A DNA stretch of 64,000 nucleotides from Methanogenium organophilum (GTDB lineage: Archaea > Halobacteriota > Methanomicrobia > Methanomicrobiales > Methanomicrobiaceae), in NCBI RefSeq assembly GCF_026684035.1, contig NZ_CP113361.1, positions 806,001-870,000 of the forward strand, read 5' to 3'. How positions within the stretch are numbered: the first letter of the stretch is position 1; the number at the start of each line of letters is the position of its first letter. Below are positions 1 through 64,000 of the stretch, one piece after another. The notes under the pieces are model-generated. The model was not told the DNA's origin, searched no databases, and saw only the letters and a list, made by a program, of their open reading frames with translations. Position numbers and translations under genes: made by a program.

Positions 1-295
1 ATGGCACAAGATCCTCACCAATGGTTGCCGGCACACAGGAATTGATAACAACAATCCTCTCACTGATGGGCAGGAGCGCTTCTGCCACCTCCTGCAGACG
101 GTCCCCGGTGCCAAAGATCACCTCGTCTTCAACGAGATAGGTACAGTTCACGGGGTCAGGAATGATGGAATCAGCATAGAAATAGCAGCCTGACGCGCCG
201 TGGATAATAACTCCTGCCCCCTCCAGACCTGCCATTGCTGCGGCGGCACCGACCATCGCACAGGGCCAGAGTGGATTGGTGCATAGCTTAGCCAT
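1..295 (-). CDS. Nitrogenase component-1-like protein, second (K-like) subunit, partial
   Basis: Read from the minus strand; 98 N-terminal codons are visible and the gene continues past the window edge. It begins [12 protein letters not shown] and has three cysteines, C12, C37 (HGASGC) and C87 (NSCVPATIGED). They sit where NifD/NifK place their P-cluster ligands, so this is a nitrogenase/oxidoreductase component-1 protein. The ATG overlaps the stop of the upstream D-like gene by 8 nt, so the two are translationally coupled. With the NifH-like gene it makes an H-D-K operon. The substrate is unknown. The presence of two component-1 subunits argues against the CfbC/CfbD coenzyme-F430 reductase, which uses a single one. 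Confidence 0.8.
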   Translation of the reverse strand, partial: MAKLCTNPLWPCAMVGAAAAMAGLEGAGVIIHGASGCYFYADSIIPDPVNCTYLVEDEVIFGTGDRLQEVAEALLPISERIVVINSCVPATIGEDLVP

Positions 296-1331
296 TGATA
301 AACCTCCGCCACTGCCGGAGCATCCGCCGCAGCCCAAGTGTGCCCACCGGCATGCAGAAGGGTATAGGAATAACAGTGCCCTCCGGTGCAACCTTGACAC
401 CAACGGCATCTGCAACCTCAGTAAACATTTCCATCCCCGCGGACTGGAAGCCAAATGAGTCAAAGGTCACATACGCACCGGATAAATCAGAAAATTCATC
501 GGTGAGTGCCGCCTGCTGCTCCTCTTCTGCACGAACAGCGTCTGTGAAGTCCCTTCCGGTGAGACGGCCGGTCTCCCGGATGAACGCAAGTGTTGCAGAG
601 AGACCGACCGGGAACTCCGGAATAGAGGGGATACCGGTGCAGGCATCGAAATGCCGTCCCAGGATACCGTTCGTGTCCTCCCGAAAGAGGTTCAGACCCG
701 CATCCCCGAACCGCCCGATATTCTCTACGGTGATATCACGCACATACCGTATATTCACGTCCAGGTCCAGCATACCGAGTATTCGGGATACCTCCTGAAA
801 ATTGTCGTCCACCTCAAACTCCAGATTCTTTTCACCGATAATATTCACTTTATCCGGGTCGCGTTTACCGGGCCGGATGAATGACGAGAGGGCGGTGAGC
901 GTACTGGTATACCCATCGTTGAAAGTGCCTCCGAGAAAGCCGGAGCTTGGCACATAAATGACCGGGCAGTCCCATTGCCGACTGCAGATGCCTGCCACAT
1001 CGTCCCCGATTGTCTCGGAGACACAGGTGCTTGCGACCACGACTGCAGCCGGGTCATCCGCACATACTGCCGTCAGGGCATCATGGAGGGCGTCCTCTCC
1101 TCCGAAGATTACTTCATCCTCACCAAGACCGCTGGAGACAATCTCCGGGATGCGGAACACATCATGCTCTGCAAGAGTGGTGTACAAAAGGGAGGTATTG
1201 ATATGAGTACATCCGTCCGGGCCATGGATCAGGGTCACGGCATCGGTGAGAAAAGCACTCACTGAGAGGACACCCATGACCGTGCATCCTTCATAGCGTG
1301 ATGTACGACCGTGCAAGTTCTTCGAGTTCAT
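288..1331 (-). CDS. Nitrogenase component-1-like protein, D-like subunit
   Basis: About 347 residues, shorter than true NifD (about 480). Conserved cysteines C16 (YEGC), C41 (GPDGC) and C103 ([12 protein letters not shown]) match the spacing of P-cluster ligands in component-1 proteins. A later cysteine lies in a DACTGIPS segment. The frame is open to 1433, but residues before MNSKNLHG resemble an out-of-frame reading of the nifH-like end, so I start at 1331, which overlaps the NifH-like stop by 41 nt. A TTG at 1316 is an alternative. It probably forms a heteromeric reductase core with the partial downstream gene and takes electrons from the NifH-like ATPase. I do not recognise a characterised member (such as nitrogenase, Bch, Cfb or Mar) with confidence. 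Confidence 0.8.
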
Positions 1332-2109
1332 GCATCTCGAGTGGGGTGGGGATGGTAAGGTTCGTATTTTCCATAATCGTCCGGGCCAGGTTTCGGTAGA
1401 CTTCTGCCTGTTCGGATTCCGGTGCGTATTCAATGACCGTGCGCTGATTCACCTCTGCAACCTGAACGATGTTGGCACGGGGAATGTAGGCAACAAGACG
1501 GGAATTTACGCGTTCGGCGAATTCACGCACCAGTGCCTCTTCGCCAGGGATGTTCTTTGCATTGCAGATAACGCCTGCAAGGGAACAGACACTGCGGGTG
1601 CGGCGGGAGAGACGGGCAATTGCCTTGCAGATGTTGTTTGCCGCATAGAGTGACATGAACTCGCCGGAAGTGACGAGATAAATTTCCTGCGCATACCCGT
1701 CACGCATCGGCATCGCAAACCCGCCACAGACTACATCACCGAGGACGTCGTAGACAATGACATCGCCATAAAGGGCTTCCAGTCGCTGGAGCAGCTGGAA
1801 TGTGGCAATGATACCACGGCCCGCACAGCCGATACCGGGTTCCGGACCCCCTGCCTCAACACACCGGATACCCCCATACCCGGTGAACACCGCGTCAGGG
1901 ACCCCGACATTGGCATCACCATGTTCACGGACAAGATCCAGGACGGTAGGAATCCACTCCCCCTGCATCAGCATCCGCGTGCTGTCATGCTTTGGGTCAC
2001 AGCCGATCTGCATGACATCCAGCCCGCAGTCCGAAAGAGCTGCCGAAAGATTAGCTGATGTGGTGGACTTGCCAATACCTCCCTTCCCATAGAGGGCGAT
2101 CTGTTTCAT
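1291..2109 (-). CDS. NifH-like iron protein (nitrogenase-like reductase ATPase)
   Basis: 272 residues, the normal length of NifH-family iron proteins. It has the P-loop GKGGIGKST (residues 8-16), the CDPKHDST switch, and the two cysteines that bridge a [4Fe-4S] cluster between monomers, C95 (GIGCAGRGI) and C128 (GDVVCGGF). The family hydrolyses ATP to push electrons into a component-1 partner. It is the first gene of the minus-strand H-D-K-like operon and starts 51 nt after the YqhA-like stop. No nif accessory genes (nifE, nifN, nifB, glnB-type nifI) are seen on this side, so nitrogen fixation is not supported by what is visible. Confidence 0.9.
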
Positions 2110-2160
2110 TGACTAAAGTTTTGTTGCCCCTGCTATTTACTCCTCCTGATAGAAGACGGA

Positions 2161-2670
2161 TCACTCACCCTGCCGGAGTACCATAAGACTGACAGAGAGA
2201 AGAAGGATAGCAGCAGGCAGGATGAGACTTTCAGGGGGCAGATTGGCGTAGCCTGTCTTTGTCGCCGTCTCAAGGAAATGTACAAAGAGGATGAAGACAA
2301 TGACCTCCCCCAGGATCATCTTCAGCTGGAAGACGCTTTTGATTCGCAGCCATTCGGGAAAACGGACCCGCTCTTTCTCTTCATCTTCTACGAGAAAGAG
2401 ATAGAGGATGCCATAGGCAAAGATCAGCATAACAAGGGCAAAGAGAAAGACATCGATGGACTGTGCAAGGGACACCGTTGCAAGATCCCCCGGTGTAAGA
2501 TATTCGGGAAGGGCGTCTTCGGGAAGAAAGGCATTTCCCAGGAAAAAATACCAAAATGCCGAGATCGTCTTTTCAACACCGATGAAAAACATCAGCGCGG
2601 ACCCGAAAAGAGATGAAACTGCAGCAATAACCACCAGATACCGTGCTTTGGTAAAATATTTCCAGACCAC
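2161..2670 (-). CDS. YqhA/UPF0114-family membrane protein
   Basis: 169 residues with about four hydrophobic segments (roughly residues 10-32, 66-90, 112-130 and 147-163). The start KARYLVVIAAVSSLFGSALM resembles the UPF0114 (YqhA) family of small inner-membrane proteins, whose function is unknown. It lies 70 nt downstream of trkH on the same strand and 51 nt upstream of the NifH-like gene, but co-transcription with either is unproven. The family call rests on the N-terminal pattern and length only. Confidence 0.65.
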   Translation of the reverse strand: MVWKYFTKARYLVVIAAVSSLFGSALMFFIGVEKTISAFWYFFLGNAFLPEDALPEYLTPGDLATVSLAQSIDVFLFALVMLIFAYGILYLFLVEDEEKERVRFPEWLRIKSVFQLKMILGEVIVFILFVHFLETATKTGYANLPPESLILPAAILLLSVSLMVLRQGE

Positions 2671-2740
2671 TCGGTCCCCCCTGCACTCAGAGCAAGAGCG
2701 TCAGCTATTATATTAATAATTTCCGTGGTTTTTCCGGGTC

Positions 2741-4216
2741 TCACCAGTCAAACCCGCGAATGATACCGATGAAGAAGACCATCACCGCCATCACTTCCAG
2801 CCTTCCCAGCCACATCTGAAGAATGAGAACCAATTTTGACCAGATGGTCAGGTCAGGTGTCACAAAACCGGTGGATATACCGTTGTTACAGGTTGCAGAG
2901 ACTACATCAAAGATAACAAGGGTCGTATCGATATCAGGCTGTTCAAAGTGCATGATGGTGACAAGGGCCAGCAGGATCGACAGAAGAAAGAGAATGAACG
3001 TGAGCATATTCCGGGAAACCAGAAATTCAGCTTCTGCGCGCTGAAATGTTCTGCCATTGTAGCGCAGGGGGAGCATTGCTTTTGAACTGATAAAAGACCT
3101 GCGGAACCAGTATTTGATACCTTTCAGCCCGATCAGAACACGGGATATTTTCACCCCTCCTGCAGTACTTCCGGACGAACCGCCAATAAAGACAAGAATC
3201 GTGAGAAAGAGGACTGAAACCGGTTCCCAGACTATAAGATCTGCAGTCTGGAACCCCGTGGATGTGACCGCCGCAGAGGCCATAAATATCCCATTTACAA
3301 CGGCAGACGCCTGATCCAGTCCGTTAAAGACGATCAGGTCGCCGGTAATGATAACAAAACCCAGAAAAACCAGCAAAAAGAGCAGTTTTGCCTGTTCATC
3401 CTGAAACAGGTTCATTTCACGTTTCCGGTACATCAGATAGTAGATCTTGAAGGGGAGCGCCCCCGCAATCATCACCGGAATGATCAGCATCTCGAGGAGT
3501 ACGTTGTTATAAGCAGGAATTCCCCCCGAATGGATCGTAAATCCACCGGTGGAGATCGCAGTCATCGCAATATTGATGGCATCCCACAGCGACACACCCG
3601 AACAGAGGATTAACAACACCCCCGCTGCGGTGAGCGTCAGATATATCCGCCACATATGTGCCCCCTGCTCTACCACACTTGGCATGAAGGCATCACTGCG
3701 CCCCTCCATACGCTCACTGCTGTAGAGCCGATGGCGCGAAACGGAGGAACGATTCAGGAGGGCCACGGTGAATGCCACAATTCCTATGCCACCAAACCAT
3801 TCCATCAGGGTCCGCCAGAAGATCAGGGTCTCGGGCAGGGCGTCTACATCGCGGGCCATCGTCATCCCCGTATCCGTCCACCCGGACATTGCCTCAAAGA
3901 AGCCGTCAATGTATGGCATACCGGCACCGAAGACAAACGGAAGCGCACCAACGAGTGCACAGATGAGCCAGATGCCCGCCACAGAGAAGAGAGACATGGA
4001 GAGACGCGGTTCCCGTTCCGTTTCGGGAAGCCGGATGAGAAGCGTTCCGATACAGAAGAGGACCGCCGGCACTGTTGCCATCGGAAGAAGCATATCATAT
4101 TCCCTGAATATAAGGGCCACGACAAGCGGAATACAGGTTCCTGCACTAATATAGCGGAGAATCATGCCCATATCCGTCGTCAGTGTCAGATACTGGTGGA
4201 GGCGGTCCATATACAT
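2741..4216 (-). CDS. trkH: TrkH-family potassium uptake channel subunit
   Basis: 491 residues, many membrane spans, typical of the K+-translocating subunit of Trk/Ktr systems. The four pore-loop repeats can be seen around SGWTDTGM, STGGFTIHSGG, STGFQTADL and NNGISTGF, each with the filter glycine, plus GGSSGSTAGGVK before the last third. These channels normally need a cytoplasmic TrkA/RCK gating ring. No stand-alone trkA is adjacent; the nearest TrkA-N domain here is fused to a DHH phosphoesterase at 29.7-31.2 kb. Start choice lies between M1 and M3 (4216 or 4210). The gene follows the superoxide reductase gene after T-rich sequence at 4293-4318, so it is probably a separate transcript. Confidence 0.92.
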   Translation of the reverse strand: MYMDRLHQYLTLTTDMGMILRYISAGTCIPLVVALIFREYDMLLPMATVPAVLFCIGTLLIRLPETEREPRLSMSLFSVAGIWLICALVGALPFVFGAGMPYIDGFFEAMSGWTDTGMTMARDVDALPETLIFWRTLMEWFGGIGIVAFTVALLNRSSVSRHRLYSSERMEGRSDAFMPSVVEQGAHMWRIYLTLTAAGVLLILCSGVSLWDAINIAMTAISTGGFTIHSGGIPAYNNVLLEMLIIPVMIAGALPFKIYYLMYRKREMNLFQDEQAKLLFLLVFLGFVIITGDLIVFNGLDQASAVVNGIFMASAAVTSTGFQTADLIVWEPVSVLFLTILVFIGGSSGSTAGGVKISRVLIGLKGIKYWFRRSFISSKAMLPLRYNGRTFQRAEAEFLVSRNMLTFILFLLSILLALVTIMHFEQPDIDTTLVIFDVVSATCNNGISTGFVTPDLTIWSKLVLILQMWLGRLEVMAVMVFFIGIIRGFDW

Positions 4217-4292
4217 GTAACCATTGCAGGAGGGCGACTATTATGCTTTTGTTACGGGACGGCTGGAACGATTCTGCCCGAAAACCAGACAG

Positions 4293-4318
4293 AACGAAAA
4301 AATACCGAAAAAATGAGT
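4293..4318 (-). terminator. T-tract terminator after the superoxide reductase gene
   Basis: Two runs of T on the minus strand (six each) lie directly downstream of the superoxide reductase stop. This is the usual archaeal intrinsic-termination pattern, with no strong hairpin needed. Confidence 0.5.
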
Positions 4319-4330
4319 TGTTTGACCTGC

Positions 4331-4732
4331 TCAGCGGTTCACCCAGAGGTTGTGGACATTGCAGCATTCAAAGGCCTTGACATCAGTGTCGGGGCAGGGG
4401 AAAAAGGCCTCAGGTGCATCGCCCGGGTTCAGATAGTGAAGCATGAAATCATCACCGGCCTGCACCCCAATCCACATGATGTAGTGTTCTTCTGCCATCG
4501 GATGGGGTGTTGACCCAACGGTGACCTTGATTCCCCCCTCGACCTTCTCAACGATGGGCACATGCTTCTCTTTTGCGAAGTCTGCCGTCTGCTCGGAGAG
4601 TATTTCCATCTCATTTCCCGCACAACTGACAGAGAGATCTTCAGGCGTTGGCGCCATGCACATGTCCGGGTTCATAACCATTACCGTGCCGCTGCATCCG
4701 GGGCACTTATAAAATACAGGATTTGTTACCAT
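4331..4732 (-). CDS. Superoxide reductase (desulfoferrodoxin/neelaredoxin family)
   Basis: 133 residues from the ATG at 4732. The catalytic Fe(His)4Cys centre is complete: EKHVPI, HPM, HYI and the C-terminal CNVHNLW supply four His and one Cys. The enzyme reduces superoxide to peroxide without making oxygen. The N-terminus has CPGC like a desulforedoxin domain, but the normal adjacent Cys-Cys pair is Cys-Ala (VSCAGNEME) and an extra Cys lies in an insertion (PDMCMA), so the second iron site may be lost or remodelled. Start choice: GAGGTG at 4740-4745 is the ribosome site, which favours ATG 4732 or 4735 over GTG 4741. It is the last gene of the rubredoxin-FprA-SOR operon. Confidence 0.9.
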   Translation of the reverse strand: MVTNPVFYKCPGCSGTVMVMNPDMCMAPTPEDLSVSCAGNEMEILSEQTADFAKEKHVPIVEKVEGGIKVTVGSTPHPMAEEHYIMWIGVQAGDDFMLHYLNPGDAPEAFFPCPDTDVKAFECCNVHNLWVNR

Positions 4733-4738
4733 CATCTT

Positions 4739-4759
4739 CACCTCGTTTCAGACGAGGTG
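4739..4759 (-). promoter_or_regulatory. Intercistronic hairpin sequestering the SOR ribosome-binding site
   Basis: A perfect 7-bp stem with a 7-nt loop (CACCTCG / CGAGGTG). The 5' arm covers the last fprA codons and the 3' arm contains the GAGGTG Shine-Dalgarno of the superoxide reductase gene. Ribosomes finishing fprA would open it, which suggests translational coupling. Confidence 0.6.
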
Positions 4760-5932
4760 ATTATCCTGATGGCGTTTATAGATTTCGTCTGCCAGAACGG
4801 TAATTGCAACAAGTTCCTGCTCGCCCGGTTTTCCTTTGATATAAACCGGTTCAAGCATCTCAGCTTCGAGTTTTGGCATCATCTCTCCAAGCGTCTGTAC
4901 GGTCTTTCCTCCCCACCCGAATGATCCAATAACAGCGGCATACCGTGCCTTTGGCTTGAGTATATTTGTGAGAAATGCAATATTTGCGGCTTTCGGGTGC
5001 GGTCCGAAATGGACAGTGGGAGAACCAATGACAATGGTCGTTGCATCGATGAGATCCATTGCAATCGTGCCCGTCGAGGAAGTGCCGAGATCATAGGGGC
5101 GCACATCAATGCCCCGCTGGATGAGTGCATCGGTGAGGCGTTCCACCATCCACTTTGTACTATGATGCATGGAGACGAAGGGGATGACAACGAGGTTTTT
5201 CCCCTCATCAGACGACCATTCACGGTATAGCGAGAGAATCGCTGACGGATTGTTGTATACCGGCCCGTGACTTGGTGCGATCACCGCCGGATTAAGAGAT
5301 TCCACCTGCTCAACATACTCCTGGATCTTTGACCGGAACGGTTGCATGATAACCGCATAATACCGTTTTGCAGCCTCCTGCAACCGCGATGAACCGTCTG
5401 CAAAGAGGGACGAGCAGGCAAGGTGTGCACCGAACAGGTCACAGGAGAAGAGGATGCGGTCTTCCGGCACCCAGGTGACCATTGTTTCAGGCCAGTGCAC
5501 CCAGGGCATTGAGTAGAAGACCAGCGTTTTATCCCCGAGATCAAGTGAATCTCTGTCCTCTGCGACCAGAATTCGTTCATCATCGATGAGAAGCATAGAA
5601 CAGAGGAGATCTTTGCCCTTCTCTGTCGTAACAACGGTTGCCATGGGATATAGCTCTAAGAGCAGAGGGAGTGCACCGGAGTGGTCCTGTTCGGCGTGGT
5701 TTGCAATGATATAGTCCACAGAATCAAGCTTTGCACGGATGAGATTTGTGACATACTCCTCATCAAACCCCGCCTCCACGGTATCAATGAGGGCCGTTTT
5801 TTCACTTCCCTGTACGACATAGGCATTATAGCTTGTTCCGTCCGGAAGCTCCATCAGGTCATCAAACGCCAGCCGGTGCCAGTCGATGACCCCCACCGAT
5901 GATATTCCCGGCAGGATTTCACGTACAACCAT
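4748..5932 (-). CDS. fprA: FprA-type A flavoprotein (F420H2 oxidase / diflavin-diiron oxygen reductase)
   Basis: 394 residues. The N-terminal metallo-beta-lactamase-like domain carries the diiron ligands in NHAEQDHSG (residues 78-86) and a later SHGPVY. The C-terminal flavodoxin domain (about residues 250-394) binds FMN (SMHHSTKWM loop, SPTVHFGPHP). In methanogens this family reduces O2 to water with F420H2; related proteins reduce NO. It starts 3 nt after the rubredoxin stop and ends 6-15 nt before the SOR start, so the three genes form one oxygen and superoxide defence operon. Which of O2 or NO is the main substrate cannot be told from sequence. Confidence 0.93.
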   Translation of the reverse strand: MVVREILPGISSVGVIDWHRLAFDDLMELPDGTSYNAYVVQGSEKTALIDTVEAGFDEEYVTNLIRAKLDSVDYIIANHAEQDHSGALPLLLELYPMATVVTTEKGKDLLCSMLLIDDERILVAEDRDSLDLGDKTLVFYSMPWVHWPETMVTWVPEDRILFSCDLFGAHLACSSLFADGSSRLQEAAKRYYAVIMQPFRSKIQEYVEQVESLNPAVIAPSHGPVYNNPSAILSLYREWSSDEGKNLVVIPFVSMHHSTKWMVERLTDALIQRGIDVRPYDLGTSSTGTIAMDLIDATTIVIGSPTVHFGPHPKAANIAFLTNILKPKARYAAVIGSFGWGGKTVQTLGEMMPKLEAEMLEPVYIKGKPGEQELVAITVLADEIYKRHQDNHLV

Positions 5933-5935
5933 TAC

Positions 5936-6100
5936 TCAGTTCACCTCAGTGAACTTTGCCTTCACAGCCCCGCACACGGGACAACGCCAGTCCTCAGGGA
6001 GGTCAGCAAATGCTATACCGGGGGCTGCCCCCTCGTCACCTTTCTTTGGGTCATAGATATGTCCGCAGACTGTACATTTCATCCGGCTTGTTGCATCCAT
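5936..6100 (-). CDS. Rubredoxin
   Basis: A 54-residue protein, MDATSRMKC... to ...TEVN. The two iron-binding knuckles are C9/C12 (CTVCG) and C40/C43 (CPVCGA), with the usual [11 protein letters not shown] between them. Rubredoxin is the small electron carrier that feeds FprA-type proteins and superoxide reductase, which follow directly downstream. It is the first gene of that operon. A TTTAAATA-like TATA element lies near 6183-6190 on the minus strand, which would leave a leader of about 60 nt. Confidence 0.95.
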
Positions 6101-6182
6101 TTCTGTTATCTCCTGTTCCGAAATATCCCCTGTATCATACGGTATTGCCCGGAACCTTCTGCTGAATGATTATAGCATCATT

Positions 6183-6190
6183 ATTTAAAT
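6183..6190 (-). promoter_or_regulatory. TATA element of the rubredoxin-fprA-SOR operon
   Basis: ATTTAAAT in an AT-rich stretch about 85 nt upstream of the rubredoxin ATG. It is the only good TATA candidate between the operon and the upstream deaminase gene. Confidence 0.4.
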
Positions 6191-6297
6191 GGATTATTAT
6201 CGTCTTCGGAATGATGCCACAGAACACCCGGATCCTTCTGCGGGGGTAGGTAGTGGGTCATGCAAAGGGACCTGAAAGGACGAACAGTGTCATAGCC

Positions 6298-6753
6298 TCA
6301 CAAGGTTCCGATATCCTCATTCCAGATGTCGGGGTGGGCGGTAATGTACTCGGTCATCATCTGTATCAGTTCATCCAGACAGAGATTCACCACCGCAATC
6401 CCTTTCTCCCGCAGGAACGCCTCTGCACCAGCAAAATTGACAGACTCCCCTACAACGACTTTCGGGATCCCAAACTGGACAACCGCTCCGGCACAGAGAT
6501 AGCAGGGCATGAGTGTGGAGTACAGAACCGTGTCCCCGTACCGCCCGATTCTCCCCCCGTTCCTGATACAGTCTATTTCTGCATGCATCAGCGGATCATT
6601 GTCCTGCACCCGCCGGTTGTGCCCTTTCGCAATAATGACACCATCGCGGACAAGCGCTGCCCCGATGGGTATGCCCCCTTCGGACATACTCCGTTTCGCC
6701 TCGTCAATCGCTACCTGCATAACTCTGAGATCTTCGTCCAGAGAATAACACAT
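6298..6753 (-). CDS. Cytosine/nucleoside deaminase-family zinc enzyme
   Basis: 151 residues. The zinc and catalytic motifs are HAE (in MHAEIDCIRNGGR) and PCYLC (in STLMPCYLCAG). The pattern HAEIDCIRNGGR, the PC..C motif and GIPKVVVGESVNF closely resembles yeast-type cytosine deaminase rather than tRNA adenosine deaminase, so free cytosine (or a related pyrimidine or pterin) is the likely substrate. It is monocistronic, with a TATA-like AATATATC at about 6786-6793 on the minus strand, and helicase genes follow downstream on the same strand. Substrate assignment is inference. Confidence 0.82.
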   Translation of the reverse strand: MCYSLDEDLRVMQVAIDEAKRSMSEGGIPIGAALVRDGVIIAKGHNRRVQDNDPLMHAEIDCIRNGGRIGRYGDTVLYSTLMPCYLCAGAVVQFGIPKVVVGESVNFAGAEAFLREKGIAVVNLCLDELIQMMTEYITAHPDIWNEDIGTL

Positions 6754-6850
6754 CCGTTAGCGTCAGTTTAGAAAGCAAAAACGGATATATTCTTCCAATC
6801 CGGTGAGGACCGGAAGGAGGGGTGCATCATCCGGTTGCTGCCCTCGTTCC

Positions 6851-8866
6851 TTAGTCCTCTTCATCTTCCGCACAATCAAGTTCTGCGACAATCGCAAGGG
6901 GATCCTTCACTTTCCGAACCATCTTGAGTATCCGTGAAAGACGCTCAATACCGATGAAATGCTCAGCCATCACATGACCCAAAGGAGAGAGCACAATCCT
7001 GCCTTTCCGTTCGTGAATGTAACCCTCCTTCTCCAGGAGGGGCCAGACATCCTCAAGCTCTCCAACCATGCTGCTACAGATCTCTGTAAGACACTTCCGC
7101 TCACCGCCGCAGACCACCGCATTCGCAACATACTCTTCTGATGATCCTTCAACATCATAGACAGGGGCAACCTCCTCCATCTCTCCTTTCAGGAGGCGGA
7201 TTGCAACCTCCTCTTCCGTCCCACCGCCGGACTCCCGTGAATAAACACCGCCGGGTTCCGCGAGGATCACGACCTTTCCCAGGTCATGGAAATCCGGCCG
7301 GCCGGCCCGGCCCATCATCTGGGAGAACTCCTGCACCTTCAGCCATGAGATGCCCATCGCAAGGGCGTCAAAGATTACCTGGGATGCGGGAAAGTCAACA
7401 CCTGCCGCAAGTGCCGCTGTGGTCACAACCGCCGCAATCTCCCCCTTCTCAAACATCTTCTCCACCTGACGCCGCTCTTTTGCAGACAGTCCCGCATGAT
7501 AGGCCATCGCCTTCTTTCCGATCGCGTCTGCCACTGTATGGCAGCGGGCCCGTGAATTGGTGAAGACGATCGTCTGTCCCTTGAACCCCTTGGACGAGGT
7601 CTTCTGGAACTCCTCATATACCATCTTTTTAATGAGACTGATCTTCTCTTTTCGCTCGGTAAAGATGAGATGACGTTCAAGACCCACCGGCCGCTCATCA
7701 TACCGGACAAGTTCACTACGCAGTTTATTTGCCAGGAGGGACGGCGACCCGATGGTGGCACTCAAAAAGAGGAACTGCGCATGCGGGGCGACATGCCGTA
7801 AGCGTGCAATCAGTCCATCAAGCCGATGGCCCCGTTCTGCATCCTCGAGCATCTGCACCTCATCAATGACAACCGTCCCCACCTTTGACAGGGTCCGACC
7901 CATCCGCAGGTGATGGTCCACCCCCTCATAGGTGCCGACAATGATATCAGACTTCATGCTGCGCCGGGCCTTCACCCGCGTTTCAGGAATGTGAATTCGT
8001 GAAACACCCGTCAAAAGGGAGACATTCAGAAAATCGCCGTATCGTTCAGAAAAACGGCGGTATTTCTGGTTTGCAAGAGCCACAAGCGGAACCAGGAAGA
8101 GCATCGCCCCACGGTCTTCACTGTGATTTTTAATCCCTGCCATCTCACCGATAAAGGTTTTGCCGCTTGCGGTTGCTGCGACCACCAGTTGGTCTTTGCC
8201 CCGCAGAAGACCGGCATCAACACAGAGCTGCTGAACCGGCATCAGGCGCTCCACTCCTGACGCGTCCACAAATTCTTTCGGCAACGGGAGTGTGGCAAGT
8301 GGCTGTGTCTTCCGTATTGCATGGGGTTCAAGCCGGTCAAAGAGCGTCTGTGAAGGAGCGGCTCCCTCAGGCTGTAGCATCCCGAAGACCCGGTCAAGAT
8401 CCCGGTACATCTCCAGCATATGCTCCAGATGGCCGATGGACTTCACTCCCATCCCCCCCAGATAACCAGCCTCACGACGAAGTTCATTGCGGGCACAGCC
8501 CAGACAGATCTGCTCACGCCCATACTTCACCGCGTTCTTTGCTTTCAGGGGCGTAATCCGGTCACCCAAAAGACAGGTCCGACAGACACGGATCACCGTG
8601 ACCGGGATCTGCAGGTCACTACACATGGAATGAAACGCCTCATCTTCTCCGGTGAGATAGATCTTCTCACGTCGGAATTCCCTGAGCAGATCTTTGGTTG
8701 GGATATGCCGCGGCTGCCGCCTGCCTGCCTCACGGTAGCGGAATGATTTCGGACGATATCCCTTGCCGGTCTTTGAAAGTTCAAGATCACCGGTGCCGGA
8801 TACACGCCGGCCATCATAAAAATAAAGGCGGTAGGAACCCCGCCGTGGATTAACAATAATACTCAT
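6851..8866 (-). CDS. Ski2-like superfamily 2 helicase with N-terminal zinc ribbon
   Basis: 671 residues. The first 130 contain an unusual basic region and a four-cysteine zinc ribbon (C95, C98, C121, C124). The helicase core follows: ATASGKT Walker A (230-236), DEVQ box (335-338), SAT motif III, and an MGRAGR motif VI near residue 535. It resembles an archaeal-specific DEAD/DEAH family annotated with an N-terminal domain of unknown function (DUF5814-like, from memory). Its ATG overlaps the stop of the upstream HTH gene by 4 nt, so it is coupled to a DNA-binding protein. The nucleic-acid substrate and process (repair or RNA turnover) are unknown. Hel308 and the ASH-Ski2 helicases are different families. 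Confidence 0.88.
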   Translation of the reverse strand: MSIIVNPRRGSYRLYFYDGRRVSGTGDLELSKTGKGYRPKSFRYREAGRRQPRHIPTKDLLREFRREKIYLTGEDEAFHSMCSDLQIPVTVIRVCRTCLLGDRITPLKAKNAVKYGREQICLGCARNELRREAGYLGGMGVKSIGHLEHMLEMYRDLDRVFGMLQPEGAAPSQTLFDRLEPHAIRKTQPLATLPLPKEFVDASGVERLMPVQQLCVDAGLLRGKDQLVVAATASGKTFIGEMAGIKNHSEDRGAMLFLVPLVALANQKYRRFSERYGDFLNVSLLTGVSRIHIPETRVKARRSMKSDIIVGTYEGVDHHLRMGRTLSKVGTVVIDEVQMLEDAERGHRLDGLIARLRHVAPHAQFLFLSATIGSPSLLANKLRSELVRYDERPVGLERHLIFTERKEKISLIKKMVYEEFQKTSSKGFKGQTIVFTNSRARCHTVADAIGKKAMAYHAGLSAKERRQVEKMFEKGEIAAVVTTAALAAGVDFPASQVIFDALAMGISWLKVQEFSQMMGRAGRPDFHDLGKVVILAEPGGVYSRESGGGTEEEVAIRLLKGEMEEVAPVYDVEGSSEEYVANAVVCGGERKCLTEICSSMVGELEDVWPLLEKEGYIHERKGRIVLSPLGHVMAEHFIGIERLSRILKMVRKVKDPLAIVAELDCAEDEED

Positions 8867-9672
8867 GCAATGCTCAAATCGCAGATCTCATAGGAAAGAC
8901 CCACACCCTCAAGCCGTTTTAGGAAACCGGTGAACTCTTCATCAACGATGACCATCGCACAGTTGATGCCATGGAATGCTGCCTCAACAACACCTTCGCG
9001 GGCCCCAAAGAAGGCATCTTCAGTTACCCCGACACTCTTCAGGAGCACCTTTGCTTCAAGGCCGACTGCACCGATATAATCCATATCTTCAAGAGCGTCA
9101 AGCAAACGGTCAGGAGAGACACTGCGTGACCCTCCCCGCTGGATACGCGGCACCTTACAGACACGAACAGCACCCTCTTCGAGGGTGATGATACCGGAGA
9201 GTTTTGCTACTCCAACATCTTCGCCGGGTTTTGCAGCATCCGTTACCTCACCCATCGCAGTCTGCTCGCTTTTTGCTGCATACAAAAGACCGCCCTTCAT
9301 AAAGACACCAACCGTGTCTCCTTTTGCAAGGGGCTCTTTTGCTATCGCAGTCCATACTGATACCTCCTGAATGACATCGGTTGTGACATACTTCAGGTAA
9401 TTATCAAGTGTTTCAGCAGTATTCGTTACCCACTCCACACCCTTCTTTGTGACATTGTACCGGCCCCTGCCGTTTGAATTCACAAATCCGTCATCCACCA
9501 TTTCACGGATATATTCGCTGACTGCCTGTGGAGTAACACCCATCTTTGCGGCAATTTCCTGCTGGCGTACAGAGGGTTGGTGAGCGGCAATCTCCACTAA
9601 GATCTGAAAGCGGGTTGCCTCGCGTTTGCTTTTTAGCACAGTATGATCCGGATCATCACTGTGATTCTTCAA
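8863..9672 (-). CDS. HTH (MarR-like) protein with conserved archaeal C-terminal domain
   Basis: 269 residues. The N-terminus is a winged helix (about residues 18-85) with the recognition helix in GVTPQAVSEYIREMVDDGFV. The remaining 180 residues form a soluble alpha/beta domain that I recognise only as an archaeal conserved region. It includes a GDTVGVFMKGGLLYA segment and GINCAMVIVDEEF near the end. It sits between another HTH protein (17-nt overlap) and the helicase (4-nt overlap). It could be a regulator of the operon or a helicase partner; nothing in the sequence decides between these. Confidence 0.75.
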   Translation of the reverse strand: MKNHSDDPDHTVLKSKREATRFQILVEIAAHQPSVRQQEIAAKMGVTPQAVSEYIREMVDDGFVNSNGRGRYNVTKKGVEWVTNTAETLDNYLKYVTTDVIQEVSVWTAIAKEPLAKGDTVGVFMKGGLLYAAKSEQTAMGEVTDAAKPGEDVGVAKLSGIITLEEGAVRVCKVPRIQRGGSRSVSPDRLLDALEDMDYIGAVGLEAKVLLKSVGVTEDAFFGAREGVVEAAFHGINCAMVIVDEEFTGFLKRLEGVGLSYEICDLSIA

Positions 9673-10222
9673 GCAGTACCAGCCCCTGGCCCTTCACATC
9701 AAGATTTGGCATCCGTTTTGCAAGGCCCTTGATGTAAACCGGACTCACTTTGTATTTGCGTGCGAGGTCATTGTATGACGTTGAACCTGACCGCACATCC
9801 TGTTCAAGGTTGTCCACCATGCTTCGCAATTCTTCATCTGTTGATGTCGAAATGTAGAGCAGATCTCCAAGGTCCTCCATGGAGCACTGGAATCCTGCCC
9901 GGAAACGACTGTATGTTGTTTTATATTCTTTAGAGGGCCGCTCCCCCGGTTGCGGCATCCGCCACTGTTCCTCAATCAGATTCCCTTTCTTCAGAAGTGC
10001 GAGGCATTCTGCTATGCAGTCGGTGCCTATTTCGTCACATATCTCTGCTTCGGTCATCCATTGTTTTGAAAGGAGGTCATAGGCTTTCTTGAATTTTGAG
10101 TTGTTAAATGTAACAATGAGAGGAACGATTTCGAGGGGATCATTAATGATTCTGTTATGCCCTGTCAACGTAAAAACCCATGTAATATAAGACGTATAAA
10201 ACAATAAAGATTCTCTAGACAT
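9656..10222 (-). CDS. ArsR-like winged-helix transcription regulator
   Basis: About 188 residues in the longest frame. LSKQWMTEAEICDEIGTDCIAECLALLKKGNLIEEQWR is read as a winged-helix DNA-binding domain (given here in part: TEAEICDEIG to KKGNLIEEQ). A second small helical motif, SYNDLARKYKVSPVYIKGL, near the C-terminus may be another HTH. The start is doubtful: the ATG at 10222 is only 5 nt from the divergent hypF ATG, and the first 30 codons overlap promoter-like sequence, so a TTG near 10168 is plausible. It heads the operon with the second HTH protein and the helicase. Confidence 0.7.
   Translation of the reverse strand: MSRESLLFYTSYITWVFTLTGHNRIINDPLEIVPLIVTFNNSKFKKAYDLLSKQWMTEAEICDEIGTDCIAECLALLKKGNLIEEQWRMPQPGERPSKEYKTTYSRFRAGFQCSMEDLGDLLYISTSTDEELRSMVDNLEQDVRSGSTSYNDLARKYKVSPVYIKGLAKRMPNLDVKGQGLVLLEESQ
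10193..10202 (+). promoter_or_regulatory. hypF TATA box
   Basis: CGTATAAAAC is centred about 30 nt before the hypF ATG, giving an almost leaderless transcript. The same AT-rich stretch lies inside the extended frame of the divergent ArsR-like gene. Confidence 0.5.
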
Positions 10223-10227
10223 AAAAT

Positions 10228-12441
10228 ATGCAAATCAAAGGGAAAATATCAATTAAAGGTATCGTTCAGGGGGTAGGATTTCGTCCCTTTGTCTATAAAA
10301 CCGCTCAAGACCTCGGAATGCACGGCACTGTCCGCAACCTTGGGAGTGAGGTGCGGGTGCATGCAGAAGGAACCAACTTTGAAGAATTTGTGCGTCGCCT
10401 CTCCTCCGGCACTCCCCTCTCCCGCATCGACTCTGTTACCGTGACCGATTCAGATGAACCCGTCCCGGCAGAATTTGTCATCCTCGAGAGTGCGGCCGGC
10501 ACCCTGTCCGGCTTCATTCCGGCAGACGTGGCCACCTGCGACGAGTGCATCAAAGACATCTTTACCCGCGGCGGCCGGTACGAGGGCTACTGGGCCACCT
10601 CCTGCGTGAACTGCGGCCCCCGCTACAGTATCATCTGCGCCCTCCCCTATGATCGGGAACGCACGCGCATGGACGCATTCCCTATGTGCGGGGCATGCGA
10701 AGGCGAGTACACCGACCCGGCATCCCGCCGCCATCATGCACAGACCATTGCCTGTGCCGACTGCGGGCCGAAACTCTCTCTTTTGCACCCCGACGGCACC
10801 ACCGTTCCGGGCGAACCCCTCCATACCGCCGCATCCCTCCTGGACAATGGTGCCGTTGTTGCCATCCGCGGCCTGGGCGGATTTCATATTGCCTGCACCG
10901 CTGAAGCGGCAGGACGACTGAAGGGAGCCCTCGGGCGTCCCGAACAGCCGCTCGCCGTGATGGCCACCGCAGATGAAATCCGCCGGGTGGCCCGGATATC
11001 CCCGGCGGAATGGGAACTACTCAACGGCCCCGCTCATCCCATCGTCGTTCTCCCGAAAAAAAACCCACAGGCCCTGAATGACATATCCAAACTCCATACC
11101 ATCGGTTGCATGCTCCCCTATACTGCCCTTCACCATCTGCTCTTCGCACATCTCACCAATCCAATGCTTGTGATGACGAGCGCCAATGCACCGGGATACC
11201 CCATGATCACCGATACCCGCGAGGCATGCGAGAGACTCGGCGGGCATGTGGACTACATCCTCACCCACAACCGGGTCATCCAGAACCGGTGCGACGACTC
11301 GGTGGTGCGCGACGGTAAGATCATCCGCCTCTCCCGCGGCCTTGCACCAAAACGTGAGCGCTGCGACCTGGGAGATGCCTGCATCCTTGGCACCGGCCCG
11401 GAACTCAATGCAAACATCTCCATCTACCAGGGCGGTTTCTGCGTTACATCACCCCATGTAGGCAATGTACGCAACCCACCCACTCTTGCATACCTGAAAG
11501 AGACCGTTGAACGAACTGCGCACCTTCTGGGTGCCGGATTCGATGTGATCGCACACGACCTGCACCCACAGTTCCTCTCCACCCGGTATGCACAGGAGCT
11601 TGCAGAGGAAACAGGAGCCACCCTGGTGCCGGTGCAGCACCACAAGGCACACATCGCCGCTGCGAATCCCGGTCCATGTATCGGCATCGCCATAGACGGA
11701 GTCGGATACGGCGAAGACGGGACAGTCTGGGGAGGAGAGGTATTTGCAGGCGCCGTCCCGGACTTCACCCGTGTCGGCCACCTGGAACCGGTGATGATGC
11801 CGGGAGGAGACCTTGCCACCAGGTATCCGGAGCGTATGCTCTACGGCATCCTCCCCGAAGAAGAAACCGCAGACCTTCTCGCATCCCGCGGATGGGATGC
11901 GACCACCTTAGGTGTCCTTCAAAAACAGGTAGAACGGCAGTTCAATATCACCATTTCGTCAAGCACCGGCAGGGTTCTCGATGCGGCAGCAGCACTCCTC
12001 GGTGTCTGTCGGGAACGGACCTTTGACGGAGAACCGGCACAGGTGCTTGAGACCACGGCTATACCGGGCACTGCCTCTCTCTGGGAGCGTGAATTTATTC
12101 AGGAGCAGGGAAGAACCATCCTCTCCACCTCCGCTCTGCTCAGGGAGGCATTCTCCCGGATGAAAACAGAACAGACTGCAGACATCGCAGCATCTTTCCA
12201 GCAGACTCTTGCAACAGGCATCGCCGAGATAGCAGTGATGGCTGCCGAAGAAAGACAGTATAAAAAGATTGCCCTGAGTGGCGGCGTGGCATATAACCAG
12301 GCAATCGAGTCTGCCATCCGCAAAACGGTTGTGGCATCAGGCCATGAATATATTCTCAATACCGATTATCCTCTCGGGGATGGGTGCATATCATACGGGC
12401 AGTGTGTTTGGGCAGGCACCACCCTGAAACAGGGAAAATAA
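10228..12441 (+). CDS. hypF: [NiFe]-hydrogenase maturation carbamoyltransferase HypF
   Basis: 737 residues. Domains in order: acylphosphatase (residues 1-90, VQGVGFRPFVYK), paired zinc fingers (C104/C107 with C126/C129, and C154/C157 with C176/C179), a YrdC-like domain (about 190-380) and a Kae1-like C-terminal domain with HHKAH near residue 473 and SGGVAYNQ near 690. HypF makes carbamoyl-AMP and transfers the carbamoyl group to HypE, the source of the cyanide ligands of the NiFe site. It stands alone, divergent from the HTH-helicase operon; hypB lies 42 kb away. Methanogens need it for F420-reducing, F420-non-reducing and Ech-type hydrogenases. Confidence 0.97.
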   Translation: MQIKGKISIKGIVQGVGFRPFVYKTAQDLGMHGTVRNLGSEVRVHAEGTNFEEFVRRLSSGTPLSRIDSVTVTDSDEPVPAEFVILESAAGTLSGFIPADVATCDECIKDIFTRGGRYEGYWATSCVNCGPRYSIICALPYDRERTRMDAFPMCGACEGEYTDPASRRHHAQTIACADCGPKLSLLHPDGTTVPGEPLHTAASLLDNGAVVAIRGLGGFHIACTAEAAGRLKGALGRPEQPLAVMATADEIRRVARISPAEWELLNGPAHPIVVLPKKNPQALNDISKLHTIGCMLPYTALHHLLFAHLTNPMLVMTSANAPGYPMITDTREACERLGGHVDYILTHNRVIQNRCDDSVVRDGKIIRLSRGLAPKRERCDLGDACILGTGPELNANISIYQGGFCVTSPHVGNVRNPPTLAYLKETVERTAHLLGAGFDVIAHDLHPQFLSTRYAQELAEETGATLVPVQHHKAHIAAANPGPCIGIAIDGVGYGEDGTVWGGEVFAGAVPDFTRVGHLEPVMMPGGDLATRYPERMLYGILPEEETADLLASRGWDATTLGVLQKQVERQFNITISSSTGRVLDAAAALLGVCRERTFDGEPAQVLETTAIPGTASLWEREFIQEQGRTILSTSALLREAFSRMKTEQTADIAASFQQTLATGIAEIAVMAAEERQYKKIALSGGVAYNQAIESAIRKTVVASGHEYILNTDYPLGDGCISYGQCVWAGTTLKQGK

Positions 12442-12464
12442 TTGAATTGAAAGGGTTTAAGGAG

Positions 12465-12860
12465 TCAATTTCTGATTTCAAGCACGCGTTCAAGAATATT
12501 ACGGAGGTTGACAGAACGATAGGGTTTCTTCAGTACTCCTAAAAATCCCTGGCAATACAGGTCATCGTAGCTCTTTTCCGAGATTAAACCGCTCGTTACA
12601 ATGGCACGCACTTCCGGATCAATAGCCTTCAGCTTGCCAATTGCCTCCGTTGCACCCATCCCCTCAGGAACAGTAATATCCATAATCACTGCATCATACG
12701 GATTTCCCGCATCAAATTCCCTGCGGTATTCCTCAACGGCAGTCTCGCCGTCCGGAGTTGCCATCGGAGAGTACCCCATCTTTTCAAGAAGGATGCAGGT
12801 AATCGTTCGGATATTCTCCTCATCATCCATTACGAGGATTTTTCCATTTTTCTCTTTCAT
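12465..12860 (-). CDS. Stand-alone response regulator receiver protein
   Basis: 131 residues, a single CheY-like domain with no output domain. Acidic pocket DDE (12-14), phospho-acceptor D61 in AVIMDITVPEGMG, the TSG switch and KKPY lysine are all present. It should be phosphorylated by a histidine kinase in trans; the only kinase gene in this window, at 46.4-48.6 kb, is far away. Promoter-like sequence with repeated TGCATATCA elements lies upstream (12948-12994). Confidence 0.9.
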   Translation of the reverse strand: MKEKNGKILVMDDEENIRTITCILLEKMGYSPMATPDGETAVEEYRREFDAGNPYDAVIMDITVPEGMGATEAIGKLKAIDPEVRAIVTSGLISEKSYDDLYCQGFLGVLKKPYRSVNLRNILERVLEIRN

Positions 12861-12947
12861 ACCCCTTTCATTCCACCCGTTATATTGGCAGATCCATTTT
12901 CATGGATATCTGCGCCGGCCATCACACACGAATACGACATGCTCTAT

Positions 12948-12994
12948 TGCATATCAGATTCGTTCACAAAATATGCATATCAAACATATAAAGG
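12948..12994 (-). promoter_or_regulatory. Receiver-gene promoter with two direct repeats
   Basis: TGCATATCA occurs at 12948-12956 and 12974-12982 (26-nt spacing, so not quite on the same helix face). Minus-strand TATA CTTTATATG lies at about 12986-12994. The repeats would fall between TATA and transcription start or just after it, a place typical of archaeal repressor sites. Confidence 0.4.
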
Positions 12995-13097
12995 TTTCCA
13001 CAATGTGGAGCCACGGCCAGAGAAGATATAACCCAGAACAATCATCCCCACCCCATAACCCATAAAAAGGGATGTCATGACGCAGCACCCGGACAGT

Positions 13098-14372
13098 TTA
13101 TCCAACAAACCAGATGAGAACCGCCGCACCAAGGAGAATCAGCGCACCCCCACCAGCCCGCCGGAGTGCCTGCCGGGATTCCAGCCGCATCACCGACATA
13201 CGTTCCGGAGAAAACCCGGCAACAGCAGCAGCGATTATCACGACAAGCGGCAGAACAAACATAAGATTATAGAGCGCCAGGAGCCCTGCCGCCGCATAGA
13301 CATCCACACCGGAGAGCATGGCAAGGATGGCGAGATAGACACCCCCGGTGCATGGGAGTTCAATAAGGGAAACCACGACACCGGCAAGGAATGCAGACAT
13401 TATCCCCCCCCGTGCGGCAATCTGCCGGACGGAAGCGAGAAGAGAGACAGAAATATGGAAATGTCCCGGACCTGCAGCACGGAAAGAATCCACGAGCATA
13501 ATCCCCCCAAAAATAATTGCAATGAACCCCGCTGCACAGGAAAAATAGAATGAAAATCCAACAATACGCACCGCAGAAAGGACGCCAAACCCGGAGATGA
13601 AGTACATCAGATAGATGCCCACCACATACGCAGCCCCGAACCGGAGCATCTGCAGACTTCCCCCCGCCCCCACGAGGGTGAGAAGAAGAAAGATGAGAAC
13701 TGCCACCGCACAGGGATTTATGCCGTCCACGAGGCCCGCCACAATGACCACCCATACCGGTGGAAGAGCAGGTGAATATACAGCCGGAGCAGATGAAGAG
13801 AGAGAAGAAACAGCTGAAGAATTCAAAGGAGAAATCGTTGGTGAAGAAGAAGGCAAAGGAGTGACAGGCAATAGGGCAGACGCCACACCGGGAGCCGACC
13901 CTTCTTCTGTTTCAGACCCCCGCAGACAGGATGCAAGGTGATCCGGAAGATCCGCCGAGATGGCACGATACCCCTCAAAGAACATACCATCACTGAGAAA
14001 CACTGTCGGATACCTCGGATAGGAATTGCCATATGCCTCGCCATACCGGAAGAAGAGCGATTCATTCTCTGTACCCCCGGAGACACTATACGTCAGGACG
14101 CTGACCGACGGATATTCATCTGCAATAGCATCCATAACAGGCAGCGCCTTGATGCAGGCAGCACAGTGCTCGGTATAAAAAAACGCAGCAGTCAGATTAT
14201 CCCCAGAGGTTGTGTTCACCGGAAGAAAGGCACCGCCGAAACCCGGAAGAAGGCCTGCGCAGAAGAAAACAATCATTAAAACGGGGAGAAATCTCCGGCA
14301 GTCACGCCACCCTGTAATGCTGCCTCCCGCCTCAGCCATCATATCCAGTTGTTGTACCCAGGAGATAAGCAT
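13098..14372 (-). CDS. Thioredoxin-like domain fused to CcdA/DsbD-type transmembrane domain
   Basis: 424 residues. A signal or anchor helix (about 27-48) is followed by a thioredoxin-like domain with CAAC (C70, C73), then a Ser/Pro-rich linker (about 160-203), then a six-helix CcdA domain. The CcdA domain has its two redox cysteines, in DGINPCAV (C221) and in IELPCTGGVY. The arrangement predicts transfer of reducing equivalents across the membrane to an outward-facing thioredoxin domain. It follows the cupin gene by 30 nt. An alternative start is the Met at residue 11 or 12. Its partner substrates are unknown. Confidence 0.88.
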   Translation of the reverse strand: MLISWVQQLDMMAEAGGSITGWRDCRRFLPVLMIVFFCAGLLPGFGGAFLPVNTTSGDNLTAAFFYTEHCAACIKALPVMDAIADEYPSVSVLTYSVSGGTENESLFFRYGEAYGNSYPRYPTVFLSDGMFFEGYRAISADLPDHLASCLRGSETEEGSAPGVASALLPVTPLPSSSPTISPLNSSAVSSLSSSAPAVYSPALPPVWVVIVAGLVDGINPCAVAVLIFLLLTLVGAGGSLQMLRFGAAYVVGIYLMYFISGFGVLSAVRIVGFSFYFSCAAGFIAIIFGGIMLVDSFRAAGPGHFHISVSLLASVRQIAARGGIMSAFLAGVVVSLIELPCTGGVYLAILAMLSGVDVYAAAGLLALYNLMFVLPLVVIIAAAVAGFSPERMSVMRLESRQALRRAGGGALILLGAAVLIWFVG

Positions 14373-14402
14373 GGCGATAACGGGCCGTCATCAAAACAGG
14401 AT

Positions 14403-14774
14403 TCAGCCCACCCGTTCGTCACCGTCTGCCACCCACATCGGGTCAACGATTGCGAGAAATATGAGGCGCTCCACACCGGTATTTTCAATATACTGCACCG
14501 CACCCACTGGAATATACACCGCCTGACCGGCACACACGGGTTCCGTTTCACCCCCGATATGCATCACACCCGTGCCTGAAAGGATATAGTACACCTCATG
14601 AGACCCAGTGAGACGATGTGAATACGACACCTCTCCCGGCTCCAGATACGCATGGGCAAGGCTGAACCGGACACCAACACCACCAGAGAAATGAGAGGGG
14701 TGCAGGAGTTCACAGAGATGAGTCCCGTCCCGCGCATCAGTGACCGGGCATTCAGCCAGATCCCGGATGATCAC
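14403..14774 (-). CDS. Small cupin-domain protein
   Basis: 123 residues, a single cupin fold. Metal ligands come from motif 1, SHRLTGSHEVYYILSGTG, and motif 2, PVCAGQAVYIPVGAVQYIEN, in which the usual second-motif His appears to be replaced by Gln (VQYIEN). It overlaps the upstream DUF6159 gene by 4 nt. Cupins of this size are often sugar isomerases, mannose-6-phosphate isomerase-like proteins or ligand sensors; the substrate cannot be named. Confidence 0.82.
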   Translation of the reverse strand: MIIRDLAECPVTDARDGTHLCELLHPSHFSGGVGVRFSLAHAYLEPGEVSYSHRLTGSHEVYYILSGTGVMHIGGETEPVCAGQAVYIPVGAVQYIENTGVERLIFLAIVDPMWVADGDERVG

Positions 14775-15607
14775 CGGAGCGACCCCTTTGGCACAAAGGC
14801 ATCCTCAACAAGGGACCGATCAATCGCATCCGGCACCACTCCGGTCGTTGCATACCGATACATAATGGCAACAAATATGCCCTGGAGTGCACCGTAGAGG
14901 ACAGCAGATACCACCCAGAGGAGGAGCGCCACCCCGATAATTCCGACACCAACCTCAAATGAACCGGCCATGGCGGCAACCAAACCCACAAGCAGCAGAA
15001 GAACCGCAGGGATAAAGATCAGGCCCAGCGAGAATGAACCCACAACGGTCTCGCCCCAGGTTGATCTGAAGAGTTTCCATGACCGCTGGATCGCAGCAAG
15101 ACCACCCACATCATCCACCACGATCACCGGAATCACAAAGAATGTTGCAAGTGACCAGGCCGCACCGAGAAGGGCAGATGCAAGTGATGCGAGAAGATTG
15201 TCCCCGTCACCGCGGATGAGGCGCAGGATGAGACCCACCGTTGCTGCAATAAGCGTCCACGAGAGTATTTTTCCGATACGTGCGGAGGCCGCATGAATGC
15301 CATCCATAAACGTCGGATCCCTGCCATCCAGACGAATCAGAGCACAGCTTACGAGGGCCGTGTTGAAGTAGATGACAATGAAGTAACTCACGACATAGAA
15401 AAGGAACAGAAGGACATACAGGAGAAACGACCCACCCGCATATGATTCAGAGAGAATACCTGAGAAGGCAAGCGGCAGAAGAAACGTTGCAACTACAAGG
15501 AGAGTGACAATCCCCGAGAGAATGGGAAAGAGTATCATCTCCCGGTCTTTTTTGAGTATACCAAAGGTTTCCTGAAATAACCGAAACCCACGACTGATAC
15601 GTGACAT
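14771..15607 (-). CDS. DUF6159-family multi-spanning membrane protein
   Basis: 278 residues with six or so membrane segments. Its start (SRISRGFRLFQETFGILKKD) and the repeated glycine-rich spans fit the archaeal and bacterial DUF6159 family, of unknown role. It is the first gene of a three-gene operon with the cupin protein and the Trx-CcdA protein. The family call is from pattern memory. Confidence 0.65.
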   Translation of the reverse strand: MSRISRGFRLFQETFGILKKDREMILFPILSGIVTLLVVATFLLPLAFSGILSESYAGGSFLLYVLLFLFYVVSYFIVIYFNTALVSCALIRLDGRDPTFMDGIHAASARIGKILSWTLIAATVGLILRLIRGDGDNLLASLASALLGAAWSLATFFVIPVIVVDDVGGLAAIQRSWKLFRSTWGETVVGSFSLGLIFIPAVLLLLVGLVAAMAGSFEVGVGIIGVALLLWVVSAVLYGALQGIFVAIMYRYATTGVVPDAIDRSLVEDAFVPKGSLR

Positions 15608-15703
15608 AAATAAGCATCAGACGTCAGAACATAAATGAATCACGATATTTGCCCGAGAATAATGAGCAGGCAGGAAAAAGAACCAGAAACAACTGTTGAA
15701 GCG

Positions 15704-15717
15704 AAAAGAAAAAAAGG
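15704..15717 (-). terminator. T-rich terminator of the ribosomal stalk operon
   Basis: On the minus strand, CCTTTTTTTCTTTT follows immediately after the rpl12 stop codon. Confidence 0.65.
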
Positions 15718-15718
15718 T

Positions 15719-16027
15719 TTAGCCGAAGAGAGCACCGAGACCGGCCATGCCGCCCTCTTCGTCCTCTGCTTCTTCTTCCTCTGCCTCTTCCTCTTCTGCA
15801 GGTGCTGCCTCAGCTGCTGCTGCCGGTGCTGCTGCTGCAACTGCCGGTGCTGCTGCTGCCTTTGCGACAGCCTCCTCAATGTCAACACCGTCGAGTGCTG
15901 CGACGAGTGCCTTTACACGGGAGTCCTCAACTTCGATGCCTGCTGCTGCCAGAACTGCGGTAACAGCGTCTTCGGTAACTTCCTTTCCTGCGTTGTGCAG
16001 GACAAGTGCTGCGTAGATGTATTCCAT
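15719..16027 (-). CDS. rpl12: Ribosomal stalk protein P1 (archaeal L12)
   Basis: 102 residues. An N-terminal dimerisation domain ([17 protein letters not shown]) is followed by an alanine-rich hinge (about 60-80) and the acidic tail ending [11 protein letters not shown] that recruits translation GTPases. Dimers bind P0, encoded 24 nt upstream. It is the last gene of the rpl11-rpl1-rplP0-rpl12 unit and is followed by a T-tract. Confidence 0.97.
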
Positions 16028-16051
16028 TTCGTATTCACCTCAATTGTGATA

Positions 16052-16900
16052 TTATTCAGTCATCCCTTTCAGGGCTTTTGCCTGAAGTGATGCACGTCCG
16101 ATAATCAGTTCAACAATGTCTTTCGAATATATTGCGGCCTCAACACCAAGGTTGCGGGCTTCGCCTGCAGCCTTTGCAATGATTGGCTCAATCGTCTGTG
16201 CAGTCGGATAGGCTGCGTAGACACCGAGATTGAATGCCTGCTGGGCTGCCAGAACCACATTGTTGTAATATTCAGTCTCATCGATTGCCAACGTGGACGG
16301 CTCATAGAATGTGCCATCGTAGAAGGCCACCTGAAGGCTCAGACCGACGTCAATCGGACGGATATCAAGCTTGGACAGGACATCAGCCTGCTTTGCGTTG
16401 ATCTCCTCTCCTGCTTTGACGAAGACCTTCCTCTCACGGATGACAACCTTTCCGCCTTCAATAGCAGCAGGAAGACCTGCCTGCTGGAAGACTCCGACGA
16501 TGGGGCCCGGCTTAAAGCTGGTGGGACCCTTCTCAATGACAATGTCCTCAGGGGCAATATCGCCGGGGCGTGCCACCATCTTGGTCATCGTCTGCTGGAG
16601 CTTCTTGTACAGCTGGAACGGATTGTCGTTTGTGTAAATCAGTGCACTCTGCCCGTCAATGTATGAATTGATGCCGTCAATCGGCTCACCCATGCTTCCA
16701 AAGGCGTGCTCGACGAGAGTGTTTCGCGTCATCCGCAGGACAGCCTTGCCCCTAAGGTCACGGCGCATCTCCTGCATCTGCTTTGCGGGGATACCATGCA
16801 GGTCTACAAGACCTGTGAGACGGTATTCGTTCGCAAGCGAGACAATCTGCTCAACTTCATCCTGTTTCCACTGTGGCAGGTGTGTCGTATATAATGCCAT
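16052..16900 (-). CDS. rplP0: Ribosomal stalk protein P0 (L10), short form
   Basis: 282 residues. N-terminal rRNA-binding L10 domain (about 1-105), the archaeal insertion domain (about 106-185) and the P1-binding helical spine. It ends LQAKALKGMTE, so the alanine-rich hinge and the acidic GLGALFG-type tail seen in many archaeal P0 proteins (usually 310-350 residues) are missing; P1 still has them. Its start overlaps the rpl1 stop (TAATG). Confidence 0.95.
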   Translation of the reverse strand: MALYTTHLPQWKQDEVEQIVSLANEYRLTGLVDLHGIPAKQMQEMRRDLRGKAVLRMTRNTLVEHAFGSMGEPIDGINSYIDGQSALIYTNDNPFQLYKKLQQTMTKMVARPGDIAPEDIVIEKGPTSFKPGPIVGVFQQAGLPAAIEGGKVVIRERKVFVKAGEEINAKQADVLSKLDIRPIDVGLSLQVAFYDGTFYEPSTLAIDETEYYNNVVLAAQQAFNLGVYAAYPTAQTIEPIIAKAAGEARNLGVEAAIYSKDIVELIIGRASLQAKALKGMTE

Positions 16901-17544
16901 TATATAATCCTCACTGCCGGACCCATGGATGTCTTCACATACACTGACCGGATATTCATTGCACCGCTCTCCAGTGACGCCTCAACCCTGTGCAGTACCG
17001 CATCGATGTTCTCTGCGAGCGCATCTGCATCCATACCGGCAGAACCGACCTTCACGTGGAAAGTGGTCTTGTCCTTTGTACGGAACTTGACAGATTTGCG
17101 CAGACGTTCGACCATGGGGCCGACATCCATCGTTGGCGGAACAGGGGTGGGCATCTTACCGCGGGGACCGAGACGGGTACCGAGCCAGCGACCAACAAGT
17201 GGCATGGCAGCGGTTTCTGCGAGGAAGAACCGATATTCGTCCGCAAGTCTGCGGGCTTCACGGGGTTCCCCTCCCAGACGCTCGATCTCTTCAGGTCCGA
17301 TGATGAGGTCTACACCTACGGCTTTTGCCTGAGTGGTGATATCTCCTTTCCCAAGAACACAGATCTTCTGAGGCTGACCCGTGCCATTTGGAAGAATCAT
17401 CGTCTCATCAATACGGTTTTTTGGCTGCGCCATGTCGATGTTCCGGAGATTCACTGAAATTTCAATGCTCTCCTCGAACTTCCGTTCAGGCGCGGCCTCC
17501 ATTGCCGCTTTCACGGCATCCAGAATCTGGACCCTATCAACCAT
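16900..17544 (-). CDS. rpl1: Large ribosomal subunit protein L1
   Basis: 214 residues, full length for archaeal L1. The characteristic LGPRGKMPTPVPP segment is seen near residue 126. It binds the L1 stalk of 23S rRNA, and in Methanococcus it represses its own operon by binding mRNA. Located 57 nt after rpl11 and 1-nt overlapping with rplP0. No clear L1-type mRNA target was identified by eye. Confidence 0.96.
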   Translation of the reverse strand: MVDRVQILDAVKAAMEAAPERKFEESIEISVNLRNIDMAQPKNRIDETMILPNGTGQPQKICVLGKGDITTQAKAVGVDLIIGPEEIERLGGEPREARRLADEYRFFLAETAAMPLVGRWLGTRLGPRGKMPTPVPPTMDVGPMVERLRKSVKFRTKDKTTFHVKVGSAGMDADALAENIDAVLHRVEASLESGAMNIRSVYVKTSMGPAVRII

Positions 17545-17601
17545 TCATTTCCTCCATAGTTCAACGACCCGTAATACGGATCTTCTATAGGTTTTCATAG
17601 T

Positions 17602-18078
17602 CTATTCACTGAGAATGCTGTCGTATTCGCCTGCATTAATCTTCGGGAAGATCTCCTTTGGATCCATCCCTTCGACCGTGACACCGACACTCACGCACGT
17701 CCCGATAACCTCTTTTACGCGGCTTTTCAGGTCGTACGAAATCATATCGTCAGTCTTCATACGGGCAATGCGAACAGCAGCCTCGAGCGGAAGATCCCCT
17801 ACCTTCTGGGTGTTGGGTTCTCCCGAACCCTTCTCCAGACCGACCTCTTTCATGATGAGGGCAGTGGTGGGCGGGACACCTACGGAAATCGTGAAGTTCT
17901 TCTTGTCGTCGACTTCAACGGTCACAGGAACCTGCATACCATTGTAGTCGGCCGTCTTGGCGTTGATCTCGTCAACGACCGCCTTCACATTAATTCCGAG
18001 AGGTCCCAGGGCAGGCCCTAATGGAGGGCCGGCTGATGCCTTTCCGCCGGGTACCAATACCTCGACTACTTCTCCCAT
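17602..18078 (-). CDS. rpl11: Large ribosomal subunit protein L11
   Basis: 158 residues from ATG 18078, the family length. The frame is open to 18156, but GGTGAT (7 nt before MGEVVEVLVPGG) is a good ribosome site and the upstream residues are unlike L11. The proline-rich GPPLGPALGPLGIN loop binds 23S rRNA in the GTPase centre. A TATA-like element and two hairpins lie in the 117-nt leader, so it probably has its own promoter separate from spt5. Confidence 0.96.
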   Translation of the reverse strand: MGEVVEVLVPGGKASAGPPLGPALGPLGINVKAVVDEINAKTADYNGMQVPVTVEVDDKKNFTISVGVPPTTALIMKEVGLEKGSGEPNTQKVGDLPLEAAVRIARMKTDDMISYDLKSRVKEVIGTCVSVGVTVEGMDPKEIFPKINAGEYDSILSE

Positions 18079-18102
18079 TGTAATATCACCAGGCCTCGAT
18101 GC

Positions 18103-18177
18103 ACCTGTAGACAGGTAACACTCAGCGTGGGTCAGTACAGGTCTGCATACTACCACTTAAACCTACGGGCATGCCCG
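18103..18177 (-). promoter_or_regulatory. spt5-rpl11 junction: terminator, palindrome, TATA and leader hairpin
   Basis: Read on the minus strand after the spt5 stop: a CT-rich run ending in T6 (18178-18183), the perfect palindrome CGGGCATGCCCG (18166-18177), a TATA-like GGTTTAAG (18156-18163), then an ACCTGT/ACAGGT hairpin (18103-18116) shortly before the L11 ribosome site. This fits termination followed by re-initiation. Leader hairpins here could be ribosomal-protein autoregulatory sites. Confidence 0.5.
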
Positions 18178-18195
18178 AAAAAAGAGAGAGGAGAT

Positions 18196-18669
18196 CTAAT
18201 CTTCGGTTGACTTTTCAATAACGCGGACATTATCCCCGCGTACGGTGATGGGGATCGGGACCATCGATTCATACAGTTCAACCGTGATCTCCTCTTTTCC
18301 GGAGTCTACACGCTTGACAACAGCTTTTTCGCCTTTGAACGGACCTGCAATAAGCTCGACAATTGTGCCCTCGTCGATGCCGCTCACAGCCGGTTTCGGT
18401 TCGAGGAAATGCTCAATCTCAGCGAAGTCAGTTTCACCTTTCACTACGGCACGCGCATTGGGTATCAGGCGAACGAGCTGTTCCATCCGGGCGTACTCAT
18501 CCGGCGTCTCAATGAAGACATACCCGCGCACTTCATCCGGTGCCATGATCGAGGTGATGACAAATTCATCGTGGTCTTTCATGACCTCGACGATGTCATC
18601 GACTACCTTCCGCTCCTTGTTCGCGGTCGTCTTGAGCGCGTAAATCTTGTTTCCGAACTCACTGCTCAT
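18196..18669 (-). CDS. spt5: Transcription elongation factor Spt5 (NusG homologue)
   Basis: 157 residues from ATG 18669 (MSSEFGNK); a GTG at 18678 and a nearby ATG are alternatives. NGN domain (about 5-90, with YVFIETPDEYARMEQLVR) and KOW domain (about 95-155, GTIVELIAGPFKGEKAVV). With Spt4 it clamps RNA polymerase on DNA. It follows secE with a 5-nt gap, the standard archaeal secE-spt5 order. Confidence 0.95.
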   Translation of the reverse strand: MSSEFGNKIYALKTTANKERKVVDDIVEVMKDHDEFVITSIMAPDEVRGYVFIETPDEYARMEQLVRLIPNARAVVKGETDFAEIEHFLEPKPAVSGIDEGTIVELIAGPFKGEKAVVKRVDSGKEEITVELYESMVPIPITVRGDNVRVIEKSTED

Positions 18670-18674
18670 TGTCA

Positions 18675-18857
18675 TCACAGGGTGGCAAATGCCATTAGCT
18701 CATATACGATAAACCCGATCAGTCCGATGATCAGGATACCCATTGCGGCAACGATTGCGATTTTATTAAATTCTTCACGGGTGGGTGTCCGTGCAAGTTT
18801 CAGGACACGCCAGTATTTCTTGAATATTTCTTCATTTACGGTCTTTAAATCAGCCAT
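18675..18857 (-). CDS. secE: Preprotein translocase subunit SecE (Sec61 gamma)
   Basis: 60 residues from ATG 18857, chosen because AGGTGA ends 7 nt upstream; the frame extends to a GTG at 18869. It has one amphipathic and one transmembrane helix (AIVAAMGILIIGLIGFIVYE). It clamps SecY in the translocon. The gene starts 8 nt after the ftsZ stop. Confidence 0.95.
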   Translation of the reverse strand: MADLKTVNEEIFKKYWRVLKLARTPTREEFNKIAIVAAMGILIIGLIGFIVYELMAFATL

Positions 18858-18865
18858 TGTTATTG

Positions 18866-19972
18866 TCACCTGAGGAAGTCTATATCAAACTCCGTAGAGG
18901 TTCTCTGTTGCGAGAACATCTCACTGCGCCCATAGATCTGCGGCGAGTTTACACCTGTCACGACAAGCATCGTGCGCATCCGGCCCTGCATATCGGGATC
19001 CACCTGGGCACCCCAGATGATCCGTGCCTCCGGATCAATGCGTTCATAGACCTCCTGAACCACACCTTCCGCCTCAGACATTGTCATGTCAGGACCGCCG
19101 ACCACATTGACGAGGGCAGCAGACGCACCCGAGATGTCAACATCAAGGAGCGGGGAACGAAGCGCCTTCTTTACCGAGTCTGCTGCCTTGTCTTCACTGT
19201 CACTCTCACCCATCCCGATCATCGCCACACCGCCGCGTTCCATGACTGTCCGGACATCGGCAAAGTCAAGGTTCACAAGACCGGGTTGTGTGATCAGCTC
19301 GGTGATACCTTTTACTGCACGCATTAAGACTTCGTCAGATACCTTAAATGCTGCGTGCAGGGGAAGGCGCGGTACAACTTCGAGAAGCCGGTCATTTGGT
19401 ACGACGATAACGGTGTCTGCAACGTCGCGCAGACGTTCGAGACCCGCTTCAGCATTCTCCATCCGGATCGCACCTTCCGCGGTGAAGGGAAGGGTCACAA
19501 CCGCAATGGTCAGGGCACCCGTCTCCCGTGCAGATTTTGCGATGACGGGAGCAGAACCGGTGCCGGTGCCGCCGCCAAGTCCGGCGGTGATAAACACCAT
19601 GTCACAATCCGCCATCGACTGGTTGATCTCCTCAACAGTCTCGAGGGCAGCCTCTTCTCCGACCTGCGGGACTGAACCGGCACCAAGACCACGGGTGCGC
19701 TTGCGGCCGATGAGGATTCGTGTGTCTGCTTTCGTTCGAATAAGGTGTTGGGCATCAGTGTTCAGTGCAACGAGGTTCGCACCGTGAATGCCCTCCTCGC
19801 TCATTCGTGTCATTGTGTTCGAACCACCGCCGCCGCAGCCAATGACCGCGATCCGTGTCTGAAGGTCTTTGAGGATCTCCTCCAGCTCAAGGTCACGTTC
19901 GTTGGACGCGTCAACGATAACTCCGGACTCCTCATTTGTCCGTTTAATTGCCTCTTCTACGATTGATCTCAT
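18866..19972 (-). CDS. ftsZ: Cell division GTPase FtsZ
   Basis: 368 residues, FtsZ1-type. Nucleotide-binding motifs CGGGGSNT and the tubulin signature [10 protein letters not shown] are intact, as is the T7 synergy region ([11 protein letters not shown]). It polymerises at midcell. Its start overlaps the dtdA stop by 4 nt, and secE follows, so division, protein export and transcription elongation genes share one transcript. The last residues, TEFDIDFLR, are a short conserved-looking tail. Confidence 0.97.
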
Positions 19973-21300
19973 AGGTAGTTCTCCAATCCCGGGACGTGGA
20001 TCACCCGTTCAGTCATGAGAGAGACCATTTCCGGCGTAATTATTGTGCCGTCAATCTCGATCTCCTGTCCTGCCGCCAGCCTGCCGAAAAGCGGTCCTTT
20101 CGGAACCCCCAGAGTGCATGCTTTTTCCGGGTCGAAACTCATTTTTCGTATGATTAGAGCATCATCGCCGACGTGGGCAGATCCATCGTTGATTAAGATT
20201 TTGACGCACGATGATATTAAAAGATGCAGTATTTGTACTTCGTATCTGCTGTAGGTGAGCAAAAACGGCAAGGGTGCGCCCCGGCGGGATATCACCAATA
20301 CCACAGGCATTTCTGAAACAGAGCGTAAAAACTCACCCTCATTGATTTTTAAAGTATTTTGGAAGATATTTTCAGGAATCTTGACCAAAACAGGCATACC
20401 GTCCCCGGAAAGTCCCATCACACGGAGAGAAGCGCCGGGAGCCTCTGCCTCTGCCAAATCCCGCATCAGGATATATCTCGGGAGAGGGATATCCTGCATC
20501 ATCCGCAGTTCGCTCTCTGAAACACGAGGAATGCCACATTCACGAATGATAGCAGAGATATGCTGCAAAACATCCTTTGAGAGAGCTTTCCGGTCAATAT
20601 AGGCCGCTTCAGCACCACTCATCGCCACCATCTGCCGAACCATCGCGGCATTCATACCAGCGACTTCACGCGTATGGGCGATATGTCCCCACGCCGCCCT
20701 GCTCACAAGCGCAATATCAGTTTCACGTGCCGCATAGTGGTTGCCGCCAAAGCCAATGAGAGGGGTAACATCTCCAGGCCCCTCCGTGAGGACTGAGAAC
20801 AGGGCATCAGCAACTGCCTCACCGCATTCAGGATTCGTCCATTCAGCCTCAGTACTTCCAATTTCAATGAAAAACGAGGGTGTCGAAAGCCCGGTCGGAC
20901 CATGGTGCGTCACCTCATAGGAGACGCGAAATCCCTCTGGAGCACGGGGAGCAAGGGCACATAATGCTGCATGCATCCATGCCGGAGCAGCGCGGGAAAG
21001 CGTCCGGGGCTCACCCCCCAGTGCCGCATCACCATAGTTCCCGGTGACATGAACTGTCAGGGCAGGAACCGGGTTTTGCGAAGTGTGACGGGAAAGAAAG
21101 ATAATAAGATCGGCATCTGCACGTTCGTCCAGCATATCTTCATAAATGAGGCGGCCCGGTGCGGTCATAAAGAAGAGGGTGTGCCCTGCCCAGGTGCATT
21201 TTTCACCGTCATCCCCTTTTGCTCCGACGCGGGGCGCGAGATGTGCTGCGATATTACAGCCCGCAGGGTCAATTGCCGAATGGATCAGAGCAATCTTCAT
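19969..21300 (-). CDS. dtdA: D-aminoacyl-tRNA deacylase, archaeal DtdA type, with C-terminal extension
   Basis: 443 residues. The first 270 are the DTD2 fold found in archaea and plants, with [15 protein letters not shown] and the HIAHTREV region typical of the active site. It frees tRNA of mischarged D-amino acids. The last about 160 residues (from about 285) are an extra domain not needed in shorter homologues; I do not recognise it. The start overlaps the upstream SLOG gene stop by 4 nt. Confidence 0.88.
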
Positions 21301-21794
21301 TGGGACTCTCCGCTTTTCGGTACATTCCCGGTATCGCGTCCTGCTGTGCTGACAGCACGAGCCACTGCCTCCCCGGCATCCATACAGGCCACCACACCGG
21401 GGATCTTCCAGGTTTGAATACCAAAGACCGGACAGCCGAGTTTCAGGGCCATCGCAATCTCGGAGAGGGTGCCGTATGCACCGCCCACCGCAATAACCGC
21501 TCCCGCTGCAGAGACAACAACCGCATTGCGTGCAATTCCAAGGCCGGTCGGGATAGTGACTGTACAGAAGGGATTTGCCTCCTCCATACCACCAGGGAGA
21601 ATCCCCACTGCAATCCCACCGGCACCTGTCGCACCACGACAGGCGGCTTCCATCACGCCGCCGCGGCCGCCACAGATGAGGACAGCACCCGCCTGTGCAA
21701 TTTGTCTGCCCACCTCTTCTGCAGTGAGCTCTTCATCACCTGTACAGCTCGCAGCACCGACGATCGCAATCTGGAGAGGAGGTGTATCATTCAT
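21297..21794 (-). CDS. TIGR00725/SLOG-family Rossmann protein
   Basis: 165 residues. The phosphate-binding loop CGGRGGVMEAACRGA and the GGAYGTLSEIAMAL motif place it with TIGR00725 proteins of the SLOG/lysine-decarboxylase-like superfamily. These bind nucleotides or nucleotide-derived ligands; some relatives are cytokinin-type phosphoribohydrolases, but that activity is not shown for this branch. It heads the long minus-strand operon with dtdA and ftsZ. Confidence 0.85.
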   Translation of the reverse strand: MNDTPPLQIAIVGAASCTGDEELTAEEVGRQIAQAGAVLICGGRGGVMEAACRGATGAGGIAVGILPGGMEEANPFCTVTIPTGLGIARNAVVVSAAGAVIAVGGAYGTLSEIAMALKLGCPVFGIQTWKIPGVVACMDAGEAVARAVSTAGRDTGNVPKSGESQ

Positions 21795-21908
21795 TCGGTA
21801 TCATCACCTGTATGTCACCCGTTATTCTTCTGTACACATGTACTTTCACGCAAATACCTATCTTTCTGCAGATACAAAATCTCTGGACATATACCCAGAG
21901 GAATTATT

Positions 21909-24900
21909 GTGAGAGAGGTCACGAGCAGTTTTAACGCAGAGGAGGTGGAGGCCGCAGTCCGCTCCTTCTGGGACTCAGACGACATTTACGCACGGGTCAA
22001 GGCACAGCATGCGGGAAGCCCTCCCTGGTTCTTTGTGGACGGGCCGCCCTATACCACCGGCTACATCCATCTCGGCACTGCATGGAATAAGATACTCAAG
22101 GATACGATTCTGCGCTTCCGCCGCATGCAGGGCTATGACGTCATCGACCGGGCAGGCTATGATATGCACGGCCTCCCCATTGAGGTACGGGTGGAACACG
22201 AACTCGGCTTCTCCTCCAAAAAGGACATCGAGACCTATGGCATTGGCAAATTCATTGAAAAATGCAAGGATTTTGCCATCACCCACAAAGAGATCATGTC
22301 CGACCAGTTCCGTGAACTGGGCATATGGATGGACTTTACAAACCCCTACCAGACCATCACTCCTGACTATGTGGAGGCGGCATGGTGGACCCTGAAGCGT
22401 GCCGAGGAAAAGGGCCTTCTTGACCGCGGGTACCGGGTCGTCAACCTCTGTCCCCGCTGCGAGACAGCTATCGCCGACTCGGAAGTCGAGTACTGGGACG
22501 AGACAGACCCATCCATCTTTGTGAAGTTCCCCGTTGAGGGCCACGAGAACGAATATCTTGTCATCTGGACCACCACGCCGTGGACCCTGCCCGCCAATGT
22601 AGCGGTTGCGGTCCGCGATGACTTCACCTATGCACGGGTCCGTGCGGTGAAAGAGGGAATTGAAGAGATCCTCTGGATCGGTGAGGAACTGGTCGAGGAC
22701 GTGCTCAGGAAGGGCCGGTACCAGGACTTTACCATCCTTGAAACTGTCACCGGAGACGCCCTCATCGGCATGCACTACCGCTCACCCCTCGAAGAGCAGG
22801 TGCCCGTCCAGAAAGAGGTCGAACACCGGGTCGTCTACGCAGACTTTGTGACAATGGAGAACACCGGTCTTGTGCATATGGCGCCGGGTCACGGGTGGGA
22901 CGACTCTATTGTGGGGCAGAAGGAAGGACTTGCCTCTCTCTGCCCTGTTGACAATGCAGGCATCTACACCGCTGACGCGGGTATTTTTGCAGGAAAATTC
23001 GTCAAGGACGCCGACCGCGATGTGATGGACGCCCTCGGTGATTATCTCCTCGCAGAGAAGAAGATCACCCACCGTTACGGGCATTGCTGGCGGTGCAAGA
23101 CGCCGATTATCATGATCTCGACAGAACAGTGGTTCCTCGCCGTTCCAAAGATCAAAGAGAAGATGCTCTCCGAGATTGCCCGGGTAAAATGGCAGCCGGA
23201 CTGGGCAGGTTCTGCGCGGTTCCACGACTTTGTGGCAGACGCCCGCGACTGGTGTATTTCACGCCAGCGCTACTGGGGTATTCCGATCCCGGTATGGCAG
23301 TGTGATGCCTGCGATGCCCGGCGGGTATTCGGAACGGTCGCAGAACTCAATGAAGCCGCAGGCACCTCCCTTACCGATCCACACCGCCCATATGTGGATG
23401 ACGTGACAATTCCCTGCACCTGTGGCGGAACGATGCGCCGGGTCGAAGATATCTTTGATGTCTGGTTCGACTCAGCGATGGCCTCATGGGCCACCCTCGG
23501 ATTCCCCCGGGAAACTGCAGAGTTCGAGCGGCTCTGGCCGGCGGCGTTCATCACTGAGGGACAGGACCAGACACGCGGATGGTTCTATTCCCAGCTGGGC
23601 GCCTCGGTCATTGCCTTTGACCAGGCCCCATACAACACCGTCCTCATGCACGGCTTTGCACTGGATGCCGAGGGGCGCAAGATGAGCAAGTCATTCGGCA
23701 ATTTCGTGGCGCCCGAAGAAGTGGTTGAAAAGGTCGGGGTGGACGTGCTCCGCCTCTATGTCCTCTCCGCAAGCGCCCCATGGGATGACCTGAAGTTCAA
23801 CTGGGAAGGCGTCAAGACAACCAACCGAGCCATAAACATCCTCTGGAATGTCTACCGCTTCCCGCTGCCGTATATGATTCTGGACAGCTTTGCACCGGAG
23901 ACAGCAGCAGACGGCACGTGGAACGGCGAGTATGTCCGGGCACATCTCGCAGAGATGCCTGAAGAGGACCGCTGGATTATTTCCCGCGTCAACACACTTG
24001 CCGGACAGGTGGGCGAAGATGTGGAGGCGGGCATGTTCCACAAGGCCACCCGCGCCTGCCTCACCTGCATCCTCGAGGATGTATCCCGCTGGTACGTCCA
24101 GCTGGTACGTCCGCGAATGTGGCTGGAGGAGGACGCCCGTGAGAAGCGTGAGGCATACGAGACAATGTACTATGTTATGCGCCGCATCTGCTCGGTTCTG
24201 GCACCGTTTGCACCACACATCACCGAGAATATCTATACCAACCTCCGCACGGACGCGGACCCCGAGAGTATCCACATGCTGCCGTGGTTTTCAGGCGACG
24301 CTTCACTCATCAATGCAGACCTTGAAACAGCAATGGACATTATCCGTTCCTTTGACGAGGCAGTCGCAACCGCCCGGCAGGAAGGCGGCCGCAAACTCCG
24401 CTGGCCAATTGGTGAGGCCTTTGTTCTCACGGACAGCGATGCCGTGGAAACCGCCATCACCGGGATGAACGATCTCGCCTGTCAGCGTGCCAACAGCCAG
24501 GCGGTTACCGTTGTACGCGGTTCATGGGACCGCATGGGCTGGGCGGCAGAAGCCGTAATGCGGGGTATCGGCCCCGACTTCGGCAAGGAAGGCCCGAAGG
24601 TAAAGGCAGCCATTGAAGCAGCCGACGCCGCCATTCTGAAGGCAGCCATCGAAACAGACGGAGAGGTAACAGTCGGTGATTATACCATCACCGATAAGCA
24701 CATCGCCTTCTCCGAGAAACTGCCGGAGAACATCTTTGCAGCAGAGATGAAAGACGCCACCGTCTGTGTAGATATCACCCTCACCCCTGCGCTGGAAGGC
24801 GAGGGCTTTGCCCGTGAGGTTGTCAGAAGAATTCAGGAGATGCGCCGACAGCTTGACCTGAATGTCGAAGATTTCATTACCGCAGATGTAGCCATCGCGG

Positions 24901-25079
24901 ACGCCCGCGTGTATGGCCTGCTTGCAGGTACGCATGAAGAGGGAATTGCAGGCGAAGTACGGGCCACCACACTCGCCGTCACCCCTGTTGCAGGGGAGAG
25001 CATGAGTGACGGTCTCTCGACAGACTGGGATGTGGAAGGGGTCCGGATGACCATTCACATCCGAAAAACCAGCAACTAA
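21909..25079 (+). CDS. ileS: Isoleucyl-tRNA synthetase
   Basis: 1056 residues from GTG 21909, preceded by AGAGGA; the frame is open further upstream but that stretch is antisense to the SLOG gene. Class I signatures: HLGT (HIGH variant, in TTGYIHLGTAWN) and KMSKS (GRKMSKSFGN). The CP1 editing domain lies between them. The C-terminal zinc and anticodon regions are present. It is divergent from the SLOG-dtdA-ftsZ operon. The length matches archaeal/eukaryotic-type IleRS. Confidence 0.97.
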   Translation: MREVTSSFNAEEVEAAVRSFWDSDDIYARVKAQHAGSPPWFFVDGPPYTTGYIHLGTAWNKILKDTILRFRRMQGYDVIDRAGYDMHGLPIEVRVEHELGFSSKKDIETYGIGKFIEKCKDFAITHKEIMSDQFRELGIWMDFTNPYQTITPDYVEAAWWTLKRAEEKGLLDRGYRVVNLCPRCETAIADSEVEYWDETDPSIFVKFPVEGHENEYLVIWTTTPWTLPANVAVAVRDDFTYARVRAVKEGIEEILWIGEELVEDVLRKGRYQDFTILETVTGDALIGMHYRSPLEEQVPVQKEVEHRVVYADFVTMENTGLVHMAPGHGWDDSIVGQKEGLASLCPVDNAGIYTADAGIFAGKFVKDADRDVMDALGDYLLAEKKITHRYGHCWRCKTPIIMISTEQWFLAVPKIKEKMLSEIARVKWQPDWAGSARFHDFVADARDWCISRQRYWGIPIPVWQCDACDARRVFGTVAELNEAAGTSLTDPHRPYVDDVTIPCTCGGTMRRVEDIFDVWFDSAMASWATLGFPRETAEFERLWPAAFITEGQDQTRGWFYSQLGASVIAFDQAPYNTVLMHGFALDAEGRKMSKSFGNFVAPEEVVEKVGVDVLRLYVLSASAPWDDLKFNWEGVKTTNRAINILWNVYRFPLPYMILDSFAPETAADGTWNGEYVRAHLAEMPEEDRWIISRVNTLAGQVGEDVEAGMFHKATRACLTCILEDVSRWYVQLVRPRMWLEEDAREKREAYETMYYVMRRICSVLAPFAPHITENIYTNLRTDADPESIHMLPWFSGDASLINADLETAMDIIRSFDEAVATARQEGGRKLRWPIGEAFVLTDSDAVETAITGMNDLACQRANSQAVTVVRGSWDRMGWAAEAVMRGIGPDFGKEGPKVKAAIEAADAAILKAAIETDGEVTVGDYTITDKHIAFSEKLPENIFAAEMKDATVCVDITLTPALEGEGFAREVVRRIQEMRRQLDLNVEDFITADVAIADARVYGLLAGTHEEGIAGEVRATTLAVTPVAGESMSDGLSTDWDVEGVRMTIHIRKTSN

Positions 25080-25090
25080 ACCAAAATGTT

Positions 25091-25142
25091 CCGGTAATAC
25101 CGGACGAAACCGGTCCCGGTTTCAGATACATACTATTTTTTT
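25091..25142 (+). terminator. ileS terminator region
   Basis: A small CCGGT/ACCGG hairpin (25091-25103) and a T7 tract (25136-25142) lie between ileS and the convergent thg1 gene. Confidence 0.5.
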
Positions 25143-25182
25143 ACGAATTCGCGTATCAGCACGATATTGGGATGGACTACCC

Positions 25183-25917
25183 TCATTCCGGGTAGCCAAG
25201 ATGTGCACGCAGAAAGGCTTCCCCGTCTGTGTCACTGAAAAGCGGCAGGTCGTCATCGGTGATAACCACCCGGCGCGTTGCAGTGACTGTCTCCTTTGTG
25301 ACCGGATTATAGCCCTCTTTAATCACCTCAGTGCGGTAACAGGCAATCCCACGCCGTTCCCATGCCGGTGTTTTTGCAAGGTTCACTCCCCGTTCGAACA
25401 TCATCTCATGCATTGCAGGCCCTTTCATACCACGGAGGGAGCGCGCTGCCTGTGTCGCAGACATCCCCTCTGCGATAAGTGTCTGCTGGCAGTACCCGTT
25501 GATGTGGTTACGCCATGCCTCACGCTGGCGCATTGTGAGGTAGGCAATAGTAGCGGAGACATCTGCCAGGATGACGCGCGAGTCAAAAGCGACAGGTTCC
25601 GTCAGCCCCAGGATCAGAGTGAGGGCACTTGCCGCATACGAGGCACAGACCGAATCAATCTTCTCCACCCTCCCGCCAAATGGGACTCGGGGGAAGAAGA
25701 GAGATATTTCGTCTGAAAATGTGAAGGCAAAGGATGGCTCCATCCCGGATGATGAGAGCAATTGCTCAGAAACCAATGCCATGGCATCCGAAAAGCGCCG
25801 GTCAAAAGGCTTTTCAAACCCCATATCACGAGTAAACCGGTGAAACGCCCGTCCATCCAGCCGGACAACAAAGGGCGGAAAAATGGAGAGACTGCTGAAT
25901 ATTTCACGTTCCTGCAT
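25183..25917 (-). CDS. thg1: tRNA(His) guanylyltransferase Thg1 / Thg1-like 3'-5' polymerase
   Basis: 244 residues from ATG 25917, which has GGGGTGG just upstream; the longer frame overlaps the PRC-barrel gene and looks non-coding. Catalytic residues are visible in VRLDGRAFHRF and TFSDEISLFF, the two metal-binding carboxylate motifs of the polymerase-like fold, and NHINGYCQ. The family adds G-1 to tRNA-His or repairs tRNA 5' ends by 3'-5' synthesis. The only tRNA-His seen here (49.3 kb) lacks an encoded G-1, which suggests a true G-1 addition role. Confidence 0.93.
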   Translation of the reverse strand: MQEREIFSSLSIFPPFVVRLDGRAFHRFTRDMGFEKPFDRRFSDAMALVSEQLLSSSGMEPSFAFTFSDEISLFFPRVPFGGRVEKIDSVCASYAASALTLILGLTEPVAFDSRVILADVSATIAYLTMRQREAWRNHINGYCQQTLIAEGMSATQAARSLRGMKGPAMHEMMFERGVNLAKTPAWERRGIACYRTEVIKEGYNPVTKETVTATRRVVITDDDLPLFSDTDGEAFLRAHLGYPE

Positions 25918-25984
25918 ACCGGCCACCCCAAAAGTATTCATGCCGGAAGGAACCGGAGAAGATCTCCCTGACCGCCCTGACGCA

Positions 25985-26257
25985 TCAGTCTTCAATGATC
26001 TCAGGCCGGGACATGCCCGCGAGGTGGCGAATAATCACAATATCATTAACCGCACGAATGATACGGTACGGAATTTTTACCCCCCTGAAGTTGGTGATGT
26101 CAAGCACCTCCTGATTCACGTTCCCCAACGCAAGTGATTCCATCTTTTTCGTATCAACATTGATGATAACGTCGTCCACGTCTCCTACATAGACAGCGTC
26201 CTCGGTATACACCTTCATCCCGAACAGCTCGGTTATTGCGCTCTTCATCGTAATCAT
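25985..26257 (-). CDS. PRC-barrel domain protein
   Basis: 90 residues, a single PRC-barrel (ITELFGMKVYTEDAVYVGDVDD ... in part). Archaea carry families of these small beta-barrel proteins, of largely unknown role; some relate to RNA processing and some to CdvA-like division proteins. Start is at 26257, near the expected transcription start, or the Met at 26248. A shared AT-rich element with the divergent M50 gene lies between. Confidence 0.85.
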   Translation of the reverse strand: MITMKSAITELFGMKVYTEDAVYVGDVDDVIINVDTKKMESLALGNVNQEVLDITNFRGVKIPYRIIRAVNDIVIIRHLAGMSRPEIIED

Positions 26258-26267
26258 TTGAAGATAT

Positions 26268-26290
26268 AATCATTAAATATTAAAAATATA
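26268..26290. promoter_or_regulatory. Shared TATA region of the PRC-barrel and M50 protease genes
   Basis: An AT-only stretch (TCATTAAATATTAAAAATATAA-like, positions 26268-26290) lies 10-35 nt from both divergent start codons, so both transcripts would have very short leaders or none. Confidence 0.45.
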
Positions 26291-26300
26291 ATCCATTTCT

Positions 26301-27476
26301 ATGGACGGTTCCTTTGAGATCGGAAAACTGGCAGGTATTCCAATTAAAATTCACTATACGTTCTTTTTGATCATTCCGATCTTTGCAATCATCATCGGAA
26401 CACAGATTGAACTGACGATATCCCTTGTTGAACAGGTATTCGGCCTCACGGAACCGATTGATGCATCCCTGATCACAGAGGGATTCATGCCATACATCCT
26501 TGGCGTTCTCGTATCATTCCTCCTCTTCGTAGGCGTATTTCTCCATGAAATGGCCCATTCGGTGGTTGCTCTCCACAAGGGCATGAAGGTCAGTTCTGTC
26601 ACCCTCTTCATTTTGGGAGGTGCTTCTGAAATCGAAGACGAGGTCTCGCCCCGACCACGGGATGAACTCCCGATGGCCATCGCGGGCCCCCTGATGAGCC
26701 TCTTTATCGGACTCATTTCAGAAGGAATCGCCTACGTAAGCCTTGTTTCCATCCCGGAAACGGCCATTGCAGGTCTCCTCTTCTACATCTTCGGCTACCT
26801 TGGGCTGCTCAATATCATCCTCTTCGCCTTCAACCTCCTGCCGGCATTCCCAATGGACGGGGGGCGGGTGCTACGCGCCCTTCTTGCCATCTGGCTTCCG
26901 ATTGAAAAGGCCACCCGCATCGCCGCCGAAATCGGAAGGGTTGTTGCCATTATATTCGGGATCATCGGCCTCATCACCTTCAATGTAATTCTCATCCTGA
27001 TTGCAGTCTTCATCTATCTCGGCGCGGGCCAGGAGGTAACCATGATCCGCTACACACAACTGCTTGCGGGTGTTACCGTCCGTGATGCGATGACAAGCCC
27101 GGTGACAACCGTGCCCCCGGAGATGCCTATCGCTGATGCCATGAATTTGATGTACTCCACCCGCCACCTCGGGTTTCCGGTAATAGAGCGCGGAGCCCTG
27201 GCCGGCATGGTCACTCTGCATGACATCCAGACGGCCTCAGGCATCGACAGGGATGCCCTTCAGGTCCGTGATATCATGACAAGAGAGGTCATCACCATCA
27301 CACCGGAACGTGACCTATACGATGCCCTGAAAATCCTTGCACCGAACACCATCGGCCGCATACCGGTTGTTGAAAACGGAGAGGTGACTGGCATTGTCAC
27401 CAGAACAGATATTCTCAAACTGATGGAGATCAGGGAAGTCAGTGGCACCACTACCCGCAGCGTGTTCAGACCGTAA
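26301..27476 (+). CDS. Site-2-protease family (M50) membrane metalloprotease with CBS pair
   Basis: 391 residues. Six or so membrane spans contain the zinc site HEMAH (82-86) and the third ligand motif NLLPAFPMDGGR (178-189). Two CBS domains follow (about 255-380: VRDAMTSPVTTVPPEM and VRDIMTREVITITPE). This is the archaeal S2P subgroup in which CBS domains may sense adenine nucleotides and gate cleavage of membrane-bound substrates. The substrate is unknown. It is likely monocistronic and ends 4 nt before the convergent radical SAM stop. Confidence 0.93.
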   Translation: MDGSFEIGKLAGIPIKIHYTFFLIIPIFAIIIGTQIELTISLVEQVFGLTEPIDASLITEGFMPYILGVLVSFLLFVGVFLHEMAHSVVALHKGMKVSSVTLFILGGASEIEDEVSPRPRDELPMAIAGPLMSLFIGLISEGIAYVSLVSIPETAIAGLLFYIFGYLGLLNIILFAFNLLPAFPMDGGRVLRALLAIWLPIEKATRIAAEIGRVVAIIFGIIGLITFNVILILIAVFIYLGAGQEVTMIRYTQLLAGVTVRDAMTSPVTTVPPEMPIADAMNLMYSTRHLGFPVIERGALAGMVTLHDIQTASGIDRDALQVRDIMTREVITITPERDLYDALKILAPNTIGRIPVVENGEVTGIVTRTDILKLMEIREVSGTTTRSVFRP

Positions 27477-27480
27477 GCGT

Positions 27481-29136
27481 TCAGACAGTCAGATACGGAT
27501 CAAGAGGGGTCTCTCCGACCACTGCGTGGAATGCATCGAGAGTGGCAAACGGTCGCTTTGCAACGATGGAAACAGCCCGTTTTTTTCCGACTCCCGGAAT
27601 GGAGCGAAGGGCCGAGGCAGGAAGCGTATTGACATTGACCGGGATCGGCATGGCAGTCACGGACCGGCGCCCATGATCACAGATGACCGCATCCACTACC
27701 GTCCCCTCAGCAATCTCTGCCGGTATGCCGGTAAGGATGGGATAGGATCCCATCTGACGCCCGAATGACACCCTGCCGCACTCCTCGACATAGATGTCGC
27801 GCAGGAGCGTTCCTGCCGGAAATACCTTCTGCAGCATTGGGACGTCAAAGGTCTTTCGCACATGCTCGCGGAAGGTGCGGAAGCGGGCATCATGCTCACC
27901 GAGGGTATTCTCCTCCCATGCCTGCGTGCCCTCGAAGGGCATCAACTGGCGGATATTGACCCGGCGCACCAGAAGGCCTGATGCAAGAAGTTCTCCAAGA
28001 AATGCCTCATTTTTGTCATACGTTCCTTCCGTCTCACCGGCAAGTCCGCAGACAAAGTTCAGCCCCGGCAGAAGATGCGGAACGCCATCATCCCGGACCC
28101 CCCCTACTTCGTTAACGATGCGAATGGCATCCATCACCATCGCGGCATCAGCCTTGAGGTTATTTGCAGCGACCACAGCAGGGTCTGCCGTCTCCATTCC
28201 AAAGGCGGCCACGTCTCCTGCAGTATGATACCGAACGATAACTGCAAGTGCCTCGCGGGCGGCCTCCGGGTTGCGGGCGATGGTACCGGGATTGACATTA
28301 TCGATGTGCAGGGTCCGCAGGTCCGGTGCCGCCTCCCGGATGCCCGCAAAGAGCGTCTCCAGTGCCCCTGCATCGGGGGCAGGGAATTCCTTCTTCCCGC
28401 GTGTGCCATAGGCAAGGATATCGGGCTGACGCCCGAGCCGGAAGTGAACCGCACCGTGTCCTGCGAGGGCTGCACACTCTGCATGAACGTCTTCAGCCGG
28501 TCGATACTGCGGCAGGCCGTAAAAGGGTTCGGTGCAGAACGAACAGCCGCCGGTTATTGCACGCGAACAGCCGCGGGCGGTCTCAATCTCGCAGATGACC
28601 CAGGGAAACCGGGGGTGCTCCATAATGATGCCGCTGCCCGCGACAAGCCAGCGGGAGAAGTCAGGGTAGGAGAGGACACCATCCGGGCGCCCCCCTTCAA
28701 CAAGAGAGGCCAGCGCTGCCGGGACGTCACCTTCAAGCACGTGGTCAAACCCGGAAACAGCCTGCCGCACTGCGGCCTCGCCCCCGCCCGGACTATAACC
28801 AAGGGTGACCGGCCCGCCGAGGACAGTGGAGGGGCCCCGGAGAGTGGCTGCCACCTGTCGTATCTCGGTCAGGGTGGCGGGAGTGCCTGCAAAATAGGTG
28901 CCGGGCACCGTAACTCCCGCGATCATCACCACAAGGTCTGCCCGGTCAAGGGACCCGAAGAGGGACGGGTCCTTCCTCAGCTGGTCGATGGTCAGGTATC
29001 GGACATGATACCCGGCTTCCGTGCAAACCCCTGCCACTGCGCGAATATTCGGTGAAATATAGGGCGAAACTCCGAGGCATGCCGGTTCATCAACATAGCC
29101 GTCTACTATCCAGGCAGAGGGTGTATCAGAGGTCAT
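27481..29136 (-). CDS. Radical SAM protein with CX7CX2C cluster motif and C-terminal HhH
   Basis: 551 residues from ATG 29136. An N-terminal cobalamin-domain-like Rossmann region (1-165) is followed by a radical SAM core in which the cluster cysteines are C190, C198 and C201 (RGCSRAITGGCSFC), spaced CX7CX2C rather than the classical CX3CX2C. The C-terminus has a helix-hairpin-helix (ALRSIPGVGKKRAVSIVAK, about 508-530), a nucleic-acid-binding motif. Known relatives are an uncharacterised archaeal group. HhH suggests an RNA or DNA substrate, but that is inference. It overlaps mptE by 11 nt. Confidence 0.85.
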   Translation of the reverse strand: MTSDTPSAWIVDGYVDEPACLGVSPYISPNIRAVAGVCTEAGYHVRYLTIDQLRKDPSLFGSLDRADLVVMIAGVTVPGTYFAGTPATLTEIRQVAATLRGPSTVLGGPVTLGYSPGGGEAAVRQAVSGFDHVLEGDVPAALASLVEGGRPDGVLSYPDFSRWLVAGSGIIMEHPRFPWVICEIETARGCSRAITGGCSFCTEPFYGLPQYRPAEDVHAECAALAGHGAVHFRLGRQPDILAYGTRGKKEFPAPDAGALETLFAGIREAAPDLRTLHIDNVNPGTIARNPEAAREALAVIVRYHTAGDVAAFGMETADPAVVAANNLKADAAMVMDAIRIVNEVGGVRDDGVPHLLPGLNFVCGLAGETEGTYDKNEAFLGELLASGLLVRRVNIRQLMPFEGTQAWEENTLGEHDARFRTFREHVRKTFDVPMLQKVFPAGTLLRDIYVEECGRVSFGRQMGSYPILTGIPAEIAEGTVVDAVICDHGRRSVTAMPIPVNVNTLPASALRSIPGVGKKRAVSIVAKRPFATLDAFHAVVGETPLDPYLTV

Positions 29137-29746
29137 AGCCAATAAGGGAGAGCAGATCACGTGCCCAGAGAAGTTTTCCCTGCTTCATCGGTGGCACCGA
29201 CCGGTCGTCAAGATCGAACCCGGCAAACCGGATCGCTGCCGCCCCAAGGGCATCCGCGGCAAAGGCGGCGCGGTCACCGTCGGTGAACCCGCCCCAGTTG
29301 TGGACATGCCCGAACGGCCGTGTCTGGCAGGTGAGAACGAGTGGCCCAACAAATCGCGGCACCCAGTGGCGGAGAAGCGGCATATTATCACCGTGCCCGT
29401 GCACCACCATCACCGCACCCTGTCGATTCATCTCAAAAAAGGAATCCTCTGCACCGTCAAGATCGGTAAAGACCGCATCCGGCAGGATACCCGCCCTGAA
29501 GAGCACATCCGCTGCTGCATCAGCTGCAAGGACAGTCCCCTCTATCCTGTCCGTTTCCCGGAGAAGAGTCGGGGCGTTGCCGCATACCGTGACTACCTCT
29601 CCTTTGATACGCTTTGCAAGCAGCACAGAATCATCTGTGTCCGAGAGGGATCCAATCAGGCGTGCCGCCTCTTCATCCCCTGCCCGGTCAAAGCCAAACG
29701 TTTCACAGATGGCGGTGTAGTGAGGCTCCCAGTCCTCAAACCTCAT
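29126..29746 (-). CDS. mptE: 6-hydroxymethyl-7,8-dihydropterin pyrophosphokinase MptE-like
   Basis: 206 residues of the DUF115 family. GNAPTLL, ADAAADVLFRAGILPDAVFTDLDG (in part) and the HGHGDNM motif agree with archaeal MptE, which pyrophosphorylates the pterin for methanopterin synthesis. It overlaps both neighbours by 11 nt (DHH protein upstream, radical SAM downstream), a tightly coupled operon. Slightly shorter than some homologues, but the motifs are intact. Confidence 0.88.
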   Translation of the reverse strand: MRFEDWEPHYTAICETFGFDRAGDEEAARLIGSLSDTDDSVLLAKRIKGEVVTVCGNAPTLLRETDRIEGTVLAADAAADVLFRAGILPDAVFTDLDGAEDSFFEMNRQGAVMVVHGHGDNMPLLRHWVPRFVGPLVLTCQTRPFGHVHNWGGFTDGDRAAFAADALGAAAIRFAGFDLDDRSVPPMKQGKLLWARDLLSLIGYDL

Positions 29747-31205
29747 TGGGTTCCTCTTCTTCTACACCGACGATCTCCATAAACCGATGGAGAATCGGGT
29801 CGATGATAAGGTCCAGCAAGTCATCCTTGTTGCGCGCCATCGTAAAGACGCTCAGGGGGATATTTGCGGCACCCATCGCAGAATGTCCACCGGCCTCACC
29901 GATCTCACCAAATGCTTCCTCCATCGCCTGACCAATATTGAGACGGAGATCCTTGTTGCGGGCGGAGAATGAGATCACCTGGTCCGTGATGCCATACACA
30001 ATGGCAGTGTTGACCCCTTCCAGCTGAATGAGCATATCAGCTGCCTGCGGAATGGCATCCCGGTTGCGCACATACCCGATACTAGAGAAGAGATATCCGG
30101 AGACGATCTTCCGGTTCCGGATAGCCGCTCCCATCACCTCAAGAGTCTCCTGTGAGACCGTCTGGGACGTAATCTTACCCAGAAGATCTTCATCCGTCAG
30201 GGGCAGAAGGAAGGCAGAAAGAGTGAGATCAAGAGGAGAGGTGTTGCGGCGGAAACCGCGCGTATCGGCCATAATGCCATAAAAAAGAGCAGTTGCAACG
30301 GTTTTCTCTACCGTGACACCCAGTTCCTGCATATACTGGGTCATCAGGCTTGCCGTCGCGCCCATATCCGGCCGCCGATCGAGGAAATCATACCCGTTCT
30401 TGACATCATGATTCGGATGATGGTCAATTACAATATTAACCCGGTCATCCTTTGCGAGGGCATTGTTGATTCCCGGACCCGGAGAATCGACAATCGCAAG
30501 GTAATTGCATTCAACAAGCGATTCCGGCGAGATCCGGTCCATCTGGATATCCAGCAGGTTCACAAAGGCGCGATTCTCCTGGTGCCCGATCTTCCCGTCA
30601 TAGAGAATCCTGCAGGTGAGATTTCCCTTTGAGGCCGCATTTCCGAGCGCACAGAGCGCCATCGCACTGGATATTGTATCCGGGTCGGGATTTGTATGCG
30701 TCACGATACCCATTGTGCCGCGCCATGAAGCAAGCAGATCATAGAGTTTATGCGCCTGGCGTGAGGACTGCACTTTCCGGGCGTAATGCACGGCCTTCTT
30801 TGCAAAGACCTCCTGCGGGTGCAGGACCACATCGGCGCCCACAGCGCCATAGAGATCTTTTCCACCCACTTCTACCGTCCGTGCAATGATATATGCGCCC
30901 GGATTTGCCTCTTTTATCGTCCGCACCGCTGCGAGATTTGCTTTCTGCTCACTAGAGAGGACAAACGCCACTTTCGGGACCGGAATATCCTTCAGCATTG
31001 CAGTATCGCTGATATCCCTGCAGAACGCCTCATATTTCTGGTCACGGAGGTCCTGAACCTTCTTCTCATCCTGGTCGATGATGATGATATCATCAGTCTC
31101 CTTGAGAATTTCGTACAGCACATTATACCCGATACTGCCACACCCAAGTATCAGGTATTCCACCGATGACGCCGACTGAGATCCTTTAGGATGATTCTCC
31201 GGCAT
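29736..31205 (-). CDS. TrkA-N domain fused to DHH-DHHA1 phosphoesterase
   Basis: 489 residues. The N-terminal Rossmann NAD-binding TrkA-N/RCK domain (about 15-140: ILGCGSIGYNVLYE) precedes a DHH domain (THTNPDPDTISSA; VIDHHPNHD) and a DHHA1 tail (GGHSAMGAANIP). DHH-DHHA1 proteins hydrolyse nanoRNA, pApA or cyclic di-AMP. With TrkA-N it could link nucleotide signalling to potassium status, since c-di-AMP controls K+ channels elsewhere; that is inference. First gene of the operon with mptE and the radical SAM protein. Confidence 0.9.
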   Translation of the reverse strand: MPENHPKGSQSASSVEYLILGCGSIGYNVLYEILKETDDIIIIDQDEKKVQDLRDQKYEAFCRDISDTAMLKDIPVPKVAFVLSSEQKANLAAVRTIKEANPGAYIIARTVEVGGKDLYGAVGADVVLHPQEVFAKKAVHYARKVQSSRQAHKLYDLLASWRGTMGIVTHTNPDPDTISSAMALCALGNAASKGNLTCRILYDGKIGHQENRAFVNLLDIQMDRISPESLVECNYLAIVDSPGPGINNALAKDDRVNIVIDHHPNHDVKNGYDFLDRRPDMGATASLMTQYMQELGVTVEKTVATALFYGIMADTRGFRRNTSPLDLTLSAFLLPLTDEDLLGKITSQTVSQETLEVMGAAIRNRKIVSGYLFSSIGYVRNRDAIPQAADMLIQLEGVNTAIVYGITDQVISFSARNKDLRLNIGQAMEEAFGEIGEAGGHSAMGAANIPLSVFTMARNKDDLLDLIIDPILHRFMEIVGVEEEEPNEV

Positions 31206-31249
31206 GATACCCTCAGTTTCTGTGTTTATGAGAATATTAAGGGTATCCG

Positions 31250-31260
31250 AAAAGTATATC
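31250..31260 (+). promoter_or_regulatory. tRNA-Lys TATA element
   Basis: AAAAGTATATC about 40 nt before the mature 5' end, suitably placed for a short precursor leader. Confidence 0.4.
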
Positions 31261-31296
31261 GTTGAATAGTTACCACTTTAGTTGTTCACTTCTTAA

Positions 31297-31370
31297 GGGC
31301 CTGTAGCTTAGTCAGGAAGAGCGACGGACTCTTAATCCGTCGGCCAGGGGTTCAAATCCCTTCAGGCCCG
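31297..31370 (+). tRNA. tRNA-Lys (CTT)
   Basis: A 74-nt cloverleaf with acceptor stem GGGCCTG/CAGGCCC, discriminator G, anticodon stem ACGGA/TCCGT and loop CTCTTAA giving anticodon CTT (lysine AAG codons). T-loop GTTCAAATC is normal. No intron, and CCA is not encoded. T-rich sequence follows. Confidence 0.97.
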
Positions 31371-31499
31371 TTATCACGTTTGTTTACACTTTTAACAGCA
31401 TATTATAGAATTTTTAATTTTCAAAAATTTAGTAAAATTCTGTCAGTTTCCCCGTAACACTCCCCTCACACACAATTTCTAAAAAAGGAGAGCGACGTT

Positions 31500-32390
31500 T
31501 CACTTCCCAATCATGAGAAGCATCTCCTCAAGACTGAGGTAGCGCGATTCGATGCGCCGGACAGTACCGCCGGCAGAGGCCACCGCGGCAGTCACCAGAT
31601 TGAGGTCATCCATACTCTCTGCAACCGCCACATACTCCCCCCCTTCCTCTTTAAAGGTGAGCGATGGCGGCAGGGTACGAACATCTGCTGCGACAAAACG
31701 TATCTGATAGGAAAGGGATCCAAAATCCTCTCTGAGCTCGTCCATCGTCCCAAAAGCGGCGACCTTTCCCTGCCGCAGGATGAGTACCTGATCACAGATC
31801 TTCTCCACCTGATAGAGATTATGGGCGGACAGAAGAATGGTTTTCCGGCATCTGTCACGCAGGTGCGCGAGGTAGTCGATGATGTAGCGCGAGGTCATCG
31901 GGTCAAGGCCGGATGTCGGTTCGTCATAGATAAGAAGGGAGGGTTTATGCAAAAGCGAACGGGCAATCGCTACCTTGCGCCTCATCCCTTTGGAGAGTTC
32001 ACCGATACGTTTCCCCCCTGAATCCAGCTTAAGTGAGGTGAGCAGCTCCTCACTTCGCAGGCGGCACTCGTCCGCAGGGATCCCATATATCTCTCCAAAG
32101 AAGCGAAGATAATTCTCAACCGTCATTGTCTCATAGAGGCGGGACTCCTCCGGGAGGTACCCCAACGTCTCCTTCAGGCGTGCCGGGTCACGCCGCACAT
32201 CAATGCCTTCAATAACAAGGTCACCCGCGGTCGGCCGAATCAGACCCGCCATACACTTCAGAAGTGTTGTCTTCCCGGCGCCATTGTGTCCGATGATCCC
32301 GAATATACCAGGGTCCTCAAAGGAGAAACTCACCTCATCCAGTGCCCGGAATGTGCCGTAATCCTTTACCAGTTTCCGTGCCTCAATCAT
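31500..32390 (-). CDS. ABC transporter ATP-binding protein
   Basis: 296 residues from ATG 32390, chosen because GGTGA lies 5 nt upstream; the frame is open to 32423. Walker A GHNGAGKTT, signature LSKGMRRKVAIARS, Walker B LLIYDEPTSGLD and the H-loop (SAHN) are intact. It belongs to the CcmA/NatA-type drug and peptide exporter ATPases. It is divergent from two permease genes, one fused to a PrsW-like protease, and probably energises them. The C-terminal about 80 residues are family-typical but unspecific. Confidence 0.93.
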   Translation of the reverse strand: MIEARKLVKDYGTFRALDEVSFSFEDPGIFGIIGHNGAGKTTLLKCMAGLIRPTAGDLVIEGIDVRRDPARLKETLGYLPEESRLYETMTVENYLRFFGEIYGIPADECRLRSEELLTSLKLDSGGKRIGELSKGMRRKVAIARSLLHKPSLLIYDEPTSGLDPMTSRYIIDYLAHLRDRCRKTILLSAHNLYQVEKICDQVLILRQGKVAAFGTMDELREDFGSLSYQIRFVAADVRTLPPSLTFKEEGGEYVAVAESMDDLNLVTAAVASAGGTVRRIESRYLSLEEMLLMIGK

Positions 32391-32550
32391 CAGCTCACCG
32401 TCGAAATAGTGCTTTGCAGTCATATGATTTAACCCCCCGTGTCAGGGAATCCTGTCCTGCACTGTCCTGCATCAGAGGTTTCCATCGGACACACATCATG
32501 ACAATTTGACTGAAATAGACAGATATTCCGGCACATGACAGGTGCTAATA

Positions 32551-32561
32551 CTTAAAATAGG
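32551..32561 (+). promoter_or_regulatory. TATA element of the ABC permease operon
   Basis: ACTTAAAATAG about 30 nt before ATG 32586, suggesting a very short leader. Confidence 0.4.
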
Positions 32562-32585
32562 ATTGACTGCCACCAAAGCATAGGA

Positions 32586-34373
32586 ATGCTGTCAGCGCTA
32601 CGTCAGATACTGACAATCAGCAGATGGGAGGTGCGGCGGTCTGCGACCACCATGCCACGTGAGATCCTCCCCGTAGCGGTAGTGCTGTTTATCCTTCTCA
32701 TCATAGTGACCGGCTACACACAGGAAAGTGGGATTCACCTGCAGGATCGGATGTATACAGCAGGTGTTGATTCAGGAGAAACGGGGGCCATCATCCTCGG
32801 CGATCCTCGCTTCACCGTCTACCTCACGACAGCAGGAGAGACAGACCTGACCATAGTCCCCCCGTATGTCAGTTCTGCGAATACAGACCGGGGGGAGTCC
32901 GCCCTCAAGGCCTTCCAGACAGACTATACACGCTACGTTACGGCACAATATAACCGTGAAGACGACCTCTTTGCCGCGTATCCCCTCTGGATAGATATCC
33001 AATATGTAAAGAGCGAACTTGATTTCACGGCGACAGAGGCGGGCAGAGGTATCGCAGGAGCCCCGAACCCATATCAAAATCCGGTTCCGGAGCGGCCAGT
33101 ACGGGCAGTTCCCGAACCATCCGCTGACGTCGGCTACACCAAAGAAGAACTTCGGGCCGAACTGGTTACTTCTGAAGGCGAAGACAGCACGGTTGCACGC
33201 TACACCGACGTCGTTGCAGGGGAGGGCGCACTAGGCGACTTCAAAACGCCGTCCCAACTCACCCCCCCACTCCCTTTTGACGCCATTGTACTGGTCTTTG
33301 TCTTCATCTTCCCCCTCTACTTCACGTCCCAGTTCTATATGATGTCCATCATGAACGAACGCATTGAGCGCAAGGGAGAGATCCTCCTGTCAAGCCCGCT
33401 TCACCCGTCGGCAATTGTCATCGGGAAGATGCTTCCTTACCTTGTGGTGATGATCACGGTCACGACCGTCCTCTCCCTTACAACAGGCGAGACAGCAGTT
33501 GTCCTTGCGGCGGTCTTCCCGATCATTCTCTTCTTCCTTGCGGCAGCCCTCTTCATCGGCATGGCCTCACGGAGCTTTAAGGAGCTCTCGTTTATCTCGA
33601 TCTTCTTCTCAACTGTTGCGACGTCGTACCTCTTCTTCCCCAGCATCTTTGCCAATATCCATGTGATCTCACTCATCTCCCCCCTCACCCTCATCATCTA
33701 TGGGATTGAAGGCACTCCCTTCACCCTCGCTGATTACTTCTATTCCACCTTCCTCTTCTGGGTTACCGCAGCAATTCTCTTTGCCGTATGCGTCATCAAC
33801 TTCAACGAAGAACGCCTCTTTACCCTCCATCCCCTGCGGGCAAAGGTGCGGGAGTACATCGGGAGTGCGGTCTCTGAGAAGCATCCGTTTGCTTCACTCT
33901 TCGGGATCACCATCTTCTCCATCCCCTTTGTCCTGATGGCACAGCTGATGCTTCTTGTCCTGCTCTTCAACCTCCCGATGCCGCTTTCCCTCGTAATCCT
34001 GATCTTCACCGCGGCATTCATTGAGGAATTGGCAAAGTCAGTCGGCATCTACGCAATAGCTGTGGAACAACCGGCATTTCTTACATGGAAAAATGTCATC
34101 GCAGCATCTCTTGCGGTGATGGCCGGGTTCTTTTTCGGCGAGAAGCTTCTCCTCTTTGCAACACTCGCCCAGATCTCAGAATCAGTCTTCGGCGCCGCCC
34201 TTTTCACCAGCCTACAGGTGCTCTGGCTGCCCCTGACCCTCCACTTCACCGGCGCCTTCATCACGGTTTCACTCATCAAAATCTTCGGGCAGAGGGCCTA
34301 TCCGTTCGCACTTATCATCGCATCCTTCGTCCATGGGACATACAATCTGTTCTTTATCACCGGAGGTTTCTGA
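32586..34373 (+). CDS. ABC-2 permease fused to PrsW-like intramembrane protease
   Basis: 595 residues. Residues 1-420 are an ABC-2-type permease: one N-terminal span (28-44), a large outward loop (45-230), and about five more spans with the RIERKGEILLSSPLHP coupling region (259-274). After a short linker, residues 440-595 form a second membrane domain with PrsW-type motifs: EELAK (480-484), GFFFGE with E519, a histidine at 553 in LHFTGA, and VHGTYN (H583, N587). PrsW is a glutamic-type membrane protease that cuts signalling anchors. The fusion suggests coupling of export and cleavage, which is inference. It is followed 2 nt later by the second permease. Confidence 0.85.
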   Translation: MLSALRQILTISRWEVRRSATTMPREILPVAVVLFILLIIVTGYTQESGIHLQDRMYTAGVDSGETGAIILGDPRFTVYLTTAGETDLTIVPPYVSSANTDRGESALKAFQTDYTRYVTAQYNREDDLFAAYPLWIDIQYVKSELDFTATEAGRGIAGAPNPYQNPVPERPVRAVPEPSADVGYTKEELRAELVTSEGEDSTVARYTDVVAGEGALGDFKTPSQLTPPLPFDAIVLVFVFIFPLYFTSQFYMMSIMNERIERKGEILLSSPLHPSAIVIGKMLPYLVVMITVTTVLSLTTGETAVVLAAVFPIILFFLAAALFIGMASRSFKELSFISIFFSTVATSYLFFPSIFANIHVISLISPLTLIIYGIEGTPFTLADYFYSTFLFWVTAAILFAVCVINFNEERLFTLHPLRAKVREYIGSAVSEKHPFASLFGITIFSIPFVLMAQLMLLVLLFNLPMPLSLVILIFTAAFIEELAKSVGIYAIAVEQPAFLTWKNVIAASLAVMAGFFFGEKLLLFATLAQISESVFGAALFTSLQVLWLPLTLHFTGAFITVSLIKIFGQRAYPFALIIASFVHGTYNLFFITGGF

Positions 34374-34375
34374 AC

Positions 34376-35452
34376 ATGAACCTGCAGCATATATTTATCA
34401 TCGCAAAAAAGGAGCTCCGGGCAATAAATTCCGAAAAAACGATTATTCTCGCAATACTCCTGCAACTCTTCATTGCGATGTTCTCATCGTTTCTCATCGT
34501 CGGCCTCGCGGCCATGTATGACCCCGACTCCCTCTCAGCGTATTCGCACCAAAAGTATCCGGTTGCCTACACCGGGTCGCCCTCGCCTCTTGCAGACCTG
34601 CTGCGGGAGAGCAAAGACTTTGTCGTCTATGATATGGACCTTGCAACAGCGGTCACCGCCCTTGAAGAGCGCAAACTCAGTGCGGTGGTCTGGGTGCCGG
34701 ATACGTCCCCTGACGCCGATGAGCCGGTGAAGATAACCCTCTATACCATTAAAAATGACATCCAGTCATCGGTTGTGAACAGTAAACTCAGAGACGTCTT
34801 TGTCACCTATGAGAACACCCTGCGGGGCATCCGGGCCGACCGCATATCATCTGATCCCATTGTGATCGAACTCCCCCCGGAGGTGCCGGGAACAAACTTC
34901 TATGAGTTTGTCTACGGTCTTCTCATTCCTCTTCTCATCTTTATGCCCGCGATTATCTCAGCAGCGCTGATCATCGATATGATCACCGAGGAATTCCAGC
35001 ATGACACCATCGAGACGCTCATTTCAACACCAGTCACCTTCACCGAGATGATATGGGGGAAAGTGGCCGCATGTTTTGTCATTGTACCGGTGCAGGCCTT
35101 CGTCTGGATCGCTCTGATGATAATAAACGGCATCCATGTGGCTGGCGTTGTACCGATTCTCCTCCACGTGAGCGTGGCATCGCTTCTCATGATCCTCCTC
35201 TCCACCTTTGTCGCACTCCACTACCGGGAACGTACAAGCGCACAGTTCATCTTCTCCACTGCCCTTGTAGTGGTGCTCCTCGGCGTTCTTGCCCTGCCGG
35301 TCAACCCGGCAAACCTGATTGTTCTTCTCTCCATTGGAGCTGTCGGAAGTGAACACTGGGCAGCCCTCGCAGTGATGGTGGGAGTCCTGGTGTTTGGCAT
35401 AGCCGCACTCACCCGGTATGCACAGCGCGTCGAGAAGACCGCCCTTCAATAA
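34376..35452 (+). CDS. ABC-2 type permease, second subunit
   Basis: 358 residues from ATG 34376, 2 nt after the fused permease stop; earlier in-frame codons are antisense or out-of-frame to that gene. An N-terminal span is followed by an extracytoplasmic loop (about 45-180) and five membrane segments. The ITEEFQHDTIETLISTPVT region (about 202-221) is the standard ABC-2 coupling helix. It pairs with the upstream permease and the divergent ATPase to form an exporter of unknown substrate, NatAB-like in organisation. Confidence 0.9.
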   Translation: MNLQHIFIIAKKELRAINSEKTIILAILLQLFIAMFSSFLIVGLAAMYDPDSLSAYSHQKYPVAYTGSPSPLADLLRESKDFVVYDMDLATAVTALEERKLSAVVWVPDTSPDADEPVKITLYTIKNDIQSSVVNSKLRDVFVTYENTLRGIRADRISSDPIVIELPPEVPGTNFYEFVYGLLIPLLIFMPAIISAALIIDMITEEFQHDTIETLISTPVTFTEMIWGKVAACFVIVPVQAFVWIALMIINGIHVAGVVPILLHVSVASLLMILLSTFVALHYRERTSAQFIFSTALVVVLLGVLALPVNPANLIVLLSIGAVGSEHWAALAVMVGVLVFGIAALTRYAQRVEKTALQ

Positions 35453-35463
35453 CCGAAAGACCA

Positions 35464-35475
35464 TACATATAAATA
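35464..35475 (+). promoter_or_regulatory. TATA element of the first PEGA gene
   Basis: ACATATAAATAC lies about 37 nt before ATG 35507. It places the transcription start downstream of the alternative GTG at 35483. Confidence 0.45.
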
Positions 35476-35506
35476 CAAGTTTGTGAAAAGAGCGTGCCTG
35501 ATCGAT

Positions 35507-36808
35507 ATGAAATGGGTCGCACCTCTTCTTATATTCTGCACGCTTGCTGCAGGGGCTGTCTTCCCGGCAGGGGCAGCAACGCCGGAACAGCCAATCGCAG
35601 GAATTGCCCACTATGATATCTATACCAATGTGGATGCAGCTGACATCTACTTTGATGGTGTATACATGGGCAGAACAGCAGCCGGGTATCTCCAGTTGAC
35701 AGTTGAAACACCTTCTCCATATACCCGGGCAATGGCATCCCGCGCAGGATATAACAATGCCTACGCAAATCTCCCGACGGCATCACCAGGCGGCATATAC
35801 TCGATAAGCCTCATTTTGACATCAATCGCACCGTCCTACGGCACCCTCTCTGTCACCTCATCCCCAACAGGGGCTTCGGTCTATATTGACAATGTCTACA
35901 AGGGTCTCACACCACAGCAGGTAAGCCTCATCCACAACCAGTACACCCTCCGGCTGGAACACAGCGGATACAACAGATATACCCAGCAGATTTGGGTGTA
36001 TGGCGGGCAGACAACAACAGTGAATGCAGCCCTTGTTCCATCCACCACATATGGCACCATTTCGGTTTCCAGCTCACCATCACTGGCCAATATCTATCTG
36101 GACGGTAGTTTCCGCGGCACGACCACCCAGACCATCAGCGGGCTTAATGCAGGGTCATACTTTGTCGAACTCACAAAACCCGGATATCAGGACTGGACCG
36201 GGTCAGTACGGGTGTACCCGGGACAGGTCACCTCAGTCTTCCAGACACTGGTACCGGTGCAGTCACCGACCACCGGTGCCCTTTCGGTCACATCAAACCC
36301 GTCCTATGCTGCTGTCTATCTGGACGGAGGCTATCAGGGACAGACAGCACCCGGCACACCTCTTGTGATCAGTGCAGTCACTGCCGGTAGCCATACCGTC
36401 ACCGTACGTCTCTCCGGATATAAGGATTCGGTCTCTACCGTGACCGTCAACTCCGGACAGACCACCACAGTGAGCGCCGAACTTATCCCTTCCGGAGGAG
36501 GATCTGGCACCCTCTCTGTTACATCCTCACCAGCGGGAGCGGATGTGTACGTCAATAATGTCCGGGCAGGCATCACCCCCGTTACCTCAGACGAGATGAC
36601 GCCGGGTACCTATACCGTGGCCATCCGTCTGGCCGGATACACGGAATGGTCAGCAGAGACTGAAGTGACAGCAGGCTCAACCTCGTATGTTTCAGCAAGT
36701 CTTACCCCTCTTCCTGCACAGTCACCCCCGTCACTTTTCCTGCCCGCCGGCGTGCTCATCGCACTGGGCGGATTCTTTCTGTGTCGCCGAAAGGAGAGGG
36801 AATACTGA
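35507..36808 (+). CDS. Surface PEGA-repeat protein 1, membrane-anchored
   Basis: 433 residues from ATG 35507. Signal peptide (MKWVAPLLIFCTLAAGAVF), one degenerate and four clear PEGA repeats of about 70 residues (each with GTLSVTSSPTGA-type start and an IDN or LDG turn), and a C-terminal hydrophobic anchor (LFLPAGVLIALGGFFLC) followed by RRKEREY. PEGA domains are surface structural or adhesive modules, common in Methanomicrobiales. The next gene is a paralogue. Substrate or partner unknown. Confidence 0.88.
   Translation: MKWVAPLLIFCTLAAGAVFPAGAATPEQPIAGIAHYDIYTNVDAADIYFDGVYMGRTAAGYLQLTVETPSPYTRAMASRAGYNNAYANLPTASPGGIYSISLILTSIAPSYGTLSVTSSPTGASVYIDNVYKGLTPQQVSLIHNQYTLRLEHSGYNRYTQQIWVYGGQTTTVNAALVPSTTYGTISVSSSPSLANIYLDGSFRGTTTQTISGLNAGSYFVELTKPGYQDWTGSVRVYPGQVTSVFQTLVPVQSPTTGALSVTSNPSYAAVYLDGGYQGQTAPGTPLVISAVTAGSHTVTVRLSGYKDSVSTVTVNSGQTTTVSAELIPSGGGSGTLSVTSSPAGADVYVNNVRAGITPVTSDEMTPGTYTVAIRLAGYTEWSAETEVTAGSTSYVSASLTPLPAQSPPSLFLPAGVLIALGGFFLCRRKEREY
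36440..36465 (+). repeat. 26-nt exact repeat, copy 1
   Basis: Identical to 37896-37921 in the paralogous neighbour. Encodes the end of a PEGA unit (VTVNSGQTTT). Points to recent duplication or gene conversion. Confidence 0.85.
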
Positions 36809-36938
36809 TCAGACAATATTTTCACTCCTGTTTTTCCGGACCTGAATTTAAAAACAGAGAGGGGGCTACCGGACTTGTAGTTCACAAAAAAACAGCAGAT
36901 TATTTATATTCCTCAAAATAACCGTTCCACTGATCATC

Positions 36939-38261
36939 ATGATACGAAAATGCTACGTGCTCCTCATGAGCATGCTGATATTCACTGCTATTGCAGTCCC
37001 TGCTGTAGTGGCTGCCGACACCACCATAGGCACTACCATAGGTGGTGAACAGGGCTGGTATGACATCTACACCAATGTGGATGGTTGTTCCATCTACTTT
37101 GACGGAGAATACAAGGGAACGACCACAGGAGGAATGCTGAGTGTCGGAGTCTATTCTACTGCAGCACCGTACAAAACGGTGACTGCAGAAAAGTCAGGCT
37201 ACACGTCTGCATCCCAGTCTTTACCTGTAACCCCCGGAGCGGGAGAACACCAGTCTGTCTACCTGACCTTAAACCCAGTGACGCCAACCACCGGAAACCT
37301 CAAGATCAGCTCTTCACCATCCGGTGCAGCGGTCTATGTGAACAGTGTATATTATGGCACAACCCCACATACCGTCTACAACCTCCCTGCCGGAAATAAT
37401 GACCTGAGGCTCACCTATTCCGGATACAAGGACTACCGGGACACAGTCCAGATCGTCGCCGGCCAGACACAGAGCACCTATGCAGCCCTTACCGCAGAAG
37501 TGACCTATGGTACCCTCTCTGTGTCATCCACCCCGTCCAATGCAAACATCTACCTGGACGGATCATACCGTGGCACTGCCCCCCGAACCATCGGCGGCCT
37601 CTCCCAGGGTGCACACACCCTTGAAGTCACCATGCCGGGATACCAGGAATGGACAAACACCATCAATATCCATTCAAATCAGGTGACCTATGTGACGGCA
37701 ACACTCACTGCAGACCCCCAGAGCACGACCGGGTCCATCTCTGTCACCTCAAACCCGTCGTATGCCTCCGTCTACATTGACGGCGTCTACTACGGCACCA
37801 CCAACCCCGGCAATGCCCTCCTTGCAAACAACATTGCAGCAGGCAGCCACACCGTAAAAGTCACCCTGTCCGGGTACGATGACTCTGTTTCAACGGTGAC
37901 CGTCAACTCCGGACAGACCACTACTGTCAGTGCAAACCTTGCCGGTGGCGCGACCGGTAACGGGGCAATGGACATTTCATCGTCACCCACCGGTGCCACA
38001 GTCTACCTGAACAATGTGAACAAGGGTATTACTCCTGTCACCCTGAGTGATCTGACACCGGGCGGATACACCGTCACCCTCGAACTCTCCGGGTACACCA
38101 CCTGGTCTGAAGTCGTCACGGTGAACTCCGGCGCGACATCCACAGTATCGGCAAACCTTGCCCCGACTACCACTGCGACCCAGAGTCCGGCACCCCTGCT
38201 TCCGGTAATCGGTGCTCTTGGTGCCTGTGCACTCATTCTTGCCGCCCGCCGGCAGGAATAA
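36939..38261 (+). CDS. Surface PEGA-repeat protein 2, membrane-anchored
   Basis: 440 residues. Same plan as its upstream paralogue: signal peptide (residues 1-26), a degenerate N-terminal unit starting GWYDIYTNVDGCSIYFDG, four PEGA repeats, and a C-terminal span (PLLPVIGALGACALILA) ending RRQE. A TTTATATT element at 36903-36910 gives it its own promoter with little or no leader. The two genes share long near-identical segments, so they arose by tandem duplication. Confidence 0.88.
   Translation: MIRKCYVLLMSMLIFTAIAVPAVVAADTTIGTTIGGEQGWYDIYTNVDGCSIYFDGEYKGTTTGGMLSVGVYSTAAPYKTVTAEKSGYTSASQSLPVTPGAGEHQSVYLTLNPVTPTTGNLKISSSPSGAAVYVNSVYYGTTPHTVYNLPAGNNDLRLTYSGYKDYRDTVQIVAGQTQSTYAALTAEVTYGTLSVSSTPSNANIYLDGSYRGTAPRTIGGLSQGAHTLEVTMPGYQEWTNTINIHSNQVTYVTATLTADPQSTTGSISVTSNPSYASVYIDGVYYGTTNPGNALLANNIAAGSHTVKVTLSGYDDSVSTVTVNSGQTTTVSANLAGGATGNGAMDISSSPTGATVYLNNVNKGITPVTLSDLTPGGYTVTLELSGYTTWSEVVTVNSGATSTVSANLAPTTTATQSPAPLLPVIGALGACALILAARRQE
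37896..37921 (+). repeat. 26-nt exact repeat, copy 2
   Basis: Second copy of the sequence at 36440-36465, in the matching PEGA unit. Confidence 0.85.
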
Positions 38262-38333
38262 TAATTCCATCATTTTTTCTCCCGGATACGTGGATCTGTA
38301 TCGTTAATACGACAGAAAACAAGACTAGTGATA

Positions 38334-39635
38334 ATGAAGGTCTTCGTCATCTCCCCGGGAATGTATACATATGGTGCAATGGTCATCGCAGGCATTGTCC
38401 GTGATGCAGGATATGAAGTAACACTCACCCGCGCATTAGAGGCAACACCGGGAGAGATCGTATTTTTGAGCCTTTATTCTACGCAGAACCTGATGGACGA
38501 GGCACTCAAATCATTCATTGACGAATACCGGAAGTCCGGCGGCAGAGTCTATATCGGAGGGCCGGTTTCGGCCGTTCCCGTGATGGTGCTCGGCGAACTG
38601 GCACCGGACGCAGTCATCTGTGGGGAGGGGGAAATGGGAGCCCTTGCCCTCCTGCGTGAAGGGGTTTCAGAAGCAGTCCCGGGGATTACATTCATGGGCC
38701 CGGAAGGGATTGTCTCCACCGGTCCGTCACCACCCTGTCAGGTTTCGCGTCCACTGCCCCTTATCCCGGCCGATATCGCTGTGCAGGACGTTCGGGGGGC
38801 ATCGGCTTATATCGAGACACAGCGGGGCTGCATCGGTGCCTGCACCTTCTGCCAGGTACCACGGTTCTTCGGGCGTGATATCCGCTCACGGCCCCTGGAT
38901 GAGATCCTCACAGAGGTGCAGGCCTTTAAGGATGCAGGGGCGAGGCGACTTTCGGTCTCCGGCGGAACAGGGTCACTCTACGGGTATGCTGACGGGAAAC
39001 TCAATGATGAGGCATTCGCAGAACTTCTGGAAGGGATGGCCGCAATCATGGGGCCGAAGAATGTCTCGTCCCCTGACATCCGGGTGGACTGCATCTCAGA
39101 CACTGTCCTTGACGCCATTCGGGACTATACCATTGGCTGGGTATTCTTCGGTCTCGAATCCGGCAGTGACCGGGTGCTGCGCCTGATGGGGAAGGGGGCA
39201 ACGGCAGCACAGGCAGGCGAGGCGATTGAGGCATGCCGGGCACACGGGCTGCACGTTGCTGGCAGTTTTATTGTAGGCTACCCCACCGAAACAGCAGCAG
39301 AATATGAAGAGACAAAGGATTTCATCGCAACATATGCCCTTGACGATGTCTTCATCTCCGCTGCAGAACCCATCCCCGGCACGCCGCTTGCAGACCTTGC
39401 CCTGCGGACGCCTGATGCAGACAATCCTGCCTTCGCCCCCCATACTGGTGAATACAAATCCCTGCACCTGACAGAGGCCGAGGCGCGCTCGTTTGACCTC
39501 AGGATGCATGCTGATCTTTTCAAGCCCGGTCTGCATGTGGTTACCGACCAGATCTTTAATGCCTATCTGGCAGAAGTGAAAACGGACGGCGAAACGGTCC
39601 GCAGGGCAACATATTTACTCCGCCGATATGCCTGA
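38334..39635 (+). CDS. Cobalamin-binding radical SAM enzyme (MgmA-like candidate)
   Basis: 433 residues. N-terminal B12-binding-like Rossmann domain (1-125) and a radical SAM core with the classical CX3CX2C cluster motif C166, C170, C173 (QRGCIGACTFC). The SAM-binding GG-type stretch is SVSGGTGSLYG. In methanogens this class includes B12 radical SAM C-methyltransferases such as MgmA, which methylates a glutamine of methyl-coenzyme M reductase; assignment to MgmA is possible but unproven. The gene is not next to mcr genes. Start may be GTG 38328. Confidence 0.82.
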   Translation: MKVFVISPGMYTYGAMVIAGIVRDAGYEVTLTRALEATPGEIVFLSLYSTQNLMDEALKSFIDEYRKSGGRVYIGGPVSAVPVMVLGELAPDAVICGEGEMGALALLREGVSEAVPGITFMGPEGIVSTGPSPPCQVSRPLPLIPADIAVQDVRGASAYIETQRGCIGACTFCQVPRFFGRDIRSRPLDEILTEVQAFKDAGARRLSVSGGTGSLYGYADGKLNDEAFAELLEGMAAIMGPKNVSSPDIRVDCISDTVLDAIRDYTIGWVFFGLESGSDRVLRLMGKGATAAQAGEAIEACRAHGLHVAGSFIVGYPTETAAEYEETKDFIATYALDDVFISAAEPIPGTPLADLALRTPDADNPAFAPHTGEYKSLHLTEAEARSFDLRMHADLFKPGLHVVTDQIFNAYLAEVKTDGETVRRATYLLRRYA

Positions 39636-39820
39636 CGGATAATCATTCTGAAGATTTCATCCATTCTTTCTGTATTATCTCCATTCCCGGATTCCTTGCA
39701 GTATCCGGAGTCTCCGTGTCTCCCTGACGATCCGGATAAGCATACCGGACCACCTGGATACCAAATGTCACGAGACCGGCACGGAGTATTATTAATCAGG
39801 CGTGCACTACTACGCATACA

Positions 39821-40666
39821 ATGGCAGGCAGATATTTCATCGTGGATGCATACACCTCCCGACCCTTTGCGGGCAACCCGGCGGGTGTCTGCATAACCAA
39901 CGGGCAGATGACAGACAGATGGATGCAGGATGTCGCCAGCGAGATGAATCTCTCCGAGACAGCGTTTCTCTCCCGCCAGAAAAATGGATGGGAGATCAGG
40001 TGGTTCACACCGGAGGTGGAAGTCACCCTCTGTGGACATGCCACATGCGCTGCCGCCCATGTACTGGTGCAGGAGGGAGAGGAGGAAGCCGGTGCAAATA
40101 TCCGATTTATCTCCCGCAGCGGCCTCCTTTCAGCTACGGCAGAACCCTGTAATCCAGGAGAGGCGGAAACCCGCTCTGCAGGCTCCGGCACGATCTCACT
40201 AACTTTTCCGGCCCTGCCTGCTACACCCGCACCCGTCCCTGAAGGGCTGGAAGCGGCTCTCGGGGTACCAGTGGAGGACTTCTGTGTCTCACACCTCGAC
40301 TGGCTGGTACGAACCGGCGGTGCAATGATGGTCGAGGCAGCCATGCCGGACATGGCAGCGATTGTCGTGATGCCACCACGGGGCATCATCCTCACCGGCG
40401 CCGCTGATGGCGGGCGCTATGACATCATCTCCCGGTTCTTTGCACCGAAGATCGGCATCCCCGAGGATCCGGTGACGGGTTCCGCCCACTGCGTGCTTGG
40501 CCCATACTGGCAGCGGCTCACCGGCCGAAACCGGTTCAACGCGTTTCAGGCATCCCGCCGGGGCGGCGAACTGGTAGTCGAGGTGACGGAAGGCGCAGAA
40601 GGCACAGGAAGACAGGTGATTCTCACCGGAGAGGCAGTAACCGTGATGAAGGGAACACTCGCATGA
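39821..40666 (+). CDS. PhzF-family isomerase/epimerase
   Basis: 281 residues. Starts AGRYFIVDAYTSRPFAGNPAGVC with the family Asp-Phe-type N-terminus, and has the catalytic glutamate in MNLSETAFL and the GHATCAAAHVL motif. DPVTGSAHC in the second half is the matching dimer-fold signature. PhzF proteins isomerise small metabolites by proton transfer; most archaeal members have no known substrate. Flanked by spacers on both sides, so monocistronic. Confidence 0.93.
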   Translation: MAGRYFIVDAYTSRPFAGNPAGVCITNGQMTDRWMQDVASEMNLSETAFLSRQKNGWEIRWFTPEVEVTLCGHATCAAAHVLVQEGEEEAGANIRFISRSGLLSATAEPCNPGEAETRSAGSGTISLTFPALPATPAPVPEGLEAALGVPVEDFCVSHLDWLVRTGGAMMVEAAMPDMAAIVVMPPRGIILTGAADGGRYDIISRFFAPKIGIPEDPVTGSAHCVLGPYWQRLTGRNRFNAFQASRRGGELVVEVTEGAEGTGRQVILTGEAVTVMKGTLA

Positions 40667-40785
40667 TACAGGGGGGATGCCAATAACGGGGAAGCTGACA
40701 TCCGGGAATATGAAAGTATACACGTATGCAGCCGGTGGATACCCGGTGACCACGCGGCACGGCAGAAACAACGGAGGACAGAAAC

Positions 40786-41205
40786 ATGAAATGTAAATTC
40801 TGGCAGAAACGGGGCTGGCCGTATATTGTTGGCGGACTGGTTGGAATCCTGCTTATTATCGGCGGGACTATGCTGCTGGACACCGCCACAGAAAATCCAT
40901 ATCAGGGATACCAGAACAGTTCAGGAAATGAGAATGCCCCCGCCACGATCACCATCGAAGTGGCACCCGCCCTCGAGGAATGTACTGGTGTCGGCCCGCA
41001 ACAATGTATGCTCATCCGTGAGGTGCCGCCTGCAGGGGATGGCGTCTGGAAACTCTTTTACGACCAGATAGAGGGTTTTACGTATGAGGAAGGATACGTG
41101 TGGACGCTCCGGGTGAACGTCACAGAGACGGAAAACCCGCCTGCCGACGCATCGAACCTGCACTATGCGCTGGCCGAAGTGGTGGATAAGAAACCGGTTC
41201 TGTGA
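40786..41205 (+). CDS. Membrane-anchored DUF4377 protein
   Basis: 139 residues. An N-terminal span (YIVGGLVGILLIIGGTMLL, about 13-31) precedes a Ser/Asn-rich stretch, then the DUF4377 domain. Its landmarks are the two-cysteine ECTGVGPQQCMLIRE and FYDQIEGFTYEEGYVW, ending NPPADASNLHYALAEVV. The cysteines may form a disulphide outside the cell. DUF4377 is found in secreted and lipoprotein-type proteins; function unknown. Confidence 0.85.
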   Translation: MKCKFWQKRGWPYIVGGLVGILLIIGGTMLLDTATENPYQGYQNSSGNENAPATITIEVAPALEECTGVGPQQCMLIREVPPAGDGVWKLFYDQIEGFTYEEGYVWTLRVNVTETENPPADASNLHYALAEVVDKKPVL

Positions 41206-41254
41206 GAAGAGAACACGCATGCAAATACCTCACCCGGTTTAGATCCCCTTTATT

Positions 41255-41292
41255 CCATACGCACGTATGGGTTTGCCACACCAACACCCATA
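41255..41292. promoter_or_regulatory. Overlapping inverted repeats upstream of a small lipoprotein gene
   Basis: CCATACG-CA-CGTATGG (41255-41270) is a near-continuous palindrome. ATGGGT (41267-41272) can alternatively pair with ACCCAT (41287-41292). A TATA-like CATAAAT (41291-41297) follows. Candidate operator or alternative hairpins. Confidence 0.4.
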
Positions 41293-41325
41293 AATGCTCC
41301 ACCGCCCTAAACCCGATTATATCCC

Positions 41326-41565
41326 ATGGCAAGAGCACTGTTCCCGCTTCACTTCCGGCATATCACCCTCATCGCAGCCGTCGCTCTATGCCTGATCCTT
41401 TTCTGCAGCATCTGCGGGTGCCTCTCCATTCCCCCCGGGACAGACGAAGGAGAATACCAGCCCTCCACCTTTGAGCCGACCGTCCGTCCGACCCATATCC
41501 CTGTGCCGTCCCCGACAATTGTCTCTGAGCCGACCGATAACCGGACAGGGGCGGGGACCGGGTAG
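41326..41565 (+). CDS. Small predicted lipoprotein or secreted protein
   Basis: 79 residues. Hydrophobic N-terminus (ITLIAAVALCLILFCSICGC) with a possible lipobox ending at Cys33, then a Thr/Pro/Glu-rich tail without recognisable domain. TATA-like element and inverted repeats upstream support expression. No family recognised; could be a short cell-wall-linked peptide. Length and composition are unlike shadow frames, and the neighbouring frames are not better. Confidence 0.55.
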   Translation: MARALFPLHFRHITLIAAVALCLILFCSICGCLSIPPGTDEGEYQPSTFEPTVRPTHIPVPSPTIVSEPTDNRTGAGTG

Positions 41566-41614
41566 GTCCGGTTGACCCCCTTTCCCTGTTTGAGATCCGG
41601 TGATGATTCCCCTC

Positions 41615-42883
41615 TCACTCTCTCCTGAGCACAGTCATTGCTATGAGACAGCCGACGGCCGCCATCACTGCGACATACGGGAAGACCCCCGTCCAGCTGC
41701 CGGTGGCAGTGCGGATAAATCCTGCAAGCTGCGGCCCTGCAAGGGCACCGGCACCGTAGGCCAGAAAGACCAGCCCGTACATCCGCGGATAGTCAGCAGT
41801 CCCGAAGTAGGAGGCAGTCGCCGTGGGGGCAATCGCCAGCCATCCGCCGAGGCAGCCCCAGAGCACGGCAAACGAGATGACATATACCGGTGCCCACGGC
41901 GCAAGCCACATCGCAAGCGATGCCCCGCCGATCAGCAGAAACGAGAGTGCCGCCGTTTTGCCCGGGTGGAGATGATCGGTGAGACTCCCGAATATGGGCC
42001 GCCCGCCGCCGTTGAATACGGCGAAGAAGGCGACAAGGAGCGTTGCAAGCCCGCCGGTTATCCCAACCACCTCAGTCCCCACCGGCTTTGCAATGGATAT
42101 TGCCATCAGTCCGGCACAGCAGCCGATGAAGTAGCAGATCCACAGGCCGTAAAACCGACGCGAACCAAGCATCGGGCCGAGGCCGCCAACGGCTGCATGA
42201 CGTTGCGTCACCGCGTCAGGCGGCTGCCATCCCGGCGGGTGCCACCTGTCCGGGGGAAAACGCAGCGGCACCGCACAGAGGAGCAGGATGGCCGCAAAGA
42301 CAATCCCGAAGATGCGGAAGGTCATCATCACCCCGGCCGTCTCCAGCAGATACCCTGCGACGGTGGCCGTCACCAGTGCCGACATCCCGAACCCGGAGAC
42401 CGTGACGCCCACCGCAAGGCCCCGGCGGTCCGGGAACCACCGGGAGGCAACCGCAACCGGCACCCCATAGGCGATACCCACCCCGGCTCCGCCCACGACC
42501 CCATACAGGAGATAGAGCATCCAGACTGACGGCGCCACCGAGGCGGACAGCCATCCGAGACTGGTCAGAATACCACCGAGAGCAACCGCTGCACGCGGAC
42601 CGCGGGTATCTATGAATTTCCCCGCAAGCGGCATCGCAAGCGCAAAACACGCGAGAAAGACCGAGAACGGGAAGAGCACCTCAGATGCGGTCACCTCACG
42701 CCCGAGGAGGGCGGAGTAATGGGCCGCAAGCGGGCCGACAAAGACGCTCCATGAGTAGATACTTCCCAGACAGAGATTTATGAGGAATCCGACGCCGATC
42801 AGTGCCCACCGGCCCCGTGCCGCATCCATACCGGCGATCTGCACTGTCGGACTATACGCTTCGCTCACCGGTTTGCCATTCAT
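41615..42883 (-). CDS. OFA-family major facilitator transporter
   Basis: 422 residues from ATG 42883, chosen because GAGGTGA sits 8 nt upstream. Twelve spans; LINLCLGSIYSWSVFVGPL and the GGxGxGIAYGVP motif are typical of oxalate/formate antiporter-like MFS proteins, with RRGLAVGVTVSGFG between spans 4 and 5. It begins 31 nt after the acs stop on the same strand, so it likely moves acetate or a related carboxylate. Substrate is inferred from context only. Confidence 0.88.
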   Translation of the reverse strand: MNGKPVSEAYSPTVQIAGMDAARGRWALIGVGFLINLCLGSIYSWSVFVGPLAAHYSALLGREVTASEVLFPFSVFLACFALAMPLAGKFIDTRGPRAAVALGGILTSLGWLSASVAPSVWMLYLLYGVVGGAGVGIAYGVPVAVASRWFPDRRGLAVGVTVSGFGMSALVTATVAGYLLETAGVMMTFRIFGIVFAAILLLCAVPLRFPPDRWHPPGWQPPDAVTQRHAAVGGLGPMLGSRRFYGLWICYFIGCCAGLMAISIAKPVGTEVVGITGGLATLLVAFFAVFNGGGRPIFGSLTDHLHPGKTAALSFLLIGGASLAMWLAPWAPVYVISFAVLWGCLGGWLAIAPTATASYFGTADYPRMYGLVFLAYGAGALAGPQLAGFIRTATGSWTGVFPYVAVMAAVGCLIAMTVLRRE

Positions 42884-42914
42884 TATCACATTCACCTCAA
42901 AAAAGGAGGAGGGA

Positions 42915-44807
42915 CTACTCCTCCAGTGTCGAGATATCTCCCGGGTCAATCCCGAGTTCCTGTGCCTTTAACACCCGGCGCATGATCTTGCCGCTGCGGG
43001 TCTTCGGGAGCGAATCGACAAAGTCGATTGCGGAAGGCATTGCAATCGGGCCGATGCCCATCCGCACATGGTAGGTGAGATCCGACTTTAGCTTATCTGT
43101 AGGGGTGTACCCGTTCACAAGGATAACAAACGCCTTCACCGTCTGTCCCTTCACCGGGTCAGGGATGCCTATTACAGCCGCCTCTGCCACCGCCTCATGG
43201 GAGACAAGCGCACTCTCCACTTCCGCGGTCCCCAGATTGTGGCCGGCGACGATGATGATGTCGTCAGACCTTCCAAGGACCATGATATAGCCGTCTTCAT
43301 CCTTCACCGCGAGGTCGCCTGCCGTGTAGTAGCCGTTTATCGTCTCCCAGTAGGCCCGGTAACGGGCGTCGTCGTTGTTGACCGCCCGCATCTGTGCAGG
43401 CCACGGTTCTTTGATCACCAGAAGGCCACCGGTACCCGGCTCAACCGGGTTGCCCTGTGCATCAACCACATCAGCGACCACACCGGGGATAGGCCGCCCG
43501 GCAAATCCGGGCTTCATCGGTTCGCCGACCATCGTTGTTATCATATGCATCCCCGTCTCCGTCTGCCACCACGTATCAAGGATGGGGCAGCGATTCTTTC
43601 CTATCACCCGGTAGTACCACTCAAATGCCTCCGGATTGAGGGGTTCGCCTACCGACCCGATGATCCGCAGGGAATCAAGGTTGTATTTGTTGGGCCACTC
43701 CTCACCGACCCGCATGAACATGCGTATCGCCGTCGGGGCGGTGTAGAAAATGGTCACCCCGAAGTCCTCCACGATCCGCCAGAAGATCCCGGGATCCGGG
43801 TAGTCCGGCACGGTCTCGGTGATGAGAACCGTCGCACCCACACTCAGCGGTCCGTAGACGATATAACTGTGGCCGGTGATCCACCCAGGGTCAGCCGTGC
43901 ACCAGTGGACGTCGTTCTCCTTCATGTCAAAGACATACTTTGTCGTGTAGTAGGCACCGACCATATATCCCCCGCAGGTGTGCACGATGCCCTTCGGCTG
44001 GCCGGTCGTCCCGCTCGTATAGAGGATGAAGAGCGGATCTTCTGCGTCCATCACGGCCGCCTCACAGGTGGTATCCCCACTTTCCAGCACCTCGTAGAAG
44101 TCCACCTCCATCTCACTAAAGAGCTCAGGGCCGGGATCAGACCGGCGGAGGACAATGATCTTCTCTACGGTGGGAGCATTGACGACCGCTTCATCAACGA
44201 TAGCCTTCAGCGCAACGCGTTTGCCACGACGATATCCGACGTCTGATGTGATAACAAGCTTTGCCCCGGAATCACGGATGCGGGCGTTCAGTGCGGACGC
44301 CCCGAATCCACCGTAGACAATGTTGTGGACGGCACCGATTCGTGCACATGCAAGAAGCGCCACAATGTGTTCAGGCACAAGCGGCATGTAGAGGCAGACC
44401 GTGTCTCCCTTCGTGATGCCCATCTTCGTCAGGGCACTGGCAAACCGCATCACCTGTCGGTAGAGCTGCCGGTAAGTGAGCACCCGCTCCTGCCCCTCCT
44501 TCTCTCCCCTCCATATGAGGGCCACTTTGTTGCGCCGCTCACCGGTTGCATGGCGGTCAAGGCAGTTATGGGTGATATTGAGCTGTGCGTTTGTGAACCA
44601 CTCCGCGTACGGAGGGTTCCATTTCTTTACGTGATCCCACTTCCTGAACCATTCGAGTTCATCTGCGATTCCCTCCCAAAACCCGTCGGGGTTACGAAGG
44701 AAGCGCTGATACTCAGCATCATAATCGCCGATCCAGGATTGATCACGGATCGACGGGTCAGGAAGGTACACCGTTTCTTCGAGTTTCACATCAAATGAAT
44801 CTGACAT
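42915..44807 (-). CDS. acs: Acetyl-CoA synthetase, AMP-forming
   Basis: 630 residues. Adenylation motifs: YTSGTTGQPKGI (ATP loop), WWQTETGMH (acyl-binding/A5), and the C-terminal RSGKIMRR with the catalytic lysine. It converts acetate, ATP and CoA to acetyl-CoA and AMP, for assimilation in hydrogenotrophic methanogens. Ribosome site GGTGG lies 9 nt before the ATG. It is transcribed divergently from an HTH-PAS regulator across a control region with paired 11-bp inverted repeats, and followed by an OFA transporter. Confidence 0.95.
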   Translation of the reverse strand: MSDSFDVKLEETVYLPDPSIRDQSWIGDYDAEYQRFLRNPDGFWEGIADELEWFRKWDHVKKWNPPYAEWFTNAQLNITHNCLDRHATGERRNKVALIWRGEKEGQERVLTYRQLYRQVMRFASALTKMGITKGDTVCLYMPLVPEHIVALLACARIGAVHNIVYGGFGASALNARIRDSGAKLVITSDVGYRRGKRVALKAIVDEAVVNAPTVEKIIVLRRSDPGPELFSEMEVDFYEVLESGDTTCEAAVMDAEDPLFILYTSGTTGQPKGIVHTCGGYMVGAYYTTKYVFDMKENDVHWCTADPGWITGHSYIVYGPLSVGATVLITETVPDYPDPGIFWRIVEDFGVTIFYTAPTAIRMFMRVGEEWPNKYNLDSLRIIGSVGEPLNPEAFEWYYRVIGKNRCPILDTWWQTETGMHMITTMVGEPMKPGFAGRPIPGVVADVVDAQGNPVEPGTGGLLVIKEPWPAQMRAVNNDDARYRAYWETINGYYTAGDLAVKDEDGYIMVLGRSDDIIIVAGHNLGTAEVESALVSHEAVAEAAVIGIPDPVKGQTVKAFVILVNGYTPTDKLKSDLTYHVRMGIGPIAMPSAIDFVDSLPKTRSGKIMRRVLKAQELGIDPGDISTLEE

Positions 44808-44820
44808 TGTGTCCCACCTT

Positions 44821-44834
44821 CACGATTAATCGTG
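44821..44834. promoter_or_regulatory. Perfect 14-bp palindrome in the acs leader
   Basis: CACGATTAATCGTG lies 14 nt before the acs start codon. It may be an operator or an RNA hairpin close to the ribosome site. Confidence 0.5.
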
Positions 44835-44902
44835 TATATTTCCTACTGCGCTGACCCCACATTCCGGATATGGAAAACCAAAAAGGAGGGGAGCGCCCAG
44901 CA

Positions 44903-44978
44903 ATGCAGTGCATTGGCACAACAAAATGGTTCTATGCACATATAAATATTAGTTAGGCACAACACATATGCACTGCAT
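44903..44978. promoter_or_regulatory. Divergent acs / HTH-PAS control region with inverted and direct repeats
   Basis: ATGCAGTGCAT (44903-44913) and its exact reverse complement ATGCACTGCAT (44968-44978) flank a central ATATAAATATT that can serve as a TATA box in both directions. GGCACAAC also occurs twice (44915-44922 and 44956-44963). Predicted start sites for both genes fall on or next to the 11-bp elements, so one DNA-binding protein could repress or activate both. Confidence 0.6.
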
Positions 44979-45014
44979 AAGAAAGCAAACACCCCACCAA
45001 TGCGAGGACGACAA

Positions 45015-46424
45015 ATGGCACAGGACAGAAAAGAAACAGAAAATATTCGCCAATTATTAGAGAAAACACCCACAGGCCTGACCATCACGGAGATCGCCAA
45101 TACCCTCAATATGCACCGCAATACCACTGCAAAGTATCTGGACATGCTGGTAGCCACCGGAGAAACCGACTGCAAACGGATAGGGGCCGCGAAAGCCTAC
45201 TTCCCCGCCAGACGAGTACCCGTGCAGGCACTCCCCCTCATCACCCCGCCCGCCACCATCTGTCTGACAGGCCGCCTGGAGATGACAGAGGCCACCCGGG
45301 AAGCCACCCACCTCCTGCACCTCCCGGAAATGTCCGGACACATCCCCCATACGGCGGTTCCGGACCCGCTCTTTCGTGACGAATCCTTCATCACAAAATG
45401 CAGGGAAGCAGTGGCAGGCACACCCGGAGTACATCATACCTCCACCACCCGTGACCACCGAAAGATAACCCTTGAAGTCAGGCTCATCCCCATTGTTTTT
45501 GCAGACGGCACCGCAGGATGTGCAGTCACCTTCACCGACATCACCGAAAGTGCTGCCGCAGAAGAAGAGAGAAATACCTGGAAAGAACGCTACACGGCAC
45601 TCAGTGAAGACCTCACCGAATGGGTTGTCCATATCTCCCCCGCGATGACCATCGAATTCGCAAACGCAGCATTTTGCCGCCATGCAGGGCGACCGGAAGA
45701 CCGCGTGACAGGCATCCGGTTTCTGCCTGCTTTCCGACCGGACGAGCGCCAGCACCTTGACACCCTCATCTCCTCGCTTCTGCCAGGTAAACACCCCGTG
45801 ACAGCCGACATCCGGGCCATCCGCCGCGACGGTTCCCCCGGATGGGAGACGTGGACCATCAGGGCCCTCGGTGAGGCGGGCGGCCCTATTACCGGATATC
45901 ATGCGACCGGCCGCGACATCACAGCGCTGAAACACTGCGAGGAGCAGCTACTCCAGTACCACGAGAACCTCGAGGAGAATATCCAGAAGCGAACAGCAGA
46001 GATGCAACAGGCGAATCAGGCGCTCATGACCGTCCTTGCAGAAAAAGAAGACCTGGAACGCGAACTGCTTTTCACCCGCCAGGCCTTTGACCAGGCATCA
46101 GACTCCATCCTCCTCTTCAGCCGCGATGGGAACATCCACCAGACAAACCGAACGGCAGAAGAACTCCTGGGCTACAGCAGGGAAGAACTGGCAGAGTACA
46201 CCGTCTTCGACGTGAACCCCTCCCTGACGCAGGAGGCATGGGAAAAAATGTGGAACACACCGGAACCAGGCAGAAAAGAACGAACCATATCCGTGCACCG
46301 CAGGCATGACGGCACTATATTCGATGTTGAACTTTCACGAACCTTTGTGCAGGCAGACGGGGAAATCTATTTCTGCTCAATTGCCCGTGAAATCGAGAAG
46401 AGTAAAAATTCACCAGAGCCATAA
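45015..46424 (+). CDS. HTH-PAS transcription regulator
   Basis: 469 residues from ATG 45015 (GAGGA 7 nt upstream). An N-terminal winged helix (about 10-65: TITEIANTLNMHRNTTAKYLD) is followed by a PAS-like sensor (about 85-185), a second PAS (about 195-310), a coiled coil (about 315-350, EENIQKRTAEMQQANQ) and a third PAS (about 355-465). No kinase or receiver domain. PAS pockets may bind heme, flavin or a small ligand; no ligand residue is obvious. Divergent from acs, so likely its regulator. Confidence 0.8.
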   Translation: MAQDRKETENIRQLLEKTPTGLTITEIANTLNMHRNTTAKYLDMLVATGETDCKRIGAAKAYFPARRVPVQALPLITPPATICLTGRLEMTEATREATHLLHLPEMSGHIPHTAVPDPLFRDESFITKCREAVAGTPGVHHTSTTRDHRKITLEVRLIPIVFADGTAGCAVTFTDITESAAAEEERNTWKERYTALSEDLTEWVVHISPAMTIEFANAAFCRHAGRPEDRVTGIRFLPAFRPDERQHLDTLISSLLPGKHPVTADIRAIRRDGSPGWETWTIRALGEAGGPITGYHATGRDITALKHCEEQLLQYHENLEENIQKRTAEMQQANQALMTVLAEKEDLERELLFTRQAFDQASDSILLFSRDGNIHQTNRTAEELLGYSREELAEYTVFDVNPSLTQEAWEKMWNTPEPGRKERTISVHRRHDGTIFDVELSRTFVQADGEIYFCSIAREIEKSKNSPEP

Positions 46425-46442
46425 TGACCAGTGAATTAACCC

Positions 46443-48614
46443 TCATCCACCGGAAACATACCTGAACTTCCCTTCAGGCACCATGATCTCAAAGCGGGCG
46501 CCACCATCCGGCACACCGGTTTCACAAATCGACAGCCCGGTCAGGTCCAGAATTTCACGGGATAAAAAGAGCCCGAGCCCGGTATTCTTTCCAACACCCT
46601 TTGAGAAGATCCTCTCTTTCATGTCTGCCGGAATGCCCACACCGTCATCGGCAACAACAATGCACACACCATCCCCACGCTCTTCAAACGAGACCATGAC
46701 AGCATGCACAGTACCCCCGTGCATTACAGAATTCCCAATCAGATTGGCAAAGACCTTCCCCAACATCCCATCGGCATAAACCTCAAGACCATCGACCGTA
46801 TTGGTGACCGGAATTACCCCGGCAAACGACCCCGATTCGCGGCGGACGATTGCACCGACATCCTGCCATTCAGGCTCATTCACCCCGAGATCCTCATAAT
46901 CACGAGTAAAGGTGATAATACGCTCCAGATTGGCCATAATTCCCTTAGCCGCTCCAAAAAAGTTCTTCCACATCTCAGAGTCACCACCATTGTCCTCAAT
47001 GAGGTCCAGGTACAGATTCATCGACGTAATCTGATTCAGGATGTCGTGGCGTGTAATGCTGGAGAGAATGTTCAGTTTCTTATTTGCCTTCTTCAGGGCG
47101 ACATCCATCATCTTGAGATCAGTAATATCAAGGAACACCCCCTGAACACCCACGACCATGCCATCTTCCCGGATCGGCCTGCTGGATTCCAGCACCCACC
47201 GGACAGTCCCGGTATTTGTCAACAGCCGGAACGTCGATTTAGTTGTAATCCCGGAAAGACGCTCCTGAAAATGCCCCACCAGCATATCCCGATCTGCAGG
47301 ATAGATAAATTCAATAAAATTTTTACCGATCATGCCGGATGGAGAATAGCCAGCACCCCCCACCAGTTTGGTAACTGCCGGACTGATATAGGTGAAATTT
47401 CCTTTGAGATCAAGTCGGAAAATAACCTCATCGATATTTTCCACAAGATCCCGATATTCCTGTTCACGCACCAGAAGGGCCCGTTCCGCCCCCTTGCGTT
47501 CCGTTATATCACGGACAATCGAGAGTGCTACAGGCATCCCACCCATCCGGAAAATATTCACCGATACCTCAACAGGCACACGATCCCCCCCCTTCGTCAC
47601 ATGCCGCCATTCAAAGATAAACCGGCCCTTCCCACCAATTTTAGATACAAGTGAAACAAGATTCTCATCAAGAAGAGGATCATTGAGATCAGATATCGAC
47701 ATCCGAAGGAATTCTTCCCGCGAATAGCCCATTCTCAGGGAAGCAGCATCATTGGCTTCCAGAATCTGTCCGGGGATTCCATCCGGCAACAGTGCATGAA
47801 GATAGATCATATCATTGGCTGACTGAAACAGCTGATTGTACTTCTCCCTCTCCTGCCGGGCCACCTCCTGTGACTTCCTTACCGCCGTGATGTCAGTACC
47901 CTTCTCAACAAATCCACATATCCCACCCTCCTGATCGGTAACAGGACAGGTTGTGATCAGGTATGACCGCCCATCCTCATGAGTAACCTCAGTAGAGACG
48001 CTCCTGCCGGATGAGATGACTTCCGGGATTCTGCACTGTTCGCAGGGCCCATCCCTCCCCCACAACACCTCATAACAGTGCCTGCCGACAGAATGGCCAA
48101 CATCCGTCCCGCGGAGACGGAAAGAAGACCGGTTCGCCCAGACAATGACTCGATCCAGCCCGAAAAATACCATCGGATCATCAGAGGAATCCAAGACCAT
48201 CTGCAGCACAGACTGGCATGGATCCTGCGGGCAGCAGACCATTGTCTTCGCCACCAGCCTGCGGACAAACCCGGCAAGAGCCACCACCTGTGCCACAGGA
48301 TCTTCCCCCTTCACGAGATAATAATCAGCACCTGCATTCAGGGCTTCAACAGAGACATCACCAGCACCCGCAGATGTGAAAACGACAAAAGGAGCGCATT
48401 TACCCGCCAAACGGGTGGCCTGAAGAACACCGATACCATCTATTGCTGGAAGAGCATGTTCCGATATGATGGCATCATACCTCTTTTTTTGCAGTTTCAG
48501 GAGCGCATCAGCAGACGATACTGCGAAATCAACATCAAATCCCCCCGCATCCCGGAGGCATCGTTCAGCCGCATTGAGGAACTGTTCATCATCGTCAATA
48601 TAGAGGATACGCAT
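46443..48614 (-). CDS. Receiver-PAS-histidine kinase with altered receiver
   Basis: 723 residues from ATG 48614 (MRILYIDDDEQF). A CheY-like domain (1-120), about three PAS domains (165-285, 295-415, 420-540), an HisKA-like dimerisation helix with SSITRHDILNQITSM, and an HATPase (GVGIPADMKERIFSKG, GLGLFLSREI). The receiver has Glu52 (IISEHALPAIDG) where the phospho-acceptor Asp should be, and an otherwise intact pocket and lysine, so it may be locked in an active-like state. The longer open frame to 48836 is not used. Convergent with the HTH-PAS gene. Confidence 0.88.
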   Translation of the reverse strand: MRILYIDDDEQFLNAAERCLRDAGGFDVDFAVSSADALLKLQKKRYDAIISEHALPAIDGIGVLQATRLAGKCAPFVVFTSAGAGDVSVEALNAGADYYLVKGEDPVAQVVALAGFVRRLVAKTMVCCPQDPCQSVLQMVLDSSDDPMVFFGLDRVIVWANRSSFRLRGTDVGHSVGRHCYEVLWGRDGPCEQCRIPEVISSGRSVSTEVTHEDGRSYLITTCPVTDQEGGICGFVEKGTDITAVRKSQEVARQEREKYNQLFQSANDMIYLHALLPDGIPGQILEANDAASLRMGYSREEFLRMSISDLNDPLLDENLVSLVSKIGGKGRFIFEWRHVTKGGDRVPVEVSVNIFRMGGMPVALSIVRDITERKGAERALLVREQEYRDLVENIDEVIFRLDLKGNFTYISPAVTKLVGGAGYSPSGMIGKNFIEFIYPADRDMLVGHFQERLSGITTKSTFRLLTNTGTVRWVLESSRPIREDGMVVGVQGVFLDITDLKMMDVALKKANKKLNILSSITRHDILNQITSMNLYLDLIEDNGGDSEMWKNFFGAAKGIMANLERIITFTRDYEDLGVNEPEWQDVGAIVRRESGSFAGVIPVTNTVDGLEVYADGMLGKVFANLIGNSVMHGGTVHAVMVSFEERGDGVCIVVADDGVGIPADMKERIFSKGVGKNTGLGLFLSREILDLTGLSICETGVPDGGARFEIMVPEGKFRYVSGG

Positions 48615-49312
48615 ACACATCATCCAGGACCAAAACACGCATGTGTCACTAATTATTGTAAGGCTACCATGTTTACCCTTTGGCATTCCGGCAGAAGCAA
48701 GCATCCACCCCAGGAAAGGATTTGCCGGGAGCGCCGCATTCAGGGGCGCGCCCCCCATGTTCATCACTCCCGGCACATCCCAAAATTCCATGCAGGAAGT
48801 ACGATTGCAGATAGGCATTCCCCAAAAATCAGCCACATTTGCATTCCGGATTTTTTCTGAAATTGCCCATAAATTCGGCGAGATAACTGAGCGGATCTAT
48901 CTTGCCGAATATGCAACCCCACACCAGTACGGAATGATACCCGAAACACTGAAAGACGGACCAAAATTGATGTAAAGAGTCGAACATCGAGGAAAATCAG
49001 CACATATAGAGAGAAACGGCTGCGTCCTGATGACGACGATTAACCGGGCGAACCAATTCATGAATACCCCAGGCCACCTGATTGAAGACGAACCGGCCCC
49101 ACGAAGTCACATGCACTAATGAACCGCATCAGCAGATTCTTCAGCTGCCCATTGTGACCCGATGAGAAAAGACGTGCCGCCCGAGAGAGGGACACAGAAC
49201 CCCCCATTCCCGGAGGCAGCGTAAGGCTGTGGCCACCTCCATCAAAGGCCCCCCATCCAAACCGTGCGATTACGAACAGCAATTGCTTAGAATTTGTATT
49301 ACACGAAACAAC
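48615..49312. other. About 700-nt gene-free stretch with inverted repeats
   Basis: No convincing gene between the kinase and tRNA-His. Frames on both strands (48643-48975 plus, 49058-49384 minus) lack recognisable motifs. Seen instead: perfect palindrome GGGGCGCGCCCC (48743-48754), a 12-bp-arm hairpin (48874-48909), and a compound stem-loop near 49200-49230. It may hold a small RNA gene or decayed sequence. Confidence 0.5.
48874..48909. repeat. Hairpin with 12-bp arms and 12-nt loop
   Basis: TTCGGCGAGATA pairs with TATCTTGCCGAA (one mismatch, G-T wobble when transcribed on one strand). It has no adjacent T-tract, so it is not an obvious terminator. Confidence 0.6.
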
Positions 49313-49320
49313 AAAAAAAA
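49313..49320 (-). terminator. T8 terminator of tRNA-His
   Basis: Eight T on the minus strand, seven nt beyond the mature 3' end of tRNA-His. Confidence 0.6.
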
Positions 49321-49326
49321 CAAAGA

Positions 49327-49398
49327 GGCCGGGGCCGAGACTTGAACCCGAGTCCAGGGAGCCACAATCCCTGAGGATAACCACTACCCTACCCCGGC
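49327..49398 (-). tRNA. tRNA-His (GTG), G-1 not encoded
   Basis: A 72-nt cloverleaf read on the minus strand. Acceptor GCCGGGG/CCCCGGC, discriminator C73 as required for histidine, anticodon stem AGGGA/TCCCT with loop TTGTGGC (anticodon GTG). The base just 5' of position 1 is T in the genome, not G, so the essential G-1 must be added after transcription, presumably by the Thg1 encoded at 25.2-25.9 kb. No intron or encoded CCA. Minor wobble pairs in the T-stem. Confidence 0.95.
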
Positions 49399-49852
49399 AA
49401 AATGCCTTTCTTATTTTGACATCCGCGGTAATTAATCTATCTTATTTGATCTGTGAGGGAAAGGAGGGAAGAAAAACCATTTCCAGGCGAAAAAGTGAGA
49501 ACATACCCACGAAAGGACAGTATTTCAAAAAAATACACAAATAATTCAAAAGGAGGTCGATCCGCACGATAACCTGGCCGGGAGCAGAAAATTCACCACC
49601 CCCATGGCGCGGCCATTACACAGACTCTCCCAGTGTCAGAGACAAAACTCTTAACCGAACTGTCACATCCCGAAACACAGAAAAACTGTGCAATTGCCCT
49701 ATAGGAAGCAAAACTGAAAGACACACACGAACACCATTAATACCTCAGGTGAACTATTTATATGAAAACGCTGCAAAACGGTGCATATACGGAAGAGCGG
49801 CGGACGAATTGATAATTTTTTTCTACAATACCAGAGACGGAGGGCAGAACCC
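49399..49852. other. infB upstream intergenic region
   Basis: About 450 nt between tRNA-His and infB. The only clear features are AT-rich upstream sequence for tRNA-His and a TATA element, CTATTTATATG (about 49754-49764), about 95 nt before the infB ATG. A GGAGGTCGATCC stretch near 49553 resembles the complement of a 16S 3' end by chance. I see no further gene. Confidence 0.5.
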
Positions 49853-51658
49853 ATGGCCAAAAAAAAGAAGAAAAATAGTTCAGAAACGACATCATCCATT
49901 CGTACACCAGTGGTCTGTGTACTGGGGCATGTGGACCATGGAAAGACATCACTCCTCGACCGGATCCGCGGTTCATCAGTGGTTGACCGTGAGGCAGGCG
50001 CCATCACCCAGCACATCGGGGCAACCATCGTCCCTCTCGATGCAATTCAGAAGATGAGCGGCACCACCGGTTCAATGGACTTTGATGTTCCCGGACTCCT
50101 GTTTATCGATACACCGGGCCATCATGCCTTCACCACGCTACGCTCCCGCGGCGGGGCACTCGCGGACATGGCCATCCTTGTAGTAGACATCAACGACGGA
50201 TTCCAGCCACAGACCAAAGAAGCACTTCAAATCCTGCGGAACTTCAAGACACCGTTTGTCATCGCTGCAACAAAGATCGACCGGCTGCACGGCTGGCGCG
50301 TGCAGGAGAATGCGCCCTTCATGAAGACCTATGCGGCCCAGAATGAACGGGTGCAGGGGATGATCGAGACAAAGACCTACGAACTGGTCGGCGAACTCGC
50401 AGAGATGGGATTTAACTGCGATCGCTTCGACCGCGTGCGGGATTTCGCCCGCAATATCGCGATTGTGCCGGTTTCAGGGATCACCGGCGAAGGCCTTCCG
50501 GACCTCCTGATGGTGATGGTCGGTCTTGCACAGCGATATATGACAGAGAACCTCACCCTCTCCACCACCGGGCCCGGCTACGGCACTGTTCTGGAGGTAA
50601 AAGAGGAACGGGGGCTCGGCACCACTCTCGATGTCATCCTGATTGACGGCCAGCTGAATGTGGGAGATGAGATTGTGGTCGGAGGAGAACGCGGCGTCAT
50701 TGAGACAAAGGTCCGTTCACTCCTGAAACCACGCCCCATGCAGGAGATCCTGACAGAAGACCGGTTTGAACGCGTGAAACAGGTGACCGCTGCATCCGGG
50801 ATCAAGGTCGCAGCCCCGAAGCTGGAAGGCGCAATCGCCGGCTCACCCCTTCGCGTGGTGCGAGACAACCGTGAAGAAATCGTGGATTCCGTCATTCATG
50901 AGATGGAAGATATCCAGGTGAACCTCTCTGAAGAGGGCGTATTCATCAAGGCCGACACCATCGGAGCCCTGGAGGCACTCTCCAAGGAACTGGAAGGGAA
51001 CAATATCCCCATCATGCGGGCAGAGGTGGGGCCTATATCCCGTCATGATATCGTAGAGGTATCAACTATCAGAGATCCCCTCTACTCCGTCATACTCGCC
51101 TTCAACACCCCGGTACTCCCGGATGCGATAGACACCCTCGCGGAACATGCGATGGGCCATGTGCGCCTCTTTGAGTCAAGTGTCATCTACCATCTCATCG
51201 ATGACTACATGGACTGGGAAGAGGAGACACGCCGCCTCATGCACAAGGAGAGTTTCGAAAAACTCATCCTGCCCGCAAAGATTACCCTCCTCCCGGACTG
51301 TGTCTTCCGGCAGTCCAACCCGGCAGTGGTCGGCGTCCGTGTACTCGCAGGAAAACTGCAGGCTGGCGTCAACCTTGTTCTCCCGTCAGGGAAGAGAATC
51401 GGCCGGATAAAACAGATAAAAATGGGGCAGGAGAATATTAACGAGGCAAATCAGGGTGCCGAAGTGGCAATCTCCATAGAAGGCCCGACAGTCGGCCGCC
51501 AGATCGATGTGGGCGATGATCTCTATGCTGAGATCCCCGAACACCACGTCAAGGTTTTGGAGGGTGAGATGACATCCCACCTTACCGGAGGAATGCTTGA
51601 AGTTCTTGAGGAGTATACCCGAATTCGGCGGAAAGAACGCCCATTTTGGGGCAAGTAA
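49853..51658 (+). CDS. infB: Translation initiation factor IF-2 (aIF5B)
   Basis: 601 residues from ATG 49853 (GGAGGG 9 nt upstream, MAKKKKKNSS...). GTPase motifs GHVDHGKTS, DTPGHHAF and ATKID lie in the first 150 residues; domains II to IV follow. This is the archaeal/eukaryotic short form, which promotes subunit joining. No intein. S6e follows after 89 nt. Residues encoded before 49853 are an open-frame extension without conservation. Confidence 0.96.
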   Translation: MAKKKKKNSSETTSSIRTPVVCVLGHVDHGKTSLLDRIRGSSVVDREAGAITQHIGATIVPLDAIQKMSGTTGSMDFDVPGLLFIDTPGHHAFTTLRSRGGALADMAILVVDINDGFQPQTKEALQILRNFKTPFVIAATKIDRLHGWRVQENAPFMKTYAAQNERVQGMIETKTYELVGELAEMGFNCDRFDRVRDFARNIAIVPVSGITGEGLPDLLMVMVGLAQRYMTENLTLSTTGPGYGTVLEVKEERGLGTTLDVILIDGQLNVGDEIVVGGERGVIETKVRSLLKPRPMQEILTEDRFERVKQVTAASGIKVAAPKLEGAIAGSPLRVVRDNREEIVDSVIHEMEDIQVNLSEEGVFIKADTIGALEALSKELEGNNIPIMRAEVGPISRHDIVEVSTIRDPLYSVILAFNTPVLPDAIDTLAEHAMGHVRLFESSVIYHLIDDYMDWEEETRRLMHKESFEKLILPAKITLLPDCVFRQSNPAVVGVRVLAGKLQAGVNLVLPSGKRIGRIKQIKMGQENINEANQGAEVAISIEGPTVGRQIDVGDDLYAEIPEHHVKVLEGEMTSHLTGGMLEVLEEYTRIRRKERPFWGK

Positions 51659-51747
51659 TCCCGGCAGCAACAGCAGGTTGCCCAACCCCACCACTTTTAA
51701 TAGAATCCGGACAAATATTATAGACACTTTCAAAGGAGCAGTACAAT

Positions 51748-52146
51748 ATGGCAGACTTCAAAGTAGTTCTCTCTGACCCGCAGGATGGCATTTCTTACAA
51801 GGTAGAAGCCACCGGCGGCATGGCAGGTGCCTTCATTGGCAAGAGCGTAGGCGACATCATTGCAGGCGATGCACTGGGATTCCCCGGATACCAGATCGCA
51901 ATCACCGGAGCAACCGACAAGACAGGAATTCCCGCACGCCGGGATCTGCCAGGACTTGGTCGCAGGAGACTCCTCCTCGCAAACGGCGTTGGATTTAAGC
52001 CAACATACCACGGACAGCGCAGAAGAATGAGCGTGCGTTCAGCAGAGATCAACGGAGACTTTGTCCAGATCAATGCAAAGGTTGTCGAATACGGCGAAAA
52101 GAGCCTTAAGGAATACTTTGCCCCTGCAGAAGAGGCAGCAGAGTAA
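51748..52146 (+). CDS. rps6e: Small ribosomal subunit protein S6e
   Basis: 132 residues (MADFKVVLSDPQDGISYK). The S6e core with GFPGYQIAITGATDKTG and GIPARRDLPGLGRRR is clear. It lacks the long C-terminal helix of eukaryotic S6, as is normal in archaea. Ribosome site AGGAG is 9 nt upstream. infB-rps6e linkage is common in Euryarchaeota. Confidence 0.97.
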   Translation: MADFKVVLSDPQDGISYKVEATGGMAGAFIGKSVGDIIAGDALGFPGYQIAITGATDKTGIPARRDLPGLGRRRLLLANGVGFKPTYHGQRRRMSVRSAEINGDFVQINAKVVEYGEKSLKEYFAPAEEAAE

Positions 52147-52185
52147 TCCTGAAAAATTAAAAATACTTTTTTGCTGATTTTCAAT

Positions 52186-52656
52186 TCAGCAGCCCACACC
52201 GCGGAGTGATTCACGCAGTTGGGGAACAAGGTCTTCAAACGGCACACCATACTTTCGTGCAAGGATGACCACACCCGCTTCCGGAAGGAGGAGGCCATCA
52301 AAATCTCCACTTGTAATAGCAGTGATCTCTTTTGCCACCTCCTGTTCAGACATACCCCGTGCTTCTGCAATGCGAACCATCAGCGTCTCACAATAATTTT
52401 CCTCCTGAAGAAAGATATCATCAGATGGCCGGAACCCCAGAGGGATTTCCACCTCCGCAGGATTGAAGGTAGGGACCAGTGCGCCACCATCGTCCTTCAG
52501 AAGGCCCGCACGAATGGCAATTGAAATGAGCGCCCCCGCCTGGTCACGACTCATCCAGCGACGGTCTATAGCAAGAAAATAGATGAATTCGGGACGACGC
52601 AGTCGCTCACGATGCATATGCCGAAATGGCGCCGCAACGGCTGTTTGCAGGGACAC
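52186..52656 (-). CDS. DUF2240-family archaeal protein
   Basis: 156 residues starting at a GTG directly after the stop of the upstream gene. A winged-helix-like N-terminal part (RRPEFIYFLAIDRRWMSRDQAGALISIA in part) and a C-terminal helical segment (SEQEVAKEITAITSGDFDG) fit the DUF2240 (COG3612-like) archaeal family, of unknown function. It forms a pair with the hypothetical gene at 52657-53079. Confidence 0.72.
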   Translation of the reverse strand: MSLQTAVAAPFRHMHRERLRRPEFIYFLAIDRRWMSRDQAGALISIAIRAGLLKDDGGALVPTFNPAEVEIPLGFRPSDDIFLQEENYCETLMVRIAEARGMSEQEVAKEITAITSGDFDGLLLPEAGVVILARKYGVPFEDLVPQLRESLRGVGC

Positions 52657-53079
52657 CTATACCGCACCCTCAATCAGACTCTTCAGATCCAGTGCATCCA
52701 GGCCGGTCATTGTACTGGTCTTCACTACCGAACATTCACTGGCCATCCCCACCTCCCGCACACGGAGAAGGAAGACATTCTTCGAACGGGGAATACGCCT
52801 GTCTGACATGAGTGTCGTCTCTTTGAGTTCAATCTGAAAATCAGCCGCCTCAGTAATCGAATAAAGCAGATCAGGAATATGATCTATCGGCACAAAGGAG
52901 ATCTTCTTCTCCGCTACCGCTGCATTAAAATCAATCCGTACCATTTCCCCCCCCGGCGTCCTCCCCGTCTCATGTGTCCCATGTAGGGCACATATTGCGG
53001 ACACCACATCAATGAACGGGCGCTGGATATCAAAAACCAGATCGTTTCTCATCGGGAAACGGTGGTATATTCTGCGCAT
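52657..53079 (-). CDS. Conserved hypothetical protein paired with DUF2240
   Basis: 140 residues. Not recognised. It has an early hydrophobic-beta pattern (NDLVFDIQRPFIDVVSAI) and a late basic stretch. TATA-like ATATAAT and TTTATTAT elements lie 20-30 nt before the ATG, so it may be leaderless. The stop abuts the GTG of the DUF2240 gene, so the two are probably co-transcribed and may act together. Confidence 0.65.
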   Translation of the reverse strand: MRRIYHRFPMRNDLVFDIQRPFIDVVSAICALHGTHETGRTPGGEMVRIDFNAAVAEKKISFVPIDHIPDLLYSITEAADFQIELKETTLMSDRRIPRSKNVFLLRVREVGMASECSVVKTSTMTGLDALDLKSLIEGAV

Positions 53080-53151
53080 TATACCAGTCTTTAGATTATA
53101 TGCATAATAAAAGCATACCCTTCTCTTGGGATAAACGCAAAAAAAATAGAA

Positions 53152-53529
53152 TTATTCGATAAGCACAGCGTTGATAACGCCGTCCTGACCAGGCCTGCTT
53201 ACGATACGCGCTTCACCAATCTCAGTTTTGATGATAGCACCCTTTGTAAGAAGGTTCCGCCGCACAAAGTTTGGGTTTGCGGTATTCTGGTCAACAGTAT
53301 CGATAATTACTCTGCGGGTTTTCCCATCCTTTGGGTTGGCCACGTTTGCGTACTGAGCACGCAACACACGGACCTTCTGGTTCGCCCCGAGGGTGCGGAC
53401 AATTTTGATACGGTCCTCACCGATATGAGAGTCGGCAGGTGCACTGCCTATCTCGTTTCTCCTCTTACTCCGTGCGTACCGGATTCTGCCTCCGGTTTCT
53501 TTCCGAACAGATCTGCCATGCCACTGCAT
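53152..53529 (-). CDS. rps8e: Small ribosomal subunit protein S8e
   Basis: 125 residues (MQWHGRSVRKETGGRIRYAR). The short archaeal form with KIVRTLGANQKVRVLRAQYANV (in part) and the RRNLLTKGAIIKTE tail. Ribosome assembly protein of the 30S body. Standard length, no oddities. Confidence 0.97.
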   Translation of the reverse strand: MQWHGRSVRKETGGRIRYARSKRRNEIGSAPADSHIGEDRIKIVRTLGANQKVRVLRAQYANVANPKDGKTRRVIIDTVDQNTANPNFVRRNLLTKGAIIKTEIGEARIVSRPGQDGVINAVLIE

Positions 53530-53627
53530 TTAAACACCTGAATTATATGATAATGTATTCAGAAGGGGATGGATTCCCTTCGCTGAAGTCTATAAATATT
53601 GCCTTTGTATCTATTTAACTCCACTGA

Positions 53628-54275
53628 TCAGCGGAGAATTTCATCAAGGAGGGATTCCATCCCTTCACCAGTCTTCATATTGGTCCGGAATACCGGCATC
53701 TCCGGGTTATACCGGTGAATATCGGTCTCAAGACGTTCAACATCACAGTCAACGTATTCTGCGAGATCCACCTTGTTGATGACCGCGATGGTGCCTTCAC
53801 GAAACATCATCGGGTGCTTGTTTGCAACATCATCACCCTCAGTTGTGGAGACCACCACGATACGCTTCTCAGCACCGAGGGCAAAATCCGTAGGACAGAC
53901 CATATTTCCTACGTTCTCGATGAAGAGAATGTCAATCTCATCCAGCGGAAGATGGTCGATGGCATGCTGAACGAGATGAGCGTCCAGATGGCATTCCTTG
54001 CCGGTGTTTGCGTTCACTGCAGGAGCGCCGGTTGCGACAATCCGCTGGAAATCATCATCTCCATAAACATCCCCTGCGATGGCACCTGTGTTGAGCCCAC
54101 GTTCTTTTAACAGAGGCACCAGCAGTTCCACAAGAGAGGTCTTGCCGGACCCAATAGCCCCAAGCAGATCAAACGCACGGATACCTGCTTCGGCAAGTTT
54201 CGCATGGTTCTTCTCAGCGAGGCGGTTGTTTGCGTCAAAGATGTCTTTTTCGATACTGACGTCAATGTGGTGCAT
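53628..54275 (-). CDS. hypB: Hydrogenase nickel incorporation GTPase HypB
   Basis: 215 residues. G-domain motifs GAIGSGKTSL, ENVGNMVCPTDF and NKVDL are clear, as is the metal-binding loop TGKECHLDAH (Cys and His). No His-rich nickel-storage stretch at the N-terminus. It delivers nickel with HypA to [NiFe] hydrogenases. Divergent from srp19; hypA is not adjacent here. Confidence 0.95.
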   Translation of the reverse strand: MHHIDVSIEKDIFDANNRLAEKNHAKLAEAGIRAFDLLGAIGSGKTSLVELLVPLLKERGLNTGAIAGDVYGDDDFQRIVATGAPAVNANTGKECHLDAHLVQHAIDHLPLDEIDILFIENVGNMVCPTDFALGAEKRIVVVSTTEGDDVANKHPMMFREGTIAVINKVDLAEYVDCDVERLETDIHRYNPEMPVFRTNMKTGEGMESLLDEILR

Positions 54276-54298
54276 ACTTATAGGTATGACAATGATCG

Positions 54299-54306
54299 GT
54301 TTATAC
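54299..54306 (+). promoter_or_regulatory. TATA element of srp19
   Basis: GTTTATAC about 27 nt before the srp19 ATG, implying an almost leaderless mRNA. Confidence 0.4.
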
Positions 54307-54329
54307 CTTCACAAACACATATACTAACT

Positions 54330-54593
54330 ATGAATCCTGAGCGGACACTCTATCCATGTTACTTTGACGGTGCTCTCACCCGCAGCGAGGGGCGTCGGGT
54401 ACCACAGGATATGGCACGGGAGACACCAAAAACCAGGGCAATCCACAAGGCTGCAAAGAAATCAGGCCTCTCTGCACGTATTGAGGAAGATGCTCATCAC
54501 CCTGCATTCTGGTGGAAACAGGAAGGCAGGGTCGTCATCGAATGGCCGGGGACAAAAGAAGAGCTGATTAAAAAAATTGCACGGAAACTCTGA
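54330..54593 (+). CDS. srp19: Signal recognition particle subunit SRP19
   Basis: 87 residues from ATG 54330 (MNPERTLYPCYFDG). The SRP19 fold is shown by SEGRRVPQDMARETPKTRAI and the C-terminal EWPGTKEELIKKIARKL. It binds 7S RNA and lets SRP54 assemble. The PHP gene follows 13 nt later, and gar1 and tfb lie downstream, an order often seen in Euryarchaeota. Confidence 0.95.
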   Translation: MNPERTLYPCYFDGALTRSEGRRVPQDMARETPKTRAIHKAAKKSGLSARIEEDAHHPAFWWKQEGRVVIEWPGTKEELIKKIARKL

Positions 54594-54606
54594 ACCCGGA
54601 CATACC

Positions 54607-55272
54607 ATGTACGATCTTCACACCCATACTATCTATTCCGATGGCGAACTGCTTCCGGCGGAACTTATCCGCCGGGCGGCTGTGATCGGATACCAGACAC
54701 TCGGCATCACCGACCACGCCGACCGTTCGAACACCACCTCCCTCATTCGGACCCTGGAGCCGATGCGCGAGACTGCCCGTTCATTCGGAGTCCGCCTTCT
54801 TATCGGTGTGGAATTAACACATGTCCCCCCCGCCGAGATCCCATTCCTTGCCGGTCTTGCGAAGGATGCCGGGGCCGACATTGTCATCGTCCACGGAGAG
54901 ACAACCACAGAACCGGTGGCACCGGGTACGAATGCCGCAGCCTGTGCATGTGCGGATGTGGATGTGCTGGCCCACCCCGGCCTGATATCAGTAGCAGAGG
55001 CACGCCTGGCACGGGAAAATCAGGTAGCACTGGAGATAACTGCAAGGGGCGGACACAACCGTACGAACGGACATGTGGCCTCCATGGCTCGTGTTGAGGA
55101 ATGCCTCCTTGCGGTCAATTCAGACTCCCATGCACCGTCTGACCTGATGGGAATGGCAGAACGGGTGCAGGTGGCACGGGGCGCGGGCCTCACCGAAACC
55201 GAAAGTGCCCTGGTACTCTCCGGGAAGGCCCTCCCCTTCCTTTCAAAAAAGCCCATAATATCCCTAAAATAG
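54607..55272 (+). CDS. PHP-domain phosphoesterase
   Basis: 221 residues from ATG 54607 (MYDLHTHTIYSDG). Metal ligands come from HTH, the GVELTHVPP glutamate/histidine, HGET, DVLAHPG and NSDSHAP near the C-terminus, the full PHP metal set. It resembles histidinol-phosphate phosphatase-like proteins; members near srp19 and gar1 might instead act on RNA, as the related RNase P protein Rpp30 has this fold without the metal set. Substrate is not assignable. Confidence 0.85.
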   Translation: MYDLHTHTIYSDGELLPAELIRRAAVIGYQTLGITDHADRSNTTSLIRTLEPMRETARSFGVRLLIGVELTHVPPAEIPFLAGLAKDAGADIVIVHGETTTEPVAPGTNAAACACADVDVLAHPGLISVAEARLARENQVALEITARGGHNRTNGHVASMARVEECLLAVNSDSHAPSDLMGMAERVQVARGAGLTETESALVLSGKALPFLSKKPIISLK

Positions 55273-55482
55273 CGTGCATACCAAAATATCGGTCCGAACA
55301 CCGGCCGTGAGAAATGAAACACAAGAACCATATACCGGGCCTTTGCATGCGAAATATCGTGCATTACCCTTGTTCCAATACATACAATATATAACAATTA
55401 TGCCATGTTTTAAATACTACGGGAATCAACATATAATAGTTACGAACCCACAGGGTGCCAGATTTTTAGAAGGATTTATATC

Positions 55483-55716
55483 ATGAAGGTTGCTGGTCGA
55501 GTTAGAAATTTTTGTGGTGAAAAAACTGTCGTCATGGCAATTGACGCAGGACAACTGCCACGCCTCCACAGCGAGGTTTTCGACCGGAGACGGAAACCTG
55601 TCGGAAAACTGGTAGAAGTGTTCGGCAATATCAAATCACCGTATGCCCTTGTTGTCTGCAATGGCGGCCGGTGCGAATGCGAAGTGGGAGACAAATTGTA
55701 TACAAACACAGGATGA
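55483..55716 (+). CDS. gar1: H/ACA RNP protein Gar1
   Basis: 77 residues (MKVAGRVRNFCGEKTVVM). Gar1 beta-barrel core with the RKPVGKLVEVFGNIKSPYA segment. It binds Cbf5 and helps pseudouridylation of rRNA and tRNA. AGAAGGA is 9 nt upstream. tfb follows 6 nt after the stop, a conserved archaeal pair. Confidence 0.95.
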   Translation: MKVAGRVRNFCGEKTVVMAIDAGQLPRLHSEVFDRRRKPVGKLVEVFGNIKSPYALVVCNGGRCECEVGDKLYTNTG

Positions 55717-55722
55717 AACATT

Positions 55723-56733
55723 ATGCAGGAAATAGAGAAATTAAAACAACTTCAGTCCCAGCGCGAAGCGCTCAAGAAGCGTACCTCAGAACAGCAGGAG
55801 GCAGTCACCTCACGGACAGAGGAGACAACCAAAACAGTCTGTCCGGAGTGTGGCAGCCGCCAGCTGATACAGGACAACGAGCGTGCTGAACTGGTATGTC
55901 AGAACTGTGGTCTGGTCCTTGATGACGAGGTCATTGACCGCGGTCCCGAGTGGCGTGCATTCGACCACGACCAGAGGATGAAGCGGTCCCGTGTCGGTGC
56001 ACCGATGACCTTTACCATTCACGACAAGGGTCTCTCCACGATGATCGACTGGCGGAACCGTGATTCATACGGCCGTGCGATCTCATCAAAGAACCGTGCA
56101 CAGCTCTACCGGCTGCGTAAGTGGCAGCGTCGTATTCGTGTCTCAAACGCAACCGAGAGAAACCTCGCGTTTGCACTCTCAGAACTGGACCGGATGGCTT
56201 CCGCCCTTGGTCTGCCGCGTAACGTCCGCGAGACAGCGGCAGTCGTCTATCGTGACGCGGTCGACAAGAACCTCATCCGCGGTCGTTCCATTGAGGGTGT
56301 CGCCGCAGCAGCGCTCTACGCGGCATGCCGTCAGTGCAGTGTCCCGCGTACCCTCGACGAGATTGCGGAAGTGTCCCGTGTCTCCCGGAAGGAGATCGGC
56401 AGGACCTACCGGTTCATCTCCCGTGAACTCGGATTAAAACTGCTCCCGACTTCACCGATTGACTACGTCCCACGGTTCTGCTCCGGTCTGAACCTCAAAG
56501 GCGAAGTGCAGTCCCGTGCGGTGGAGATTCTCCGGCAGGCTGGCGAGCGTGAACTGACAAGCGGACGGGGCCCCACCGGTGTCGCCGCAGCGGCTATCTA
56601 CATCTCCTCCATTCTGGGCGGCGAACGCCGGACCCAGCGGGAAGTGGCAGAGGTTGCAGGCGTCACGGAAGTGACCATCCGGAACCGCTACAAGGAACTT
56701 GCAGAGAAACTCGACATCGAGATCATCCTGTAG
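55723..56733 (+). CDS. tfb: Transcription initiation factor TFB
   Basis: 336 residues. Zinc ribbon CPEC...CQNC (about 45-66), B-reader/linker region ([16 protein letters not shown]) and two cyclin-like repeats (about 135-230 and 230-330). N-terminal coiled stretch ([20 protein letters not shown]) is longer than in many TFBs. It recruits RNA polymerase to TATA-TBP. Co-transcribed with gar1. The recognition helix [20 protein letters not shown] is present in the last repeat. Confidence 0.97.
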
Positions 56734-56779
56734 ATTGATATTCACCCCCAACCAATACTATTTTGGAATTTTTTCCTAT

Positions 56780-56851
56780 GGGCCTGTAGATCAGGGGTAG
56801 ATCGCTACGTTCGCAACGTAGAGGCCGCGGGTTCAAATCCCGCCAGGTCCA
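56780..56851 (+). tRNA. tRNA-Ala (CGC)
   Basis: A 72-nt cloverleaf. Acceptor GGGCCTG/CAGGTCC gives the G3:U70 alanine identity pair, discriminator A73, anticodon stem CTACG/CGTAG with loop TTCGCAA (anticodon CGC). T-loop GTTCAAATC. CCA not encoded. It lies 46 nt after tfb. Confidence 0.97.
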
Positions 56852-56964
56852 TCGCTTTTCTTTCACGGATTGCAGAAGAGATTTTTATCAGGCAAATACA
56901 GATCATAATCTGAAATGATGATCTGCTGTCAGGGAACCAGGACTTCTGAGAGGGGGGGCCAGCC

Positions 56965-57834
56965 CTGAATCCGCCCTTTCTCGATATCGGGTATCTTGCG
57001 GTCTTCGTCTTTGTGGTGGCGGGCATGGCCTCGGTTGGTCTCAGCCTTACCCCAAAGGAGATTCTGCTGCCGTTTCAGAACCGGCGGCTGCTTGCGGCAT
57101 CACTTCTCGCCAATTTTATCCTGGTCCCGCTCTTTGCATACCTCCTCCTTCTGTTCTTCCCACTGGGAAAAGGGATGGCGACCGGCCTCATCATCGTGAG
57201 TTTTGCCGCAGGGGCACCGTCCCTTCCGAAGATTGCCGAGCTGACCCGGGGTAATGTCGCATATGCTGTGGGTCTTATGGCGCTTCTTATGGTCGCAACC
57301 GTCGTCTGGCTCCCGCTTGTGATCCCCTTTGCCCTGCCGGGGATAGCCGTCAATCCGGCTGCAACCGCATACACCCTGATCATTTTCATGCTCATCCCCC
57401 TCGTCGCCTGCCTCGGCATCCGGATGCGGCATGAAGCGTTCGCAAAGAAGGTGTACCCGGTGATGGACGCCATCACAAATCTATCAATTGTGGCCATCTT
57501 TGTTATCTTCGGCATTGCCTTTCTCTCCCGGCTGGGAGACTTCTTCAACGCGTTCACCGGCACCGGTGCGGTGGTGATGGCGGTCATCTTCGTCATCGGT
57601 GCATGGGGCATCGGATACCTGACAGGCGGCCCGGTGCGTGAGGAACGGACCGTTCTTGGCTATGGGACGGGTTTTCGGAATGTATCTGCGGCTCTACTGG
57701 TCGTCACTGCCAATTTCACCGAGCCTACCATCATCCTCATGGTCCTCGCGATCACGATCTTCGGTGTTGTTATCTGCGGCATCATGGTGGGGGTGCAGTA
57801 CTGCCGCTGTCTTCAGGCAGATTCACCGGTCTGA
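56965..57834 (+). CDS. Bile acid:sodium symporter (BASS)-family transporter, likely CTG start
   Basis: 289 residues if started at CTG 56965 (NPPFLDIGYLAVFVFVVAG); the first ATG/GTG starts (57013 or 57025) would cut away the first membrane span, which is conserved in the family. A strong GAGGGGGGG ribosome site precedes CTG. About nine spans in all; the SFAAGAPSLPKIAELTRGN segment and the GYGTGFRNVSAALLVV repeat match BASS. Substrates of archaeal members are unknown. A missed G in the G7 run could instead link an upstream ATG. Confidence 0.8.
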   Translation: MNPPFLDIGYLAVFVFVVAGMASVGLSLTPKEILLPFQNRRLLAASLLANFILVPLFAYLLLLFFPLGKGMATGLIIVSFAAGAPSLPKIAELTRGNVAYAVGLMALLMVATVVWLPLVIPFALPGIAVNPAATAYTLIIFMLIPLVACLGIRMRHEAFAKKVYPVMDAITNLSIVAIFVIFGIAFLSRLGDFFNAFTGTGAVVMAVIFVIGAWGIGYLTGGPVREERTVLGYGTGFRNVSAALLVVTANFTEPTIILMVLAITIFGVVICGIMVGVQYCRCLQADSPV

Positions 57835-57916
57835 GGAGAGAGGGGAACGATATTCCGAACAGGAGAAGGAGGAAAACCTAGAGCAGGGGCAGGTATTTCC
57901 TGAAAAATTAAAATGT

Positions 57917-59386
57917 CTACACCATCATCCCGGCCTCTTCATTCTCACATTCCACCACATTTTCCGGGTCGGGGGTGAAGAATGAGAGAATGATGACGAT
58001 GAATGCCACAACCGCCCCCACAAAGAACGCAATGTCAAACGCACTGGCCAGAGCGCCTTCCAGAAGCTGCGGCTGGCTGGCAAGCGCCCCTTCGGTCAGT
58101 CCTTCGAGATTGGTAATGCTGATAAGGGACTGTATGAGGGCCAGTTCAAAGATAACAATGCCCACGGTGGCCCCGGCATTGCGCTCTGTGGTGGCGAGAC
58201 TGGAGACCATACCCTGTTTCTCCCGCGGGGCAAGGCACATAATTTCGCTCGTGTTGGGGGAGTAGTAAAAGCCGAGGCCGAACCCCAGCAGGGCAAGAGT
58301 GAGGACAATAACCACCGTTGAGGTTGCCACTCCAAAGGTAGAGAGCAGGAGGAAAGATACCAGATAAATGGCCGACGCGCCAACACAGAGTTTACGGGGG
58401 CCAAACCGGTGGTAGAGGGCACCGGATGCAGTCCCGCCAAGCATCAGGGTAACAGAGGGCACCGTCAGGAAGATACCGGCGACCATCGTTGACATCCCCT
58501 GCACGTACTCGAGGAAGAAGGGGAGCAGGAAATTTGATCCACAGTAGGCAAACATCATCAGGAGAGCACCGAGGTTGGCGAAGAGGAAGTCACGCCTCCG
58601 GTAGAGCTGCAGATCAAGCAGGGGATCGGGTGCACAACGCTCCCGCCGAATGAAGAGGAACACACCCACGATAAAAATGACGCCTGCCGTGATAATCGGC
58701 GGGGAGGTGAACCCAAGGGCCACACCAAGGTTCAGGGCATAGATGAGGGATGCGAGCGTGATAAAGAGAAACAGCGCCCCCTGCCAGTCAAACTTTACTG
58801 TCGTCTCACGGGCAGGCAGGGAGGGGATGACCGCCGCACCGAGGAGACAGGCGAGGATGCCCACCGGAACGTTGATTAAAAAGATCCAGTGCCAGGAGAG
58901 CATTTCCGTGAGAATCCCGCCCAGAAACGGTCCTGCGGCAACACCGAGAGACGACATCGTCACGACAAACCCGATGGCCTTTGCACGCGAACCAGCCGGC
59001 AGAAAGACCGAAACCATGGCCATGCTGATAGCGCCTAACATCGCACCGCCCACTGCCTGGAGGGCACGGGAACCGACCAGCGTGAGAAATGACGGGGAGA
59101 GAGCACAGAACAGTGAACCTGCCGCAAAGACCAGAAAACCAGACAGAAAAATCCGGCGAAACCCGATCCGGTCTGAAAGTTTCCCGAAGATCATCAGACA
59201 GCTGGTGAGTACCAGCAGGTACATGGTCGAAACCCAGGATACGAGTCCCGTTGAAACATCAAATGAGGTGGAGATAGTCGGCAGGGCGATATTGACGATA
59301 GAACTGTCCAGTGCGCTCATAAACGCAGCGATGGATATTGCAAAAAGCAGTAATTTCTGGTTTGTTACCTCTGTAGGAATTTCCAT
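57917..59386 (-). CDS. MFS multidrug exporter, DHA2 (14-TM) family
   Basis: 489 residues, about 14 spans. DSSIVNIALPTI (motif D1 of DHA2), the GKLSDRIGFRRIF loop A and the antiporter motif GPFLGGILTE are clear. It most resembles EmrB/QacA-type drug:H+ antiporters. Convergent with the BASS gene. C-terminal tail ENVVECENEEAGMMV is acidic and short. Substrate unknown. Confidence 0.9.
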   Translation of the reverse strand: MEIPTEVTNQKLLLFAISIAAFMSALDSSIVNIALPTISTSFDVSTGLVSWVSTMYLLVLTSCLMIFGKLSDRIGFRRIFLSGFLVFAAGSLFCALSPSFLTLVGSRALQAVGGAMLGAISMAMVSVFLPAGSRAKAIGFVVTMSSLGVAAGPFLGGILTEMLSWHWIFLINVPVGILACLLGAAVIPSLPARETTVKFDWQGALFLFITLASLIYALNLGVALGFTSPPIITAGVIFIVGVFLFIRRERCAPDPLLDLQLYRRRDFLFANLGALLMMFAYCGSNFLLPFFLEYVQGMSTMVAGIFLTVPSVTLMLGGTASGALYHRFGPRKLCVGASAIYLVSFLLLSTFGVATSTVVIVLTLALLGFGLGFYYSPNTSEIMCLAPREKQGMVSSLATTERNAGATVGIVIFELALIQSLISITNLEGLTEGALASQPQLLEGALASAFDIAFFVGAVVAFIVIILSFFTPDPENVVECENEEAGMMV

Positions 59387-59794
59387 GGGGGGGCTCCGAT
59401 TTTCGTATCAAACGGTTGTTTCCGGGGATATTTGAGAGTTGTTTTTTGGAAGTGATAAATCCCAGCCACCCGGATACCTGTATCATCAGGTCCGGATTTC
59501 GTAGGTTACACCGATTCCGGAAAAAGGAGATTACTGCAAAGGTTATTTAGATGGAACAGCCTGAACGAGTGTTCTGATAAAAAGCCAAAAACAATACAGG
59601 ACAAACATCTCCAAAATACACATACAACTCATACCAGACATATTCAAAGAATCGTATCTCTTTAATCTGATGCGGATCTCCGCACCACAATCATTGACCC
59701 TGCAACCAACCTTCCCGGCGCTGGAGCCTAAAAAATGGGAAAAAATACCAGAACGGGACGTTCAGCCGTAATATCACGCTGACCAGTACCACAT
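59387..59794. other. Gene-free intergenic region
   Basis: About 400 nt between the MFS gene and the orphan membrane protein. Low-complexity AT-rich sequence; no hairpin with T-tract, tRNA or coding frame was convincing. Confidence 0.5.
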
Positions 59795-60298
59795 TCATAT
59801 AAGATGCTGAGGGCAGCGGTATACTCCCCAGATAATTCCCACCATCGCGAGGACGGCCGCCATGATGGAGAGACCATGTACCATATTTGAATAGAAGGGG
59901 ACCCGCACCAACCAGGAAAATCCGCCCATTACATGAGTTATCGAGACGACAGCCAAAAGGGCAACGGTAAAGGGATAGACACAGGTGCCGCACAGTGTCC
60001 GCAGGGCCAGGTACGAGAGGAGATAATAGGACACAGCAATGCCCACCACCACCAGTGGTACGAAGCCGTACACCGCAGCTGTCCGTGCGATCGGCGAAAA
60101 CTCATACCTGAGAATTTCGTCCAGACCATGCGCAAACACAAACGTCAGAGTATAGTCAGCTATCACCGAAAGGGCCGGGAACATGGCAAGGACCCGGATA
60201 TTATCGTATATGCAGTTCCTGTCAGACCGAACACAATACATCTTCAATCCATCACCCGAATGATGCCGTATTACTGACTGCTGCGGATCGTTGAACAA
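59795..60298 (-). CDS. Orphan four-span membrane protein
   Basis: 167 residues in the longest frame (an internal ATG at 60241 may be the true start). Four hydrophobic segments: ALSVIADYTLTFVF, VYGFVPLVVVGIAVSYYLL, VALLAVVSITHVM and GLSIMAAVLAMVGIIWGVY. A cysteine pair, LCGTC, and another C near the end might be redox-active or metal-binding. No family recognised with confidence. Confidence 0.6.
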   Translation of the reverse strand: MFNDPQQSVIRHHSGDGLKMYCVRSDRNCIYDNIRVLAMFPALSVIADYTLTFVFAHGLDEILRYEFSPIARTAAVYGFVPLVVVGIAVSYYLLSYLALRTLCGTCVYPFTVALLAVVSITHVMGGFSWLVRVPFYSNMVHGLSIMAAVLAMVGIIWGVYRCPQHLI

Positions 60299-60379
60299 TG
60301 GTTCATGCCTATTTGATCTGCAGAGTCACGCTGCATATACCTCCATCACCATATTTAAACAATCGTACCAAAAAAATAC

Positions 60380-60763
60380 GTGAATGCCCTCAAAAAACAG
60401 TATATCCCTCAATTATTGCAGTTTATTTTGAAAAAACATACTCCCCGGTCTTATGAATTCTATGAAATACCATATTTTTACCAAATTTTTTGTATCAGAA
60501 GGAATTTGAACGGAGATGAGGAAAAAAAGCCGGACACGGGAAAAACGTCGGGAGAACTTCTCGCCCACATGCTGGTGAAGGCAAAACAGGGCCTGCATTA
60601 TAATGTAAGCGTCCTTGACTGGGAGGAATACCACACTGTACAGAAATGTGAGACAGAAAACGAATATGACATCTGGTTCTTCCCCGTCATGGATGAAACA
60701 GGAAAGAGATACGGTGCCACAAACATTTTCACTGACACCAGCATCCGGATGAGACCCTCCTAA
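60380..60763 (+). CDS. Orphan soluble protein, possibly leaderless
   Basis: 127 residues from GTG 60380; TATTTAAAC sits about 25 nt upstream, which places transcription start on this GTG. An internal TTG is an alternative start. The N-terminal 40 residues are basic and aromatic, and the rest is acidic with VLDWEEYHTVQKCETEN. I do not recognise a family. Divergent from the four-span membrane protein gene. Confidence 0.45.
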   Translation: MNALKKQYIPQLLQFILKKHTPRSYEFYEIPYFYQIFCIRRNLNGDEEKKPDTGKTSGELLAHMLVKAKQGLHYNVSVLDWEEYHTVQKCETENEYDIWFFPVMDETGKRYGATNIFTDTSIRMRPS

Positions 60764-60880
60764 TGTTTCAGGAACAGGTCATACTGATCCCACGAATTGA
60801 AGCAGCATTATCTGTACAACGGAACCAGAGTGAATTTATGAAAACAGTAAGATCCTAATATTCGTTTTTCTTACCTCACC

Positions 60881-61744
60881 TCACTCCCAGTAATGCGCAT
60901 ACCCCGCCTTCGCAAGCGGCTCGCCGTCCAGATACACCCCTTCCCCTTCTGCAACCCGCCCGATGCAGGTGGCATCCACCCCTGCAACCGGGAACACATC
61001 CTCCGGACAGGTGAAGAGCAATCCAAAATCGCCGCCGCCGAAGAGGGCGTAACGAGCCGCATCCTCAGCCGGAACGCCACCAGGCCGGGGAATCGCCGCC
61101 TCATCCACATCCATCCGCACCCCGGATGCCTCCGCGAGGTCATGCAGGGATATGGAAAGGCCATCAGAGACATCCATCATCGCCGTCGCTCCGGCACGCC
61201 CGAGGGCCTGCCCCTCAAAGACACCCGGCCGGGGCGTAATGAGGGCCTTCCAGTACTCGGGATACCCGTCCAGCCCGGCCTGTGCCCGGCCGGGAATGCC
61301 GGTGATGGCAACGACATCTCCGGGCTGTGCCCCTCGCCGCCGCACCAGACCGTCACGGGAGACCCGCCCGAGACCGCTTGAGACAAGCGTGCACTCGGAA
61401 TGGGCGTCCATGTCGCCGCCCATCAATCGGCATCCGTATGCACGGCAGCACGCATCCGCACCACGGGTGATCTCCTCCACCCGCTCTGCACGGTCCACAC
61501 CCACTGCTAAGAGAAGGGCAATGGGGGCCGCCCCCATCGACGCCACATCCGAGAGCGTGACCGCGGCAGCCATCCAGCCGCACTCATAATCCGTTATCCC
61601 TTTCGGGAAATCGGTCGTCTCATGGAGCATATCGGTTGACATCACGAGATAATTCTCGCCATCTTCGATGACCGCACAGTCATCGTCTGTCGCATCCGAC
61701 CCGATGATCGCCCGAATCGCTTTAACGAGCGCCCGGTCATCCAT
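60881..61744 (-). CDS. thiL: Thiamine-monophosphate kinase ThiL
   Basis: 287 residues. ATP-binding N-terminal fold with DDCAV, STDMLHETTDF and the AAAVTLSDVASMGAAP motif of PurM/ThiL proteins. It makes thiamine pyrophosphate from TMP. Its start overlaps the DUF460 stop by 8 nt. Full length, all motifs intact. Confidence 0.95.
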   Translation of the reverse strand: MDDRALVKAIRAIIGSDATDDDCAVIEDGENYLVMSTDMLHETTDFPKGITDYECGWMAAAVTLSDVASMGAAPIALLLAVGVDRAERVEEITRGADACCRAYGCRLMGGDMDAHSECTLVSSGLGRVSRDGLVRRRGAQPGDVVAITGIPGRAQAGLDGYPEYWKALITPRPGVFEGQALGRAGATAMMDVSDGLSISLHDLAEASGVRMDVDEAAIPRPGGVPAEDAARYALFGGGDFGLLFTCPEDVFPVAGVDATCIGRVAEGEGVYLDGEPLAKAGYAHYWE

Positions 61745-63668
61745 CCCGCTTCACCTCACGTTCCCTCTCCGTCCGGTACTCCCGGAAAATTGACTCAATC
61801 ATCTCTGACTTCTTCCCCTGTTCATAGCGGGCGATCTCTTTCTGCCACGCCTCCTCTGCTGCCGCAAACCGGGAGGCGTCCGCACTCCCCACCGGGCCGC
61901 GGACCTCAAGACCAATCGCCTTTGGGTGAAGTAAAACAATACCTCGCTCAAGGCAGGCGTCTTTCAGCCGCTCGTCACCATCGCCGACAAGGGCACGAAT
62001 CCGCATCTCCGCCAGCGTATCAAGCACCGTCGTTCCCCATCCTGCGGTCGTCTTCACCGTGATGATGTCACCTTCCGCAATCCCGAAATCGGCATCCACC
62101 TGACGAATCGCATCACGGGAGAGAGACTCTGTTGCCTTTACCAGCAGACGGTCATCACCCGTCTGGCTCGTTGCCAGCCTGCGAAGGCGGTCCACCTGTT
62201 TTCTCAGTTTCTTTGTTCTGCGTTCCTCACGCCGGAGCTTCTTCTTCTGGTTCGCAATGATCGTATCAAGCTTTGCGACCTCGGCATCCTTCCGGAGAGA
62301 CCGGCTTTCTTTGCCCCGTTCCCTCTCCATAAGAGCATTCAGGCGGGCAATCTCCAGATCCTTTGCTTCCCCCTCCGCCTGCAGGTCTGCGACATGCCCC
62401 CGCAGGGACTTCACCATGCCGTCAAGCTGAAGGAGCCGGTCGTCCCGCGGACCGGGGGCAGGAACTTCCTCCCCCTCTTCCTCCTCAACAGGGGACGGTA
62501 CCTTTTTTCCGAGGATCTGCTCTAATGAGAGGCCCCGGACAACACCCGCCCGCACCTCATCCATGTCATGGCCTGCGGGCACCCGTTTTGTGACATTCCG
62601 GAACTTCGGCTGATAGGCACGGAACGCATCCATTGCGGCCGAGAGAGAATCGCGTTCATGATCATTTCCGTAGGGAATATCACCGCAGAGGGCTTTTTTC
62701 TCCTCCACCGTCCGGTCTGCCTTCGGGGTGTAGGCCACCGCTGAGAAGGCACGCCGGATCCGCTCCACCGAAGCCGGCATTGGGTGAACATCGGTCGCCA
62801 CCACGAGCGGCCGGCCCGCAGTATAGAGCGCCTCAATCACATCCGGCATTGCCATCGTCCGTGAGCTCTTCACGAGCACCGGTTCGCCATCCAGCGTGAC
62901 CGCCGCAATACCCACCGTCGTCCCCGGATCTATCCCCACAAAGAGATAGCGTTGCCCGCCGCCCCGTGTCCGGTAACGGATACGGTCAAGCCGGCGGCCC
63001 GCCACCTTCACCTGTACATCGGCGGAGCGGACATTTCTGACCGGCACGTCCTCACGCGGGGAGGACACAACAAAATGCACCCGCCCGAGACCACCGAACG
63101 CCTTCACCTCCTCGGTGATATACGAAAGGCCCTGTTCCCGCAGGGTCTCCTCGACCTCGCGGGCTGTCTGCCGCACCGCACCATGCACCTTGCGGGCATA
63201 CCGGTTCTGGCTCCACCCTCCTTTCCCGAGTGAGCGGCCACGGGAGACAGTGACATCAGTCGTATTCTCGAAGGCCACCACTTCCGCACCGCCACCGAGT
63301 TCAGCGACAACAGCAGACGCCCGTGCCTCGGCAAACGGGTCAAACCGGTTGAATTTCAGATTGTAGCGGGCAGCCACCCGCGGCAGGGACTCCTGTTTCT
63401 CCCCTCCGGTGGACTGCACGAGCATCGTCCGGGGCGGCAGAGACTGTAAAAACGAAAAAAGGGCTTTCTGGTCGCGGGCAATCTCCTGCACCGAGTCGAC
63501 TGCAAGAATATCGGGCTCCTCGCGTGCAATCAGGCGAAGCAGACGGAATACAGAGACCTCGGTGGTCTCGCGCTCCTCGCCATCATCACGGATGACAAGG
63601 GCAAAGCGGGGTCGCTCACCCCGCGATCGAACCGAACCATGAATGATATCGATCCCAAATACCTTCAC
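61737..63668 (-). CDS. DUF460 RNase H-like protein with coiled coil
   Basis: 643 residues from GTG 63668 (VKVFGIDIIHGS), chosen because it overlaps the rio2 stop by 4 nt (GTGA); the frame extends to 63737. The first 150 residues and a second unit (about 240-370, VGIDPGTTVGIAAVTLDG) look like RNase H-fold domains. A long charged coiled coil (about 420-520) follows, then a C-terminal domain of about 120 residues. DUF460 is archaeal and uncharacterised. Gene order rio2-DUF460-thiL. Confidence 0.85.
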   Translation of the reverse strand: MKVFGIDIIHGSVRSRGERPRFALVIRDDGEERETTEVSVFRLLRLIAREEPDILAVDSVQEIARDQKALFSFLQSLPPRTMLVQSTGGEKQESLPRVAARYNLKFNRFDPFAEARASAVVAELGGGAEVVAFENTTDVTVSRGRSLGKGGWSQNRYARKVHGAVRQTAREVEETLREQGLSYITEEVKAFGGLGRVHFVVSSPREDVPVRNVRSADVQVKVAGRRLDRIRYRTRGGGQRYLFVGIDPGTTVGIAAVTLDGEPVLVKSSRTMAMPDVIEALYTAGRPLVVATDVHPMPASVERIRRAFSAVAYTPKADRTVEEKKALCGDIPYGNDHERDSLSAAMDAFRAYQPKFRNVTKRVPAGHDMDEVRAGVVRGLSLEQILGKKVPSPVEEEEGEEVPAPGPRDDRLLQLDGMVKSLRGHVADLQAEGEAKDLEIARLNALMERERGKESRSLRKDAEVAKLDTIIANQKKKLRREERRTKKLRKQVDRLRRLATSQTGDDRLLVKATESLSRDAIRQVDADFGIAEGDIITVKTTAGWGTTVLDTLAEMRIRALVGDGDERLKDACLERGIVLLHPKAIGLEVRGPVGSADASRFAAAEEAWQKEIARYEQGKKSEMIESIFREYRTEREREVKRDG

Positions 63669-64000
63669 CCGACCACCTGCGCAAGCGTCTCCTCCACCGA
63701 CGCATCGACCCGGTATTTCCGGGAAAAGTATGTACACAGATTGGTGATGTCACGCAGCAGGGTCTCCTCTGCGGTCGGGTGTGTGGGGTCAATCCACTGC
63801 GGCCAGTCAATCAGCCAGACATCCTTCCCGTCCACCATAATATTGAATTCAGAGAGATCGCCGTGTATATAGCCAAGGTGGTAGGCTTTCGCCACATTCT
63901 CCACCACTGATGCAAATACATCATCCGGATTCTCCAGGGTCGCCTGGACAATGGGCACCCCGTGGATGAACGTCATCACCACCAGATTGCGGTTGATGTC
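63665..64000 (-). CDS. rio2: RIO2-type atypical protein kinase, partial
   Basis: The C-terminal 111 codons are visible and the gene continues past the window edge. The catalytic loop HGDLSEFNI and metal-binding WLIDWPQWIDPTHP, with the following RDITNLCTYF, match RIO2 better than RIO1 (which has ID.SQ). RIO2 helps 40S/30S ribosome maturation. The stop overlaps the DUF460 GTG by 4 nt. The N-terminal winged helix lies outside the window. Confidence 0.9.
   Translation of the reverse strand, partial: DINRNLVVMTFIHGVPIVQATLENPDDVFASVVENVAKAYHLGYIHGDLSEFNIMVDGKDVWLIDWPQWIDPTHPTAEETLLRDITNLCTYFSRKYRVDASVEETLAQVVG

What the first reader, a model, noticed from the sequence alone, without database searches (positions are those of the whole stretch)
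31500..35452. ABC exporter with permease fused to a PrsW-like protease
The first permease carries, after residue 440, a second membrane domain with EELAK, FFFGE and two histidine motifs, the hallmarks of PrsW glutamic proteases. A divergent ATPase and a second permease complete the transporter. The layout suggests a machine that exports a peptide or lipid and cuts a membrane protein, perhaps a toxin, signal or sigma-like anchor. I know of no described system with this exact fusion.
Basis: partly seen in the sequence, partly recalled or inferred. Interest (0 to 1): 0.62.

Follow-up and report, generated by a model that had tools for sequence, protein, structure and literature searches.

The report
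Archaeal ABC exporter with built-in protease
Many archaea carry a conserved three-gene membrane pump in which one subunit has a PrsW-type protein-cutting enzyme built into it, which suggests a machine that cuts something inside the cell membrane and then pushes the product out; what it cuts is unknown.

Summary
Window 31500-35452 encodes a divergent ABC ATPase, a 595-residue permease whose last ~165 residues form a five-helix PrsW-like domain, and a second permease starting 2 nt later. The domain aligns end to end with standalone PrsW (HHalign E 1.7e-11, motifs in register) and not with CPBP/Rce1. The fusion occurs in 26 of 28 genomes of the family and 147 of 295 of the phylum, nearly always with both partner genes; no fourth gene is shared throughout. 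The permease is a type V (NosY-like) exporter; charge bias and the model put the active site in the outer half of the membrane. Likeliest mechanism (inferred): membrane-inserted peptides or anchors are cut and the fused exporter extracts the product, a one-machine counterpart of Eep/PptAB, RasP/EcsAB or TmcP/TmcBC. The substrate is unknown; toxin or sigma-anchor roles have no support. I found no paper describing the fusion, and the one annotated homologue I read is called only 'ABC transporter permease subunit'.

The parts
31500..32423 (-). ABC ATPase (DrrA-like, 307 aa), divergently transcribed from the permeases. Walker A (GHNGAGKTT), Walker B (LLIYDEP) and H-loop (SAH) intact; signature reads LSKGM.
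   Evidence: ORF and translation; PF00005 4e-30; TIGR01188 drrA 7e-66, below its cut-off; motif conservation in 85 homologues
32424..32585 (.). 162-nt divergent intergenic region between ATPase and perm1
   Evidence: sequence
32586..34373 (+). perm1-PrsW fusion, 595 aa: ABC-2/type V permease (residues 1-430) plus C-terminal PrsW-like intramembrane protease domain (about 434-595)
   Evidence: translation; PF12698 residues 233-401, 1.3e-7, 31.4 bits against a 31.6 cut-off; model pLDDT 82; NosY match Z 14.2 over residues 6-411
32733..33275 (+). extracytoplasmic domain between TM1 and TM2 (residues about 50-230)
   Evidence: AlphaFold model; lower K+R density than inner loops
33885..34370 (+). PrsW-like domain, five predicted TM helices (residues 434-595)
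   Evidence: domain model pLDDT 92; HHalign to standalone PrsW 97.6%, E 1.7e-11; 12 of 36 homologous domains match PF13367; direct pairwise match of this domain to a PrsW-FHA protein, E 8.3e-6
34023..34037 (+). motif 1 EELAK (E480, E481, K484)
   Evidence: E, E and K invariant in 164/164
34128..34145 (+). motif 2 FFFGEK (E519, K520)
   Evidence: E and K invariant in 164/164; standalone PrsW has N after the Glu in 22 of 27
34242..34244 (+). motif 3 His (H553)
   Evidence: invariant 164/164
34332..34346 (+). motif 4 HGTYN (H583, N587)
   Evidence: H invariant 164/164; N in 150, D in 14
34376..35452 (+). perm2, second ABC-2 permease (358 aa), 2 nt after perm1
   Evidence: PF12698 3.7e-18; best NCBIfam match NF041647 (ABC permease/CPBP protease fusion), permease part only, 2e-13

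Best explanation
It is probably a heterodimeric type V ABC exporter (perm1 + perm2 + two copies of the ATPase) with an intramembrane protease of the PrsW superfamily built into one permease. Shown by sequence: the domain composition, intact catalytic motifs, the constant three-gene unit and purifying selection. Supported by model and charge bias: the active site lies in the outer half of the membrane, in the same chain as the exporter. Inferred: a membrane-inserted peptide or single-span anchor (for example a leftover signal peptide, a cut C-terminal anchor or a small hydrophobic peptide) enters the protease from the lipid, is cut, and the product is handed to the exporter, which uses ATP to pull it out of the membrane and release it outside. 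This would be a one-machine version of separate protease/exporter pairs such as Eep/PptAB, RasP/EcsAB and TmcP/TmcBC. Because no fourth gene travels with the module throughout the phylum, the substrate is probably encoded elsewhere, and a general membrane-clearing or envelope-processing role is likelier than a dedicated precursor peptide.
For: PrsW homology: HHalign 97.6%, E 1.7e-11 with all motifs aligned, against 1.3% for CPBP; 12 of 36 domains match PF13367, best 1.5e-9, several over the Pfam cut-off in whole-genome search; the window domain directly matches a PrsW-FHA protein, E 8.3e-6. Active site kept in 164/164 and in 79/80 named records, the other cut at a contig end. Exporter: NosY-like fold, Z 14.2 over residues 6-411; PF12698 in perm2 and, marginally, perm1; ATPase motifs intact. 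Unit: perm2 and ATPase beside perm1 across families; pairwise distances of the four parts correlate at r 0.93-0.97, though shared species history alone would give a high value. Topology: 1.6-2.7 K+R per 10 residues in predicted inner loops against under 0.1 in the outer loops of the protease domain. Precedents: EcsAB is needed for RasP proteolysis and is proposed to clear peptides from the membrane (PMC2996298); PptAB exports mature peptides made with Eep (PMC7564271); TmcBC, a type V transporter, exports a transmembrane-helix peptide after cutting by the intramembrane protease TmcP (PMC13252029).
Against: No substrate is identified and no activity is shown. The precedents use S2P metalloproteases, not PrsW. 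Absence of a conserved substrate gene is weak evidence. That both domains act on the same molecule rests on the fusion alone; the PrsW domain could instead cut a regulator. The heterodimer is assumed from gene order; no complex was modelled.
Confidence: 0.5

Rival explanations
1. The exporter senses and gates: the ABC part detects an envelope signal and switches the PrsW domain on, which then makes a site-1-type cut in a membrane-anchored regulator, as B. subtilis PrsW cuts RsiW. Export is absent or secondary.
For: PrsW's known role is site-1 cleavage (PMC4602095; PMC3482391). The predicted active site is on the outer side. PrsW domains elsewhere are fused to signal-sensing domains (PMC3482391), including a PrsW-FHA protein seen here.
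Against: No regulator gene travels with the module. Archaea lack sigma/anti-sigma pairs (established knowledge).
Confidence: 0.2
2. The module serves particular secreted or surface proteins: the protease trims or releases their membrane anchors and the exporter extrudes them or their stubs. Downstream surface-protein genes in two lineages would be examples of clients.
For: In many Methanosarcinaceae a secreted CARDB/DUF11-type protein of about 600 residues with a C-terminal TM helix starts within about 30 nt of perm2; in Methanogenium, Methanofollis and related genomes PEGA surface proteins with a C-terminal TM tail follow. In the window the first PEGA gene starts about 30 nt after perm2.
Against: Different proteins in different lineages, and none in haloarchaea and others. 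Archaeosortase A is present in 286 of 295 genomes whether or not the module is there, so anchor processing does not track the module.
Confidence: 0.2
3. The domain is a non-catalytic scaffold, like APH-1 in gamma-secretase or SpdC, and the machine is an ordinary ABC exporter of a lipid or small molecule.
For: APH-1 is the best structural match of the domain alone (Z 10.5), and SpdC is among the matches (Z 6.2).
Against: All predicted catalytic residues are invariant in 164/164; a scaffold would not be expected to keep every Glu and His.
Confidence: 0.08

Closest known systems
PrsW (PF13367; MEROPS M82), e.g. B. subtilis PrsW and the haloarchaeal PrsW-like HVO_0408
   Same: Same ordered motifs EExxK, FxxxE, H, HxxxN/D on a helical membrane core; HHalign E 1.7e-11 over 164 columns.
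   Different: Fused to an ABC permease; five helices instead of the typical eight (PMC3482391); invariant Lys instead of the usual Asn after the motif-2 Glu; window member below Pfam detection.
NF041647 ABC transporter permease subunit/CPBP intramembrane protease
   Same: An ABC-2 permease fused to an intramembrane protease of the same superfamily; perm2 matches its permease part, 2e-13.
   Different: Protease is CPBP and is fused to a perm2-like permease; none of 148 phylum genomes passes its cut-off; here the protease is PrsW-like and sits on perm1. NCBIfam holds few ABC-2 permease models, so the perm2 match may only reflect that.
RasP/EcsAB and Eep/PptAB
   Same: An intramembrane protease working with an ABC exporter, proposed to clear or shown to export membrane-derived peptides (PMC2996298, PMC7564271).
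   Different: Separate proteins; S2P zinc proteases, not PrsW.
TmcP/TmcBC (TMcin pathway)
   Same: Type V ABC transporter that exports a transmembrane-helix peptide after an intramembrane protease cuts it (PMC13252029).
   Different: Separate proteins, S2P protease, dedicated precursor peptide encoded alongside; none found here.
NosDFY (NosY permease)
   Same: Closest solved fold of the permease part, Z 14.2.
   Different: No protease domain; serves nitrous oxide reductase maturation (established knowledge).

Membership tests
PrsW family (PF13367 / M82) | EExxK motif in a TM helix | tested here: met
   E480, E481, K484 invariant 164/164, in predicted helix 467-494
PrsW family (PF13367 / M82) | Second motif FxxxE and two further His in TM helices, the last in HxxxN/D | tested here: met
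   F515 163/164, E519, H553, H583 164/164; position 587 N 150, D 14
PrsW family (PF13367 / M82) | Homology to recognised PrsW proteins | tested here: met
   HHalign 97.6%, E 1.7e-11, 164 columns; 96.9%, E 1.4e-10 with the 21 strongest PrsW only; window protein directly matches a PrsW-FHA protein, E 8.3e-6
PrsW family (PF13367 / M82) | Window protein itself matches the Pfam model (a detection test rather than a defining feature) | tested here: not met
   No match in the window protein, but homologues of the same architecture pass the cut-off. Hence called PrsW-like, a divergent subfamily.
PrsW family (PF13367 / M82) | Asn after the motif-2 Glu (common, not universal) | tested here: not met
   Lys in 164/164; in standalone PrsW N in 22 of 27
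PrsW family (PF13367 / M82) | Proteolytic activity | not testable with these tools
   no assay
CPBP / Rce1-like (PF02517) | EExxxR motif and profile homology | tested here: not met
   motif reads EExxK; HHalign 1.3%; best PF02517 hit among 36 domains E 0.19
Type V ABC exporter (ABC-2, PF12698) | Permease fold | tested here: met
   NosY Z 14.2, 3.7 A over 210 residues, model residues 6-411; perm2 PF12698 3.7e-18; perm1 31.4 bits, just under the 31.6 cut-off
Type V ABC exporter (ABC-2, PF12698) | Partner ATPase with intact Walker motifs | tested here: met
   PF00005 4e-30; conserved in 85 homologues
Type V ABC exporter (ABC-2, PF12698) | Export activity | not testable with these tools
   no assay
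NF041647 ABC_perm_CPBP | Score over the curated cut-off (435 bits) with a CPBP domain in the same protein | tested here: not met
   perm2 50 bits over the permease part only; perm1 no match

The most novel reading that the evidence does not exclude
A single machine that couples glutamic-type intramembrane proteolysis to ATP-driven extraction of the product from the membrane: an archaeal cut-and-eject system for membrane peptides, widespread in the phylum and undescribed.
Probability: 0.4. Interest if true: 0.8.

Novelty: new variant of a known kind. Interest (0 to 1): 0.55.

Why it matters
How cells clear signal peptides and cut transmembrane stubs from the membrane is poorly understood in archaea, and what EcsAB-type exporters carry when they work with intramembrane proteases is an open question (PMC2996298). 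A conserved fusion physically ties the two activities together and makes the link testable in one protein with point mutations. It also adds an unannotated protease to half the sampled genomes of a major archaeal phylum; the window's own genome has no other PrsW-type protein over the Pfam threshold.

Tried and rejected
Degenerate membrane region: rejected, 164/164 keep the motifs and dN/dS is low. CPBP membership: rejected. Artefact or isolated fusion: rejected, same ORF in 164 homologues. Link to archaeosortase A: tested, but ArtA is near universal (286/295), so uninformative. A constant fourth gene (substrate or regulator): not found. NF041647-type fusions in the phylum: none over cut-off in 148 genomes. 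Sequence relatives of perm1 in the PDB: none. Foldseek alone gave no significant match for the full model or the domain; VIA rows between APH-1 and Rce1 include unrelated transporters (LptG 8.7, NosY 6.5), so the Rce1 match (5.8) proves nothing by itself and the APH-1 match is supporting evidence only. One of the 148 phylum 'matches' (G038) turned out to be a PrsW-FHA protein hit through the protease domain only, and was removed from the count. One same-genus copy (G008) is broken by frameshifts in a poor assembly and was left out of the census. Literature searches for the fusion returned nothing, but only open-licence papers are held, and the main PrsW/CPBP/APH-1 classification paper (Pei et al. 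2011) could not be read. Distribution outside the phylum was not tested properly: all 80 kept genome-contig loci are archaeal but the list was cut at 80; among plasmids there was one haloarchaeal hit only.
Full report
What is there. The window lies in a one-contig 2.65-Mb genome, most likely a Methanogenium: a genome of the same genus group (G009) has a contig of exactly the length of the M. marinum record NZ_JAKELO010000002.1. Three genes occupy 31500-35452: an ABC ATPase on the minus strand, a 595-residue permease on the plus strand, and a second permease starting at ATG 34376, 2 nt after the first permease's stop. Pfam finds ABC_tran in the ATPase (4e-30) and ABC2_membrane_3 in perm2 (3.7e-18) and perm1 (1.3e-7, just under the cut-off). 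The ATPase has intact Walker A, Walker B and H-loop and an LSKGM signature.

The second domain. Residues 434-595 of perm1 form five predicted helices, modelled with pLDDT 92 when folded alone and well in the full model except for one outer loop. The window protein itself does not reach the PrsW model PF13367, but its homologues do: 12 of 36 homologous domains match, best 1.5e-9, and several pass the curated cut-off in whole-genome searches. The window protein also matches a 586-residue PrsW-FHA protein of another lineage directly, through the protease domain only (E 8.3e-6). Profile to profile, the domain aligns with standalone archaeal PrsW over 164 columns at 97.6%, E 1.7e-11, with EELAK, FFFGE, H553 and H583 on PrsW's EExxK, FxxxE, H and HxxxN; against CPBP/Rce1 proteins it gives 1.3%. 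Repeating with only the 21 strongest PrsW sequences gives 96.9%, E 1.4e-10. The best solved structural match to the domain is APH-1 of gamma-secretase (Z 10.5, 4.5 A, 159 residues), above a background of unrelated transporters at Z 6-9. APH-1 and CPBP are described as distant relatives of PrsW (PMC3482391; PMC4602095).

Census. The protein is found in 26 of 28 genomes of the family (17 of 17 good-quality ones) and in 148 of 295 genomes drawn from the phylum, of which one is the PrsW-FHA protein just mentioned, leaving 147. I fetched all of these and aligned them with the family members: of 165 sequences, 164 have E480, E481, K484, E519, K520, H553 and H583 without exception, and the 165th is cut by a contig end before the domain. 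One further same-genus copy, in a 59%-complete assembly, is broken by frameshifts and was not counted. In 80 named records (Methanolobus, Methanoperedens, Methanomethylovorans, Syntrophoarchaeum, Methanoregula, Methanolinea, Methanoculleus, Methanogenium, Methanofollis, Methanocalculus, Natrarchaeobius and others) 79 have the motif chain and the last is cut short. K520 replaces the Asn that 22 of 27 standalone PrsW carry, so this is a distinct subfamily. dN/dS of the domain between congeners is about 0.08-0.12.

The unit. ATPase and perm2 accompany perm1 across families. In the named set perm2 is directly downstream in 75 of 80, and the ATPase is divergent in 70 of the 71 where it is on the stretch. 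In haloarchaea the ATPase is co-directional in the loci read, overlapping perm1 in Haladaptatus. Distances of permease, protease, perm2 and ATPase correlate at r 0.93-0.97; shared species history alone would also give high values. No fourth gene is shared throughout. Within Methanosarcinaceae a secreted protein of about 600 residues with CARDB/DUF11-like domains and a C-terminal helix follows perm2 closely, and in Methanogenium, Methanofollis and some relatives PEGA-domain surface proteins follow.

Topology and mechanism. The permease part matches NosY, a type V exporter subunit, with Z 14.2 over residues 6-411. Averaged over 68 homologues, predicted inner loops are rich in K+R and outer loops poor, consistent with N-in, six permease helices, and a protease whose first helix starts on the inside. 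E519, H553 and H583 then fall in the outer halves of their helices and E480 near the middle, so the active site should face the outer half of the membrane. This fits PrsW's site-1 role, but is a model. From this anatomy the likeliest mechanism is cutting of a membrane-inserted peptide or anchor by the PrsW domain and ATP-driven extraction of the product by the exporter. Three known pairs make this credible: Ecs is needed for RasP proteolysis and has been proposed to clean peptides from the membrane (PMC2996298; PMC7478892); PptAB exports mature peptides produced with Eep, and direct hand-over was suggested (PMC7564271); TmcBC, a type V transporter, exports a transmembrane peptide cut by TmcP (PMC13252029). 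In all of these the protease is a separate S2P enzyme. Neither cleavage nor transport has been shown here. Rivals are a transporter-gated signalling protease, a processor of particular surface proteins, and a non-catalytic scaffold; the last is disfavoured by the invariant catalytic set.

Novelty. I found no paper that describes a PrsW-ABC permease fusion; a survey of PrsW fusions lists toxins, PilZ, cyclic-nucleotide-binding, FHA and Zn-ribbon domains but no ABC permease (PMC3482391); and the one annotated homologue I read is called 'ABC transporter permease subunit'. The idea of an ABC permease fused to a protease of this superfamily does exist in NCBIfam as NF041647 (CPBP), and perm2 is a distant relative of its permease part. 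I therefore class this as a new variant of a known kind.

Noticed in passing
35483-36808 and 36939-38261 (+): Two tandem PEGA-domain surface proteins with signal peptide and a C-terminal TM tail ending in basic residues; the first starts about 30 nt after perm2. Possible archaeosortase-type sorting tails; an ArtA homologue is present in the genome.
   Followed up: partly
L134:8906-10759 and equivalents in about 20 Methanosarcinaceae loci: A secreted CARDB/DUF11-like protein of about 600 residues with C-terminal TM helix directly downstream of perm2, apparently a lineage-specific fourth gene of the unit.
   Followed up: partly
G008:C1:111732-113537 (L009): One same-genus homologue (72% identity) is broken by several frameshifts and stops, while the perm2 next to it reads well near its end; pseudogene or poor assembly (59% complete genome).
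   Followed up: partly
phylum census: The module is absent from some genera whose relatives have it (for example g19 in the order, and g71 with 3-4 Mb genomes in family f8), a loss pattern that could be used to look for linked genes.
   Followed up: no
L111:1414-3174 (+): A PrsW domain followed by three FHA-like regions in one 586-residue archaeal protein; looks like a signalling peptidase and is not part of the ABC module.
   Followed up: no
29736-31205 (-): TrkA_N domain fused to DHH/DHHA1 phosphoesterase next to the ATPase; homologues sit near the module in several other loci, mostly Methanomicrobiales (cluster 5).
   Followed up: no
27481-29160 (-) and 38328-39635 (+): Two radical-SAM-type proteins flank the region; the second has a weak B12-binding-like N-terminus. 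The first was only read from its sequence.
   Followed up: no
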